DNA of 64,000 nt from Pelobates cultripes (lineage: Eukaryota; Chordata; Amphibia; Anura; Pelobatidae), in assembly GCA_933207985.1 (NCBI GenBank), contig OW240917.1, forward strand, positions 120,079,257-120,143,256. The letters are read 5' to 3'. The notes below the pieces were generated by a model. That model had not been told where the DNA came from. It did not search any database and saw only the letters and a program-made list of their open reading frames with translations. Shown here piece by piece: positions 1 to 64,000 of the stretch; the first letter of the stretch is position 1; each line of letters opens with the position of its first letter. The position numbers were made by a program, and so were the translations under genes.

Positions 1-486
1 CATTGTGTTCAGTAATTATATCACAGGCAGAGGGGAGGGATTGTATGTTGGTGCTGGGTGTGTTTTACGGTTTTCCTGTAAACGATTGGTTGTACCTTGT
101 CCCACCCTGTGGGATGTCCCCTTGCATGGGGACTTGCATAAAAGCCAGTGTGTGGTCATTAAAATCAGTGTACCTTTCATGTTTGGGGGATTGGAGAACT
201 ACACTCTGGGTATTGCTATAATCACTATACTCCCCAGGGTATGATCACTAAGCTCTGCTAAGAGCTTGTTCCTGCTCTCTGGGGAAAGAGAGGTTCACCC
301 ACTGGAAGCTGGATCCTGGCCTTGGGTCCACGGTGGGTGGAGACAGCGAGACCCCGGCGCAGCTGCATCGCTAGAAGTTGGGTCTGCAGTGCTGATGGTG
401 TCGGTTGGAGTGCTTGGAGTCCTCAGCGAGACCTAGGAGCATCGATTGGTGGAGGTACTCAGTCGGAGTGCCAACGGTCCGTCACA
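1..486 (+). mobile_element. 3' part of a solo-type LTR, cut by window edge
   Basis: This stretch matches the second half of the LTR family seen complete at 1543-2648 and 52391-53470. It shares the 'tatcacaggcagaggggagg' block, the AATAAA-less leader, and the terminal 'gtacccagtcggggtgcc'-like segment, and it ends in a CCGTCACA version of the family's CCGTTACA terminus. The 5' half lies outside the window, so no target duplication can be checked. It has no coding capacity. It is more diverged than the other copies. Confidence 0.75.
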
Positions 487-550
487 GTTTCCTTAGTCAC
501 ATATGCTAGCAAATGATGCTGAATTCACATTCTGTCATAATAGTGTCATA

Positions 551-1144
551 CGATGAGCCGACGCAGGCACATTGTAGTATTTATTTTTGACATGTGCATT
601 TATGCACAGTTATAATTGGCTCTGATCCGATCACGAGTTGTGATCATGTGATCGGCATTACAACGATAGGTAATTGGTTTATTGAGGTCACTGGGTTAAA
701 ACCATGTGACCTCATTCGTGAATGTAATTATTTAAAGCTCTTCTGCTGTTGCTGATTTAATCTAAACTATTCTGTATTAAAAGTGATTGTATACATTCTG
801 TGTTCAATGAATCAATTTAACTACCAATTGGTAATTTTGAGATTTGATTGGCTGAGATTTCCTGACTTCTTTTGACACCCCCAGGTATTAAGATGACTAT
901 TGGAGAGACAATTATCTTCTATTTAGTAAGGTATTATTATTGATTGATAATGTGTGTTGTTAATGATTATATCACATGTTTTTTCACTTAAAAAATCTTT
1001 GTATATACCTATATATTGTGAATGTTTTATGTGCTACAATAGCTTGAGAAAAGCCCTGTTAGGGCTGAAACGTTGCTGTGTAGTTCCTGGTTCAAATAAA
1101 TTGCCTTAAATTTGGAACCTGTTGGAGTGCCTGGATTTTTTTCT
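551..1144 (+). mobile_element. Short insertion resembling the 3' end of a Penelope-like element
   Basis: A 14-base direct duplication (ataatagtgtcata) at 537-550 and 1145-1158 brackets this 594-base segment, so its limits are well fixed. Near its 3' end, 1044-1072 reads 'cttgagaaa', a 6-bp hairpin (1052-1066) and then GAAACG. The Penelope copies at 27311-32947 carry the same architecture just outside their coding region. No open frame of note is present. It is probably a 5'-truncated or non-autonomous relative. The family name is inference. Confidence 0.55.
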
Positions 1145-1208
1145 ATAATAGTGTCATATGAGGACAGCTTAGTGGCAAACAGTAAAAGATACCTGAACTT
1201 TATAAAGA

Positions 1209-1537
1209 TTAAATGGACACTCCACTACCCAAATAATAAAAAAAAATTAAAACCTTTATTTAGTAGATATAGCCCAATGAAAAGATGTATGCATTTCATT
1301 ATGCATTGTTTTCATTGGGATATATCTAAAAACAGCTGCAAAAGCTGCAGATCACTTGTCTACAACCTTTGCAAGGGCCCTGCGGCCATGTGATCGCTTG
1401 ATCATGTGGCCGCAATAGGTGCCTGTGTATCTGCCTGTAGGGGGACTGTCTGTGCTGACAGGCAGTCTCCCTGCAAGTGGAAAATCCTAACATAAAGTAA
1501 AAAAAAATTAAATCTGTGTAAAAAACAAATAATATAT
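1209..1537 (+). mobile_element. Left part of a TTAA-type MITE, interrupted by solo LTR
   Basis: It opens with TTAA followed by 'atggacactccactaccc', like the left end of the MITE at 8646-9112, and shares 'tttagtagatatagccca' with it. The interior at 1376-1493 ('ccatgtgatcgcttgatcat', 'gacaggcagtctccctgcaa') recurs inverted at 34810-34914. A solo LTR starts at 1543, and no right terminus is recognisable beyond it, where the sequence turns AT-rich. Confidence 0.55.
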
Positions 1538-1542
1538 GTGTA

Positions 1543-2648
1543 TGTGGCGGAACCAGCCTCACCACTGGGCATTGAAGAAGACTGATTGCCAGCCTCCTGC
1601 CCTGTGACTATAGCCCCATGTTGAAATGCTTGATTTTCCCCTGCAAAGACTCGAAAGCCGGGTCATTCGGTACTTTCCCTATGTGAGCAGTGTTACCCCA
1701 GATAGCTATGCCATGGAGCCCATTCGTATAATGAAAGACTATGTAAAAGACTTTGGCTCCATGGCAATTGAACTGTATGTATGTACTTGTTTTATGCAAT
1801 AGCTTAGCTGCACAGTTATATATTTTTATGTATTTTATTGTATTTTGCTACCATGTGGCTAATGGAGTTTTGCCTCTGTCCTTGGAGAAAATTGGATTAC
1901 TTCCCAATTATCTTCAGGATAGAAGACTCTGTGGAACTGGTTTTGGGCAGAAAAGCCATTCTTCATTTGGTCACAAAGGACGTTGATCTAACTTTTGACC
2001 CACTGGACCAATTTGTATGATTTTGACGTATGTTGGTATTTGGAGTATGCTGTTTCTGAAAATGTATTTTATGTGAATGTGATGCATACTTTTAAAGTTA
2101 TGAATATTGTGTATAACTGTGTATTTTCCTGCCTGTGATAATTATATTAACCCATTGTGTAAGGTAATTGTATCACAGGCAGAGGGGAGGATTTTGTGTG
2201 GGAGTGTCTGAGTGTATTGTACGTGTTTATTGGTTGTTTTACAAAACCCTGTGGGTGGTACTAATGTATAAGAATGTGTATATAAGAACAATAAACCCAC
2301 AGCTCTGTGAGTTCTACTTCACCCTCAATTTGGAGTGCCGTCTCTTATTGGGGGAATCTGCTATAAGGGATTGCTATGCTTGTCATACTCCCTTGCTAAA
2401 TCACTACTAAGCTCTTTTAAGAGATTATTTCTGCTTCACTCTCTTGGAGGAGAGGTTCGCCCACTGGAACCTGGAGCCTTGTCTTAGGTCCAGGGTGGGT
2501 AGGAGACTGTGAGACCCCAACCAAGCTGTGGCGGTTTGTGGGGTCTGCGGTGGTTATGGTTTCTGCTGCAGTGCTTGGAGTCCTCAGGAAGTGCTAGGAG
2601 CATCCTTCAACGGAGGTACCCAGTCGGGGTGCCAGGTGATCCGTTACA
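1543..2648 (+). mobile_element. Solo LTR with perfect 5-bp target duplication
   Basis: The sequence begins TGTGGCGGAACC and ends GATCCGTTACA (TG...CA), 1106 bases. GTGTA at 1538-1542 is repeated at 2649-2653, so this is a complete LTR integrated with a 5-bp duplication. An AATAAA (2290-2295) follows a TATATAA-like stretch, consistent with U3-R signals. No primer-binding site, gag or pol lies beside it, so the internal region was presumably lost by LTR-LTR recombination. Sister copies are at 10784-11768, 9920-11972 (minus), 52391-53470 and 58257-59188 (minus). Confidence 0.88.
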
Positions 2649-2653
2649 GTGTA

Positions 2654-2960
2654 TACATATATATGATATATATACATGTATTATATCTATATATATATTA
2701 TATATATAATGTCATACTAAGTGTATTTTTATATTTATATATACATATATTGATATAAAAATACACTTATAATTAAATTACACACGTATATATACAATAT
2801 ATATAATAACTATATATATTGTATATATATATTATAAAATATAAATAATACGTATATAAAAATAAATAAAAAAAAAGTAAAAATAATTTTTAATAATTTG
2901 AAAAAAATTATATATATATATATATGTAATTTTATTCTAACGGTATTTTGATATTAACAT
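2654..2960. repeat. AT-rich microsatellite tract
   Basis: Almost entirely A and T, dominated by TATATA runs and poly-A. It served as target for the LTR on its left and the LINE on its right. Nothing else is visible. Confidence 0.85.
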
Positions 2961-2973
2961 ATATATATATTTA

Positions 2974-4370
2974 GAGGGGCGGAGCTTAGCAGCCATGCTG
3001 AGCAGTCGCACATTAGAAAAGCTCTGCGCAAAAACGCTCAATACCAGCTAAAATAGGAGCAAAAACCTTCCAAATCGACAGCTCAGCGACCAGGAGAAGG
3101 AAACCCAAGACTGCGGAGACAAGCACCAAGTATCCCGACTGAAATCAACAGCTCCTACCCGGGGACAGACCTGAGGCCTACTCAGACAAAGCGAGGGAGG
3201 TGGCCGATCCTCACACTGACTGCAGCCCACTCACCAGAAGGTCTCCCCGGTATACTCTCTCCCCCCCTGCCGGTGAGGGATATCCCCGTAACCAAAGCCT
3301 GAGACAAAGTGGCAAAACTACAACAGTGACTGTCCCACACTGCCGGGTCAGCACTGAAAATCATGGCAGTCACCACGTGTAACCCTCTGCCCTCTCCTGA
3401 AGAAAGGCTGGATCGCCTACTTGCCGCCTTTTGGCCCAAAATCTATCGCCAGGGGGGCACCGAGGAGGAAACCCCACCAGCAATAGCCCAAGGAGAGGCC
3501 ATGCTGAGACCCGCGGCTCCCGAACGGGGCACTGGCAAAGCTTGGAGGGCGGGAAGGAGGAGGCGGACGACCCGACACAAACCTCCAAACCGAAGATCTA
3601 GACCAGCGTCGTCCTACCCCCAGCAGGGACTACCCCTTCGCAGCCCCGCCACTCTCCGGAAGGCCAGCACTCACCAACTGGGGAACCCACACAAGAGGCT
3701 GCAGAAACCCAAAGCAGAACCTCGCCGTTCACTCACAGCGCCCCTGAGTACTTCTATCCAAGAGACTGACCTGCCTCACACAACGTCCAAAGCGGCTCCC
3801 AGACAGACACCCTCTCAGGCCATACCACTCCAGTGCAAGCGGGGCATTGGCTGAAACTGCCATGCCACTGACTCATTAGCCCTCTACCATGAGGTGCAAG
3901 CAGGCCATGTGTCTCGCGCATACTCTCTCCTGCACTTACCGTTTATATGTTTATTCCTAGTATGTACTCCTAACATGCCTCTCAATGTTCAATTATCTAG
4001 CATATAATTTAAGCGTTAACCTCAAAGCATATTATTGTCATAAACGATTGGGAAAACCTGTACCTTATAATCCTGACGAGCTAAAGATAATTTTGTACAT
4101 GATCTCAATCGGGAGGCACATATTCAGTGTGTAATGTTTTCCTTCTCTTATTAACGAAATAGATGTCAAGCATAGCATTAACATACTTTCTCATTGTCTT
4201 TACCAAAATGAATCATTCATTTATCCCTTCCTAAAAAATTTGTATTTGCCATGCATGCCACGTCTGGATCAAGACATGTAACCTCTCATAGGCTGGTCTG
4301 TGCTATTGTGGCATAATCAGCTTGCCTGTTACTTGCTATTTACACAACAAAAATAAAGAATTAAAAAAAA
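2974..4370 (+). mobile_element. Internally deleted or non-autonomous L1-like LINE
   Basis: A 13-base duplication (atatatatattta) at 2961-2973 and 4371-4383 brackets a 1.4 kb unit that ends in AATAAA (4352-4357) and a poly-A tract at 4363-4370. These are the marks of L1-style target-primed insertion. The 5' end 'gaggggcggagcttagcagc' looks like a LINE leader. The unit holds one reading frame (3363-3854) but no endonuclease or reverse transcriptase, so it would depend on a partner. The AT-rich duplication is low-complexity, so the exact edges carry slight doubt. Confidence 0.7.
3363..3854 (+). CDS. 163-residue basic ORF1-like frame in the short LINE
   Basis: The frame starts at an ATG about 390 bases into the element and reads for 163 codons. 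The first 30 residues look structured (PSPEERLDRLLAAFWPKI). The remainder is Pro/Arg/Ser-rich, with a strongly basic patch around residues 60-80 (RAGRRRRTTRHK). I see no coiled coil, RRM or zinc knuckle, so the L1 ORF1p core is absent. It could be the N-terminal tail of an ORF1 left by the internal deletion, or simply an open stretch. The sense position and the element context are the only support. Confidence 0.35.
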   Translation: MAVTTCNPLPSPEERLDRLLAAFWPKIYRQGGTEEETPPAIAQGEAMLRPAAPERGTGKAWRAGRRRRTTRHKPPNRRSRPASSYPQQGLPLRSPATLRKASTHQLGNPHKRLQKPKAEPRRSLTAPLSTSIQETDLPHTTSKAAPRQTPSQAIPLQCKRGIG

Positions 4371-4383
4371 ATATATATATTTA

Positions 4384-4600
4384 TATCAAAATACACTTAG
4401 AATTAAATTATATATATATGTATGTATAAAAAAAAAAAAATAATAATACGAAATATACATATGTCCATATACATAATTACATAAATAATTTCATAAATAT
4501 ACACATAGACTTCAAATATATAAATATGTATATATATTTAAATTCTACATGCATATTTAGGTAATATTATTACATAATTAAGTAATTTTATTGATTGCAA
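4384..4600. repeat. AT-rich simple sequence
   Basis: TATATA and poly-A tracts continue from the target site of the preceding LINE. No other structure is seen. Confidence 0.8.
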
Positions 4601-4668
4601 TTTGAGGGACCTGCCTGCCAACCCAGGCCGAAAGTCCAGAGAATTTAATTTGCTAGCACTGTGTTTAA

Positions 4669-4969
4669 CCCTGTAACTTTCAATGACACCCTAAAACCTG
4701 TACATAGAGGGTACTGTTTTACTCGGGAGACTTCGCTGAACACAAAAATTAGTCTTTTAAAACAGTAAAACATATCACAGCGATGATATGGTCAGTGAAA
4801 GTGAAGTCTTTTGCATTTTTCACACACAAACGGCACTTTCACTGATGATATTATTGCTGTGATAGGTTTTACTGTTCTGAAACACTATTATTTGTGTTCA
4901 GCGAAGTCCCCTGAGTATAACAGTACCCCACACGTAGAGGTTTTATAGTGCTTTTGGAAGTTACAGGGT
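4669..4969. repeat. Long inverted repeat, about 135-bp arms
   Basis: The left arm 4669-4803 and the right arm 4834-4969 are imperfect reverse complements. For example, 'gacttcgctgaacacaaa' on the left matches 'tttgtgttcagcgaagtc' on the right, and 'ccctgtaact' matches 'agttacaggg' at the tips. The loop is about 30 bases. The DNA or RNA could fold into one long hairpin. Confidence 0.85.
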
Positions 4970-5070
4970 CAAATAAATTGTCAGATTGGTTATGTTGCCT
5001 TTGAGAGCGTATGGTAACCCAGGAATGAGAATTACCCCAATGATGGCATACCATTTGCAAAAGAAGATAA

Positions 5071-5218
5071 CCCAAGGTATTGCAAATGGGGTATGTTCAG
5101 TCTTTTTTAGTAGCCACTTAGTCACACACAAACAAATATAAGTTCTAACTTTGGCCAGTGTTTGTGACTAAGTGGCTACTAAAAAAGACTGGCCATACCC
5201 CATATTAAATACCCTGGG
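5071..5218. repeat. Second inverted repeat, 55-bp arms
   Basis: Arms at 5071-5125 and 5164-5218 share a perfect core, 'tttttagtagccacttagtc' and its complement, with a loop of about 38 bases. Confidence 0.85.
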
Positions 5219-5726
5219 TGGTCTACTTTAAAAAAATATGTTCATGTGGGGTGTGATTCAGGGATTTATGACAGATAACAGTGTTACAATGTTACTATTG
5301 ATAAATGTAAAAAAATATATATATTGAAAAAGCAATTTCCTACTTGTACTTATAGCCCTATAACTTGCAAAAAAAAAAATAAAGCACGTAAACTCAGAAC
5401 AATTTTTTTTATCTATTTAGCAGTTTTTTTCATTAGCTTTTGTAGATAATTAAAAGTTTTTTTCAAGTAAAAGTCCAAAAACATGTTTTTTTTCAATTTT
5501 CACCATATTTATTTATTTTTTTAAAGTAAAATATATGACATGATACAAATAATGGTATGTAAAGAAAGCCCTTCTTGTCCTGAAAAAAACAATATATAAT
5601 TTGTGTGGGAACCGTAAATGAGAGAGAGGAAAATTACAGCTAAACACAAACACCACAAAAGTGTTAAAACCGCTCTGGTCCTTAACGTACAACATCGCAA
5701 AAACAGGCCGGTCCTTAAGGGGTTAA

Positions 5727-6661
5727 AGATTTGTTTCCTCTTTCTGTGTTTTATTTTTTTTAAGTAATTTCTAGATAGATTTTATTTATCAGTTTGTTAA
5801 ATAATAAATGCATACAAAATCACAGCAAATTTAAATTTGTGTCAACCTCTGTTATATATAGTATTACCAAGGAAATAAAGAGAGTGTAGCCTTAGTTTCA
5901 TTTCTTACACCTGACCTTGATTTAAAGTACAAATTATTTTTTTAAAAGTCCTCAGAGTGTAAATTTGTTACAGAAATCTGTGAGGCATTAACTGTAGAAA
6001 GAATGAATGCATGCACTATTACTCCACATAGAAAATATCTAGTGCATGAATTAGCACCCACTAGCCCATGCGAAGCATGAACCCAGCACAAAATAGGATG
6101 AGAAATTGTTTAATGCAAACACAATATAGCTTGATTGTTTGAGATTAAATGAGTGCACGTCAATCTTTACACACAAATCAACCTTAAGCTTATGTCATCT
6201 TTTTGCTGTGGACACATGTGGAAGTAATAAAAGACGCTATTTCTCTGCTTTAGATTACTACAATCTGTCCTTTAAAGAAATGACCCTTTGATTTCCTTAA
6301 ATCGTCTTCATTCCCTCTGAAGTTCCATAAAACACTTTATTTTTATCCCACATTAATCTAGTTCTATGAAAAACTAATAGAAATATAGTATAAGCACATA
6401 CCAATACCATCAGAGGAGGATTAACCATAAGGTGACCTTAGGCAGCTGCCTAGGACCCATTAATGAGACAGGGTCCTGGAACCATTCACCTATGTGAAGA
6501 ATAAAGGTGGGGGCCAAATGTAGTAACTTGCCTAGGGCTAAGTGCAAACTGTATCATTCTTTGCATACCGTCCAATTCTGAATCTTGTATATTGTACTGA
6601 AGAGGTTATTTTAGGTATGTTATGTTATTTACCTGTTTATAATAAGATCATTTTATAATGA
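5727..6661. other. Non-coding stretch, nothing recognised
   Basis: AT-rich unique-looking sequence with no long frame, terminal repeats or known family signature that I can see. Confidence 0.5.
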
Positions 6662-7065
6662 AAGGGACACTATAGTCACCTGAACAACTTTAGCTTAATG
6701 AAGCAGTTTTGGTTTATAGAACATGCCCTTGCAGCCTCACTGCTCAATCCTCTGCCATTTAGGAGTTAAATCCCTTTGCTTATGAACCCTAGTCACACCT
6801 CCCTGCATGTTACTTGCACAGCCTTCCATAAACACTTTCTGTAAAGAGAGCCCTATTTAGGCTTTCTTCATTGCAAGTTCTGTTTAATTAAGATTTTCTT
6901 ATCCCCTGCTATGTTAATAGCTTGTGGCTAGGGCTGCATAAACAGAAACAAAGTGATTTAACTCCTAAATGACAGTGAATTGAGCAGTGTAATTGCAGGG
7001 GAATGATCTATACACTAAAACTGCTTTATTTAGCTAAAGTAATTTAGGTGACTATAGTGTGCCTT
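6662..7065. mobile_element. MITE with AAGGGACACTATAGTCACCT-type ends
   Basis: The left end 'aagggacactatagtcacct' is mirrored at the right by 'aggtgactatagtgtgcctt', an imperfect 20-bp terminal inverted repeat. The interior is about 365 bases and partly self-complementary ('ctgccatttaggagttaaat' against 'atttaactcctaaatgacag'). It belongs with the MITE at 38684-39072, which has related ends. Confidence 0.7.
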
Positions 7066-7350
7066 GAATATAAATTCATGAGATTAGTAAGCACGAGGAG
7101 GTTTCCAGCACACCATTTGTCATCTTGAAATCTATGATAGAAATATTATCACACGTGGACGTCTTCTGCTGGATAGTTTACTGTTAAAACATGAACAAAG
7201 TTGGCACCATGAAATCCCTATAATCAACTAGTGAACTGGTAATAAAACTGTAAACTGTAAACATGCTGGAAGCTACTATTAGTGTTACAGAAAAAATATT
7301 ACCGTCTCTTTAAAAAGTTTGAATGTTTTGCTTGTTTTTTTGCATTTATG

Positions 7351-8519
7351 GGGTCGTTCACTAAATCTAAATGGCTCCATACCAAATAGTTAAAAACAAT
7401 CAGGCTGCCCATGGGGCCATTTGGACTGCTAAATCTGGACACTGTAAACGCCATTTAAAAATGAATGAATTTTGCAATTTAGACTTCAATTTTTCACCAG
7501 ATTTCAGCCAAGTCGAACGCCACTGAATGGCTGAAATCCGGACCGAATGCTTCATAGATGCTTCAGATCTTTTAAAGCTCTGACTGATATTGCAAAGTGT
7601 GGGAAATTTTCCCACACAGTGTAATAGCTGACATATCGCTGGGAAAGCTTTCTCTGCTATGAGAGCTCAGTCTGCGGTGAGTCCTCGTGGAAGATGGATT
7701 CATTTTATTGCATCGCAATTTTAGAATTTCCCTGATGTTTTATTTACGCATCAGTTTTTTTTCTATATTCATTAGTTGCATTGGGAATTCTGGATTTTAA
7801 TTTTGCCTTTTTTGGGGCTGAAAAGTTAGAAGAAGAAGAACTCTGATGGTAAGTATAATTTGTTATTTTTTCAGGTATTAGCTTTATTGGCCTCCCTCAC
7901 TATTTTTAGAGTGAGGGGCAAAGTAGGGTTATTTGAGTTTAATGGGGAGTGGATAGGGGATTGAGGATCCCTAGCCTCTTGAGGGGGGAATGGAGGGACA
8001 TGCCACTGTTTTGAGGAGATGGGCATATGTACACTTTTTACTTATTTAGAGCTTATTTAGAGCTGCCACCTGCTGCCCACAGGCAAAGGCTAGGAGGGGG
8101 TCACCAGGTTCCCCCATACATATCCCAGCCACCATCCCCAGCAGACAAGGTTTAATTATGATGTTTACTGTGAGGATTATTTAACTATTTGCCAATTGTC
8201 TGCCATTTGGCAAATAGTACTTAAAATTTTTGTTTGCTTGCATAAAATGATAACTGGCGAATATGCATTTCACCGGTTCCGCATTTAACTAAAACTGGTG
8301 CTTTGTGAATCCTCCGAATTATCTATTTTCTATAAGGTTCTTATGTGACAGTACTGATTTTAATGAAATGGGGTGATTGCTGCAAATTTTGCTTAGCAGA
8401 CCGAATTCTGATCTGATTTGGGTTTAGTAAATATGAGAATTGCCATAATGACCGTAATTTGGTCATTTTATCAGATTTTGCCCATCTGGAAAGAAAACGG
8501 TGTTTAGTGAATAACCCTG
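7351..8519. mobile_element. Long MITE with GGGTCGTTCACTAAA-type ends
   Basis: 'gggtcgttcactaaat' at 7351 and 'gtttagtgaataaccct' at 8502-8518 form imperfect terminal inverted repeats. The same right terminus appears at 39172 and at both ends of the compact element 61078-61235. Motifs such as 'gctgaaatccgga' inside suggest further inverted subrepeats. No transposase remnant is visible. Confidence 0.5.
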
Positions 8520-8645
8520 TTAGTTAAATTCCAATGAAGCAGCATCATTGTAATCGAAAGAAAATAGTGTCCCAACTGAAATAAATATTTATTTTTTCCA
8601 CGCTAAAAAAATATTAAAAATGGATTGCTAAGTAGGAAAAGTGAT

Positions 8646-9112
8646 TTAAAGGGAAACTCCACTACCCAAATACAAATATAGCCCAAAGTCACTGTTTAGT
8701 AGATATACTCGAAATAAAAACTTGCATGCATTTAATCATACACTTTCATTGGCGTAATATTCAAAAATAGCTTGCAAAAACTGCAAATCTATTATCTGTT
8801 GCCTTTGTAAGTCCTCCCTTTCTGCATAAGCCCACCCAGACATTCTGTGGCTGTCCAATCACAGACTTCCCAATGCAGCTGAATGAGAAGTCTTTGCAAG
8901 ACAGGTGCTATGGGCAATTGCTACCTCTTGACTTCAGTGCAAATAAGCTAACCAAACCAGGAAGTAACAGGACCTGTTGTCTGCGTGAAAAGCCAAGGAG
9001 GTGTAACCAGTACAATTTATCTATTGAAATCTGCACTTTTTCCAAAATGAAAAAAAGAGGACACATTCTTCAGCAAGCTACACTGCTTTAGGGGTCTGGA
9101 GTGTCCCTTTAA
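8646..9112. mobile_element. TTAA-flanked MITE
   Basis: TTAAAGGGAAACTCCACTACCC at the left pairs imperfectly with 'ctggagtgtccctttaa' at the right. TTAA sits at both borders (8646-8649 and 9109-9112), in the manner of piggyBac-type targets. It is about 467 bases with no coding frame. It is the same family as the fragment at 1209. Confidence 0.7.
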
Positions 9113-9430
9113 ATTACTTAGAGCAAGACATTTTAGTAATTTACTGCTTATTCCCCTAGCATGCAAGGGGTTACCGTTAAGCATATACAGAAGCAGAAAG
9201 TAGCCACATATTTTCTGTCAGTGTAACTGCCTCTATGGCTTTCATTACAGAAATGTGTAGTAAGTCAAAAGTTTAGCCTATGATGCCAAGTAAGAAAAAA
9301 GTTGCGACCTGATCCACCACAATATACTAGGTATTTTCAAAAAGTCTAGCCACTGTTAATATAATAAGAACAATTTGTATGATATTAGTGTTACCTGGCA
9401 GCCAAGAAGAGTGGACTGGAATGCGCATGC
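9113..9430. other. Non-coding stretch before the L2 LINE
   Basis: No element signature seen. The last part may be decayed LINE sequence. Confidence 0.4.
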
Positions 9431-9919
9431 ATGAACAATGACGACTTCACTGTACTAGTCAGTGGGGTGTTAGACACCATTGAGTGTCTACTGCCTTTTG
9501 CATCCAAGATCCTTGAAAGAATTGTGTATGCGAGATTGAAAGACTTCCTCGAGTCCAACTCTCTGCTAGACCCACTTCAGTCTGGTTTCTGCGCTAAGCA
9601 CTCTGTGGAAATAGCACTGACCAAAATATCCAATGATCTACTCGCTGCAAAATCTCGTGGTCGCTACTCTATCCTATTCTAATTCTCTTGACCTTTCTGC
9701 GACTTTTGACACTGTTGATCATAAACAGCTTCTTCTCATCCTCCGCAATATCGGTCTACAAGAAATTGCTCTCTCCTGGTGCTCCTCCTACCTCTCCCAG
9801 CGCTCTTTCAGTGTTTCTTTCTCTGGTTCTGCTTCTTCTCCCCAACTCCTCTCTGTTGGTGTCCCCCAAGGTTCAGTCCTTGGTCCCCTACTGTTCTCCA
9901 TCTATACTGTCTCCCTTGG
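9431..9919 (+). pseudogene. L2-type LINE reverse transcriptase, 5' portion
   Basis: Reading + at 9431-9682, then shifted frame from about 9680, the peptide carries '[20 protein letters not shown]' and then '[11 protein letters not shown]' and '[17 protein letters not shown]', the palm motifs of CR1/L2-clade reverse transcriptases. A single frameshift near 9680 separates the two blocks, and the endonuclease domain is missing upstream (5' truncated). The frame runs into the solo LTR at 9920 and resumes at 11978 with the catalytic YVDD block. The LINE is dead. Confidence 0.8.
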
Positions 9920-11972
9920 TGTAACGGATCACCTGGCACCCCGACTGGGTACCTCCGTTAAAGGATGCTCCTAGTGCTTCCTGAGGGCTCCAAGCACTCC
10001 AGCCGACACCATAACCACTGTAGACTCCTCCAGAGAGCAAGACAGGAACAAGCTCTTACAAGAGCTTAGTAGTGATATAGCAAGGGAGTATGACTAGCAT
10101 AGCAATCCCTTGTAGCAGATTCCCCCAGTAACAAGACGACACTTCGTTTTGAGGGTCAAGCAGAACTGACTGTACTGGCACATACAGCCTCTTTTATTCA
10201 CAATCCACAAACATTGTACTGTCCACAGGGTTTTGAAATACAACCAATCAATCCATACAATATACACAGACACTCCCACACAAAATCCTCCCCTCTGCCT
10301 GTGATATTATTACTGAACACAATGGGTAATATAATTATCATAGGCAGAGAAATACAGTTTTTACAAAATATGAATAACTTCCCAAATATACATGCCATTC
10401 ACATAAAACATACATTTTCAGAATCCGCATGCTTGAAATATACACATACTCAAAAATCAGGGCAATCGGTTCAGGGGATAAAAAGTTAAGGGAAAGTCCT
10501 ATTTGACAAAATGAAGCATGGTTTTTCTGCCCAAAACCAGTTCCATAGAGTCTTCTATCCTGGAGATAATTGGGAAGTAATCCAATTATCTCCAAGGACA
10601 GAGGCAAAACTCCATTAGCCACATGGTAGCAAAATACAATAAAATACATAAAAATATATAACTGTGCAGCGATTGCATAAAACGGGTACATTCAACATAT
10701 CCACAGATAGCTTAGATCTGCGCAAATTATTACTGAATGGCGCTCAGATCACATACATACAGTTCAATTGCCATGGAGCCAAATGTGGCAAAACCAACTT
10801 CGCCACTAGGCATTGGAGAAGCCTGTTTGCCCGCCTCCTGCCTGCTGACTATGGCCCCTGGGAGATTTGGCCCTTTAAATACAGTATTTGGGCATATTGT
10901 ATTTTATTATGCTGCTGCTGGCCCTTTAAGAACCATCTGGGGACATACTGTGGAGTTACTGGGTGGCCACCATTTCAGGTATCAGAGGCACATGGTAAGA
11001 ACAATGGATGAAGCACATGGTGAGAACAATGGATGGTGGCCATTTTAACTCACGGACACTGTTTGGACCTTTCTACACGGTGCCATCTCGCCAGTATTTG
11101 GTGCACGAAGACATTGTTCAGTAGTTTTAAACTATACAACACATTATACAGTAATTATTTTTCATATAGCCTGTATATGTTCTGCAGAATCTGCATTAAA
11201 CTGCGTCTTCCAAACTACTGAACGGGTCTGGGTGAATTTTGGATATGTGGTTCACCCAGATACCCCGGTTCCGAGGATATACTTTTTATGGGGTTATTGC
11301 ATGTTTTGGGGTCCCTGTGATGTGTTTTATGATACTGTATTTCTCTGCCTGTGATAATTAGATTAACCATTGTGTTCAGTAATCATATCACAGGCAGAGG
11401 GGAGGATTTTGTGTGGGAGTGTCTGTGTGTATTGATTGGTTGTATTTCAAATCCCTGTGGGCAGTACTATGTTTGTGGATTGTGAATAAAAGAGGCTGTA
11501 TGTGCCAGTACAGTCAGTTCTGCTTGACCCCAAAACGAAGTGTTGTCTCGTTATTGGGGGAATTGGATTGTATGCTGATTGCCAGGAGTGTAAGCTGATT
11601 GTATGCTTTTGCTGTTCAGCTGCTTACAGCATTCATATGCTTGAGAGCATTCAAATGCTTCTCCGGTACAGTGGTTGTGGTGTCTGCTGCGTGCTTGGAG
11701 TCCTCAGGAAGCGCTAGGAGCATCCTTCGACGGAGGTACCCAGTCGGGGTGCCAGGTGTTCCGTTACACCAAAGTCTTTCACATAGTCTTTCGTTATACG
11801 AATGGGCTCCATGGCATAGCTATCTGGGGTAACAATGCTCACATAGGGAAAGTACCGAATTTCGGGTCTTTGCAGGGAAAATCCAGCATTTCAACATGGG
11901 GCCATAGTCACAGGGCAGGAGGCTGGCAATCAGTCTTCTCCAATGCCCAGTGGCGAGGCTGGTTCTGCCACA
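9920..11972 (-). mobile_element. Solo LTR (minus) inside the L2 LINE, itself split
   Basis: In plus coordinates it begins TGTAACGGATC and ends GGTTCTGCCACA. CTTGG occurs at 9915-9919 and again at 11973-11977. Subtracting the inner LTR (10784-11768) and its 5-bp duplication leaves about 1063 bases, normal for the family. Removing it rejoins the LINE reading frame exactly at the codons for Leu-Gly. The interrupting copy lies in the opposite orientation. Confidence 0.9.
10784..11768 (+). mobile_element. Solo LTR (plus) nested in the minus-strand LTR
   Basis: Starts TGTGGCAAAACC, ends GTTCCGTTACA, 985 bases. CCAAA at 10779-10783 is repeated at 11769-11773. AATAAA at 11485-11490 marks a probable poly-A signal. 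It contains the family's 'tatcacaggcagaggggagg' block. It is the youngest of three stacked insertions here. Confidence 0.92.
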
Positions 11973-11977
11973 CTTGG

Positions 11978-13050
11978 TAAACTCATTAGCTCCTTTGGCT
12001 TCCAATATCATTTCTATGTGGATGACACACAAATCTATCTGTCCTCTACTGATCTCTCCCCGTTCCTCTTGACTAGTGTCTCTGATTGCCTCTTTGCTAT
12101 TTCTAACTGGATGGCTGCCCACTTCCTTAAACACAACTTGACCAAAACTGAAATTCTGGTCTTTCCTCCCTCAAGTGTTGCTACCCCTGTGTCTGTCTCC
12201 CTCCAAGTCAACCGTGCTACCAGCAGTTCCACCACGCAGACTCACTGCCTACGTGTTCTCTTTGACTCCGACCTCTCCTTCACGCCTCATGTTCAGCCTA
12301 TCGCTAAATCCTGCCGCTTCCATTTCAAAAGCATTGCGTGCATCCGACCCTATTTAACGCCAGATGTGACTAAGGTGCTGGTCCATTCCACTGTCCTTTC
12401 TTTCCTTAACTACTGTAAACCGCTTCTCAGTGGTCTTACGTGCTCCCAACTTCCACCGATACAGTCCATAATGAATGCCGCGGTGAGGCTCATCTTCCTG
12501 TCAGCCTGCACTGCCCACACCTCACCCTACTGTCAGTCCCTACATTGGCTCCCTGTAAGATATAGGGCTCAATTTTAAATTCTGGTTCTTGCTTTCAAAT
12601 CTCTACATAATGCTGCTCCCACCTATCTATCCTCCCTAATACACAAGTATGTCCCGTCTAGGCCCTTACACCTCTGATGCTTGCCTTCAAGAATTCTCAA
12701 GGGCTGCACCGTTCCTCTGGAACTCACTTCCCTCCTCCGTTAGTTGCTCACCCAGTCTCCACTCCTTCAAAAAAATCATTAAAAACACACTTCTTCACAA
12801 AAGTGTATCAATTAAACTGTTAATAGCTCCCTACTGATTCCTCTCTTGAAACTGTCATTAGTGTAATACTATCCTTACCTTTTGTGTCACTTTACCCCAC
12901 TCCCTCTAGCATGTAAGCTCATTGAGCAGTGCCCTGTCTGTCCAACTTGTCTGGTTACAACTACATGGTTGTTCGTCCACCCACTGTAAAGCGCTGTGGA
13001 ATTTGCTGGCGCTATATAAATAACAACATAATAATAACAATAATTATTAT
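11978..13050 (+). pseudogene. L2-type LINE reverse transcriptase, 3' portion and tail
   Basis: The frame resumes after the LTR with the catalytic motif [11 protein letters not shown], then '[16 protein letters not shown]' (thumb) and the C-terminal '[10 protein letters not shown]' typical of CR1/L2 LINEs. It is open to about 12578, then broken by several stops. The 3' end at 12970-13050 carries 'ctgtaaagcgctgtggaatt', 'gcgctatataaataa' and a TAA-rich microsatellite, the usual L2-type tail. The copy is inactive. Confidence 0.8.
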
Positions 13051-13364
13051 TGCAGACCCCCCGGGCTAGACACCCTATTCAGAGGTCCTTCCCTCTTCCC
13101 TAAGCACCCACACATCATGCCTTGTCTTATCTCAATTGACCCCCCCATATGAGATGACCCTATGAATGGGATGACAACATAAACTGATCTAATGTCACGA
13201 ATTAAAAACCCACCGCTAACTGGTCAAGAATTGAGTAGCTTTCTAAACCCTACGTTATACATAATATACCAACACAATAGCGTCAGATGAGGCTTAGGAT
13301 GACCTAACCAAATACCGTGCAACAGATGCCCTGAATTCAAACGAACAAACTGTACCCAATTTGT
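13051..13364. other. Non-coding stretch, nothing recognised
   Basis: C-rich sequence following the LINE tail. I see no frame or repeat signature. Confidence 0.4.
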
Positions 13365-13761
13365 TTGTATACCGAACAGTTTACCCAATACAGTCGTGTG
13401 CCGTCAATTGACTTATTTGACACTAGGCCAAACCACAACCCTAACGTTCTCAGGGGTTCACTGGGTGGCCATCGATTCGTATGTATGAATAGGACCACTT
13501 ATATTTGTGTTAATTCATCTGAAAGAGGCGGCATTCGGGAGAAACAACATACGAATGAAGCGGCACACGACCATTACACACACAAACAATTATGTGAACT
13601 ATTGTTCAACATTTTACTCTGCATGAAAGAAACTGGCCACACCAGCTGAATTCATGGAACTATTTTGGGCAGGAGCCTCGTGTGTGGCTGGGCAGAAATG
13701 GGACTTCCATCTAACTTACGAACCCCTGAACCCCTGAACCGATTGGGATGATTTTTAAATA

Positions 13762-15355
13762 CAGTTGCAAGAAAAAGTATGTGAACCCTTTGTAATGATA
13801 TGGATTTCTGCTCAAATTGGTCATAAAATGTGATCTGATCATCATCTAAGTCACAACAATAGACAATCACAGTCTGCTTAAATTAATAACACACAAAGAA
13901 TGAAATGTTGCCATGTTTTTATTGAACACACCTCGTAAACATTCACAGTGCAGGTGGAAAAAGTATGTGAACCCTTGGATTTAATAACTGGTTGAACCTC
14001 CTTTGGCAGCAATAACTTCAACCAAACGTTTCCTGTAGTTGCAGATCAGACGTGCACAACGGTCAGGAGTAATTCTTGACCATTCCTCTTTACAGAACTG
14101 TTTCAGTTCAGCAATATTCTTGGGATGTCTGGTGTGAATCGCTTTCTTGAGGTCATGCCACAGCATCTCAATCGGGTTGAGGTCAGGACTCTGACTGGGC
14201 CACTTCAGAAGGTGTATTTTCTTCTGTTTAAGCCATTCTGTTGTTGATTTACTTCTATGCTTTGGGTCATTGTCCTGTTGCAACACCCATCTTCTGTTGA
14301 GCTTCAGCTGGTAGACAGATGGCCTTAAGTTCTCCTGCAAAATGTCTTGATAAACTTGGGAATTCATTTTTCCTTCGATGATAGCAATCCGTCCAGGCCC
14401 TGACGCAGCAAAGCAGCCCCAAACCATGATGCCCCCACCACCATACTTCACAGTTGGGATGAGGTTTTGATGTTGGTGTACTGTGCCTTTTTTTCGCCAC
14501 ACATAGTGTTGTGTGTTTCTTCCAAACAACTCAACTTTGGTTTCATCTGTCCACAGAATATTTTGCCAGTACTGCTGTGGAACATCCAGGTGCTCTTGTG
14601 CAAACTGTAAAAGTGCAGCAATGTTTTGTTTGGACAGCAGTGGCTTCCTCTGTGGTATCCTCCCATGAAATCCATTCTTGTTTAGTGTTTTGCGTATTGT
14701 AGATTCGCTAACAGGGATGTTAGCATTTGCCAGTGACTTTTGTAAGTCTTTAGCTGACACTATAGGATTTTTCTTCATCTCATTGAGCAGTCTACGCTGT
14801 GCTCTTGCAGTCATCTTTACAGGACGGCCACTCCTAGGGAGAGTGCTGAACTTTCTCCATTTATAGACAATTTGAACAGCAAGGCTTTTGGAGATACTTT
14901 TAAAACCCTTTCCAGCTTTATGCAAGTCAACAATTCTTAATCGTAGGTCTTCTGAGAGCTCTTTTGTGTGAGGCATCATTCACATCAGGCAATGCTTCTT
15001 GTGAAAAGCAAACCCAGAACTGGTGTGTGTTCTTTATAGGGCAGGGCAGCTGTAACCAACACCTCCAATCTCATCTCATTGATTGGACTCCAGTTGGCTG
15101 ACATCTCACTCCAATTAGCTCTTGGAGATGTCACTAGTCTAGGGGTTCACATACTTTTTCCACCTGCACTGTGAATGTTTACATGGTGTGTTCAATAAAA
15201 ACATGGCAACATTTCATTGTTTGTGTGTTATTAGTTTAAGCAGACTGTGATTGTCTATTGTTGTGACTTAGATGATGATCAGATCACATTTTATGACCAA
15301 TTTGTGCAGAAATCCATATCATTCCAAAGGGTTCACATACTTTTTCTTGCAACTG
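13762..15355 (-). mobile_element. Tc1-type DNA transposon, nearly complete
   Basis: The element is bounded by TA at 13760-13761 and 15356-15357. Its terminal inverted repeat is CAGTTGCAAGAAAAAGTATG and its complement. A further subterminal copy of the 'cacatactttttccacctgc' motif lies about 200 bases in from each end, giving an IR/DR-like layout. The one gene is on the minus strand (13981-14979). A 170-base piece of the same family, with a 12-bp internal deletion, is at 41261-41430. Confidence 0.92.
13981..14979 (-). CDS. Tc1 transposase, DD34E
   Basis: A 332-residue cut-and-paste transposase. An N-terminal helix-turn-helix region lies around residues 10-40, a GRP-hook-like 'SGRPVK' at 50-55, and the second DNA-binding half at 60-105. 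The catalytic core follows. Asp145 (LWTDETK), Asp236 (LQQDNDPK) and Glu271 (DLNPIE) are all present, with exactly 34 residues between the last two, and the Gly-rich box ([10 protein letters not shown]) is intact. The frame is uninterrupted. The segment between the first helix-turn-helix and the GRP motif looks several residues short against typical Tc1 proteins ('[20 protein letters not shown]'), so DNA binding may be impaired. It would act in the nucleus on the 13762-15355 ends. Confidence 0.9.
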
Positions 15356-15830
15356 TATGTTGTTTCCCTAGGTCGGGTTTATTAGAAAATGTATGTTTTT
15401 AATGGGGTTCGGATATGATCTTAGGGTATTTCTGAAAATGTATAAAAATGGTCATTGATACAGTAATTAACTGAATTATCTCTCAAGCAAAGGGGAGGGG
15501 TTGTGTGTAATGTATGGGAGTGTCTCATTGTCTGACTCTATGTTTATTGGTTGTTCACTGTATGTCCCTGTGACCAACAAGGTCCAGCTGGGTGTCACAC
15601 TTGTTTGGAAAAGTTGCAAAAAAGGCCAGTGTAGCCCATTAAACATCAGTTCTGCTTAACCCTCAACAGGTAGCCTTGTCTCGTGCTTGTAGGGAACCTG
15701 CTTCATAACTAATCACCAGCTCTTGTAAGAGCTCTACTACACCTTCGACTACCTGTTCGGCTGAGATGACATCTGGAGAATACTGCAGCACCGCTCTTTC
15801 CAAGGGAAAAGGACGTCTCTAACGGCATAC

Positions 15831-17284
15831 ACCCCTCTGATACTCTGGGTGGCCATTACATACTGGCTGGGGAATATATGTATGGTACAGCTCTGCAAGT
15901 GGAGCGTCACCTTATAGCAGCACCTTGATGACAAAAGCCGGACAGCCCACAATTGTTATTATTGCATCTGCATATTGGGTCTATGTTTGTGTCATGACAT
16001 TGTGTAATCAGTTCCATGCTTACAGACTGGCAATGTGAAGAAACTGCAGTACTAAGTATCAATGTGACAATTTTGATTGTATGACTCAAGTCTTATTTAG
16101 CTCCCTCCTCCCCCTTTCTTTTCTGCATCTCCTATGTTTTGGATTATTGACAAAATAAAAATGGTCAAATTGAAGATAAAAATGGCAACACAAAGTATAA
16201 GTAGTTTTGAAAGTGCTAAGTTGTTATTTATATAAAATGTCTCATGGCAGACCAATATTTTGTTAAAACCTTCCTTAACAGGCAATTGTGTAATTTTTAC
16301 TGCAATATTACAAATTGTTCAATTATTAACTCATTTTATTGTGTTTTTTTCACGTTACTATTGCCACTTATGAAATTATCACAAAGCGAAACAATACACC
16401 GCTGTTGTTCTGTTCTTGAATGCTACAGAATTATAGTAATAATATTGTAATAACATTTTAAATTAAAGGCATTTGCAACAACATTCTCTTTTCATACTTT
16501 ACATCTGCCATCCCATGACAACACATCTGACATTCATTGAGAGAAAAATAAAAAAAACAACAAAAAACACATTTTAAAACACATTCCTAGTGTATATTTT
16601 ATTTAGGCATTTTATTTAAGCATTACATATGAATGAAGCTGCAACTCATGTGAATGGAGAAATGGGGCTATTTATCACTTTTCAAGAGAAGTTTGCAATA
16701 TTTATGTGGAACAAACAGCACTAGATGTATTAAAAATGATACCAATGTAATTGGAGGACTTTAGTGAGATCATAACATGTGTGAAAACTAACAGATGTAC
16801 AGTATCTTCACTATGCCTCCAATGCTACTTTCAAATACACCGACTCATATCACATATTATTAATAATATAATTTCCATAGTTTTTTAGTAAAAAAAACAA
16901 CACATTTTAAAAGAGACCAGATTGTTCCATTCACGGTCTCCAGCTGCAGCAGCAGGATATGAACTGAATTCTATATTTCTTGCTGTTTAACAGCATTAGA
17001 CACCTGAAAAAATAATACGCAGAGCAAGGTTCATGGCAGGTTCATTAAAATGAAAGAAATAATAACATTATTGAAAAAAATAAATACAGAATGATCAGTT
17101 ATAATCTGATGTTTGGAGGACATCCGTGTCTATTGGTGGTGGCTGATGCATTTTGGTTTGGTGGTTTGTATCCAAACAGATAAAACTTAAAAGAAATTCA
17201 TTTCTGTTTAGATTTTTTAGAGAGATAAGTACAAAGGTAACATTTAATCTTTGCTCAAAAAAAAATTATGAAGGCATGCTAAAT
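15831..17284. other. AT-rich non-coding stretch
   Basis: No long frame, terminal repeat or known family motif is seen. The frames present are short and compositionally like random AT-rich sequence. Confidence 0.5.
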
Positions 17285-17465
17285 CTAATTTTATGGCAAG
17301 ACAGGAGGCTTCATATTTGCTTATCTTTCTTTACTGTAACTCCCAGCAGCAAAGAAATGGTTAACAATGTTGTATGGAAAAATCAACCAATCACAACATA
17401 TCTCAACTACAATATAGTGTCATCAAACTCCTCCCACTTCCTCTTTCTTTGCTGCTTGCCTCCCA

Positions 17466-17721
17466 GGTGAGTCTGCTCCAATTACATTGCCTTACTGGTT
17501 TAAGTTAATTCAATATTTTTTTTTTTATTTATACCTTGTTACAGCATACTCAGAATTCAGCTTAAAAAATTTATTTTTTTAATTTAATCACCTTTCCCTT
17601 TAAATATTTTCCTCTTTTCCTCACACATATTTTGTATTTTTTCCTTATTTCACTGTTCTGTTATTGTCATTGCTTTTCCTTTAAATTTAGGTGTCCTAAC
17701 CGATTACTTTTTTTGTTCCAG
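17466..17721 (+). other. Candidate first intron in the DIRS leader
   Basis: CAG|GTGAGT at 17464-17472 is a strong donor match. A pyrimidine-rich run ending 'tttttttgttccag' at about 17721 is a good acceptor. A second donor-like GAAG|GTAGGT near 18027 and an acceptor 'tttttctccaacag' ending at 18134 would make a second intron. This is prediction from consensus only. Confidence 0.3.
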
Positions 17722-17764
17722 TGCACGGAGGGTTTTTTCAAACCCTGCCGCTTTCAATCAGCTG

Positions 17765-17849
17765 GCCGCGGCTCTATTCTCTCAGGGAGAGCCGCGGCCC
17801 ATTCTCTGTCTCTCTTCAGCCGCGGACTCCATTTCCCAGAGTCCGCGGC
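17765..17849 (+). repeat. Two adjacent GC-rich hairpins in the DIRS leader
   Basis: 'gccgcggctct' at 17765-17775 pairs with 'agagccgcggc' at 17788-17798, and 'gccgcggactc' at 17819-17829 pairs with 'gagtccgcggc' at 17839-17849. Each is a perfect 11-bp stem, and the two share the GCCGCGG half. They stand out in an otherwise AT-rich leader. Confidence 0.85.
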
Positions 17850-18168
17850 TGCTTTTTTCCCGCCGTTACCTTCCTCCCTCCTACCAAAGGCGATTGCCAT
17901 TTCTACGGCGGCGATCTCGCGGCGGCCATCTTAAACCTTAGTAGTAACGGCTAACGGCTCCTCCACTGCGGCGCACAAATTTTACAATCATCCTAGTGGG
18001 TACAGACCTTATTAATAGTTTGTGGAAGGTAGGTTTTGCTGCCACCTTATATCTTCACTTTTTTTTTTTTTTTTCACAAGCTCATTAAAAATGATCTTTT
18101 ACTTATCTATCTCCTATCTGTTTTTCTCCAACAGGCTTTGCCCAACACAGGACCATTTTATTACTATC

Positions 18169-18602
18169 TGGGTGAACCCCTTTCTTTAAATTGTATAATT
18201 ACAGTGTGGTTTTTGTTTTGACCAAATTTTGCTGTTTGACCATTTTATTTCCCTCATGTGGGTGAACCCCACTTACTTATCTAAAGTACATATTATGTAC
18301 AATATTTGTGTGGCTGACACCACCTACTGAAAACACTGCTGTGTAAATATTTATGTGGCTAACACCACCTGATTTATTTTCTGTGGGTGACCCCCATTAC
18401 TTACTGTGCATTATATATACATTATATATATTACTAGTGTAATTTTATAGTGGTGACCCCACCTCACTAAATTCACAAGATTTCTAGTACTCTCAATCTG
18501 TATTATTGGGTGACCCCCATTATTTGTCATTTGCTAATTTATTGTGCCAAGCATTTGTGGGTGACCCCCCATTGATTCTGACGTCTCGTGGGTGACCCCC
18601 AC
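18169..18602 (+). repeat. Nine-copy array of GTGGGTGACCCCCAC motif
   Basis: Copies or close variants start at 18169, 18258, 18310, 18355, 18383, 18450, 18507, 18557 and 18588, spaced irregularly 28-89 bases apart, just upstream of the first start codon at 18684. Most copies can form a 4-5 bp stem (GTGGG with CCCAC) around a TGACC-type loop. The stem is kept in variants such as GTGGCTGACACCAC, where both sides differ from the consensus. Function is unknown; RNA packaging, translation control or protein binding are possibilities. Confidence 0.8.
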
Positions 18603-18683
18603 CTCATATTTTTTTTCTAATTGAGTTGCCTCATCCTTAATTGATACTCTAATAGGGTTTACATTTATCTTGAAATTGTCATT

Positions 18684-21600
18684 ATGTCAGATCGCCAAGA
18701 CCCTGCGATTTCTGCTGAACTTAAGGAATGGCTTTTCTCAACAATCGCAGAGTCCATTCCTAAGGCTCTGGCAGCCTACCATGAACGTAATCCAGAGGTA
18801 CACCCCTCTACACAACAGCCCTCTGATTCTGAGGACTCCCATATTTCCGACCAAGATAACGCCCCGCGCAAGAGACCCTGGAAAGGGAATAGCGCTACTG
18901 CGGGCAAGGGCAAAGCTCCTGCTAAGGTCATTAAACAATCTAAACCTTACGTTTTGCAGGATGCTACAGACCCTACAGAGGGTTCTACTTCACGTTTATC
19001 TGGCCATATTCTAAGTGACTATGACCCTAATTACTCGGATGAGGATCCCATGGTGAATGTGCCCCAGGATTCCTCAGCATCGGAGTTTGTGAAAGAAACC
19101 TTCCTAAGTCAAGATCACAAGAGTAAGGTACCTGACTCAGACACCCTCCTGGATGCTTCAGGCCTTCCCCTTTTTGACCCAAGGGTGATACGCCACCCGC
19201 GCTCAGCAGAATGGGCTCCCCCAGATCATATTGCTAATTTCTGTAAACTGTGGCTTCGCAAGCCTCTCGAAAAAGAAATCAGAAACAAACTAAGGGCTGA
19301 ATGCCCGAGACCAACTATTCCAGGCAAAGTTGCCTCTACCCCTGAATTTGACCCCATGCTGGTCACCTATTTAACAAAATCTGGTAAAGACCCTCGTAAG
19401 GGTATTGAACAGGGTTTGAAAGCAACCCAAGACAAATTATTGGACATTTCAGGTCCTATCATACAGATATTCATACTCGCAGATGAGGCACTCACCAGCG
19501 GTGAACTTGATCCGCACATTATAAGAGAATGGGCACAGAGAGCCCTTTGCCTTTTGGGCAACGCCAATACGGCTATTTCAATTGAGAGACGCAAAGCGGC
19601 ACTGTACAAAATCGATGCCAAACTGGTGGATTTGAGCACTAAAGAACTAGGCCCAGAGGCCGATGGTCTTTTATTTGGTAACAGTTTCATGCGAGACCTC
19701 TCCAAGCATGTCTCAGTTTTTACCACACTCAATAAAGCCCAGTCCTCCCTACGTAGGGTGTTCCGTCCCACTTTTCAAAATCGTTTTTCTGGGAGAGCTG
19801 GTCGCTCAAGGGGCCGAGCTACCAGTAGAGCAGCCTTTTCAGGCTACAGGCCCCGACCCACAGAGTATTGGTCCACGGGATACTCACGACCCTACCACAG
19901 GCAGCTGTTCAACACCAGAGGCTCAATTCGAGGACGTGGCTCTGCATCCCTGCGCGGACGCACTGCTTCAGGTAATGGACCTTGCTTATTTAAAAACTGT
20001 ATCAATCGCAGGTCGATTAACATTCTTTTTCCCACAGTGGAAACTTCTTTCTCAGGATCTTTGGATCCTTCATACAGTCACAGGTTTCAAAATAGATTTT
20101 ATCACACATCCAGTTCAATATTCTCACCCGACACCCTTAGGGATGTCAAAAGCAGATACTCTAACCTTGAACACAGAACTGACAAAATTGTTACACAAAG
20201 GGGCAATCGAACCTTCGCCTTTCCCTTGCACCTTCCTCAGCAATATATTTCTGGTTCGGAAGAAAACGGGGGACCATCGTCCCATTATCAACCTCAAGGC
20301 GTTGAATCGCTTTATCACATACCGTCATTTCAAGATGGAAGGTATCCATCTTCTCAGGGACTTGCTCTGCATGGGATACTGGTTCTCCAGATTCGACCTC
20401 AAAGATGCTTATCTGACGGTCCCTGTAGCACCAAGTCACCGTGCCTTCCTCCAATTCCGTTGGCAAGGCGACATTTGGCAGTTCACCTGCCTCCCCTTCG
20501 GACTTTGTTCTGCTCCATGGTGTTTCACCAAGTTGATGAAACCAGTCATGGCGCTCCTTCGTTCTCAGGGCATACGTTCAATTATATATTTGGACGATAT
20601 CCTGATCATGGCACAAGATCAGCAATTACTTCGCACACACACACACATGACCTCTGCCCTCCTTCAAAACCTAGGTTTTGTCATAAATTACCAGAAATCA
20701 GACCTGGTACCTTCTCAAATAGTCCAATTTTTGGGTTTTCAGATAGATTCAGTTCAAGCAACTCTACAATTACCCTACTCCAAAATCAAAAACATAAAGC
20801 GAGAGATTCAAAAATTACTCAAGTCACAACGACCTCGACTCCGCGACCTAGCACACGTGCTGGGTCTTCTGTCTGCATCAATTCAGGCTATTTTTCCAGG
20901 GCCCTTGCATTACAGAGCAATGCAACGGCTGAAAACCTCCTATTTACATCGCTCGACCTCCTACGACCAATTCATTTCCCTAACGGACGAAGTTCTTATC
21001 GAACTTCACTGGTGGCTTCGCAATATGGAAGCCTGGAATGGGAAAGCGATTTTCGGATCTCAACCAGATTTTATTCTGGAATCCGATGCCAGCCTACTCG
21101 GTTGGGGCGCTACGTGCGCCCAATCATACACAGGAGGTCTCTGGTCCCCGTCGGAACGAGCACTTCACATAAATTGTCTCGAGCTCATTGCCGGATCCTT
21201 CGCGATCCGCAGCTTTGCCAAAGAAGCCTCCAACTGCTCTCTGGTACTTCGGATGGACAACATCTCCACAGTACGATATGTAAACCGTCTCGGAGGGTCC
21301 AAATCGAAACTACTGTCAGACCTCACCAAGGATCTGTATCAGTTTTGCTTAGACAGGAATCTGTCTATTCGGGCCGAGTATCTCCCAGGCCCCGACAATT
21401 TAGTCGCGGACTGGTTCTCACGTCACTGGAGGGATGCCAGCGACTGGCAATTAGATCCTCTTCTATTTCACCACATTCACCTATTGCGGGGACCGCTCAC
21501 TCTCAACCTCTTCGCGTCTCGGCTGAATCGTCAAACAGACGATTATTTCAGCTGGTTACCAGACCCTCTATCCCTTGCTGTCGACGCTTTTCTCCAACAT

Positions 21601-22796
21601 TGGCCACGGGACGGAGCCTATGCCTTCCCTCCCTTCTCCATGATTCAACGTACTCTCCACCAGGTCAAATCACAGGGGGTCAAGATTGTGATAGTTACCC
21701 CTCTATGGCGGGCCCAGACGTGGTTCCCCACTCTTCTGGAGCTTTCCACAGACTACCCCATCATTCTACCTCGCTCACATCGGGTTCTCAAGAACTCAAC
21801 GGGCGACTACCATCCACTAGCTCTACAGGGCCACCTTCAGTTAGTGGCCTGGACAGTTTCAGGGGTGCTTGGCATGTCGCAGGACTTTCAGGCACTGCTC
21901 AAACACTCCTATGGGATTCATGGGCACCAGGAACCAGGCGCACCTATCTCGCCGCATGGCGAGTTTGGGTCAGCTGGTGTCTGGAGAGGGATTTCGATCC
22001 CGTTTCAACATCTCTCTCATCCATTCTAAATTTTCTATCATCCCTTTTCGATCAGGGTAAATCATACCGATCAATTGTTTTTCGTTCCGCCATTTCGGCG
22101 GGACATGACCCTATTGATAATTCCTTAGTTGGGAAACATCCTTCTGTGTGCAGACTTTTACGAGGCATTCGTTTGACGAGGCCACCTTCTGCCAAATACT
22201 CTGGCTTCTGGGACATATCTCGAGTCTTCGCATTGTTAGAGTCCTGGCCTCCTAACGAGGCCTTATCCCTTCGACAGCTCTCTGCAAAATTGGCCCTGCT
22301 ACTGTGCCTGGTGTCATTCCGCAGAGTTTCTGACGTTCACGCTTTTGATTCACACGCTGTCTCCTTCACACCAGAAGGGGTCCGATTTACGATTACTAGG
22401 CGCACTAAGACGAATTCCTCGTCTGTTTTTTACCCATACTTTCCCGACAGGCCAGCCCTCTGTGTGGCTCTGTGTACTCGTTGTTACACAGAGGCAACTG
22501 CCGCCCTACGTTCTCCTACCGGTCCTCTTTTCATCTCTTATGTCAGACCTCACAAACCGGTCTCTTCCCCCACTATCGCTCGCTGGATAAGATGGTTACT
22601 TATCCAAGCGGGAATCGATAGTTCATTTGGGGCCCATTCGGTTAGAGGAGTGGCTGCTTCCTCTGCCTTTCGGGCCGGCAGTTCATTAGCAGATATTTTG
22701 TCCTGCGCAGATTGGTCAAGGGAATCTACCTTTCGGACTTTTTATTTTAAACCAACACAAACACATGCGGCTTGTTCTATTATTCGAGAGCGTTAA
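18684..22796 (+). CDS. DIRS gag-like / tyrosine recombinase frame, 1370 codons
   Basis: One frame runs from ATG 18684 to TAA 22794-22796. Residues 1 to about 430 are gag-like: acidic/Ser-rich N-terminus, a conserved middle, and an Arg-Gly-rich nucleic-acid-binding tail (SGRAGRSRGR, RGSIRGRGSASLRGR). Residues of about 430-1070 are Ser/Pro/His-rich, with no recognisable domain, and lie exactly opposite the RT/RNase H frame. From about 1078 (SWAPGTRRTYLAAW) a tyrosine recombinase follows: Arg1213 in FRRVSDV, His1318-x-x-Arg1321 in HSVRG, and Tyr1354 in TFYFKP. The recombinase would integrate a circular DNA form without target duplication. How one frame yields separate gag and recombinase proteins is not evident. 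Internal initiation or splicing is likely. Confidence 0.85.
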   Translation: MSDRQDPAISAELKEWLFSTIAESIPKALAAYHERNPEVHPSTQQPSDSEDSHISDQDNAPRKRPWKGNSATAGKGKAPAKVIKQSKPYVLQDATDPTEGSTSRLSGHILSDYDPNYSDEDPMVNVPQDSSASEFVKETFLSQDHKSKVPDSDTLLDASGLPLFDPRVIRHPRSAEWAPPDHIANFCKLWLRKPLEKEIRNKLRAECPRPTIPGKVASTPEFDPMLVTYLTKSGKDPRKGIEQGLKATQDKLLDISGPIIQIFILADEALTSGELDPHIIREWAQRALCLLGNANTAISIERRKAALYKIDAKLVDLSTKELGPEADGLLFGNSFMRDLSKHVSVFTTLNKAQSSLRRVFRPTFQNRFSGRAGRSRGRATSRAAFSGYRPRPTEYWSTGYSRPYHRQLFNTRGSIRGRGSASLRGRTASGNGPCLFKNCINRRSINILFPTVETSFSGSLDPSYSHRFQNRFYHTSSSIFSPDTLRDVKSRYSNLEHRTDKIVTQRGNRTFAFPLHLPQQYISGSEENGGPSSHYQPQGVESLYHIPSFQDGRYPSSQGLALHGILVLQIRPQRCLSDGPCSTKSPCLPPIPLARRHLAVHLPPLRTLFCSMVFHQVDETSHGAPSFSGHTFNYIFGRYPDHGTRSAITSHTHTHDLCPPSKPRFCHKLPEIRPGTFSNSPIFGFSDRFSSSNSTITLLQNQKHKARDSKITQVTTTSTPRPSTRAGSSVCINSGYFSRALALQSNATAENLLFTSLDLLRPIHFPNGRSSYRTSLVASQYGSLEWESDFRISTRFYSGIRCQPTRLGRYVRPIIHRRSLVPVGTSTSHKLSRAHCRILRDPQLCQRSLQLLSGTSDGQHLHSTICKPSRRVQIETTVRPHQGSVSVLLRQESVYSGRVSPRPRQFSRGLVLTSLEGCQRLAIRSSSISPHSPIAGTAHSQPLRVSAESSNRRLFQLVTRPSIPCCRRFSPTLATGRSLCLPSLLHDSTYSPPGQITGGQDCDSYPSMAGPDVVPHSSGAFHRLPHHSTSLTSGSQELNGRLPSTSSTGPPSVSGLDSFRGAWHVAGLSGTAQTLLWDSWAPGTRRTYLAAWRVWVSWCLERDFDPVSTSLSSILNFLSSLFDQGKSYRSIVFRSAISAGHDPIDNSLVGKHPSVCRLLRGIRLTRPPSAKYSGFWDISRVFALLESWPPNEALSLRQLSAKLALLLCLVSFRRVSDVHAFDSHAVSFTPEGVRFTITRRTKTNSSSVFYPYFPDRPALCVALCTRCYTEATAALRSPTGPLFISYVRPHKPVSSPTIARWIRWLLIQAGIDSSFGAHSVRGVAASSAFRAGSSLADILSCADWSRESTFRTFYFKPTQTHAACSIIRER
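19663..22029 (+). CDS. DIRS reverse transcriptase / RNase H
   Basis: This frame is shifted +1 relative to the gag/recombinase frame and overlaps it completely. From about residue 105 it reads as a DIRS pol. RT motifs are 'RPIINLKALNRF', 'FDLKDAYLTVPVAPSHRAFL', 'CLPFGLCSAPWCFTKLM' and YLDD at residues 309-312. RNase H follows: Asp475 in ESDAS, 'INCLELIAG', 'RMDNISTVRYVN' and 'LPGPDNLVADWFSRH'. The last 170 residues (SRLNRQTDDYFSW, YAFPPFSMI, VTPLWRAQTWFPTL) correspond to the conserved DIRS tail sometimes compared with adenine methyltransferases; I cannot confirm a methylase motif. The listed ATG lies inside gag. The Met near 19975 (MDLAYLKTVS) is an alternative start. Confidence 0.88.
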   Translation: MVFYLVTVSCETSPSMSQFLPHSIKPSPPYVGCSVPLFKIVFLGELVAQGAELPVEQPFQATGPDPQSIGPRDTHDPTTGSCSTPEAQFEDVALHPCADALLQVMDLAYLKTVSIAGRLTFFFPQWKLLSQDLWILHTVTGFKIDFITHPVQYSHPTPLGMSKADTLTLNTELTKLLHKGAIEPSPFPCTFLSNIFLVRKKTGDHRPIINLKALNRFITYRHFKMEGIHLLRDLLCMGYWFSRFDLKDAYLTVPVAPSHRAFLQFRWQGDIWQFTCLPFGLCSAPWCFTKLMKPVMALLRSQGIRSIIYLDDILIMAQDQQLLRTHTHMTSALLQNLGFVINYQKSDLVPSQIVQFLGFQIDSVQATLQLPYSKIKNIKREIQKLLKSQRPRLRDLAHVLGLLSASIQAIFPGPLHYRAMQRLKTSYLHRSTSYDQFISLTDEVLIELHWWLRNMEAWNGKAIFGSQPDFILESDASLLGWGATCAQSYTGGLWSPSERALHINCLELIAGSFAIRSFAKEASNCSLVLRMDNISTVRYVNRLGGSKSKLLSDLTKDLYQFCLDRNLSIRAEYLPGPDNLVADWFSRHWRDASDWQLDPLLFHHIHLLRGPLTLNLFASRLNRQTDDYFSWLPDPLSLAVDAFLQHWPRDGAYAFPPFSMIQRTLHQVKSQGVKIVIVTPLWRAQTWFPTLLELSTDYPIILPRSHRVLKNSTGDYHPLALQGHLQLVAWTVSGVLGMSQDFQALLKHSYGIHGHQEPGAPISPHGEFGSAGVWRGISIPFQHLSHPF

Positions 22797-22799
22797 AAC

Positions 22800-22918
22800 A
22801 GCAAATATGAAGCCTCCTGTCTTGCCATAAAATTAGGGATTATTCTAGCTTGTAGTGAACGAATAATCTGAATTTTATTAAAAACAGGAGGCGAATATTT
22901 TCCCTCCCTTCGTTCACT
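22800..22918 (+). repeat. DIRS right terminal region with inner complementary hairpin
   Basis: 22810-22846 and 22860-22894 are imperfect reverse complements ('gaagcctcctgtcttgccat', 'gggattattc' against 'gaataatct', 'acaggaggc') separated by about 13 bases. The second arm is also a direct repeat of the left terminus (17281-17318). 'agtgaacgaa' at 22854 pairs with 'ttcgttcact' at 22909. The arrangement matches the internal complementary region expected of DIRS elements. Confidence 0.75.
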
Positions 22919-23080
22919 CCGGAACCCACCCTCGAGGTAAGTCTCATAATCACTAATTAATGTATGATACCATTATTTACATACAAATCTGCTATATACG
23001 ATTTGTTCATCTTGTGGTCCTACACCTATCTCATAGAGTGCTGATAGATCTTTATGATTTCGATTATTCTGTCAATTTGT

Positions 23081-23180
23081 NNNNNNNNNNNNNNNNNNNN
23101 NNNNNNNNNNNNNNNNNNNNNNNNNNNNNNNNNNNNNNNNNNNNNNNNNNNNNNNNNNNNNNNNNNNNNNNNNNNNNNNN
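23081..23180. other. Assembly gap (100 N)
   Basis: One hundred unresolved bases; the true size is unknown. It lies between the DIRS right end and the decayed recombinase element. Confidence 1.
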
Positions 23181-23189
23181 TTCCTTAAA

Positions 23190-25600
23190 TGCATTACAGT
23201 ATTTAATTCCTGAAAGGATTTTGAAGGTAGGAATCTAGGACCGAAAGTGGGCACCATTTGTTGTGGGTAGGATAGTATGTTATCTCTACTGTTGGTGCGT
23301 GTTGACTCGTTTCGGAATGTGGTAGAGCCAATAGGTAATGATATATGTGTTTACGTACGTGGGATCGTTAAAGTCAATGATCTGTCTGAGTGGTGGTGAT
23401 GGTAGTGGATTCTCTGGCCTGAGAAAGGCATAAAAGGCAATGTGCATGGCTGGTAATGGCCGACTTGGTAGTATAATTGAATGGTTGTAGATCTAATAGG
23501 TCTAATAGGTCCGATAAGGATGAACAGTTGGATGGCTATTGGTAATCTCTGAGAGGAACGTGGGGGAATGGATTCCTGAAAACCTCTGGAGTATATTCTT
23601 TTCTGGTATGATAGCATGAAGTTTATGGTAGTTTTGGCCATAGGTTATCATGTGTTGTTGAATGCCTGTAAAATATATAATTAATGGTGTATGAGATAGT
23701 TTAAGTTTAAGGTGGCAAAAATAAGCAAAACTTAGGAGAAATTTTGTGACACAGGTTGAGCTATGTCGTATTCTAATGAGATTCTTTAAGCCAGGTGAAA
23801 AGCTGTGTTATGCGTTCTACAAGTATGGGACGAAAGTGCTAGGTGGGATAGTGCATGCTATGCTGCATGAGTATGTCTAATCCATGATTTTGTCTCTGGA
23901 ACGAAAGGGTGGACGTGACTGTATGGGCGGCTGTAGGAAGCGTATGATGAACATGCCTGGAATATAAATGAGACAGTTGTCGGCAGGGATGTATACCCCC
24001 GTCTGGCACATGAAAGTGAAATGTGATAAGTGGCCAACCAAGTGAGTTCCCCAGAAACATCATGAACTTATGGATGAGTAGTGGCGTTTGTTGATGATAT
24101 GATATGTGCTTAGTTGTCTGAGTAACAACGGATTGATGACCCTGACCATGATTTACCCCATGCCACAGCAGCCGCTACAATGGGGTAGATCTCCCAAAGG
24201 GGCTGAAGTGGTGGAAAAATTTCCAAACCTGGATGCCATGGCCAACAGCCCCAAAGCAATTGTTCCCGGTAGATTGCTGCCAAACCCGTGGTATATGCTG
24301 CGTCTGACCATCTGGTTGGAGAAGTGTCAGACAATCCTGGAAGGAACATGCTTTTACCATGCCAAGTGGTTAAGAAATCCCCCCCCATGTGCAGGTCTGC
24401 TGTTGCTGAGGTGTCTAGGCACCTCCTCTGATCATCATGTTGGAAGTGTGGAAAAAAGGGGAAAGTACTCTGGATGTGAAAGCGTGGTCTTGTGGTATGA
24501 TTGGCATGGCAAAATTAAGGAACCTGGTAGGGATTGTAGTTCCTTGTAGTTGTAAGTACTAAGCAGGAGGTAGTGATTGATTTAGTTGAGAATGTTCCCT
24601 ATTTGTCTTGTGGTAACTTGCGCGTATGGATGCCGACTCAAGTCATATGCCCAGTAATGTGATGATAGTGTCTGCGCCTTCTGTTTCTTATGGGGTACTG
24701 GGACGCCCAAGTGGTCAACCAGACTAAGCTGCCATGAGGCTTCTAGTGAAAAATATGCTTTCTTTGAGCAACAAGAAGTCTTCTAGATAGTGTATGACTG
24801 TAATGCCTCTGGATATGTTATCATAACCAGCACAGAGTATCTGCGAATATCGATAGTAGGTTAATCTGTAGCTCGAAAGTTGAGCAGGGAAAGGATTGCC
24901 CAATTTATGCCATGTAAGTGCCAGTGTGTAGGGTAGATGGTAGCTGTTTACTGCGTTGATGATATTGGTCTTACTTAACCAAGCTTTAACCCATGCTTGA
25001 GTGATAGCTGTAAAGGTAGATCAATGGTGTTGTATAGTAAGAAGGGAGTTGAGACTTGGGGTAGCGGAGGTGTGTGGTGCCAATAAGTCTATGGTTAGTC
25101 TTTGTTTAAGGGAAGATTCCTTGTGACAATACCAATGTGTGTGTTTGGTGCCATGCTGTAAATGGTGGAGATTGGAAGACCACTCTGCAAATCTTGGCTA
25201 TGAGTGTGTTTTCAGCCAATGGTTTTGTTGTGCTGACTGTAAGTGAGGGCATGCTATATTCCTTGAAGGTGTGTTTATGATACCTGTATGGGAGCCCTTT
25301 GAAGCTCCAGAGCTTTAGTAAATCTACTACAAGTCTGGAAGGGTGATGAGTCAGTAGTGTTGAAAATGCATTGGTGTGTACAGATGGTGAGTACGTTATT
25401 TGTAAGTTGTATTGGGCCACATGGTTTGTCATGTGCCCTGAACCATTTGAACATATATGCAACAGTCTATATGCAATGCAACTACTCATATCAATCGTCT
25501 CTGGAAGTTCAGAGGTGCTGGTACCTGGAGCCTGAGAGTGCTCGTCCATTTGTTTGGGACAGAACCCCTTCTGTATGGGTACCTGCACAAATAAACATCT
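23190..25600 (-). pseudogene. Decayed antisense RT/RNase H/tyrosine-recombinase element
   Basis: Read on the minus strand, blocks appear in the right order with many frameshifts. At 25300-25390 is 'LLTHHPSRLVVDLL', like the region just before RT. At about 24960-24700 is an RT palm with IHYLEDFLLL (24761-24798), the YLDD box altered to YLED, followed by 'VDHLGVPVPHKKQKAQ'. RNase H lies at 24388-24110 (TRWSDAAYTTGLAAIY, ending CYSDN) and 24063-23950 (FHFHVPDGGIH). At 23641-23400 is 'SQRLPIAIQLF', like the start of a tyrosine recombinase core. The layout suggests a DIRS/Ngaro-type element distinct from the one at 17285. No frame is functional. Confidence 0.6.
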
Positions 25601-26260
25601 CTACATATTCCAAATACCAACCCATCCAAGAGATGGTCAGTTCCCGATTTACCTGGAATCCCTGAATCTGACCATCACAGATACATCATCATACATATAT
25701 ATATGCCTTGCTTCCCCAATGTGCTGGGATCATACGTGCAGGGTTAACATCTTGTGTGTCATAAGAATTGATTGTACCAGGTAACCGAGTTTCGGTTGGT
25801 GCTGGTTGTACAGTAACGTGAGGCCCAGCCTTGTGAGGGCTGTGGTGACCAACTCGAGATTGCCAGTCTGTCATAAAAATTTTTGGCTCATGAGTTTATG
25901 AGTGAGGCTAGCATAGCCTGGGTGTCACCTGAGTTGATGTAGCTGGGCCTTCCCTGCCTCCGTGTTGTCCGTTGATGTATGGAGGAGTTTGAATAACTCT
26001 GCTTTCCTTGCTGTAGCAGGGTAGGGGATTTGTCACCTCCTTAGGTCGGTGGTAATGTGTGGGATCGTCCAGGATCTGATTGCTGCAGGACTAGCAACAT
26101 CTCCTCTGCTTGAAGGTGTATCAATTCTAGCCGGGGTGCTAGGAAGAGGTGATTCTTCACCATCTTTTGGAGAAATACTTAAATAACAATAAAGATGCAA
26201 TTATTTGTACCCAGGGTTCTTGTACTGGCTTGCTAGCTAAGCCGTAAGGCGAAACGATTA
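25601..26260. other. Non-coding stretch, possibly 5' part of the decayed element
   Basis: On the minus strand this precedes the decayed recombinase element and could be its gag or leader. I recognise no domain. Confidence 0.3.
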
Positions 26261-26269
26261 GGCTTGGTG

Positions 26270-26560
26270 TTTTTTGGTGACTGGTGAGGCCCTGCTAGTT
26301 GCCAAGTGGCTTGAGAGGCTCTATCTATGCTTGGCGCGAGGGGATTTTGTGTGGCCACCGAACATTGTGGCAGGATGTTGGCCTCTCGGTGACAGTAACC
26401 AGAAAATAGGAAGGGGAGTGACAGGTGAGGCCCTCTCTATGATACAATGCGAGGCGGCTAGCTCACGAGTGGCCCGAGGGGTGTATGCCTCCGAGTGTGA
26501 GGCGGGGTGTTGGCCTCGCGGGACCACTAACCGAAGCATAATGCAGAGAAAAAAGGGGGT
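26270..26560. repeat. Short internal repeats around GGTGAGGCCCT
   Basis: 'ggtgaggccct' occurs at 26281 and 26424. 'gttggcctc' followed by a 'gacagtaacc' or 'gaccactaacc' phrase occurs near 26377 and 26508. This suggests a duplicated unit of roughly 140 bases. No function assigned. Confidence 0.5.
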
Positions 26561-26869
26561 AATACCTATTGGGCCCTAGAACCCTAATTGCCAGTACACT
26601 ATTACTATTCCAGGGAAGGTAAGAGATGGATAACTACGTGAGCAGGTGTATGTACCTGGTAGTATGGTATTGAACCTGACAATCCGTATAGGTTTTTTAG
26701 TAGTAACTGTAACCTGAATGGATAAAACCGTATGGCATAAGGAAATATGGCATAGACCAAGCTTATCTTAATACGTACAGTATATGTGAAAAGTAAAGTG
26801 CCATGATGTGTAAATATTAAACATCGTAGCCATACTGGTTAAATATGTATCAATCTTAACCCATTAAGT

Positions 26870-27294
26870 GCCGTATGTACAAGTGAAAATGTGGTCTGTC
26901 CCCACCTTGTATGTTGTATGTCCCCTTGCTAGGGGAAAGTCTGTTGCGTGAGCAGCGTGCTGTGAAAAATGTATGTGAACTATATTACCAGTTACGTATA
27001 TACAGACGCGTCTGCTACTGTGTAATAATATATGTATTTATACCTGATGTTGATATAGTGCTTGCTATGTGAATTGTTGTATGTCTTATTGAATGGTAGG
27101 GGTCAGTGAACATGGTGTTGCAAAATGCAAGTGCACTGGAGATCTGCCGAGTGCCCTATAGGTGGCAGTGTAGTTGGATACTGATTGGTATGTGAAATGT
27201 TGTTTGTCTGTTGACCTATAGGTGTAAGTGTTTTGGTGTTTGTAAAACCCCATGAAAATTGTCAATGTACTTGACAGACCTGTAGGTGGCAGTG
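26870..27294. repeat. Degenerate outlying units of the 115-bp satellite
   Basis: 'gacctataggtgtaagtg', 'gacctgtaggtggcagtg' and 'ccctataggtggcagtg' occur at about 70-110 base spacing, each followed by a 'tgtaaa'-type segment. They resemble the core 'gaccggtaggggtcagtgtg' of the array at 33330-34310, from which they are separated by the Penelope insertion. Confidence 0.55.
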
Positions 27295-27813
27295 TTGATA
27301 GAACCACTGTAAACAAACAAGAAATATTCCCCCAAAAGGAAATAAATATAGGTGGATTGGCGCTGTACACAGAATAGCAACTACCCCCAGTGTCTCAAAA
27401 TCACTCAAAGACACTCCCAAATCGTGATAAAACAGAATAACAAAGTGGGGGGTGCAATAAATAGAATAAATAGTACAAAATATAAATACTTATTCGTAGT
27501 AGTAGTAGGAACTTAATCTGTAAAACACAAAAGTCCATACATAGTGTAAAACTGTAAATAGTAAAAGTGATAGAAGCAAAGGTATTGGGTCACTCACAAT
27601 AAATAGAGCCTAAAATAGCAGGCTCTAGCTTGTTTGCATGTGGAAAATCAGCTTTTCCAGGCTATTCAAGATGTCCCCACAGTCTTCCTATAGACACTGG
27701 TGCTGGATTCCAGATGTAGGAAAGATGGACCAAACGAATTCTTCAGCTTTAAAAAGTATTTACTTCAATAAAATAACCAGATAAATAAAAATGTAAAAAT
27801 AACATTAAAACAC

Positions 27814-27842
27814 AACGCGTTTCGACAATAAGTCTTTCTCAA
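27814..27842 (-). ncRNA. Hammerhead-like hairpin motif, left Penelope arm
   Basis: On the minus strand: 'cttgagaaa', a short GAC/GTC hairpin with a TTATT loop, then GAAACGCG. The mirror copy is at 32561-32588. The order (CTTGAGA-like box, stem, GAAA) resembles the core of hammerhead ribozymes known from Penelope terminal repeats, but the first box is not the canonical CTGATGA. Activity is doubtful. Confidence 0.3.
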
Positions 27843-28368
27843 GTGTACAGTCCTCTTCTTCCGGCATCCTTTTAAATCTGTGCTACCGGAAATTAGATTT
27901 CCCGCCGAGTTTCACTTCCGGTATGACGTCATGACGTACGTTCCGTCGCTGCGTCATGACGTGTCGGCTGTTATTGCGTCATTTCGTCATTCCCATGCGT
28001 CCATTCGGCAACCCGGAAGTGACTACAGGGCTCCATTTAGAAAACGGGCAAAAGCAATCCTAATTATAAATGACATCTTATTGCCTCATATAATCCAATT
28101 GAGAAAAATTCTCACATTAAATATATACTGAACACATCATAAAGAAAATATTCAAACAGAATACAAAATATGATTTTCATATTAAAATGCATGGTCATAT
28201 ATATACAATGGGAGTAATAATTAATCCATTCCAAATCAAGTTAAAATCTTAGCATAATATGTAAACAATATATAGTTGCATATGTAGACAAATATATAAT
28301 AAAATGAGACAAAAGGCAAAAAATAAAAGTCATAAAAACGTCTGAAAATATGGAATATACCCAAAAAG

Positions 28369-30768
28369 TCATATCAAAGCTGCCATCTCAAAATCCACGT
28401 TGAGACCGCTGGGAGACAAGGTGTCCAAATTAAAAATCCACCTCATCTCACAGCGGCTCAACGTCGATTCAACATGACCACCCCTCCAATGGGGTTTAAT
28501 ATGTTGGACACCAAAAAAGCTAAGCCCTGTAGGGTCTCCTCCATGGTATTTTAAGAAATGTAGGGAAACATTATGTTTCAGAAAACCTTTTTTAATATTG
28601 TAAATATGTTCTCGTATTCTTGTTTTTAATGTCCTTGATGTCTTTCCAACATACTGTAATCCACAAGGACATACGAGAACATATATTACATTTTTCGAAT
28701 GGCATGTAATAAGGGAATCGATTTTATAATGGTATGTTCCTACTCTTGATTTAAAACTCTCTAATTTCTTTGATTTATTTTTATAAGTTTTACATCCCAT
28801 ACAGTTACCACAATAGTGGAAACCTTTATTGTTATCCTTATAAGTGCTCAAAAAATTGTTATTTTTAGGTTTATCCAAATAACTGGTAGTTAGAATTTGT
28901 CTAAGATTTTTTGCTCCCCTAAATACAATTTTGGGTTTATTATCAATATAGGGTAGAATATCCGTATCCTGCTGTAGTATATGCCAATTTCTATTGATCA
29001 CTCTTTTGAGGGTTTTATGTTCCTTACTATAATTAAAGATCATTGGAATTTTGTCATCCCTTTTTTTATTCTCCCTAGATTTATATGTTAAAAGAGACTC
29101 TCTATTTATTCCTTTAACAGTCCTAATTTCTTCTTCTAATTTATTAGAATCATAGCCCCTATCAATAAACTGATCCTTAAGAGTATTGGCCTGATGTTCA
29201 AAAGAAATAAGGTCTGTACAATTCCGTCTTATCCGGATAAATTGACCCTTGGGGACATTATCGAGCCAAGGTAGAAAATGGCAGCTATCCATGTGGATAT
29301 AACTATTGACGTCCACAGGTTTAAAGAACGTACGAGTACTAATTTTCTGATCCTGTATATATATCTCTAAGTCTAAAAAGTGGATACAATCTGATTTGAT
29401 TTCCTGAGTTAAATGTATATTCCACTGGTTGGAATTTAAAAATGTAATATAATCCAAAGCAGAATTCCTATCACCTTTCCAAATTAAAAAAATATCATCG
29501 ATATATCTTTTGTATAGGACCAGGTTCGCATTCCAGTTATGCGATGAATATACATATCTGTCTTCCCAGTATGACATAAACAGATTCGCATAACTGGGTG
29601 CGAACCTGGTCCCCATGGCTGTTCCCCTACATTGCAAGAAAAAATCATCTTCAAACCAAAAAAAGTTGTTATGGAGGATAAGGGATATCCCCTCCATGAC
29701 AAAATCCACCTGTTCAACAGGATACAAAGTAGAGGATTCTAGAAAAAAGCGTGTGGCTAAACATCCTATTTCGTGATCAATACATGTATACAAACTCGTG
29801 ACGTCACATGTAATGAATAAGTACTCATCTTTCCATACAAAATCTTTTAAAATTTGTAGTAGGCTCATAGAGTCTTTCAAATAAGATGGACTCTTTTTGA
29901 CTAATGGTTGGAGGTGTATATCTACATATTTCGATAAATTCGATAGAAGCGATTCCACACCTGAGACAATTGGTCTACCTGGTGGATTGGATGCATCTTT
30001 ATGTAACTTTGGTAAAGTATATATCACAGGGATTTTAGGTGACTTAACATTTAAAAAGGTATACTCTTTCTGGTTTATAATGCCTTTAGAGAAACCTTTC
30101 TCCAAGTATTTCATAAATTTCTCATTTATATCTATTTGTGGATTTTTCTCTAATTTCTTATATGTGTTATTATCCTCCAATTGACGTCTAATCTCTGAAA
30201 TATATTTATCTCTATCCATTAGAACTACACCTCCTCCCTTGTCTGCTGGCTTAATTACTATTTGAGAGTCTTTCCCTAAATTTTGCATGGCCTGTCTCTC
30301 CTTTTTTGTCAAATTATCTCTTTTATTTTCTTTCATTAGTTTAATATCATTGGCACATGCTCTTTCAAAAACTTTCATGGAATTGGATTTTAAATGTATA
30401 GGGTAAAAAGATGACTTTGGTTTTAACTCTGTATGATTAAAACGAGATACATCCATATTAGTATTTTGATCTTTCACTTGATTTCGATCAAAAAAATTTT
30501 TTAAGCATAGTCTCCTCATAAACCTATTAATATCCGTATATGCCTCAAATTTGTCCATAATGCAACTAGGTGCAAACTTAAAACCTCTATTTAAAACATT
30601 TATTTCATTTGCATTGAGAACTCTTTTTGATAAATTAAAAATTCTTATTTCCTCATGATTTTTTCTTTTCGGTCTCTCCAATCTCTTTCCTCCTCTATTT
30701 CCCCTTCTTCTACGTCCCTGTATCGTCTTTTTTGGGGTATAGGAGTCCGGGTGGGAGGTTCCCTCCAT
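28369..30768 (-). CDS. Penelope-like reverse transcriptase with GIY-YIG endonuclease
   Basis: A single 799-codon frame. After a basic N-terminus (GRRRRGNRGGKRLERPKRK) comes the conserved 'NEINVLNRGFKFAPS' block. RT motifs follow: 'GRPIVSGVESLLSNLSKYVD', 'FITCDVTSLYTCIDH', 'CRGTAMGTRFAPSYANLF', YIDD at residues 422-425 (LYKRYIDDIFLIW) and 'FLDLEIYIQD'. A Cys-rich linker (HYCGNCMGCKTYK) precedes the C-terminal GIY-YIG nuclease, residues about 694-799 (IYVLVCPCGLQYVGKTSRTL, TRIREH). Length and domain order match endonuclease-plus Penelope-like elements. No stops or frameshifts are seen, so the copy may be competent. Upstream sequence ends about 140 bases away, at the junction with the inverted copy. 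Confidence 0.9.
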   Translation of the reverse strand: MEGTSHPDSYTPKKTIQGRRRRGNRGGKRLERPKRKNHEEIRIFNLSKRVLNANEINVLNRGFKFAPSCIMDKFEAYTDINRFMRRLCLKNFFDRNQVKDQNTNMDVSRFNHTELKPKSSFYPIHLKSNSMKVFERACANDIKLMKENKRDNLTKKERQAMQNLGKDSQIVIKPADKGGGVVLMDRDKYISEIRRQLEDNNTYKKLEKNPQIDINEKFMKYLEKGFSKGIINQKEYTFLNVKSPKIPVIYTLPKLHKDASNPPGRPIVSGVESLLSNLSKYVDIHLQPLVKKSPSYLKDSMSLLQILKDFVWKDEYLFITCDVTSLYTCIDHEIGCLATRFFLESSTLYPVEQVDFVMEGISLILHNNFFWFEDDFFLQCRGTAMGTRFAPSYANLFMSYWEDRYVYSSHNWNANLVLYKRYIDDIFLIWKGDRNSALDYITFLNSNQWNIHLTQEIKSDCIHFLDLEIYIQDQKISTRTFFKPVDVNSYIHMDSCHFLPWLDNVPKGQFIRIRRNCTDLISFEHQANTLKDQFIDRGYDSNKLEEEIRTVKGINRESLLTYKSRENKKRDDKIPMIFNYSKEHKTLKRVINRNWHILQQDTDILPYIDNKPKIVFRGAKNLRQILTTSYLDKPKNNNFLSTYKDNNKGFHYCGNCMGCKTYKNKSKKLESFKSRVGTYHYKIDSLITCHSKNVIYVLVCPCGLQYVGKTSRTLKTRIREHIYNIKKGFLKHNVSLHFLKYHGGDPTGLSFFGVQHIKPHWRGGHVESTLSRCEMRWIFNLDTLSPSGLNVDFEMAALI

Positions 30769-30798
30769 CTCTTCTCTAAAAAAGGGGTCACTCTATGA

Positions 30799-32025
30799 TT
30801 GTCCAGATCTCTAATTGGTTCAAACCGATTAGATATCTCGATTTCTCTTCTTAATCTCGGAGGTGGACTGTTTTCCCTCCTATATCTTAGGGGAAAACTA
30901 TCATATTTCGTTTGGAAAGGTGATAGGAATTCTGATTTGGATTATATTACATTTTTAAATTCCAACCAGTGGAATATACATTTAACTCAGGAAATCAAAT
31001 CAGATTGTATCCACTTTTTAGATTTAGAGATATTTATACAGGATCAGAAAATTAGTACTCGTACGTTCTTTAAACCCGTGGACGTCAATAGTTATATCCA
31101 CATGGATAGCTGCCATTTTTTACCTTGGCTCGATAATGTCCCCAAGGGTCAATTTATCCGGATAAGATGGAACTGTACAGACCTTATTTCTTTTGAACAT
31201 CAGGCCAATACTCTTAAGGATCAGTTTATAGATAGGGGCTATGATTCTAATAAATTAGAAGAAGAAATTAGGACTGTTAAAGGAATAAATAGAGAGTCTC
31301 TTTTAACATATAAATCTAGGGAGAATAAAAAAAGGGATGACAAAATTCCAATGATTTTTAATTACAGTAAGGAACATAAAACCCTCAAAAGAGTGATCAA
31401 TAGAAATTGGCACATACTACAGCAGGATACGGATATTCTACCCTATATTGATAATAAACCCAAAATTGTATTTAGGGGAGCAAAAAATCTTAGACAAATT
31501 CTAACTACCAGTTATTTGGATAAACCTAAAAATAACAATTTTTTGAGCACTTATAAGGATAACAATAAAGGTTTCCACTATTGTGGTAACTGTATGGGAT
31601 GTAAAACTTATAAAAATAAATCAAAGAAATTAGAGAGTTTTAAATCACGAGTAGGAACATACCATTATAAAATCGATTCCCTTATTACATGCCATTCGAA
31701 AAATGTAATATATGTTCTCGTATGTCCTTGTGGATTACAGTATGTTGGAAAGACATCAAGGACATTGAAAACAAGAATACGAGAACATATTTACAATATT
31801 AAAAAAGGTTTTCTGAAACATAATGTTTCCCTACATTTCCTAAAATACCATGGAGGAGACCCTACAGGGCTTAGCTTTTTTGGTGTCCAACATATTAAAC
31901 CCCATTGGAGGGGTGGTCATGTTGAATCGACGTTGAGCCGCTGTGAGATGAGGTGGATTTTTAATTTGGACACCTTGTCTCCCAGCGGTCTCAACGTGGA
32001 TTTTGAGATGGCAGCTTTGATATGA
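30799..32025 (+). pseudogene. 5'-truncated Penelope-like copy, RT end and GIY-YIG domain
   Basis: Homology to the minus-strand copy begins at 30911 (VWKGDRNSDLDYITFLN), just after the position of the catalytic YIDD, so the RT active site is missing. From there to the stop the frame is intact and almost identical to the full copy, including the Cys-rich linker and the GIY-YIG domain. The first 37 codons derive from the antisense 5' flank of the other copy. A fortuitous start could allow a nuclease-only protein of 408 residues, but nothing shows it is made. Confidence 0.85.
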
Positions 32026-32560
32026 CTTTTTGGGTATATTCCATATTTTTAGAAGTTTTTATGACTTTTATTTTTTGCCTTTTGTCTCATTTTATTATAT
32101 ATTTGTCTACATATGCAACTATATATTGTTTACATATTATGCTAAGATTTTAACTTGATTTGGAATGGATTAATTATTATTCCCATTTTATATATATGAC
32201 TATGCATTTTAATATGAAAATTATATTTTGTATTCTGTCTGAATATTTTCTTTATGATATGTTCAGTATATATTTAATGTGAGAATTTTTCTCAATTGTA
32301 TTTTGTTTGATTATATGAGGCAATAAGATGTTATTTATAATTAGGATTGCTTTTGCCCGTTTTCTAAACGGAGCCCTGTAGTCACTTCCGGGTTGCCGAA
32401 TGGACGCATAGGAATGACGAAATGACGCAATAACAGCCGACACGTCATGACGCAGCGACGGAACGTACGTCATGACGTCATACCGGAAGTGAAACTCGGC
32501 GGGAAATCTAATTTCCGGTAGCACAGATTTAAAAGGATGCTGGAAGAAGAGGACTGTACA

Positions 32561-32588
32561 CTTGAGAAAGACTTATTGTCGAAACGCG
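32561..32588 (+). ncRNA. Hammerhead-like hairpin motif, right Penelope arm
   Basis: Plus-strand counterpart of the motif at 27814-27842: 'cttgagaaa', a GAC/GTC hairpin, then GAAACGCG. Same reservations apply. Confidence 0.3.
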
Positions 32589-33049
32589 TTGTGTTTTAAA
32601 TGTTATATATTTTTACATTTTTATTTATCTGGTTATTTTATTGAAGTAAATACTTTTTAAAGCTGAAGAATTCTTTTGGTCCATCTTTCCTACATCTGGA
32701 ATCCAGCACCAGTGTCTATAGGAAGACTGTGGGGACATCTTGAATAGCCTGGAAAAGCTGATTTTCCACATGCAATCAAGCTAGAGCCTGCTATTTTAGG
32801 CTCTATTTATTGTGAGTGACCCAATACCTTTGCTTCTATCACTTTTACTATTTACAGTTTTACACTATGTATGGACTTTTGTGTTTTACAGATTAAGTTC
32901 CTACTACTACTACGAATAAGTATTTATATTTTGTACTATTTATTCTATTGATAGAACCACTGTTGGTCTTGATGTGAAATGTAAATTATTGTGAATTAAA
33001 CCTGAATTTGAGCCCGTGCTGGAGTTTCATTTATGGTTTATGGTTATGT

Positions 33050-33129
33050 TTAACCCCTTAAGGACCAAACTTCTGGAATAAAAGGGAATCATGACACGTC
33101 ACACATGTCTTGTGTCCTTAAGGGGTTAA
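33050..33129. mobile_element. 80-bp palindromic MITE, copy 1
   Basis: TTAACCCCTTAAGGAC at the left is mirrored by GTCCTTAAGGGGTTAA at the right, with TTAA at each border. 'catgacacgtcacacatgtc' in the middle is also partly self-complementary. It is essentially one hairpin. Confidence 0.85.
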
Positions 33130-33242
33130 AGCAATCTTATGTGTAATTTATATTGGCTGGTAAATTGTGTATGACATGTGAAGACAGTTTTGCTGTTGAC
33201 CAGTAGGGGTCATAAATGCTGATTGTATGGTAAAAATACCCT

Positions 33243-33322
33243 TTAACCCCTTAAGGACCAAACTTCTGGAATAAAAAGGAATCACGACATGTCACACATG
33301 TCATGTGTCCCTAAGGGGTTAA
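33243..33322. mobile_element. 80-bp palindromic MITE, copy 2
   Basis: Same length and structure as the copy 193 bases upstream, with a few substitutions (one in the right terminus: CCCTAAGGGG). Both copies sit inside the satellite region. Confidence 0.85.
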
Positions 33323-33329
33323 TCCTACC

Positions 33330-34310
33330 GTTTGACAGATAGGAGTCAGTATAAAAGCGAAAATGCTGTAGTTAGTTTGTTTGCTTATGAAGTGAAATAA
33401 AGTCTGAGAAGACTGTAGTATACCGATTGACCGGTAGGGGTCAGCATGTAGGCGAAAATGCCGTGGTTCGTTGGTTTGTACATGAAATGCAATAATGTCT
33501 GAGAAGCCTGTAGTACACTGAATGACCGGTAGGTGTAAGTGTGTAGGTAAAAATGCAGTGGTTTATTGTTTTGTACACGAAAAGCAATAATGTCTAAGAA
33601 GCCTGTAGTACACCGAATGACTGATAAGGGTCAGTATGTAGGTGAAAAATGCAGTGGTTTGTTGGTTTGTACATAAAATGCAATAATGTCTGAGAAGCCT
33701 GTAGTACACAGAATGACTGGTAGGTGTCAGTGTGTAGGTGAAAATGCAGTGGTTTATTGTTTTGTACATGAAAAGCAATAATGTCTAAGAAGCCTGTAGT
33801 ACACCGAATGACTGATAGGGGTCAGTGTGTAGGTGAAAAATTAAGTGGTTTGTTGGTTTGTACCTGAAATGCAATAATGTCGGAGAAGCCTGTAGTACAC
33901 AGAATGACCGGTAGGGGTCAGTGTGTAGGCGCAAATGCAGTGGTTCGTTGATTTGTACATGAAATGCGATAATGTCTAAGAAGCCTGTAGTCCACCGAAA
34001 GACCAGTAGGGGTCAGTGTGTAGGTGTAAATGCAGTGGTTTATTGGTTTGTACATGAAAATGCAAACAACGCCTAAGAAGCCTGTAGTACACCGAATGAC
34101 CAATAGGGGTCAGTGTGTAGGTGAAAAATGCGGTGGTTCGTTGGTTTGTACATGAAATGCAATAATGTCTGAGAAGCCTGTAGTACACCGAATGACCGGT
34201 AGGGGTCAGTGTGTAGGCAAAGATGCAGTGGTTCGTTGGTTTGTACATGAAATGCAATAATGTCTAAGAAGTCTGTAGTACACCCAAAGACCAGTAGGGG
34301 GTTTAAACGA
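33330..34310. repeat. Tandem satellite, about 115-118-bp unit, eight or more copies
   Basis: Each unit contains 'gaccggtaggggtcagtgtg', 'tgcagtggttcgttggtttg', 'tacatgaaatgcaataatgt' and 'aagcctgtagtacaccgaat' with scattered changes. The minus strand reads open in patches, but the frame is not kept between units, so coding is unlikely. Outlying diverged units occur at 33130-33240 and 26870-27294. Confidence 0.9.
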
Positions 34311-34700
34311 ATGATATGCATGAACATGCAATGGTTTTAGAACAGACTTAGACAAAATGCAGCAGTAAAGTGAGGACCTGACCCTTGCATGGTGCCGTGG
34401 GACTGATGCCTGGCGTAATGGGTAGGTCAACTTACGGTTTGTGAGTCACTTGGACACCATCCACAGCGATAGATTGAAGAAAGAAGGTAGTAGGCTGGAA
34501 AAGCCTGTGGCTGGATTCCTGACACAGCTCAGCTTAGAAAACCTCATGGAGTAATCAGGTAAAATGGCGTCTGGATGACCCGGAAGTGGAAATCATTCTG
34601 ATGCTGACCTCAAGCGATATGAGTCAGGTAAGGGGTGTCCCTTATATAGGGGAGTGAATTAATTTAAGCCCCTCCCACAAATACAGGCAAAACTGCCTTA
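34311..34700 (-). promoter_or_regulatory. Possible minus-strand promoter region with TATA box
   Basis: On the minus strand 'ccctatataagggacacccc' (about 34640-34655) is a good TATA context, followed by the satellite and, further on, the decayed RT/recombinase element in the same orientation. It could be that element's terminal repeat and promoter. This rests on one motif and on order. Confidence 0.25.
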
Positions 34701-34702
34701 AT

Positions 34703-34704
34703 AC

Positions 34705-34737
<33 letters not shown>

Positions 34738-34760
34738 TATACACACACACACATATATTA
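34703..34760. repeat. TA and CA microsatellite
   Basis: A run of AT dinucleotides passes into CA/TA repeats. Confidence 0.9.
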
Positions 34761-34796
34761 TTGTTTTTACACTGATTGATTCATTTTTTAACTCTA

Positions 34797-35106
34797 TTTT
34801 TGATTTTCCACTTGCAGGGAGACTGCCTGTCAGCACAGACAGTCCCCCTGCAGGCAGATAAGCAGACACCTATTGCGGTCATGTGATCGAGTGATCACGT
34901 GGCCACGGGGTCCTGATCTGCCGAGGGGAGACTGCCCGGGCAGACAGTCAGTCCCCCTGGACTGGGAGGAGCGCTGATCGCAGCCGGGGGACCGATGGCG
35001 ATCAGGTAAGTAGCCCCAGACCATTATGACAGTTCAGGACCGTCATCGGTCCCCAAGGGGATTTTTCCGATGACAGTCCTAAACCGTCATCGGTTGTCAA
35101 GGGGTT
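34797..35106. mobile_element. MITE fragments with inverted subrepeats
   Basis: 34810-34914 is the inverted partner of 1376-1493 ('gggagactgcctgtcagcac', 'gtgatcgagtgatcacgtgg'). 35020-35106 contains two 'ccgtcatcggt' phrases and ends AAGGGGTTAA, the terminus type of the 33050 MITE. Limits are uncertain. Confidence 0.5.
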
Positions 35107-35562
35107 AAAGAAACATCTATGAAAAACAATATGTTCCATTTCTCACACCTTGTCAGTTTGCAATATCTCTTAAAGACAAAGTACACAGTTTAAGAAATAC
35201 AATATTTCATTCTAAAACATGTAATATTTGCATTTGCCCATAACAAAGTGTTCCTTTACTCAGAGCAGCTTCACTGGGCCATAACTGTACAGTTTCCATT
35301 TAAAGATCACAAAAAAACTACCTAAAAATTCAAATGACACATTTACTTATACGCATACTTTTGCTGGACAACTTATAGTTTATCAAAATCAAACATCATG
35401 ATAGAAAGAAAAAAGAAAAATGTAGGTGCTTAAAAAGAAAAAAAAACAAACAACATTCTCTTGGATCAACGCTATAGCTCTAATGAGAGGCAAATTAAGA
35501 AGGAAATTTGTCTTATTGAAATAAGGCAATTTAAAAATAGAATAATTTGACACTAACATTCA
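35107..35562. other. Non-coding stretch, nothing recognised
   Basis: AT-rich, with no frame or terminal repeat seen. Confidence 0.45.
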
Positions 35563-36816
35563 TAGAGTTGTGTATGCGAGATTGACAGACTTCCTTGAAT
35601 CCAAATTTCTGCTTGACCCACTTCAGTCTGGATTCCGCGGTCTTCACTTTCTTGAAACAGTTGTGACCAAAGTATCTAACTATTTAAGCGCTGCTTAATC
35701 TCGCGGCCATTACTCTATTCTAATTCTCCTTGATCTTTCTGCTGCCTTTGACACTGTTGATCATCAACAGCTTCTTCTCATTCTCCGTAATCTGGGTCTA
35801 TGAGATACTGCTCTCTCTCTTGGTGCTCCTCCTACCTATCCCAGCGATTTTTCAGTGTTACTTTTGTGGCTCTGCCTCTTCTCCCCAACCTCTCTTTGTT
35901 GGCGTTCGCCAAGGTTCTGTCCTTTGTCCCCTATTGTTTTCAGTCTACACTGCCTCCCTTGGTAAACTCATCAGCTCCTTTGACTTCCATTATCATTTAT
36001 ATGCAGATGACACGCAAATCTACCTGTCCTCTTCTGATCTCTCTCCGCCCATCTTGACTTGTGTCTCTGACTGCCTCTCTGGGATTTCCAACTGGATTGC
36101 TGCTCACTTCCTTAAACTCAACGTGTCCAAAATAGAACTTCTGGTCTTTCCTCCCTCAAGTGTTGCTACTCCCGTGTCTGTCTCCCTCCGAGTCAATGGT
36201 GCCACCATCACCTATACCTTGTAGGGTCACTGCCTAGGTGTTCTCTTTGACTCCGACCTCTTCTTCACCCCTCATATCCAGTCGATTGCCAAATCCTGCC
36301 GCTTCTCAAAAACATAGCTTGCATCCTCCCCTATTTAACACCAACCTCAGCCAAGGTGCTGGTCCATGCCGCTGTTCTTTCTCGCCTTGACTACTGCAAT
36401 CCCCTTCTCAGTGGTCTTACATGTTCACAGATTGCACCGCATTGCGAGGCTCATTTTCCTGTCCGTCTCCCCCCCCCCCCTGGTGCTTGCTCACAAGTCC
36501 CTACATGTTGCTGCTCCAACCTACCTAACCTCCCTTATACACAAGTATGTCCCGTCGAGGCCCCTGTGCTCTGCCAAACATCTACGTCTATCCTCTGTTC
36601 GTACTCCCACATCTGATGCTCACCTCCAAAACTTCTCCAGGGCTGCACCTTTTCTGTGGAACTTCCGTTCCTTCTCCGTTTCACCCAGTCTCCCCTCCTT
36701 CAAAAAATCTTTGAAAACACACTTCTTCAGGAAAGCATATCATTTAAACTGTTATCGAGTTTTCATCCCCCCTCATCCCCCCATGACTCCTCTCCTGCAA
36801 CTGTCAAAAATAAGTT
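35563..36816 (+). pseudogene. L2-type LINE reverse transcriptase, second copy
   Basis: The peptide fragments parallel the copy at 9431-13050 block for block: '[13 protein letters not shown]', '[15 protein letters not shown]' (in a shifted frame), '[15 protein letters not shown]', '[11 protein letters not shown]' and 'VHAAVLSRLDYCNPLLSGL'. It is 5' truncated, lacks the endonuclease, and has several frameshifts plus a deletion around 36430. An antisense L2 piece interrupts its 3' end at about 36817. The tail resumes at 37897. Confidence 0.8.
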
Positions 36817-37896
36817 GTTATTATTATTACTGGTATTTATATAGCGCCAGCATATTCAGTAGCACTTTACAATATTATCAAAGGGATAATATTTAACAAT
36901 AAATGAGACAATTACAAAAACTTACAGTAACAATAGGTTGAAGAGGGCCCTGCTCAAACGAGCTTACAGTCTAAAACCCAACAGGACAGGGGGTAGCAAT
37001 CAAACAGGGTGGAGTGGAGCAGAGCTGGAGGAGAGAATAGAGTGTTGCCCTTTAGGAGAAAGCAAGGGACATATATGTAGAGGTTACTCTGGGAGGCCAC
37101 AAGCTTTCCTAAAGAGATGGGTTTTGAGGCACTTTTTAAATGATTGAAGACTAGGGGGGAGCTTTATTGTCGAAGGCAGACTATTCAAAAGGAAAGGAGC
37201 CACCCGCGAGAAGTCCTGCAAGCGTGAGTTGGCTGTGCGGGAGCGAGCAGCAGACAGGAGAAGGTCATGAGCGGAGAGACCGAGAAGATGCATACCTGCG
37301 GATCAGTGAAGAGATATAGGAGGGCTAGAATTGGTCGGTGTTTTATAGGTGTGGATTAGTACCTTGAATTGACTCCAATAGGATACAGGAAGCCAATGCA
37401 AGGACTCACAGAGGGGAGAGGTGTGAGAGGAGTGACAGGAGAGGAAAATCAGTCTAGCTGCAGCATTCACTACAGACTGTAGCGCAGCAATACGACTTGT
37501 GGGAAGACCTATTAGGAGAGAGTTACAATAATCCATGCGAGAGATTACTAGAGCATGGACAAGCTCCTTAGTAGCAAATTGTGTAAGAAATGGGTGAATG
37601 CAGGCTATGTTGTTAAGGTGGAATCTACAGGATTTGGTAACAGACTGGATGTGAGGTTTAAATGTGAGGCCAGAATCAAGTATAATGCCAAGACAGCATG
37701 CTTGCAAGGATGGACTGATATGGGTACCACCCACTTGAAGGGAGAGCGAAAGAGGGGGATCAGCATTAGGAGGAGGAAAGACAAGTTCAGTTTTAGAAAG
37801 ATTGAGTTTCAAAAAGCGGGAGGACATCCAATCAGAGATGGAAGAAAGGCAAGCAGTGACACGGAATGGCAGGTCGCAAGACGGTAGGGGAGAGGT
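36817..37896 (-). pseudogene. Antisense L2-type LINE fragment nested in the previous L2
   Basis: On the minus strand: 'SDWMSSRFLKLNLSKTE', 'CCLGIILDSGLTFKPHI', 'HALVISRMDYCNSLLIGLPT', 'SLHWLPVSYW' and 'APFLLNSLPS', then the 3' tail with 'gcgctatataaatacc' and a TAA microsatellite next to 36825. It covers only the thumb and C-terminal part of the polymerase. It is a different subfamily from its host, being about equally distant from both other copies. Confidence 0.8.
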
Positions 37897-38115
37897 CCTC
37901 AGTGAATACTTTTCTAGAAGCCTATTTCATTATTCCTACTTTTACCCTTTGTGTCACTATACCCCACTCCCTCTAGCATGTAAGCTCATTGAGCAGGGCC
38001 CTCAACCCCTCTGTGTCCATTTGTGTCCATTTGTCTGGTTACAATTACATGTCTGTTAGTCCGCCCATTGTACAGCGCTCTGGAATTTATAATAATATAA
38101 TAATATATAATAATA
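37897..38115 (+). mobile_element. 3' tail of the second L2 LINE
   Basis: It continues the host L2 after the nested fragment: 'ctctagcatgtaagctcatt', 'gagcagggccctc', 'gtacagcgctctggaattta' and a TAA-rich end, the same order as at 12905-13050. Confidence 0.75.
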
Positions 38116-38646
38116 AGATAATAATAATAAATCAACCTTGCCTTGAGATTCACATAATATGTCCACCTTGCCTTGAGATTCATATTATAAATGCTTTCAT
38201 AAAATGTTTTTTCTGAATCACCAAAAGAGTTCTTTGGAAATCTCAAAAATAAACATTTGGTCAAAAAAGAAAAATAATATATTCCTGTTCTCCTTACAAA
38301 ATAAGCCAAATCATTGCATTTGCTCAAACTGTATGTCTAAAGAAAGTAATCCCTTCCTGTTCTCCTTACAATTGAAACGCATTAACTAATAGCAGAAAGC
38401 ACTATCTAAAATACGTGAACATTTCAGGGTAACCCAAACACAAAAATTTTGAAACCATCAACTTCACAAGTTTCTCCGATGATGTACTGGAGTCTATTTG
38501 TGACATCCATTGTGACAAAACTAAAGAACCAGCCAAATCGCTCATAGCCCATTAGTACATCTCTCACCTGTACCAATTCCATGATGTAAAATACCAGTAG
38601 GTTAAAGGGGAAATATCACTTCCTACTATTTTTAATATAGATGGTT
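38116..38646. other. Non-coding, with a short duplication
   Basis: 'ccttgccttgagattca' occurs at 38136 and 38165, and 'cctgttctccttacaa' at 38283 and 38356. Nothing else is seen. Confidence 0.5.
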
Positions 38647-39185
38647 TATTTACTAAAGAGAGAATTACAAGTGAATTTCAAATTTAATGGGATACTATAG
38701 AGCTGTATTCCTGGCACTATAGCTCCCTCTGCCTCCCGCGCGGTGTATAATGCAGATGTTCCTCTGCTCTGGGTCGCGGCTCTGCCTCCTCTGACTTCAC
38801 AGCGCACACATTAAGAATCAATGATTTCTATCGGGAAATCGCTGACACTGGATGTCCTCATGCAAAGTGTGAGAACATCCAGTGTCAGTGGACCAAAAGT
38901 CTGGTAACATTCTGGAAGCACCTCTTTTGGCTGTATTAATGCTATAATGTAAACTTTGCAGTTTTTGTGCAACTACAATGTTTTACATTGCAGCAATAAG
39001 TGCAATATGGACACCGTACCCAGACCACTTCAATAAGCAGAAGTGGCCTGGGTGCCTATAGTGTCCCTTTAAGGAGAAAAAAAACAAAACAAAACTGAAC
39101 TTGCAAAATATACTTCCAGTTCAGCTACTTTGGCCTTAAATTTGAAATTCTCGTTGGAATTCGTCCTTTAGTGAATAACGCTAAT
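38647..39185. mobile_element. MITE with another MITE inserted in it
   Basis: Outer halves at 38647-38683 ('tttactaaagagagaattac', 'aagtgaatttcaaa') and 39073-39185 ('aaatttgaaattctcgttgg', 'tttagtgaataac') match the compact element at 61078-61235. The split point is occupied by the TTAA-bounded element 38684-39072. Confidence 0.6.
38684..39072. mobile_element. Inner TTAA-flanked MITE
   Basis: TTAATGGGATACTATAG at the left is mirrored by CTATAGTGTCCCTTTAA at the right, with TTAA at both borders and 389 bases in total. The interior holds the inverted pair 'gacactggatgtcctcatgc' and 'gaacatccagtgtc'. Confidence 0.75.
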
Positions 39186-39199
39186 AATGTTAACTGATC

Positions 39200-39299
39200 N
39201 NNNNNNNNNNNNNNNNNNNNNNNNNNNNNNNNNNNNNNNNNNNNNNNNNNNNNNNNNNNNNNNNNNNNNNNNNNNNNNNNNNNNNNNNNNNNNNNNNNN
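39200..39299. other. Assembly gap (100 N)
   Basis: One hundred unresolved bases directly after a MITE; the true length is unknown. Confidence 1.
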
Positions 39300-39963
39300 T
39301 GAGATGTTTAAGTATAGTGACATCTGGTGGCAAAATGCTTAAATCAGTTTCACTATTATACAGTAAGTCCTATACTTTGCAAGTCAAGGAATGGAAAAAA
39401 ATGTAAAGTACCAATACGCTATTAAATAATACGAATAGAAATAAAATGCACAGAGGTTGCCACAGCCTCGTAGCACATTGCATCTTAACATCTTAAAAGC
39501 TTAGCTAAAACAGCAAGCATTAAAGAGAATCTTAAAGTGAAACTAATGCATTACATGTGTTTTAAGTGTAGTACACGTGGGGCTTTACACCAGATGGAAA
39601 ATCTCTAAAGTCAGCAAAACTACGACCTTTATAAATCACTATTGTATAACTCTCCAAGTCAGCCTCTCTCTTTAGCTCCTGGGATAACCACTGAATATTA
39701 CATGATTTGGTTTTGCTGTATTGTGCAAATAATGTTATTTTTTCTCTGGAATGCATACTTAGAAAGCTACCAGGTGTACAAAATACAAAACAAATGAGTT
39801 TTTAATTATAGGTGCACTTAATTATAAATTCGTAAACATTCCTTGGAGCGTTAGGTTAATTGGGATGAAAGAAACTGGGTCAATTTTATAACTTCTGCTG
39901 CACCCCCAGTTAATTTATGCTTGATGGGTTTGTGTTTTCCAGCTCCAAATTGTTTACCTAGAG
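39300..39963. other. Non-coding stretch, nothing recognised
   Basis: No frame, repeat or terminus identified. The last eight bases are the target duplication of the next element. Confidence 0.45.
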
Positions 39964-40713
39964 CAGGGGTAAGCAACCTACGGCACTAGTGCCATGCACG
40001 GCACTCAAGGCTGCTACAGCCAAACAGGCTCTGGCCTATCAGGAGTCCCAGTGAAACTTCAGATATCTGCTAATACAAAAAGGTGGTGAAGGACAATCCT
40101 CAATTTATGCATTGCAGCACATAGAGGAAGTGATCTCTGATCACTTCCTCCCATCACTTGTGAATGGGAATCCACACTGTAGTAGAGCAGCCTGTAGCTG
40201 CTGTTGCAGCTCCTGTCCTTGACCTGTACCTGGCCAGCCTGGTTCCCACTGGAACCCAGGGAAGCCACCCACACTGCTAGATTTACTCATACAAATAATA
40301 TAAATAGCCCACAAACAAACATACACACAATCCGCACAAACGTAACCCGCTAACAATCCACATACATGCACACAATCCCACATGCAGCCTCTCACATGCA
40401 ATACCCCAAACATACACACACTACCAAACACACAATGTGACATATCCATCTACACACACACAATTCCACAAGCAGCCCCCATACACAGCCCACATTCATA
40501 TGTATCATACACGATACCACAAACTACCGCTGAACATATACAATATAATAGCTCATATAGCACAAATACAACGATACAAAGCAACTACAGTATAAATAAC
40601 ACAAGTAGAATACGGCAGCATACACACCTCAATTTTAAAAAATAGGACCGGCACGCTACGGGACATCACAATCCTATATCGGCACAGTGCTGCTAAAAGG
40701 TTGCCTACCCCTG
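39964..40713. mobile_element. hAT-type non-autonomous element, 750 bp
   Basis: Ends are CAGGGGTAAGCAACCT and AGGTTGCCTACCCCTG, a 16-bp inverted repeat with one mismatch. The flanks 'acctagag' (39956-39963) and 'acctagaa' (40714-40721) form an 8-bp target duplication with one change. Both are hAT marks. The interior is CA-rich and has no transposase. Confidence 0.82.
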
Positions 40714-40976
40714 ACCTAGAATTTAAGGCTCTGAGAACATCACCCTGTGCCTACCTACCATTAACCTACCTCCACAATATGTTTAAGTAAACATTTTAGA
40801 ATGTAATGCTGTTTTGTACATTAATTTCTCTAAAAGCAATAAATGGGTATAGAACTCACTAGGACTGGGGTACTATGACATAGGGAAGACATTATTTAAG
40901 GTCGGCCTTAGGGGTGTGCGAACTGTATCATATGACTGAAGTAGTCATGGTGAATGGAGTAACCCTTAACTCTTAA

Positions 40977-41250
40977 ATGGCAGCAGGGCCGGTGCATCCT
41001 ATAGGCAACTTAGGCAGTAGCCAGGGCGCACCGGACCAGGGGGTGCCAGATTTAAGTGACCGGCAGGAGGGAAGCGCACAGCGCTCCCTCCTGCCAGTCA
41101 CTCAATGTAGTGTGGCCGGGCAACGCGGATCGAGGTACAGGAGCTTCTATTTCCTGTACTCGGCCGCTGCCAGACTGATAGGAAGTGCTCACTCAGTGGT
41201 AGGAGGCACAACAGGGAGGTAGGAGGCACAATAGGGAGGGAGGACCACTA
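40977..41250. mobile_element. MITE fragment of the 'cagggccggtgcatcctata' type
   Basis: Its left end resembles the hAT-type MITEs at 49898 and 53781. It contains a hairpin 'gaccggcaggagggaagcgc' / 'gcgctccctcctgccagtc'. Its right end is not found before the Tc1 fragment. Confidence 0.45.
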
Positions 41251-41260
41251 ACAGGGAATA

Positions 41261-41430
41261 GCACTGTGAATGTTTACATGGTGTGTTCAATAAAAACATG
41301 GCAACATTTCATTCTTTGTGTGTTATTAGTTTAAGCAGACTGTGATTGTCTATTGTTGTGACTTTTTATGACCAATTTGTGCAGAAATCCATATCATTCC
41401 AAAGGGTTCACATACTTTTTCTTGCAACTG
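41261..41430 (+). mobile_element. Right-end fragment of the Tc1 element
   Basis: It matches 15167-15355 nearly base for base, with about a dozen bases missing after 'ttgttgtgactt', and ends at the CTG/TA terminus. It is left-truncated and carries no coding sequence. Confidence 0.9.
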
Positions 41431-41464
<34 letters not shown>

Positions 41465-42820
41465 AAATACCTTGTTGGACGTGCACTCACAGGACAAGAT
41501 ACTGTTGCCAAAAATGTGCCATTTATTCAAGCTTCAAAAGTTGATTACATAGTGTTGACATTTCAGTCCATTTTGGAATATTGTTTTTAATATTCATTTG
41601 TAAAAAATAAATAATTTTTTATAAAGCTAAATATTCAGATTCTCTGATTTTGTTACCGACCAGAGCTGCACCAGGAGGGACCTAAAGAAGGTGATAGGCC
41701 CCAGCCTAAACCAGGGGAGGCACCCTAATGCGCAACCTTTTCCAACACACTGTGAGTGCAATTTTAAAAAGCGCAGTTACATTGTATCCAGCTGTATCAC
41801 ACTGTTTTGTTTATGTTTTCCTCCTCAGATATTTAGCTTATTCCCAAAATATCATTGATTGTATGCTCTCAATGCATTCAGTATGTTTATTACCTTCATT
41901 CACATTAAGTAAGCATTCCAATTTTTGTATGTGGTAAATAGGCTTGTAAAAAAGTTGATTGCATGGACTTTTTGATATTTGGATGGTCCTAATTTTTCAG
42001 TAATTATGTTAGTTATTTTTGCTAATATAACAAGTTTGTTTTTTTCTGCCTTGTGTATTGGTCTATTTTTCCTAGATTATATGGTTTTGTTTCATTTTGT
42101 GTTTTTTTTGTGATTTTTTAACCAAAAATAATTTTTTTCTGTAATTATCCAATATACTACTGTAGGATTTCTCTCAGGGGAGACATTTATGCTTAAATTT
42201 TTATGGTCACATGTGCAGAGTTAGAGTAATTTTCATGCTCTTTCTATTTTGTCCCTATATCTGTTTACCTGTCCCTGATACAGAACATTTTTTCTTTATT
42301 TTGTTTCCTTTGATTTTTTTTGTTGCATATGTAAAAAAAATAAAAGATATATTCTTCATTTAAAATTGTGATATACATTTTCACTATTTGTGTGCAGATT
42401 CATGTGTATTCTTTTTGTATTTTAATTTTATTTGGATAACCTTGGCAGAATTGGTTAACTTGAGTCCAGATCCTGCCATTTCCATTGAATCCACTGAGGG
42501 AGTGTGGTTTAATATATATCCTTTTTTTTTTTTTTTTTAGTCTTGTCATTATTTTGGTCATATTTGTTGAAGCATGAAAAGTGACAGTTTTCTTCATAGA
42601 AAATTCAACCAGTTGTCACAGAAATTCCCTTGTCAGAAACCGACAAATTTAGAGTGACTGAAAAGAGAGCCGAAACAGATCACTTTTTTGACTAGAAAAT
42701 TGGAAGAAAAATAATAATTTTTTTTGTGTTGCCAAAAAAAATGGCAATGTTCAAAAATGATGGTGAGGCTCAAAAGAAATAACAGAACAGTTTTTTTGTT
42801 TTTTTTTTTGCAATAAGTAG
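41431..42820. other. AT-rich non-coding stretch
   Basis: A TA microsatellite (41431-41465), then AT-rich sequence with homopolymer runs. I see no conserved peptide. Confidence 0.5.
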
Positions 42821-42825
42821 AATTC

Positions 42826-42942
42826 TCTGCCTGAAAAGGTTTTTTTATGAGAGTCTGTACAGAGGTTTAAACAGCAATTGGATAAATACATGCAAAAACA
42901 CAATATTATAGGATATAAATTTTAATTTGTGGGGTAATAGCT
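42826..42942 (+). repeat. Dispersed repeat, left part (split by L1)
   Basis: 'gcctgaaaaggttt', 'gagtctgtacagaggtttaa', 'acagcaattggataaataca' and 'ggggtaatagc' belong to a dispersed repeat I recognise from amphibian-type genomes. The continuation ('ttcttgatccaagg' and onwards) is found at 48446, on the other side of the L1 cluster. Confidence 0.55.
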
Positions 42943-43140
42943 TTTTTTTTTTTTAAATATAATTTTTATTGAAATATATTTTTCCCTAACAAAAAATAAA
43001 AAAAGACAAATAAGACTATATATATATATATAAAAAATGTAAAACAGCTAACTTATCAACAATTCATTAGACTTTATCTATAACTTTATCTATAACTTTC
43101 TTTTTTTAAATTCTTTTTATTGTGCATTTAAAAAAAAATT

Positions 43141-43969
43141 TAGGAACTCACCTATTGAGGCTTGCCTTGACGTGGCTGGTGAGCTTATATATTCAAATGG
43201 CCATTTAGAATAGAACTAAAGAGCCTCCATTTTTGTTCAAATGCACATGGGGATCTGGGCCAGAGCGCAGGTAACGTTTTTCTTTGTTTTTACTATGTAT
43301 TTTAAGCTGTTGGAGACTTAGCCACTGCTGCTGTAAGCGCGGTGCTTTATCTTTGTGTTTGTATATGAATTTTGTATCACTCAGCTATGTTACATTGCTG
43401 CCAGCCTTCCCACGTTTGTCTTATTAAGACTTTATATGTATGTAGGGGCAGCACCCCTTCCTGTCTCATCAGAGAAATTTGCCTTTTAGCTGATACCAGC
43501 AAGGTGATTTGTATGTTATAGCCCTATTCAGGTTAAAGTATGTAGGGGTTTATAAAACACCCTTTCATGTCTCATTAGAGACGTCTATACTTTGTCTGAT
43601 ACCAGCAAAGTTTATTGAATGTGTAGAAGCCCTATAAAGGGTTAAATGTTAAAGGGTTTATAAAACACCCCTTTCTGTCTCACTTTGTCTGATATCAGCA
43701 AAGTTTATTGTATGTGCAGAAGCCCTATAAAGGGTTAAATGTTAAAGGGTTTATAAAATACCCCTTCCTGTCTTATTGGAGACTCTTGGCTGATATCAGC
43801 GTATCTAATGGCTACTGTAGGAACTCACCTATTGAGGCTTGCCTTGACGTGGCTGGTGAGCTTATATATTCAAATGGCCATTTAGAATAGAACTAAAGAG
43901 CCTCCATTTTTGTTCAAATGCACATGGGGATCTGGGCCAGAGCGCAGGTAACGTTTTTCTTTGTTTTTA
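43141..43969 (+). repeat. Unclassified element with 152-bp identical direct repeats
   Basis: 43141-43292 and 43818-43969 are the same 152 bases, starting 'taggaactcacctattgagg' and ending 'ttctttgtttttа'-like poly-T/A. The 525 bases between them hold about four degenerate tandem units of roughly 115 bases ('gccctataaagggttaaatg', 'ttaaagggtttataaaacac', 'ctgataccagcaaag'). The second copy is followed by poly-A. It is not coding. It could be a dimer made by template jumping, or a tiny LTR-like unit. Confidence 0.6.
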
Positions 43970-44299
43970 AAAAAAAATAACAAAAAAATAGACATTACAC
44001 TACCACAATATATACAATTGACATATACATATTATATACCTTCATTCATCCTACATTCATATCAAAGGCCACCCTGGTCCACTGCCAGGGTAGACCAATA
44101 ACCTATCCTGTCAACGAGAGTCCCTATCCTTGTCCATATCTAGAAAAAAAAACATAAATCACCTAGCCAACTAGGCCATCTTTAATCACTTTATTTAAAC
44201 CTGTTTCCCATTTCTCCCATAACTCAGATGTCTCTTTTATAAATTTAATATTTTTTCCATTTTTAATTGTAATAATATTTGAGTGCACAATTTATAGTA

Positions 44300-45019
44300 A
44301 ACTAATTTCCTCCTTTCCAATTCCTTGCTATTATTTTAACGGCAATCAGACAGTGGGTTATCAGAAACTGGTCCATCTGCTTCAATTTTGGCCACGGTAA
44401 TTGTAATAACATTACTACAGGAGTCTTTGAGACTTTAACCTCACATAATCTAAATATAATATTTTGAGCCCAGTACCTTATTTCCGACACCTTTGTACAG
44501 GCCCCCCACATATGAACATGAGTACCAGTAGCACGTCCACAGTTCCAACATTTATCATTAGTATCTTGAACAAACTTAGATATTCTTGATAGGGTACCAT
44601 AAATTAATAATTTTTAAGTGGGTTTCTATAAGAGAAAGTGAGTGAATATATTTATTTTAGAACTAGAAGATATCCAATCTTTTTCATCTAACATTATCAT
44701 TAAATCTTTCTCCCATTTTTTTTTTTTTTATGGCTGAAGGAGTTATAGAAATATTACATGCTTCAATTAAATTTACACAACATGAGTATTTTTTTTATCT
44801 GTCCCCTTGTAACAATCAATCTGAAATCAAATCCACCCTTTCTAAAAAATGTTTAACTCTAATATATGTAAAAATCTCAGCAACTGTCAGTTGGAATTCT
44901 TGTGCCAGTCTCTTAAACAACTTTAACCTATTATTTATAATTAAATCTTTAATTGCGATAGCGGGTGGCCTTACACCACAGGATATCAAGGCCTTTAGAG
45001 ACTCGGATTCGACATACAT
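44300..45019 (-). pseudogene. L1 ORF2 C-terminal region, antisense
   Basis: From 45019 downwards the minus strand reads 'SESLKALISCGVRPPAIAIK' and 'LFKRLAQEFQLTVAEIF'. After stops it reads a zinc-knuckle block near 44570-44510 (CWNCGRATGTHVHMWGAC) and 'KLKQMDQFLITHCLIAVKII'. This is the characteristic end of L1 ORF2, broken by several stops. Confidence 0.7.
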
Positions 45020-46103
45020 GCACCAGTGGTGTACAGGGGATTCGCTGAAGCAACTATAAGATCTGATGCCAGAACGGATACCATCGGGACTGGATAGATT
45101 TCGATACTTTCAAACTAAAACCTACTATCAATCCCACTATTAGTGACACCTATTCCACAGGTCCCTGACAGAATTTGAACAACTATGCACGAAACGCAAA
45201 CACCTGTGCAGAGGAATCTCGTACCTCTACACAATGCAGCCTGAACCCCTAAAACACACTACACGCTGGGAAGAAGCCACAGGAGTCACACTGACGGCCC
45301 CCCAATGGACAAAAATCCATATATTGACACATCAAAGTTCAATGTGTACCAAACAACAGGAACTCAGCTTTAAACTGCTGACCAACTGGTACAGGAGGCC
45401 AGAGAGAATACACAGGGTGATACCGGATGCCTCAGCGACCTGTTGGCGCTGTGAAGACGAGGTGGGCTCGGACCTCCATATATGGTGGTCCTGCAGAAAC
45501 ATAGCCCCATACTGGCAACAAATACATTCACAGATCAAAAACATCTTGGACACGGATATCACGCTTCAACCACTCCAGATGCTTCTTCACCATACCTCGC
45601 TACCCCTTTCAAAATACAAAAAAACGCTAACAAAGCATTTACTGAATGCGGCCAAAATGCTTGTCCCAATAAGGTGGCGAACCACGCAAGTACCCACCCT
45701 CCAAGATTGGATGGACAAGGTTTAAGAAATCCATGGAATGGAGCAACTAACGGCCTCGCTGCGTGGAACCACAGACCGATACATGCAAACCTGGACACCT
45801 TGACTGACATTCATCTCTGGGAGACCGGCGTAGGATAGTGAAATCTAAGCATAGCGCAGATCAGGAAACACGGAGGCAAGTGATGCTTGGAACACGAACG
45901 CGCCTCTCTGGACCATGGATGCTCCCGGCCTGACACCTTGGGGGGGCGGGGGACACTGTGCCCCCTATGGCAGAAACACTAAACTAACCCAACCTCCCCC
46001 CCCCTTTTTTTTCCTCATCCCCCACCCCACCCTTCTCTTCTAATCTTTGCTCTACTAATCTTGCCGCTTGCTCCTCATAACACCCTTATACTCGAAGTCA
46101 TAG
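45020..46103 (+). pseudogene. Plus-strand L1 ORF2 C-terminal fragment and 3' UTR
   Basis: The open part at 45234-45725 gives 'ELSFKLLTNWYRRPERIHRV', the knuckle CWRCEDEVGSDLHIWWSC, and 'YWQQIHSQIKNILDTDI'. This is the last ~160 residues of an L1 ORF2. 'LTEFEQLCTKRKHLCRGISY' precedes it, beginning about 45160. A C-rich 3' UTR follows. It differs clearly from the surrounding antisense L1, so it is a separate, 5'-truncated insertion. The borders are approximate. Confidence 0.75.
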
Positions 46104-46105
46104 AA

Positions 46106-47330
46106 CTAATGGGCCTGACCTCTCGCCTTCTGACCACCATACCGATATAAACCCTTTTTTTCTATTTGATTTTGTTGGCATTTCATTATGTGTGATACTA
46201 TTCCGGCTTCATAATATGTATTAATGTCCGGATAGCCTAATCCACCATTTTTGCTGTCCCTTGATATTAATAAATTTTTCATTCTTGGCCTTTTTCCTCT
46301 CCATACAAAGATGGAAAAAGTGTTTTTAACTATTGTCCGCCAAGGCGAGGGGATGGCTATAGGCAACATCTTGAACAAGTATATCCACTTAGGGAGTATA
46401 TATGACCTCAGGATGTTTATCTTGCCATCCCAAAATACCTCTAGATTTCTCAATTTTTTAAGATTTTTATTGGTGTCTTTCAGACAATTCATAAAATTAA
46501 TCTGCAGTATTTTGTCTAAATTCCCACAAATCTTAATTCCTAAATAAACAAAAGTTTTCTGAAGTTGAAAACCATATCTATCCTGGTACTTATCTATGTA
46601 GTTTTAGAGATATTTATATGCAATGCTATTGATTTTGTTTCGTTTAGTTTGTAATTTGAGACTGCACTGTAAGTATCTAATTCGTCCATAACTGCTGGAA
46701 GGGAGCTTGCAGGATTAGCTAGATATAATACAATATCGTCAGCATAAAGTGACAATTTTAATTTGTTATTTGATATTTTACGACCTCTGATCAGTGTATT
46801 CTGTCTAATTATCCTAGCCATTACTTCCATAGTTAAAATATAAAGAATGGGGGTAGCGGACACCCCTGTCTGGTTCTGTTTTTTTGTTTAAACCATTTTG
46901 CGCAAATATTGGGGCCTATCATTCTCGCCATTGGGGATATATATGATGCCAAATGTCTCCAAAGTTAAATTCATAAAGGCCCACCTGTCAAAAGCCTTCT
47001 CGGCATCTAGTGACAGCATCAGCATGAGATTTATCTTTTGTTGTAATATCAGTCATCTTATATTATTATTAACTGTTTTATGAGGAACTGGTCAGAGTGG
47101 ATCAAAATGTTCAATACATCTTTTAATCTATGTGAAAGGATAGATGAAAATATCTTTATATCAAAGTTAATAAATGAGATTGGATGATAATTTTTTATGT
47201 CTGTTGGATCTTTTCCTGGCTTGAGTATTGGTAAAATATTTGCTTTAAGCATCTTCTTTAAGAATCTACCTTTGGAGACATCGTTATTAAAGGAATTTTT
47301 CAGATGATCTGCAATTAGGGCTTTCATTTC
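46106..47330 (-). pseudogene. L1 ORF2 reverse transcriptase, antisense
   Basis: On the minus strand: 'LPILKPGKDPTDIKNYHPIS' (fingers) at about 47230, catalytic YADD at 46735-46746 in 'LKLSLYADDIVLYLANP', and 'INILRSYILPKWIYLFKMLP' with 'FSIFVWRGKRPRMK' at 46430-46260. Stops and frameshifts separate the blocks, so no polymerase could be made. Confidence 0.8.
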
Positions 47331-48440
47331 TTTATATAATGTATTACCAAAACCATCTGGTCCTGGAGTTTTGTAATTTTCTAAACTATCTATAGCTTTT
47401 ATAATCTCTTCTTTAGATATTTCTTTGTTTAGTGTAATCAGATGTTCATTTGATAAACTTGGAAGATTGGCCTCTTTGATATATGCCTTAATCTTGATTA
47501 TGATGAGGGGTTCATGATGAGGAGTCTGCTAAATTGTATAATTTTGAATAATATTTGTTAAAGGGCTCCCTATATCTTCTGGTGTTAAGCATGTCTTGTT
47601 GTTCAAAATTATTTTTTCTATTATTGGAATTTCTTGTTTTTGTTAGTATCTTATCTGCCTTATTGTATTTATGAAAATATTTGTTTTTCATTTTTATCAA
47701 ATTTTTTTTTTATTCTTTCAAAGATTTTATCTTGAATCTCTTTTTTAATATTCATTATTTTGACCTAGTTATCTCTAGACGGGTTGGAGTAACTTTCCCT
47801 AAGTATATTATATAATTCTATATACAATTCTGCTAGACGGGCACCCATTTTTTTAATCTCTTAATTTCTTTAATTTAATGCAATGGTCTCTGATAACTGC
47901 TTTATAAGAATACCATAAGATGTCATCCTCTACCTGCCCATTTTTATTTTCTAGAAAATAAAATTTTGTCATTTTTTTCTAAATAATCTTTTATCTTTGT
48001 TTTGTAATAAGGTCTCGTCCAGTCTCCATGTTTTGTCATGCCATCTTATTTTACTACTTTTTCATTCCAAAATTATGCTATTATGGTCTGAAAATGGCAT
48101 AAGTTTAATTTCCATTTTCTGAGTTCTCTCTAATAGTTTTAATTCCCCCCAAATATAACCTATTCTGGAATGTGAGTCATGGAGCCATGAGTAAAACGTA
48201 TATTCTTTTGATAAGGGGTTATTAATTCTCCATAAATCATATAGAGTTTCTTTTTTCATTAAATTATTAAATATTTTGGCTTTTTTTTAAATAATTTAAT
48301 CAATACAGTTTTTATTATGTGAAAATGTTGTCTAGAAAAATATTGTAAATGCAATTAAAATCGCCTACTATTAATCTTAAGACCCACAACCACTATTTCC
48401 ACTTTGTTTAGTATCTGTCTCAAGAGACTCATTGGATTTC
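47331..48440 (-). pseudogene. L1 ORF2 endonuclease end and linker, antisense
   Basis: 'LIVGDFNC' is read at about 48375-48350. The active-site 'FSDHNSIILE' is at about 48095-48062, with 'YTFYSWLHDSHSRIGYIWGE' before it. These are AP-endonuclease motifs of L1 ORF2. The linker to RT (47330-48060) has many stops. The endonuclease N-terminus is missing (5' truncated). Confidence 0.72.
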
Positions 48441-48443
48441 TGT

Positions 48444-48680
48444 TAGCTTCTTGATCCAAGGTGATATCTGACTGCTATTCTGGAATCAAAAAAATTATGT
48501 TTTCCTAGTTTGTTGCAAAATTGGAAGTGCTTCAAACTGTGGGGGGGGGGGTGTTTTGGGTGGGAGAGGGGTTTGCCTTTTTTTGGATCAATAGCAAAAG
48601 CAAATGCGAGAAAGGTGGAACTTGATAGACACATGTCTCTTTTTAGCTATGTAACTATGTTACTATGACCACACTGGACA
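48444..48680 (+). repeat. Dispersed repeat, right part
   Basis: It continues 42826-42942: 'cttgatccaaggtgatatct', 'gtttgttgcaaaattggaag', a G10 run, 'ggatcaatagcaaaagcaaa', 'cttgatagacacatgtctct', and a terminal 'gctatgtaactatgttacta'. Confidence 0.6.
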
Positions 48681-49840
48681 GATTTAATAAATTGCACTGG
48701 CAATTTACCAAGAATTAGATGTAAATTATTTGGCTAATCTTTGATAAACCTCTCCCATTGTTTCTCAAATAAAGTTCACATTTTAATTGGTCCACATAGC
48801 ACCTTATACATAACTACCTTATCCATTGTCACACTATCTACCATGGCCTGAATTGAAAAAAAATGCTGAAACCTATTCTTGCTAGGTCATTTGGTGCTAT
48901 TTATTATTTGTGATATATATCTTTGCTTTCTGCACTGTACTTAATGGGTATGAAGTCAGAATTTGTACTGAAATGTTCATTCAAGCAGCATGAATAAAAT
49001 AACTACACTTGGCCTTCCCAGGGGCCAAAACAAATGAGGCAGAACAATGGGACTGCGTCTCACAAGTGTAAGTTTTTGGCAGAGCCACGATCAGAATTCA
49101 ACATAGGTTCTAAATATAAACATAACCACATCCAATATTTTATTGTTCTCGGAGTTCATTATGTTGCATAATAATGGTAAATTATAATAATAGCGGATGT
49201 ACAAGTCTCATGTGTCTTCTTTATGGGCTACAGATTTGAACTCTCTTGTGAGTTGTGCATAGTTATTTCTATAGGTTTCGTTATGAAAACAATAAATCAA
49301 ATTTGTTCAATACAAATTGGCAGAAAGACTCTATTTAAGAAAAATAACAAGAATAGCTGAACAATAGATCATCTCATATTTTTTGACACTGATGTAAAAG
49401 GGGTTAATTTGCTAAGCAGTGAGTTGCGCTAAATTTAAATGTTTAAAATTAAGGCCAAAATATAAGAAAAATTCACCAAAATCAGTTTCTGATTTGGTAT
49501 CCAGTGCTTATCAAAAAAACATATATCAATTTATTATAGGAAATATTGGTGTTATTAAGGGGTTCAAGACAGATCTTAAAGTATGACATTGAAGACTAAT
49601 TGTAGAGAGTCTCCAGATACCCTTGATTGCATTATTATGTGTTATAGAAAGGAAACTTAAATAAACCAATAATGAAATACATTAACGTTATTAACTAAAA
49701 GGAGAATTGTTGGGAATTCAAAGTGAAGTTCAAATTAAAAGCCAAAGTAGTCAACCTGATAGCAAAGCTGCCTGGGGTATTTTTTCAAGTTTGGCTATTT
49801 TGTCCTTAAAGGATACCTGTAGTCATGTGTTTCTGATGCT
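48681..49840. other. Non-coding, with decayed MITE pieces
   Basis: 49690-49810 ('gggaattcaaagtgaagttc', 'tttggctattttgtccttaa') looks like a remnant of the 61078-type MITE. Otherwise nothing is recognised. Confidence 0.4.
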
Positions 49841-49897
49841 GTTTTGAAAGAGCATAAGATTTCATTTATACATTGTGCTAGCAGTTTTGCTAGCAAA

Positions 49898-50240
49898 CAG
49901 GGCCAGCACGTCCATAAGGTGGCTCAGGTGGCCGTCTTAGGGTGCCAGAGCAGGGGACGCAAACATTTTTCAGCTTACCTGTCTCCCTACAGCCTTCAGC
50001 CTGCAGCCTGCAGCCAGCAAAGTCAGCAGTCCTCTCCTGATGTCAGAAGGTGTAGGCATGACTTCCACTGCTCTTCTACTAGGATCATGGCGGAGTCTGG
50101 GAGAAGAGCAGAGGAAGTTATGCCCCCTCCTCCTGACATCAGGAGAGGACGTCCGACTTCGCTGGCTGCAGGCTGCAGGCTGCAGGGAGACAGGTAAGCT
50201 GAAAAATGTTTGCGCCCCCTGACATTGCTGTGATGTGACA
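49898..50240. mobile_element. Foldback element, about 125-bp arms
   Basis: Left arm 49953-50080 and right arm 50093-50218 are imperfect reverse complements ('acgcaaacatttttcagctt' against 'aagctgaaaaatgtttgcgc', 'ctgcagcctgcagccagc' against 'gctggctgcaggctgcag', 'tcctctcctgatgtcag' against 'ctgacatcaggagagga'). The short loop is around 'aggatcatgg'. The left flank 'cagggccagcacgtcc' resembles a hAT-type MITE terminus. Open frames across the arms are a by-product of the symmetry. Confidence 0.75.
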
Positions 50241-50470
50241 TTGCATTGTTCTGAAGCTGGCATGCTGACATCACTGTGGAGGTTTGCCCTGCATGGGGAG
50301 CATCCCTATGTTGGGCTAATCAAAGAAGTTGGTGGAGAAGAGGATGAGACGGAGGTGGATAATACATGTCAGTAACAGTAACACACACAAAGCTCGAAGA
50401 TGGTGTCACTGGAACAGAGAGGTGAGTAAATCTCTATATATTACTTTGAAAACATCCTAATAATATTATT
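50241..50470. other. Non-coding stretch
   Basis: Nothing recognised. Confidence 0.4.
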
Positions 50471-50830
50471 GTGATGGAATTCACCATCACCAGGAGCTTA
50501 TTCTGGGATACCAGTAACAGAGTCTTTGGACCTGTTGGCTGGCTGCTTGTTCACTGGATCCCAAGACAAGTTGAAATAGCTAGTCCTGAGGGACACAAGT
50601 GACTGGTTACAGGATAGGGAGAGATGTGATGTATCTGCCTGGGAAAGGAGCTAAATTAAGTGCATGGAAGGAGAGAAAGCTGCAGCCTTGTCCATAGTGG
50701 AAGACATTCTCAGCGACCCCAGTCAAGCTTTGGTGACTGGGGCAGAAGAGTTCCATTGTCCCTGAAAGCAGCTAGGAAGCGGACTAGGCAGTCAGTGCTG
50801 GAGTATGGGAGTTTTGTCACAATTATTTTT
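50471..50830 (+). mobile_element. Fragment of the second LTR family
   Basis: 'ccccagtcaagctttggtga', 'gggacacaagtgactggtta' and the 'gcagctaggaagcggac' end resemble the 3' part of the LTR at 55015-55756 ('ccccagtcaagccacggcga'). It is poorly preserved and no termini are identified. Confidence 0.35.
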
Positions 50831-51470
50831 CCTATACATATTCACTTTAAATTTGAAATTCATTTTAAATTCCCTTTCAATTCCAGACAATCCTTAGTTA
50901 AAGGCATTTCAAAACATTATAGATTGTAACATTCAATTTGAAAACATATAACATTCTAAACATTCAAAATGCCCAGCCTTAAACACCTAGGATAAGATTC
51001 AATGAATGAAAATTTCCAGCATTAATTTGACTCTGGCTCAATAATATCAGCATGAGCCTAGATGCAAACAAGTGTGGGAAGGGATTAAACTTTTGAATCC
51101 TCCATTTCTTCCCAACACATACAGACAAGGGATGACGATATGTTGGCATAAAGGCTGAGGGAGAAAGAGCGAGAGAAACCACATGAAAAAAAAGAATTGC
51201 ACTGCAAAATGCAAGCGTAGAAAGAGCATAGTCAGGGTTTGTGTAGAAAGAGTTTAACTAAAAAAACATACAATGAAGTTCAGAAGTGATTATTTTCACA
51301 TAACAATACAGGGATTACCTTTCCAGCAGAGTTGGTAACTAGGGGTTAATATATTGGAAGAAGTGGAAAAAACATAGACAAGCCTAGGATATAGTCCACC
51401 TTTAAAAGCTCTGTTCCTGTGATTTTACAGTGTTAAGTGGTACATTCAAATATTATGATTCGTAAAAAAT
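50831..51470. other. Non-coding stretch, nothing recognised
   Basis: AT-rich, with no frame or repeat signature. Confidence 0.45.
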
Positions 51471-51484
51471 GAAAAAAAAAAATT

Positions 51485-53570
51485 ATTTTTTTTTTATTTC
51501 AGAATGACGTTTATTAGGATGAAAGGTTCATCGGCCAAGGTACACATGAATATAAAGTCTTAAATCACACATATCAGTTTATGGTATATCTCATGAGTAT
51601 CCATTAAATGAGAGTTAACCAGAAACTACATTTTATCACATGTAAGAACCATTTCTAAGTTCTCAATTAGCGAATTTGCTCTAAGGTAGTCGAGTAAAGG
51701 GGGCAACACATCCCTTGAAGTGAGTACGTTTAGTTAACTATATCTACCAGGGGTAGTGCATGAGTGAGAGAAAGCAAGAGAAAAAGAGTAGTAGAAAAGA
51801 AGAGAAGTATACAGGGGATGGTGATGGGGAGGGCAAGAGAGCAAACAAAATGGGGCAACATAAAAATTTAATCTGTCATACAACTTGCACGTCAAAAAAC
51901 ATGGTCGGCTCTTCCACGCCATCCCGCTTCCCCCTCCATAACGCTCCTCATTGCAGTAGTTGCCAGGTTCAATAGGGGGTCATAGGCCTACATTTTATTC
52001 ATATATCTCTTCTCCATTTAATAAGGTAGCAGTATACGAGTCCCGAAGTGCATTCATCGTGCCAATAGTGATTGGAGCCAGTGGAACCAAATCTTCTGAT
52101 ATGTTTGGCTCTTGTCAGCTAGGATCAGCTTCTCTATGCTACGTATTTCCTCAACTCTGTTTAACCAGTCACAAAGTGTCTCTTCCAGTAGGTGGAGATA
52201 AGGCTACGTGCCACTTTTATCATATGTGGGAGTATTGATTTCTTGTAACTAGTTGGTGACTTGGGTGTAATAGACAGGCTTCCTGAGAGAAGTCGATCAA
52301 ACCATCAGTGAGGGTAGCAACCAACTGGTGCACTTCATTCCAGAAAGGTTGAATTAGAGGGCAAATCCACCAGATATGGAACAAAGTGCCTGTGGTGAAA
52401 CCGACCTCGCCACTGGGCATTGGAGAAGACTGATTGCCCGCCTCCTGCCATGTGACTATGGCCCCTGGGATGTATTGCCCTTTAAAGACATGATTTGGGC
52501 ATAATGGATTTGTGTTGTGCTGCTGCTGGCTCTTTAAGAACCATCTGGGGACATACTGTGGAGTTACTGGGTGGCCACCATTTCATGTATCAGAGGAACG
52601 TGGTGAGAACAATGGATGAAGCACATGGTGAGAACAATGGATGGCGGCCATTTTAACTCACAGACACTGTGTGGACTTTTCTACACTGTGCCATCTCGCT
52701 GGTATTTGGCGCACAGAGACATCGTGCAGTGGTTTTGGACTATACAACAGGGGTCACATTATACAGTAATTATTTTTCATATAGCCTGTATATGTTCTGT
52801 GGAATCTGCATTAAACTGTATCTTCCAAACTACTGAACGGATCTGGGTGAATTTTTGATATGTGGTTCATCCAGATCCAGGATATAATTTTTATGGCATT
52901 ATGGCATGTTTTGGGGTCCCTGTGATATGTTTTATAATACTGTATTTCTCTGCCTGTCATAATTATATTACCCATTGTGTTCAGTAATCATATCACAGGC
53001 AGAGGGGAGGGGAGGATTTTGTGTGGGAGTGTCTGTGTGTATTGTGCAGATTGATTGGTGGTATTTCAAAACCCTGTTGGCAGTACTATGTTTGTGGATT
53101 GTGAATAAAAGAGGCTACATGTGCCAGTACAGTCAGTTCTACTTCACCCTCAATCTGAGTCCTGTCTCTTATTGGGGGAATCTGCTACAAGGGATTGCTA
53201 TGCTCTGCATATTTCCTTGCTATAATCACTGAGCTCTTGTAAGAGCTTGTTCCTGCTTCACTCTCTTGGAGGAGAGGTTCACCCACTGGAACCTGGAGCC
53301 TTGTCGTAGGTCTAGGGTGGGTAGGAGACGCCGAGACCCCAAACAAGCTGCGGCGGTTCGTGGGGTCTACGGTGGTTGTGGTGTCTGGCGGAGCGCTTGG
53401 AGCCCTCTGTAAGCGCTAGGAGCATTCTTCAACGGAGGTACCCAGTCGGGGTGCCAGGTGATCCGTTACAGTGCCCAATTCTTTTTCACATCTCCAGCAT
53501 TCCGGCGCGCATGCATCGCTTATGTTTGCTAAATGAAATGGCTTTTTAAGTCTTCAAAGCTTCTGGTGTT
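51485..53570 (-). pseudogene. Antisense L1 3' fragment split by a solo LTR
   Basis: A poly-T tract at about 51472-51500 marks the 3' end. On the minus strand, before the LTR, 'LANISDACAPECWRCEKELG' is read at about 53540-53472. After it, 'LFHIWWICPLIQPFWNEVHQ' is read from 52390 downwards. Together they are the CWRC...HIWW knuckle of L1 ORF2, cut exactly by the LTR insertion. The element is 5' truncated at about 53570. Confidence 0.78.
52391..53470 (+). mobile_element. Solo LTR with GTGCC target duplication
   Basis: Begins TGTGGTGAAACC and ends GATCCGTTACA, 1080 bases. GTGCC at 52386-52390 is repeated at 53471-53475. A poly-A signal AATAAA is at 53104-53109. It is closely similar to the copies at 1543 and 10784, and inserted within the L1 zinc knuckle. 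Confidence 0.92.
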
Positions 53571-53772
53571 GTAACACTTTGCCAGATAAACGATAATATT
53601 AATTATAGTGTTTTGTTATTGAGTCACTGCATATTCTATTTTAAACAATTATGTTTCAGGTCTTTAACAAAGAATAAAAAAAAAAAATCTGTTTATGAAA
53701 ACAATTCCAAATATTCAAGCCTGAACATCCTAAATGTAACTTTTTTCTTTGGTTATGATGAGTCAAATCTGC
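53571..53772. other. Non-coding stretch
   Basis: Short unremarkable AT-rich sequence before the hAT MITE. Confidence 0.4.
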
Positions 53773-53869
53773 ATCCTATACAGTGGTGTATCCTGGTTTT
53801 ATGCTGCCCTAGGCAGGACAAAACTCAGGCGCCCCACCCCCACCCAACCCTTCCCCCCGCCCCACCTTC

Positions 53870-54215
53870 TAAATACACACACACACAGTCAGACACATAC
53901 ACAAACACACACACACACACACAGTCAGACACATACACAGACATAAACAGTCAGACACAAACACTCACACACACACAGTCAGACACACACACACACACAC
54001 ACATACACAGTCAGACACAAACACACACACAAACACACACAGACAGTCACATACACACACACACAGTCAGACACATACACAGACACAAACACAGTCAGAC
54101 ACAAACACACACACACACACAGTCAGACACATACACAGACACAAACACACACACAGACACAAACACACACACAGTCAGACACAAACACACACACACACAC
54201 ACACAAACACACACA
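53870..54215. repeat. CA-rich minisatellite
   Basis: CACACA runs are punctuated by 'cagtcagacacatacacaga' units with irregular spacing. Confidence 0.95.
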
Positions 54216-54300
54216 TTAATTTTTTTAAATCCCCCAACCTCCTTACCTTTGGGAGTGCTGGGGGGTCTCTCTCCTGGTGGTCCAGTGGCTGCAGGCGGGC

Positions 54301-54470
54301 GGCCGGCGAGGGAGCACTTCCCATGAGCTGACTGCTCAGCTCCCTCGCGCGTTGGCTGCAGAGTGAGGCTGGGAACCGGAAGATGACGTCATCTTCCGGC
54401 TCCCAGCCTCACTTTGCGGTGCGCGAGGGAGCTGAGCAGTCAGCTCATGGGAAGTGCTCCCTCGCCGGCC
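54301..54470. repeat. Near-perfect palindrome centred on TGACGTCA
   Basis: Arms of about 85 bases are mirrored about 54387/54388. 'ggccggcgagggagcacttc' at 54301 returns as its complement ending at 54470. Two small indels in the arms account for the asymmetry. There is no loop. The centre GGAAGATGACGTCATCTTCC is a perfect 20-bp palindrome containing a CRE consensus. Confidence 0.9.
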
Positions 54471-54496
54471 ACCCGCCCGGCCGCTCGGGATGTCAG

Positions 54497-54605
54497 TTAG
54501 CCGCAAGGCTAACAAGGCATTCGCCTTGGGCATTTGGGGGGCGGCGTTTTTTGCCGCCCCCTGAAAAATGCCACCCAAGGCAAATGCCTTGTTTGCCTCG
54601 CGGCT
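54497..54605. repeat. Second inverted repeat at the MITE right end
   Basis: 'ttagccgcaaggctaacaag', 'ggcattcgccttgggcattt' and 'ggggggcggcg' are mirrored by 'cgccccctgaaaaatgcca', 'cccaaggcaaatgcc' and 'cctcgcggctaa'. Arms are about 50 bases with a T-rich loop. Confidence 0.85.
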
Positions 54606-54625
54606 AATACGTCCCTGATCCTATA

Positions 54626-55014
54626 AGTGTATGTTCTGCACTTTATTTAAGGTGAGAGTGGAGAATCTTACTAAAACATAAACTAATTTTCCTCATATGG
54701 CCAATGATGCCATAGAGCAGCTTTCTAAGAAGATTTCCCTATTGGAGAGCGTCCTCAGAGTACATGAAAGCCATAGCATGACAGTTTACTTGTTTGACCT
54801 TTTATGGTAAGAGGTAGCCAGTGGTACTATAAGTTGTAGCACTTTATTTTTGAAGCAGAAAGGCTGTTGGGAGCTTAAATTCTAAGTTTATGTTTTAGGT
54901 GATATACCTAGATTAAAAATATTTGCACATGCCATTTTTTCAGGATCCCTAATAAAAATAAGGTAAAAAAAGGTTCCCTAATAAAAAAATAAGAATATTG
55001 ACCATGTTCGGTAG
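54626..55014. other. Non-coding stretch
   Basis: Nothing recognised. Confidence 0.4.
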
Positions 55015-55756
55015 TTTGTTTGGTTTTAAACTACCGAACTAGACCGACCGCTAGCACTGATCTTATGGAACTGTTTTGGGCAGCAGCCTTGTGTGCGGTC
55101 GGTGAAATTAGGACTTCCAGGAAATTCACGAACCTCTTGACCGATCTGGGTGATTTTTGGATATGTTGGTCACCCAGATCAGGGCTATAACAGGATGTAA
55201 CTTTGTGGGGGGTTTAAGTATTTTAAGGTATTTGGGAGTTGTCTGTGACTTGTGGACTTTTTGTGTCTGGAGATAATTGGGTTAGTTCAGTTCCTGACTC
55301 AATTTTCTCTCAGGCACAGGGGAGGAGTTTTGGACTGGTAACTAGTCCCCTCTCAGGTCCAGGAGAGGGATTATCTTGTTTGTGTGGGAGTGTCAGAGGC
55401 CTGCTTAACTGTGTTCAGAATTGTATTAAAGTTGGCCATCTGGCCAGATTAAATGATTCCAGCTTGCACTCCCAGAACTGTGTCGTCTGGTTACTAGGAG
55501 GGGAAAGGCTAATCACTAATCACTGTCCAGTGTGGAGGGTTCAACAGAGAAAGTCCTTGTAAGGACTAGAGCTCCCAGGACTGAGTGTCATCCAGTGCCT
55601 GGGGGTGGATAGAGCGAGTTCACCATTCAGCTCCAGGAGGGAGCGGTTCCAGGACCCCAGTCAAGCCACGGCGACTATGAGCAGAAGTGCTGTGGTTTGT
55701 CCCCTGTTTCAGCTATAAAGCAATCCTTGGCCAGAGGTACAGGGAGCTCCGTTACA
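55015..55756 (+). mobile_element. LTR of the second family, 5' truncated or diverged
   Basis: It ends CTCCGTTACA like the main family and keeps the order of blocks ('ttttctctcaggcacagggg', 'gtgtgggagtgtcagaggcc', 'ggttcaacagagaaag', 'gaccccagtcaagc'), but it differs in detail from the 1543-type LTRs. Relatives are 13365-15830 and 60003-61036 (minus). No TGTGGC start is found, and no target duplication is evident. 55018-55044 is a small hairpin ('ggtagtttg' / 'aaactacc'). Confidence 0.6.
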
Positions 55757-58250
55757 GAGAAGAAGATGGAGCCTGGGGGAAAGTTAAATTTAGCTGAAAG
55801 GGGGTGGAGGGAGATAGTGAGATTGAGCTTGGTGGGAGAGAGGCAAATGGAGTTGAGGAGTGAGAGGCAGATGGATCTGATCGGTGAGAAGGGGATGAAG
55901 GGAAGAGAGGGAGATGCTGCATGTAAGAAGAGACTTCAAGGAAACCAGGCCACCATCATGGTACAGCACATAATCTGTTATGGTGACCAGCTATGCTTTT
56001 GGGTGAATAAGGGACCCTGTAATGCTACACAGTATGGTTGGACAATGGACCACACTGCAGAATTTAGTGGTGGGACGGGTTCCTTACGAAGTACAGCCTC
56101 TACTGTAAACTGTAATGTGTACCTGTCATGGCACACATTAACAGATTACAGTATATCAATTTCCAGGTTTACATCAAATTAAAAAGTATGAAACTGCATT
56201 TACATATTATTCTAGCAAATGTAAAGACAGTGTTTCTTACATTCCAACACTGATACTTCGTCCAATGGTTTGCCGACAAAGTCAGATTGTCACCTGATTT
56301 GGAGGTTTGATGTTTTTCCCAAGAGTCAGAGAACTTTAGATGTTATATATGTTTGAGGTTAAGTGTATCTATGTAACAATGGAAGGAATATTCTGTATGG
56401 AAAGGTTGGATGTTTTATTTTAAAGATCTAGTCCATTTAAACAATGGTTTCATTTTTTCTCTGTATAATTCTGGTGCAGTTAACCCTATGTACATCTTAA
56501 TCAGAGATAGTCGCACCTCAGGGGATACATGTGCCTCTGGCAAAGGATATGAAGAGGTGGTGTCCTGCACCCCACAGGCCATTAGGTAGATCTAAAGATC
56601 TGTCTGACCAGTTCTGTGCACCACCACAATGGTGATGACTCAGAGCACTGCAGTCTGGTCACTCAACAAGGGTTCTGTCTCATTAAGGAGCACTGGGGTT
56701 ATAGGAAACAGTCACTATGATCTGTACCCACCAGAGCTGCAGAACACAAACTCCACCTCTGGACCATAAAGGATGACTGCTCACCACTGGACCTCCCAAT
56801 GAAGGGAAGAAAATTCTCATGAGGGGTATATTGCTATCACCCCTGCCAGGGATCTTGCTCCCATTCCTTGAAAAGTAAAACACACACCCTCCCCATACAC
56901 TACATACAACCAACAGCACACACAGCATCTCAACACACTTAGCCCACACACAACACACAGAGCCACCCAACGTACACATCATAGACACCATACACACCCA
57001 GCCTTCACTCAAACATAGCATACACAATTAACACACACAAAAATACACTTTAACTCTACACAGCCTCAGAGAAACTAGAAATGCAAAAAACATAGGAAAA
57101 GAGAATGAAAGGAGAGTTTGAAAAATTATGGACTGGTTTGCAACTGCCCTTAATAGAGGTACTTGTGATTTTTTTTTCAGACTTGCAGAGGAAACAGTAG
57201 AAACACTGCTATATGGCATAAGATAAGTTAATGGCATGCAGATATCTCAGAAGCATTCTAATTTTCATCCAAAGTTATAAACATGAGTAACCTGTGTTAA
57301 GGAGTTCTCATGAGTAATAGAATAGATTTTTCTAATCATGTCTGTCAACACATACAGCTAAAACGCAAACACGAGAACATTCAAAATGCATTACAAGCAT
57401 TTTGTGCTGAAAATAATTTAACTTGTGTTTTTGGAAGAACACTGAGTCTTAGTGACTAGTGAATAATAAAACATTATTCTTTTATGTGATTAATTTGGCA
57501 GAAATATCTTAGAGCAGCTAACAAGTCTCTCAAACCTTAGTCCCGAGCGCAGAACTGAAGCATTTGACCACTTTCTGCTCTGCATACACCATATTGCAGA
57601 TGTGAATATTCTTCTTCCCTGGAGAAAAATCTGAACAGAAATATAATTTTGCTGTATATACAAAGGTATCACTTACACCAAAAGACTGCTCAAAAACCTC
57701 ATGTGCTTTTCAATTGACTCTCATAAGAGTGAGCATTAAGATAGTATTATCTCTTAGATTTTTTTTAATGGGAATAATAAAAGATATAAAGTCACTACCC
57801 AACATTGTAATTAATCTTTTTTTTGCTTTAAATTCACAAGATATTATTGATGAAATATTAAGTGATACTGTACTAAGTGTTCAGTGGGGAAGAGCAATCT
57901 TTCTTGAATATTCTATGTTTTCCACAAATAAAAAAATTAAAACATGTGCCAAGAGTCTATCAGCATATTCTACTTATATTTAATCATTGATTCATAAATA
58001 AGGAGAAATCCCCAAGGCATCCCCAATGGCTGGTATTACTCATGCAAAAAAAAAATATATATAATCTGATTCAAACTTTAACAAAAGCACAGTAGCGATA
58101 TTTTCAAAGTTATACATAATTAGGAAAGAATTAATGAACCATATGTATAAAGAATAATTATGTGAAATAGTTCTACAATCAGGAATTAACAGGAATATTC
58201 TCATTACTTTGATTGGGAATGCTCTACAAAAAAAAAAGAATTATGGAAAT
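55757..58250. other. Long non-coding stretch
   Basis: AT-rich to mixed sequence with short frames only. A CA-rich patch lies at 56880-57015. I find no conserved domain in any of the longer frames (for example 55697-56182) and no terminal repeats. Confidence 0.5.
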
Positions 58251-58256
58251 GTATAC

Positions 58257-59188
58257 TGTAACGGATCGCCTGGCACCCCGACTGGGTACCTCCGTTGAAG
58301 GATGCTCCTAGCGCTTCCTGAGGACTCCAAGCACTCTGGCAGACACCACAATCACCGAACCGGAGAAACAAATAAATTCTCCCAAGCATATGAATGCTGT
58401 AGACAGTTGAATAGGAACCATACGAATAGGTTTACTCTCCTAGCAGTCAAACTGGAACAGCATACAATAAATCCTTCCCCCAATAATGAGACGACACTTC
58501 ACTTTGAGGGTTAAAACAGGAACTCCCTGTACTGGCACATACAGCCTCTTTTATTCACAATCCACAAAACATAGTACTGCCCACAGGGTTTTGCAGAACC
58601 ACCAATAAACACATTACAACACATACAATGCAAGTACAGCAGCCAATCAGACACAATGGGAAAATAGAAACACACCCAGCATATTCCTCCCTTCTGCTTA
58701 GGAGATAATTGAGTCAATTACTGTATCTACTCAATTATCTCCAAGCTGAAAAGTAACTTTTTGTACATTTTTATAACTTTGTGAGTTAACATCGTACATA
58801 CATAAAACTTATATTATTTTAACCAGTATAACTTGGGGACAAACATATCACTTGAATAGGTTCAGGGGTTTAACGGTTAGGTCGAAGTCCTTTGTTTTCA
58901 CTTGTAAGAATGATTTTTCCTGGCAAACCAGTTCCCACTGGTTTGGCAGTGTCCCTGGGACAACACCCTGCTGGAGAACAATGGATCTGGGGGAGGGGAA
59001 GAGGAAGTGTCCAAAAAGTTTCAGTAAGTCCATTCACTGTGCTTAAAGGGCCAGTAGCCGCACAATAAAATACAATATGCCCAAATATTGCATTCAAAAG
59101 TACAACTTTACCAGGGGCCATAGTCAGCAGGTAGGAGGCGGGCAGCCAGGCCTCTCCAATGCCAGGTGGCGAGGCGGGTTCCGCCACA
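58257..59188 (-). mobile_element. Solo LTR (minus) with TATAC target duplication
   Basis: In plus coordinates it begins TGTAACGGATCGCC and ends GGTTCCGCCACA, 932 bases. TATAC at 58252-58256 is repeated at 59189-59193. It is shorter than its relatives because of internal deletions. The inverted AATAAA signal is near 58552. Confidence 0.92.
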
Positions 59189-59193
59189 TATAC

Positions 59194-60002
59194 CATTTTA
59201 ACTTTGATTGTATTCATTCAACCTATACAGAAATATTGGGAGGGTGGGGGATTTAGATATTATTGGGTATTCCTTTTTTTTCCAATATTTTGCACAGAAT
59301 CTAAAATATTAACATAGAAACAAGAATATATTTTTGTCACAAACACTTGGTATTGGACCTTTGTTTGTAACCCTTTTGGAGTTTTGTCTCCTCTGGATTT
59401 GAGATACGGTGGCAATTCCTTACATGTGCCTACCCATGTTTTCTCTCTATATAAAAATAGACAGAAATGGTCACATCTGTTTATGGGTATTTGTAAGGAA
59501 CCTGATTGCATTCCTAGCAATACAAATTCCTAAAAATGGCAACAGGACTTAAACCTTGTGGTGTTTTAACATCCATTAATGGTTTAACCCCTGGAGATGA
59601 AGTTGTTATTGTGCCTTGAGTGTCCCTTTAATGGGCCAACCTCAGCCAATTTGTGGAGTGCAAACAGTAGATGGGCCAGTGGATATTCACATGTCCCCCA
59701 CCAGGACAATGATGGAATTATGAGTGCTGTAACACTTACTAGGTCCAATGAGATAGGAGGGTATGTGTGCAAACATATATTTGAAGTGATGCTGTGCATT
59801 CCAGACAATAATTGGTGAGATCTTAAGTTTGAAAAGATGATTGGGCTTGATAGAAGACAAAGTGCATAGTATCCAGATTATGCCATTCTAGGTGTCTTCA
59901 CTGCAACTCTTTGATTAATGTGATGTTTTTGAGAATCCATGAATCATGGATCAGCAAGCAAAATGAAATGTACATATAGAAAAATAATGCTCAGTGATGT
60001 CA
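59194..60002. other. Non-coding, with a MITE right end
   Basis: 'gagtgtccctttaa' at 59620-59633 is the right terminus of a TTAA-type MITE, preceded by 'ttaacccctggagatgaag'. The remainder is unassigned. Confidence 0.4.
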
Positions 60003-61036
60003 GCACTGCTCATTAAGGAAACTCTGGAAACAACTGGGTGCCTCCGCCAATCGCTGCTTCCTAGCTGTCGTCGAGTACCATAAGCACTGCACCTCACACC
60101 ATAAGCACTGTAGACCCTTAGCCGTCCCTTCCCACCCTGGACAAAAATTCCTAGATCCAGCTCCCAGTGGGAAGACCTCTCCTCCAAGAGAGTATAGCAG
60201 GTATAGCAGAGTAGCTCTTACAAGAGCTAGTGATTATAGCAATCGAAAGAACAATCCCAGGAGCAGGGAATATAACTGGTATAGCTTTTCCCTACAAGCA
60301 CGAGATGAGGCTCTGTGTTGAGGGTAAACTGGAACTCGTTTATTGGTAGCCACAACAGGCTTTATATGCATGTCCCCATACAAGGGGCACTCCTCCTGGA
60401 CCTGAGAGTACACTGCAATAAAAACATACACACGATTACATTGGCTCTCAGGTCCAGGACACTACCACATAAAACAAGATAATCCCTCCTCTGTGCCTGG
60501 GAGATAATTGAGTCCAGGCACAGAAAGCATACATTTTTATAAAACCCCAAAAATACCTTTAACACACAAACCCCCCACAAAAGTTACATCCCCTGATAGT
60601 TACACCACCTGGATATGTGACCAACATATCCGAAAATCACCCAAATCGGTTCAGGGATTCAGGAATTTCCTGGAAGTCATAATTTTGTTTGAAATATTTA
60701 TTTATTGATACAGCTTGTGTATACGAAGCAATTTCCTGCGCAGAGGAATTATGAACTTGAAATCAACATAAGCCAATAACGGTATGCATTTAAAACTTAT
60801 CGGGCCTTAAATTTGGAACCGCATTTAGGATCCTAATAAGTCATAATTTTGACCAACTGTGCACATGGTCCTATGCCCATTACAGTTCCAGGGAATTAGG
60901 GCTAACGGTCTTTCAGTCTATTTTTTTTGGTGTGCAAAAGTACATCACTTAAGTTTTTAAAGGGCCCATAGTCTTTTGGCAGGAGGCTGGAAAGCAGGCT
61001 TCTCCAAAAACACGTGGCAGAGGCATTTCTGCCACA
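60003..61036 (-). mobile_element. LTR of the second family, minus strand
   Basis: On the minus strand it starts TGTGGCAGAAATGCC at 61036. It continues through 'ttggagaagcctgctttcca', 'aattatctcccaggcacaga' and 'gctcttgtaagagctac' to a poorly preserved end near 60003 ('ggaggcacccagttg'). No clear 5-bp duplication is found. It is similar in layout to 55015-55756. Confidence 0.65.
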
Positions 61037-61077
61037 CCTGTCTTAAATTAAGTGTTTCATATTTTTAAAGACATAAA

Positions 61078-61235
61078 GGGTTATTTACGAAAGTGAGAAT
61101 TCAAAGTGAATTTTAAAAAATTACGATTAAAGTAGCAGAACTGAAAGCATAGCTGACTAAGAGAATATTTCCAGTTCGGCTATTTGTACCTTGAATTGTA
61201 AATTCACTTTGAATTCTCATTTTAGTGAATAACCC
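61078..61235. mobile_element. Compact palindromic MITE, 158 bp
   Basis: 'gggttatttacgaaagtgag' and 'aattcaaagtgaatttt' at the left are mirrored by 'aaattcactttgaattctca' and 'tttagtgaataaccc' at the right. It appears to be a full-length copy of the family split at 38647-39185. Confidence 0.8.
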
Positions 61236-61264
61236 TGATAATAATCCTTCCCACACTACAGATA

Positions 61265-61735
61265 TTCAATCGGATTGAGATGTTGGGAATATGGAGGCCA
61301 AAGAAAATACCTTTAACTCTTTGTCATGTTAATCAATCCATTCCTGAACAATTTTGCACTGTGGCAGAATGTATTATCCTACTGAAAGACACCACTACCA
61401 TGAGGGAACACCATTACCATGTGGTCTGCAACAATCACTTGGTCAGTGGTACATGTCAGAGTAACATTCACATGAATGCCAGGATCCAATAACAGCAGAA
61501 AATTGTCCAGAGTATAACACTACCTTCACCAGCCTGCCTTCTTCCCATAATGCATCCTGCTTCCATCTCTTTCCCAGGTAAACAGCACCCAGCCACACAC
61601 CTGATCTAAAAAGAATGTGATGCATCAGACAAGACAACCTTCTTCAATAACTCCATGGTCCATTTCTGAAGCTCATGTCCCCATTGTAAGCACAGTCAGT
61701 GGTGAGCAGGGGTCATCATGGGCCCTCTGAACCAG
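61265..61735 (-). pseudogene. Relic of a second Tc1-type transposase
   Basis: On the minus strand the fragments 'LSCLMHHILFRSG', 'VYLGKRWKQDALWEEGR' and 'YSGQFSAVIGSWHSCECYSD', followed by blocks from a different frame, track the middle of a Tc1-like transposase distinct from the 13762 element. The catalytic residues are not in a continuous frame. Both termini are missing. Confidence 0.55.
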
Positions 61736-61739
61736 GGTC

Positions 61740-62340
61740 GGCTCAAAATATTGTGCTGCCTGGGTCCAAGAATGAAATGCTGTCCTCAACCCCTACCCCA
61801 CTCTATTATGTTATGCTGTGTGTAATGAATTAAATGTCTGTTTGTGTAGTGGACACAGTGTTTGTATTGTATGCATTGTGTGTGTAGTGAATACAGTTTG
61901 TGTAGTGAATGCAGTGTATGTGTGTCATGGATGCTGTCTGTTTTTGTGTCATGGATTTAGTGTGTATTGTAAACAGTGTGTAGACTACATTGTCTGTGTG
62001 TGTTGACGTGGATTGCAGTGTCTGTGCTTGTGTAGTGGATGCAGTATGTACAGTGAATGCAGTATTTATGTGGTGAATTCAGGGTGTCTAGTGGATTCAG
62101 TGTCTGTGTAGTAGATGTAGTGTCTGTGTACTGCATGTAATGTTGGACAAGTGCTGGGGAGGGGGGGGGGGGCTGAGCAGTTTGAATTACCTGAGTGCTC
62201 CAAGTGGGGGACAGTGTGTAGAAAGGTGACAGTATAGGGTTAGTGTGAAGGAATGTGACAGTATGGGTGTGCAGTGTGCAGGAAGGCTGTGGGGGGCAGG
62301 CTGTGTGGGGTGGGCAGATTGTGGGGGGTGGGGAGGCTGT
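61740..62340. repeat. TGTGTAGTGAATGCAGT-like minisatellite with flanks
   Basis: Irregular repeats of 'gtgtagtgaatgcagtgt' type lie at 61815-62140, followed by a G11 run (62161-62172) and G-rich 'tgtggggggcaggctgtgtg' repeats to 62345. Open frames here are compositional. Confidence 0.7.
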
Positions 62341-62625
62341 GATAAGCCTCTCCACATTTACATACCATTTTTCTGGTGGTCCAGTGGGATCGCTATCTGG
62401 TCTGCAGCTCCGCTGGGTGTGAAAATCACAGTGAGAAGCGCGGAAGCGCATCTAGTGGCTGTCAATGAGACAGCCATTAGAGGCTGCATTAACCAATATG
62501 TAAACATAGCAATTTCTCTGAAACTTCTGTGTTTACAGCAGGCAGGGTTAACACTAGATGGACATGGCACCCAGACCAATTCATTAAGCTGAAGTGGTCT
62601 GGGTGCCTATAGTGGTCCTTTAAGT
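62341..62625. mobile_element. Right part of a MITE
   Basis: It ends 'ggtgcctatagtggtccttt', like the right terminus of 38684-39072 ('ggtgcctatagtgtcccttt'), and shares 'cacccagaccaattcatt' with the family interior ('acccagaccacttcaat'). Its left end is lost in the G-rich minisatellite. Confidence 0.55.
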
Positions 62626-62649
62626 ACCAACTGGTTAGGAACTTAAAAC

Positions 62650-62820
62650 TACCGTATATACTTGAGTATAAGTCGACCCGAATATAAGCCGAGGTCCCTA
62701 ATTTTACCACAAAAAACTGGGAAAACGTATTGACTCGAGTATAAGCCTAGGGTGGGAAATAGCAGCAGCAACTGGTAAATTTCTAAATAAAATTAGTTGC
62801 AATAAAATTACTTTAATTGA
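62650..62820. repeat. Dispersed repeat with tandem GAGTATAAG motifs
   Basis: 'ccgtatatacttgagtataa', 'gtcgacccgaatataagccg' and 'gactcgagtataagcctagg' form a recognisable dispersed vertebrate repeat with three 'TATAAG' motifs. I do not assign a family name. Confidence 0.6.
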
Positions 62821-62827
62821 ATATTTA

Positions 62828-63485
62828 TTTACAGTGTGTGTATATAATGAATGCAGTGTGTGTGTATATAATGCAGTGTGTGTTTGTATGAATGCAGTGT
62901 GTATATAATGCAGTGTGTGTGTATATAATGAATGCAGTGTGTGTGTTTGTATGAATGCAGTGTATATATAATGAATGCAGTGTGTGTATATAATTCAGTG
63001 TGTATATAATGAATGCAGTGTGTGTATATAATGCAGTGTGTGTATATAATGCAGTGTGTGTGTGTGTGAATGCAGTGTGTGTATATAATGAATGCAATGT
63101 GTGTATATAATGCAGTGTGTGTTTGTGTGAATGCAGTGTGTGTATATAAAGCAGTGTGTGTATATAATTCAGTGCGTGTATATAATGAATGCAGTGTGTG
63201 TATATAATGCAGTGTGTGTATATAATGCAGTGTGTGTGAATGCAGTGTGTGTATATAATGAATGCAGTGTGTGTATATAATGCAGTGTGTGTTTGTGTGA
63301 ATGCAGTGTGTGTATATAATGCAGTGTGTGTATATAATGCAGTGTGTGTTTGTGTGAATGCAGTGTGTGTATATATTGCAGTGTGTGTGTGTGAATGCAG
63401 TGTGTGTGTATATAATGAATGCAGTGTGTGTATATAATGCAGTGTGTGTATATAATGCAGTGTGTGTGAATGCAGTGTGTATATA
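62828..63485. repeat. GTGTGTATATAATG(AATGCA)GT minisatellite
   Basis: Dozens of 15- and 22-base units alternate: 'cagtgtgtgtatataatg' with or without an extra 'aatg', and a third type 'gtttgtgtgaatgcagtgtg'. Units form a higher-order pattern of about 100-150 bases. Both strands show long frames, but these are compositional. Confidence 0.95.
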
Positions 63486-63590
63486 ATGCAGTATGCGCAG
63501 GGGTCAAGTCCTGGGGAAAAAAGTGTGGGAACTCACCCAAGATTCCCGCCGCCTCCCCTTTAAAAATTACACTCCTATGCATATAGTGCA
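63486..63590. mobile_element. MITE remnant inside the minisatellite
   Basis: 'caggggtcaagtcctgggga' and 'gtgtgggaactcacccaaga' interrupt the repeat array. They look like an inserted or captured piece of another element. No termini are confirmed. Confidence 0.4.
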
Positions 63591-64000
63591 GTGCAGGGTG
63601 TGTATAATGAATGTAGTGTGTTGTAGTGAATGCAGAGTGTGTATAATGAATGCAGTGTGTTTTTAGTGAGTGCAGAGTGTGTACACTGAATGCAGTGTAT
63701 GTAGTGTGCTTGTAGTGAATGCAGAGTGTGTATAGTGAATGTAGTGTGTAGTGAGTGCAGAATGTGCATAATAAATGCAGAGTGTGTATAGTGAATGCAG
63801 AGGGTGTATAGTGAATGTAGTGTGTTTGTAGTGAGTGAAGTGTGTATAATGAATGCAGTGTGTGCGTGTGCAGGATGATGTGTGTGTGCACGCTGGTTGA
63901 CGTGTGTGTGAGCGCTGGATGGTGTGTGCGAGTGCTGGATGATGGGTGTGTGTGGATGATGTGTGTGTGTGAGTGCTGGATGATGTGTGTGTGTGTGCGT
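63591..64000. repeat. Minisatellite continuing to the window end
   Basis: Related units ('gtagtgaatgcagagtgtgt') change after about 63860 into 'gagtgctggatgatgtgtgt' units that run off the window. Confidence 0.9.

Follow-up and report, generated by a model that had tools for sequence, protein, structure and literature searches.

The window analysed here, a stretch of 64,000 nt from Pelobates cultripes, holds what appears to be a DIRS1-like retrotransposon, its layout agreeing with that of the Xenopus DIRS1-like elements as described in the accessible portions of PMC3266345 and PMC9210276. We place the start of the element near 17285-17290, where its left end, a 37-nt stretch of the left terminal repeat (17285..17321, no strand assigned), is the exact inverse of 22800-22836 (100% complementary). 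The latter stretch (22800..22836, + strand) probably forms the left portion of the internal complementary region, which probably extends further, to about 22900. The 37-nt inverse repeat is an observation; the AAA junction is our own interpretation of the layout. The right terminal repeat is unseen in the window and may lie inside the gap of Ns at 23081-23180. Downstream of the internal complementary region, a strong splice-donor-like sequence (GAGGTAAGT) was noticed by eye at 22930-22945.

A single open frame of 1370 aa (18684..22796, + strand) runs from gag to a putative tyrosine recombinase, and a reverse transcriptase ORF of 788 aa (19663..22029, + strand) is nested within it. The reverse transcriptase matches PF00078 (E=3.7e-21) and has 845 relatives among the 7998 candidates scored, the best nine of which are from frogs and toads. 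The putative tyrosine recombinase matches PF00589 at E=2.8e-5 over 157 residues, with 24.4 bits versus a cut-off of 27.1, and Gag has no Pfam match at E up to 1. The start of gag is shared with a P. cultripes gene model, to which its first part (34%) is 93% identical. The P. cultripes gene model P0133, named as an alkaline phosphatase, comprises this gag, then the reverse transcriptase frame, then phosphatase sequence; its structure looks like a predicted splice joining gag to the reverse transcriptase frame. Across the nested ORF, the gag-tyrosine recombinase frame has 0 stops in 788 codons, compared to 29.4 in synonymous-codon shuffles (minimum of 13 in 2000), and a stop-free gag frame of 1358-1385 codons occurs in 24 of the 96 genomic places scored (out of 15,918 candidates). 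The overlap frame has a single match in the protein collection, at 21%. A long overlap of pol and tyrosine recombinase is already known from DIRS1-like elements (PMC3266345), and the accessible portion of that paper makes no mention of a fusion of the overlap frame with gag.

Elsewhere in the window, a Tc1/mariner-like transposase ORF of 332 aa is found at 13981-14979. Two near-identical long ORFs with a GIY-YIG-like C-terminus lie on opposite strands at 28369-30768 (- strand) and 30799-32025 (+ strand), with matching inverted hairpins at 27926 and 32442. Together, these ORFs and hairpins look like a large inverted duplication of one element, which we take to be Penelope-like; the ORF at 28369-30768 (- strand) has no Pfam match.

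The feature of main concern is an array of short motifs in the leader of the DIRS1-like element, within a predicted 5' UTR exon (18135..18683, + strand) that is depleted of ATG and has none in 18354-18683. Nine motif cores occur, all on the + strand: copy 1 at 18168..18182 (CTGGGTGAACCCCTT), copy 2 at 18258..18272 (GTGGGTGAACCCCAC), copy 3 at 18310..18323 (GTGGCTGACACCAC), copy 4 at 18355..18368 (GTGGCTAACACCAC, a local duplicate of copy 3), copy 5 at 18383..18397 (with a G.U outer pair), copy 6 at 18450..18462 (shorter by one G and one C, with the loop length unchanged), copy 7 at 18506..18520 (with a 4-bp stem), copy 8 at 18557..18572, and copy 9 at 18588..18602 (GTGGGTGACCCCCAC). A relaxed regular expression matches nine times in 18140-18684, compared to a mean of 0.15 and a maximum of 3 in 1000 dinucleotide shuffles, which bears out the nine-copy array reported in the first-pass annotation. 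Its description of nine pairing hairpins holds for the array as a whole and fails for copy 1, which is degenerate and pairs over 3 bp only. It had also placed the array directly before the first start codon, and this was mistaken: ATGs at 18091, 18256, 18295, and 18353 precede the gag ATG at 18684, and another four are located at 17293-17374. GC-rich stems of any sequence and at least 4 bp number eight in 18140-18684 (0.87 in shuffles, with a maximum of 4), and other 545-nt bins of the window contain 5-12 plain hairpins. A stricter 14-mer, allowing two mismatches, was found seven times in the whole window versus 3.3 expected, a number reached by 9 of 100 shuffles and thus not unusual. Given that hairpin density is common to other bins and the 14-mer is unremarkable, the signal is the clustering of one motif.

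The copies are irregularly spaced, unlike those of a satellite, as had been noted at first pass. The cores are separated by 14 to 75 nt, and most flanking columns show an identity close to chance (among the first ten 3' columns, two are higher, at 0.78 and 0.61). This argues that the array is not a plain minisatellite; Tandem Repeats Finder reported no array at the leader. Some neighbors do share flanks, with copies 3 and 4 sitting within a 25-nt repeat (92% identical) and copies 5 and 7 having 19 nt in common (95% identical), and this is what might be said for a decayed minisatellite without function. However, fixed differences between three close clusters of related leaders (38 leaders) amount to 4/130 in cores versus 57/323 in spacers (P=1.2e-5), and the stems show the matched changes described below. 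A within/between (MK-like) contrast agrees in direction and is not significant (P=0.22). Based on the enrichment of the motif, the flanks, the conservation of the cores, and the lack of a Tandem Repeats Finder array, and assuming the alignments to be correct, we rejected both the decayed minisatellite and a functionless chance cluster, which we find scarcely credible.

Taken alone, the window provides weak evidence for covariation. When the arms of the nine related copies were re-dealt in a hand-made register, P values were 0.012 for the sense and 0.001 for the antisense hairpins, or 0.037 and 0.006 if copy 4 is omitted. Individually, the hairpins are weak (-2.9 to -6.2 kcal/mol) and, in their sequence context, often outcompeted by other pairings. 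In 9/9 copies, the antisense hairpin taken in isolation has a higher stability than its sense counterpart, and the folding energy of the whole leader, calculated for both strands as RNA and as DNA, is not unusual compared to shuffles (z of -1.22, -0.42, -1.26, and -1.60). Copy 3 had been put forward at first pass as an example of compensatory change. This does not hold, as its fifth pair went from G-C to a C.A mismatch (U-A in some related leaders) and the copy belongs, with copy 4, to the 25-nt repeat; a better example of joint change is copy 6, in which a G and a C have been lost together. We also considered and rejected a translated repeat, as the upstream ORFs in the leader do not exceed 44 aa and the peptide words encoded by the hairpins are missing from the first 150 residues of the 234 proteins scanned.

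Related leaders in the host genome were gathered as sequence stretches and by similarity searches, at the DNA level (scoring 40 of 145 candidates) and with Gag (scoring 96 of 15,918 candidates, 69-100% identity). Distant relatives were reached through P0142 (146 of 10,830 candidates scored), another P. cultripes Gag, which shares 51% identity with the window Gag over 66% of its length. Because only part of the candidates was scored, copy counts of leaders are lower bounds. Exclusion of L097, for which the gag start was not located, left 89 of 90 loci, 26 of which duplicate another in the last 900 nt, mostly as the same place found twice. The 63 distinct loci and L158-L168 make up 74 leaders, and the four found through P0142 bring the number to 78. 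The comparison of related leaders, a check proposed in the first-pass annotation, found the array to be kept: 72 of the 74 distinct leaders have 4-11 loop-only matches in their last 650 nt, and so do 4/4 of the more distant ones (6-7 matches each), whose places match P0142 at 61-91%. No matches were found in L167, which reads as foreign sequence, or in L144, which reads so upstream of its last stretch; both were retained among the 74 and excluded from the representatives. Hairpin number, spacing, and order vary between families, which indicates that the array turns over. A genome-wide search for the motif, proposed alongside, gave 138 + 120 occurrences of two spaced copies versus 0 + 0 for the reversed pattern. 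As the two-copy pattern demands intact GTGGG/CCCAC arms, it is uninformative regarding covariation. A pattern scan of IMG/VR yielded 66 stretches with one match apiece, which we took as chance, and reverse transcriptase scans of IMG/VR found none. The one match from a scan of GTDB contigs (34%, in a bacterial MAG, L067) was set aside.

Stem pairing was evaluated in 224 hairpins (140 distinct) from 27 representatives hand-picked from the 78 leaders. The hairpins were located by their loop and closing G and C runs, with the arms unconstrained. Pair 1 is Watson-Crick in 116/140 hairpins (95 T-A and 21 A-T) compared to 88.0 with arms re-dealt (maximum of 104 in 10,000), and pair 2 is Watson-Crick in 85/140 (71 G-C, 6 T-A, 5 A-T, and 3 C-G) compared to 63.8 (maximum of 78 in 10,000). 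Neither of these counts was reached in 10,000 shuffles, which supports the first-pass claim that pairing is preserved. Out-of-register 3' bases pair with the same 5' bases in 16-31 (pair 1) and 18-44 (pair 2) hairpins. Among 29 two-nt arm combinations, seven are fully paired. When the common GT/AC arms are removed, pair 1 is still above all shuffles (54/78 versus 37.9, with a maximum of 52) and pair 2 loses significance (23/78, P=0.095); in a set of 23 representatives without these arms, the P values are 0.010 and 0.33, respectively. The excess is marginal at pair 3 (P=0.026) and not significant at pair 4 (P=0.23). Out-of-register matches of these two pairs (up to 74 and 65) exceed their partner matches (35 and 36), so the shared stem mostly consists of two pairs beyond the G-C closing pairs. 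For comparison, the 45 loop-only matches in the window outside the element include 18 with a Watson-Crick pair 1 and 17 with a Watson-Crick pair 2. The arm shuffles treat hairpins as unrelated and ignore kinship; this objection applies least to the stem swaps seen where families differ strongly in Gag.

Around the UGACC-type loop, stems have been rewritten whole, as GTGGG/CCCAC, GAGGG/CCCTC, AAGGG/CCCTT, CAGGG/CCCTG, and TTGGG/CCCAA. The stems of one leader (L158) include CAAGGG/CCCTTG, AACAGG/CCTGTT, GTTTGGG/CCCAAAC, CTGGG/CCCAG, and CAGGG/CCCTG, and those of another (L172) include TGAGGG/CCCTCA and AGAGGG/CCCTCT. The inner pair occurs as G-C, as U-A (several leaders), as A-U (L148, L150, L151, and L162), as C-G (L146 only), and also as C.A. 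The loop has a length of 5 in 92/140 hairpins, for stems with three and with two Gs alike. A strand call from the counts of G.U versus A.C (21 versus 4, pairs 1-2) was dropped, as both were estimated to be near the expectation from column composition. Also dropped was a presumed likeness of the motif to GLI/GLIS/ZIC and nuclear-receptor sites. That stems are rewritten in matched pairs disfavors an array of duplex-DNA sites for a zinc-finger or similar protein, acting as an insulator or enhancer in the manner of gypsy, as a reader of duplex DNA needs no matched changes in the outer arms. We consider such an array highly improbable, even though its layout would be like that of the gypsy insulator, for which the accessible portion of PMC7800606 describes 12 degenerate Su(Hw) sites within 460 bp of transcribed but untranslated 5' sequence.

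The strand on which the hairpins act is indicated by orientation and by start codons. In 23 representatives hand-picked from the 74 leaders, 199 motif matches lie on the sense strand versus 3 on the opposite strand. The last 330 nt of these leaders contain 16 ATGs versus 174 expected from dinucleotide shuffles, whereas CAT is normal (181 versus 199 expected). In the four more distant leaders, the counts are 9 versus about 30 for ATG and 21 versus about 20 for CAT, and in the window leader they are 0 versus 8.7 for ATG (0 versus 5.0 with cores excluded). As ATG is purged while its complement is normal, the leader resembles a scanned 5' UTR, and we infer that the array belongs to an mRNA leader through which ribosomes scan. 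Two of the upstream ATGs (18256 and 18353) are formed where hairpins 2 and 4 begin, by an A that precedes TGTGG; in a leader otherwise purged of ATG, they are a price paid for the motif. A role of the hairpins in single-stranded cDNA or antisense RNA, in the replication or silencing of DIRS and not in mRNA, is improbable: the one-strand orientation and the purging of ATG but not of CAT tie the region to the sense mRNA. This weighs against the greater stability of the antisense hairpin in all nine window copies, the stronger antisense result of the window-only arm test, and the report that the inverted repeats of Dictyostelium DIRS-1 are both promoters (PMC4482531, accessible portion), all of which would suit such a role.

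An intron is predicted in the leader at 17467..18134 (+ strand), with the donor CAG/GTGAGT at 17467 and a pyrimidine tract plus CAG before 18135. By strict motifs, the window leader has this single donor and this single acceptor, and the predicted acceptor end at 18134 sits 33 nt before the first hairpin. Splicing of the leader is a prediction that is only partly backed. CAGGTGAGT is present in 12/20 leaders listed, the window leader included; among the eight without it, seven stretches are too short to reach and one (L150) extends far enough and does not contain it. Eight of the 20 leaders have a looser acceptor motif, and the other 12 do not. Across the whole predicted intron (17480-18134), ATG is not significantly depleted (1 versus 4.0, P=0.058). 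The depletion in 17480-18090 (0 versus 3.6, P=0.016) speaks against the predicted intron being unscanned. Inside the predicted intron lie two perfect GC-rich hairpins of 12 and 13 bp (17764-17799 and 17817-17851, + strand). Many, though not all, of the closer leaders listed have these hairpins in full or truncated form; the distant ones do not. By eye, L171 and L172, which represent distant families, show a donor-like GGTAAGT and, shortly upstream of the array, a pyrimidine tract plus GCAG; in these leaders, the array again seems to open an exon. Should the intron exist, both the spliced and the unspliced RNA would carry the array, which is an unusual placement for a packaging signal restricted to genomic RNA.

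We conclude that the leader very probably holds a selected hairpin array that acts at the RNA level. The comparison of leader sequences bears this out, in that the array is kept across families, stem changes are matched, the loop core is kept, one orientation prevails, and ATG is purged. The hairpins have a stem of mostly 4-7 bp that ends in two to three G-C pairs; their loop is of the UGACC, UGAAC, or UGAUC type. It is probable that they serve as protein-binding RNA hairpins, whichever the protein, a reading that overlaps with that of a host protein discussed below. The protein would recognize the loop, with the stem as a scaffold, and the many copies would allow multivalent, avid binding.

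The most likely binder may be the element's own Gag, a tentative assignment to which we give somewhat less than an even chance. Gag is favored because the array persists with the element's gene set and adjoins gag on its upstream side, and because the C-terminal part of Gag is arginine-rich, with RG and RS motifs. By binding the array, Gag would tag the element's RNA for assembly and, once abundant, would slow translation of its own RNA. Alternatively, the array could be read by a host RNA-binding protein that acts in export of the intron-bearing RNA, its stability, localization, or translation. The evidence from covariation, loop, and orientation applies in the same way to a host reader, and the predicted splice pattern would need an aid to export or translation. 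Furthermore, the loop core is identical in families found through the 51%-identical Gag, so a conserved host ligand fits as well. However, no host protein with this loop preference was found, and Rfam 15 gave no match at E up to 1 within 16000-24000; we regard a host reader as rather unlikely. It is conceivable, though somewhat doubtful, that a whole amphibian DIRS clade possesses a multivalent RNA code read by Gag, consisting of a renewing set of 4-11 hairpins with free stems and a fixed UGACC-type loop, with copy number and spacing setting the strength of packaging and translation.

To our knowledge, cis-acting RNA signals have not been described previously in tyrosine-recombinase retrotransposons, nor has an array of up to eleven hairpins with one loop and free stems, and we know of little work on RNA selection, export, and translation by DIRS elements. 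A multivalent array read by Gag, if true, would be the first cis-acting RNA signal for tyrosine-recombinase retrotransposons. The motif is about 15 nt long, occurs in multiple copies, and has natural compensatory variants within one genome, which makes its ligand and function directly testable. The accessible portions of PMC9210276 and PMC3266345 make no mention of a leader hairpin array in DIRS1-like elements. The first-pass opinion that such an element is undescribed in DIRS stands for the literature searched, outside of which lie most subscription papers and the Repbase reports.

The element shares with the DIRS1-like retrotransposons of amphibians the reverse transcriptase, the long ORF overlap, and, probably, the tyrosine recombinase, the inverted repeat, and the internal complementary region. 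Its array is like the gypsy insulator in having about ten short degenerate motifs over ~450 bp of transcribed leader, and differs from it in that the gypsy array is bound by protein as duplex DNA, whereas the stems of the array in the window covary. In retroviruses, Gag-binding hairpins in the leader are already known, with packaging signals that comprise one to a few of them. The MMTV purine loop is an example of a retroviral packaging stem-loop (PMC8096270, accessible portion). Like these stem-loops, the hairpins described here are conserved-loop leader hairpins upstream of gag; in contrast to them, they come as 4-11 look-alikes, with Gag as the putative ligand. In small RNA viruses, packaging-signal hairpins with a common loop motif and variable stems are spread over the genome. 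The array resembles these in its many hairpins, single loop motif, and free stems, but whereas theirs are genome-wide, those found here are clustered in the leader of a retrotransposon.
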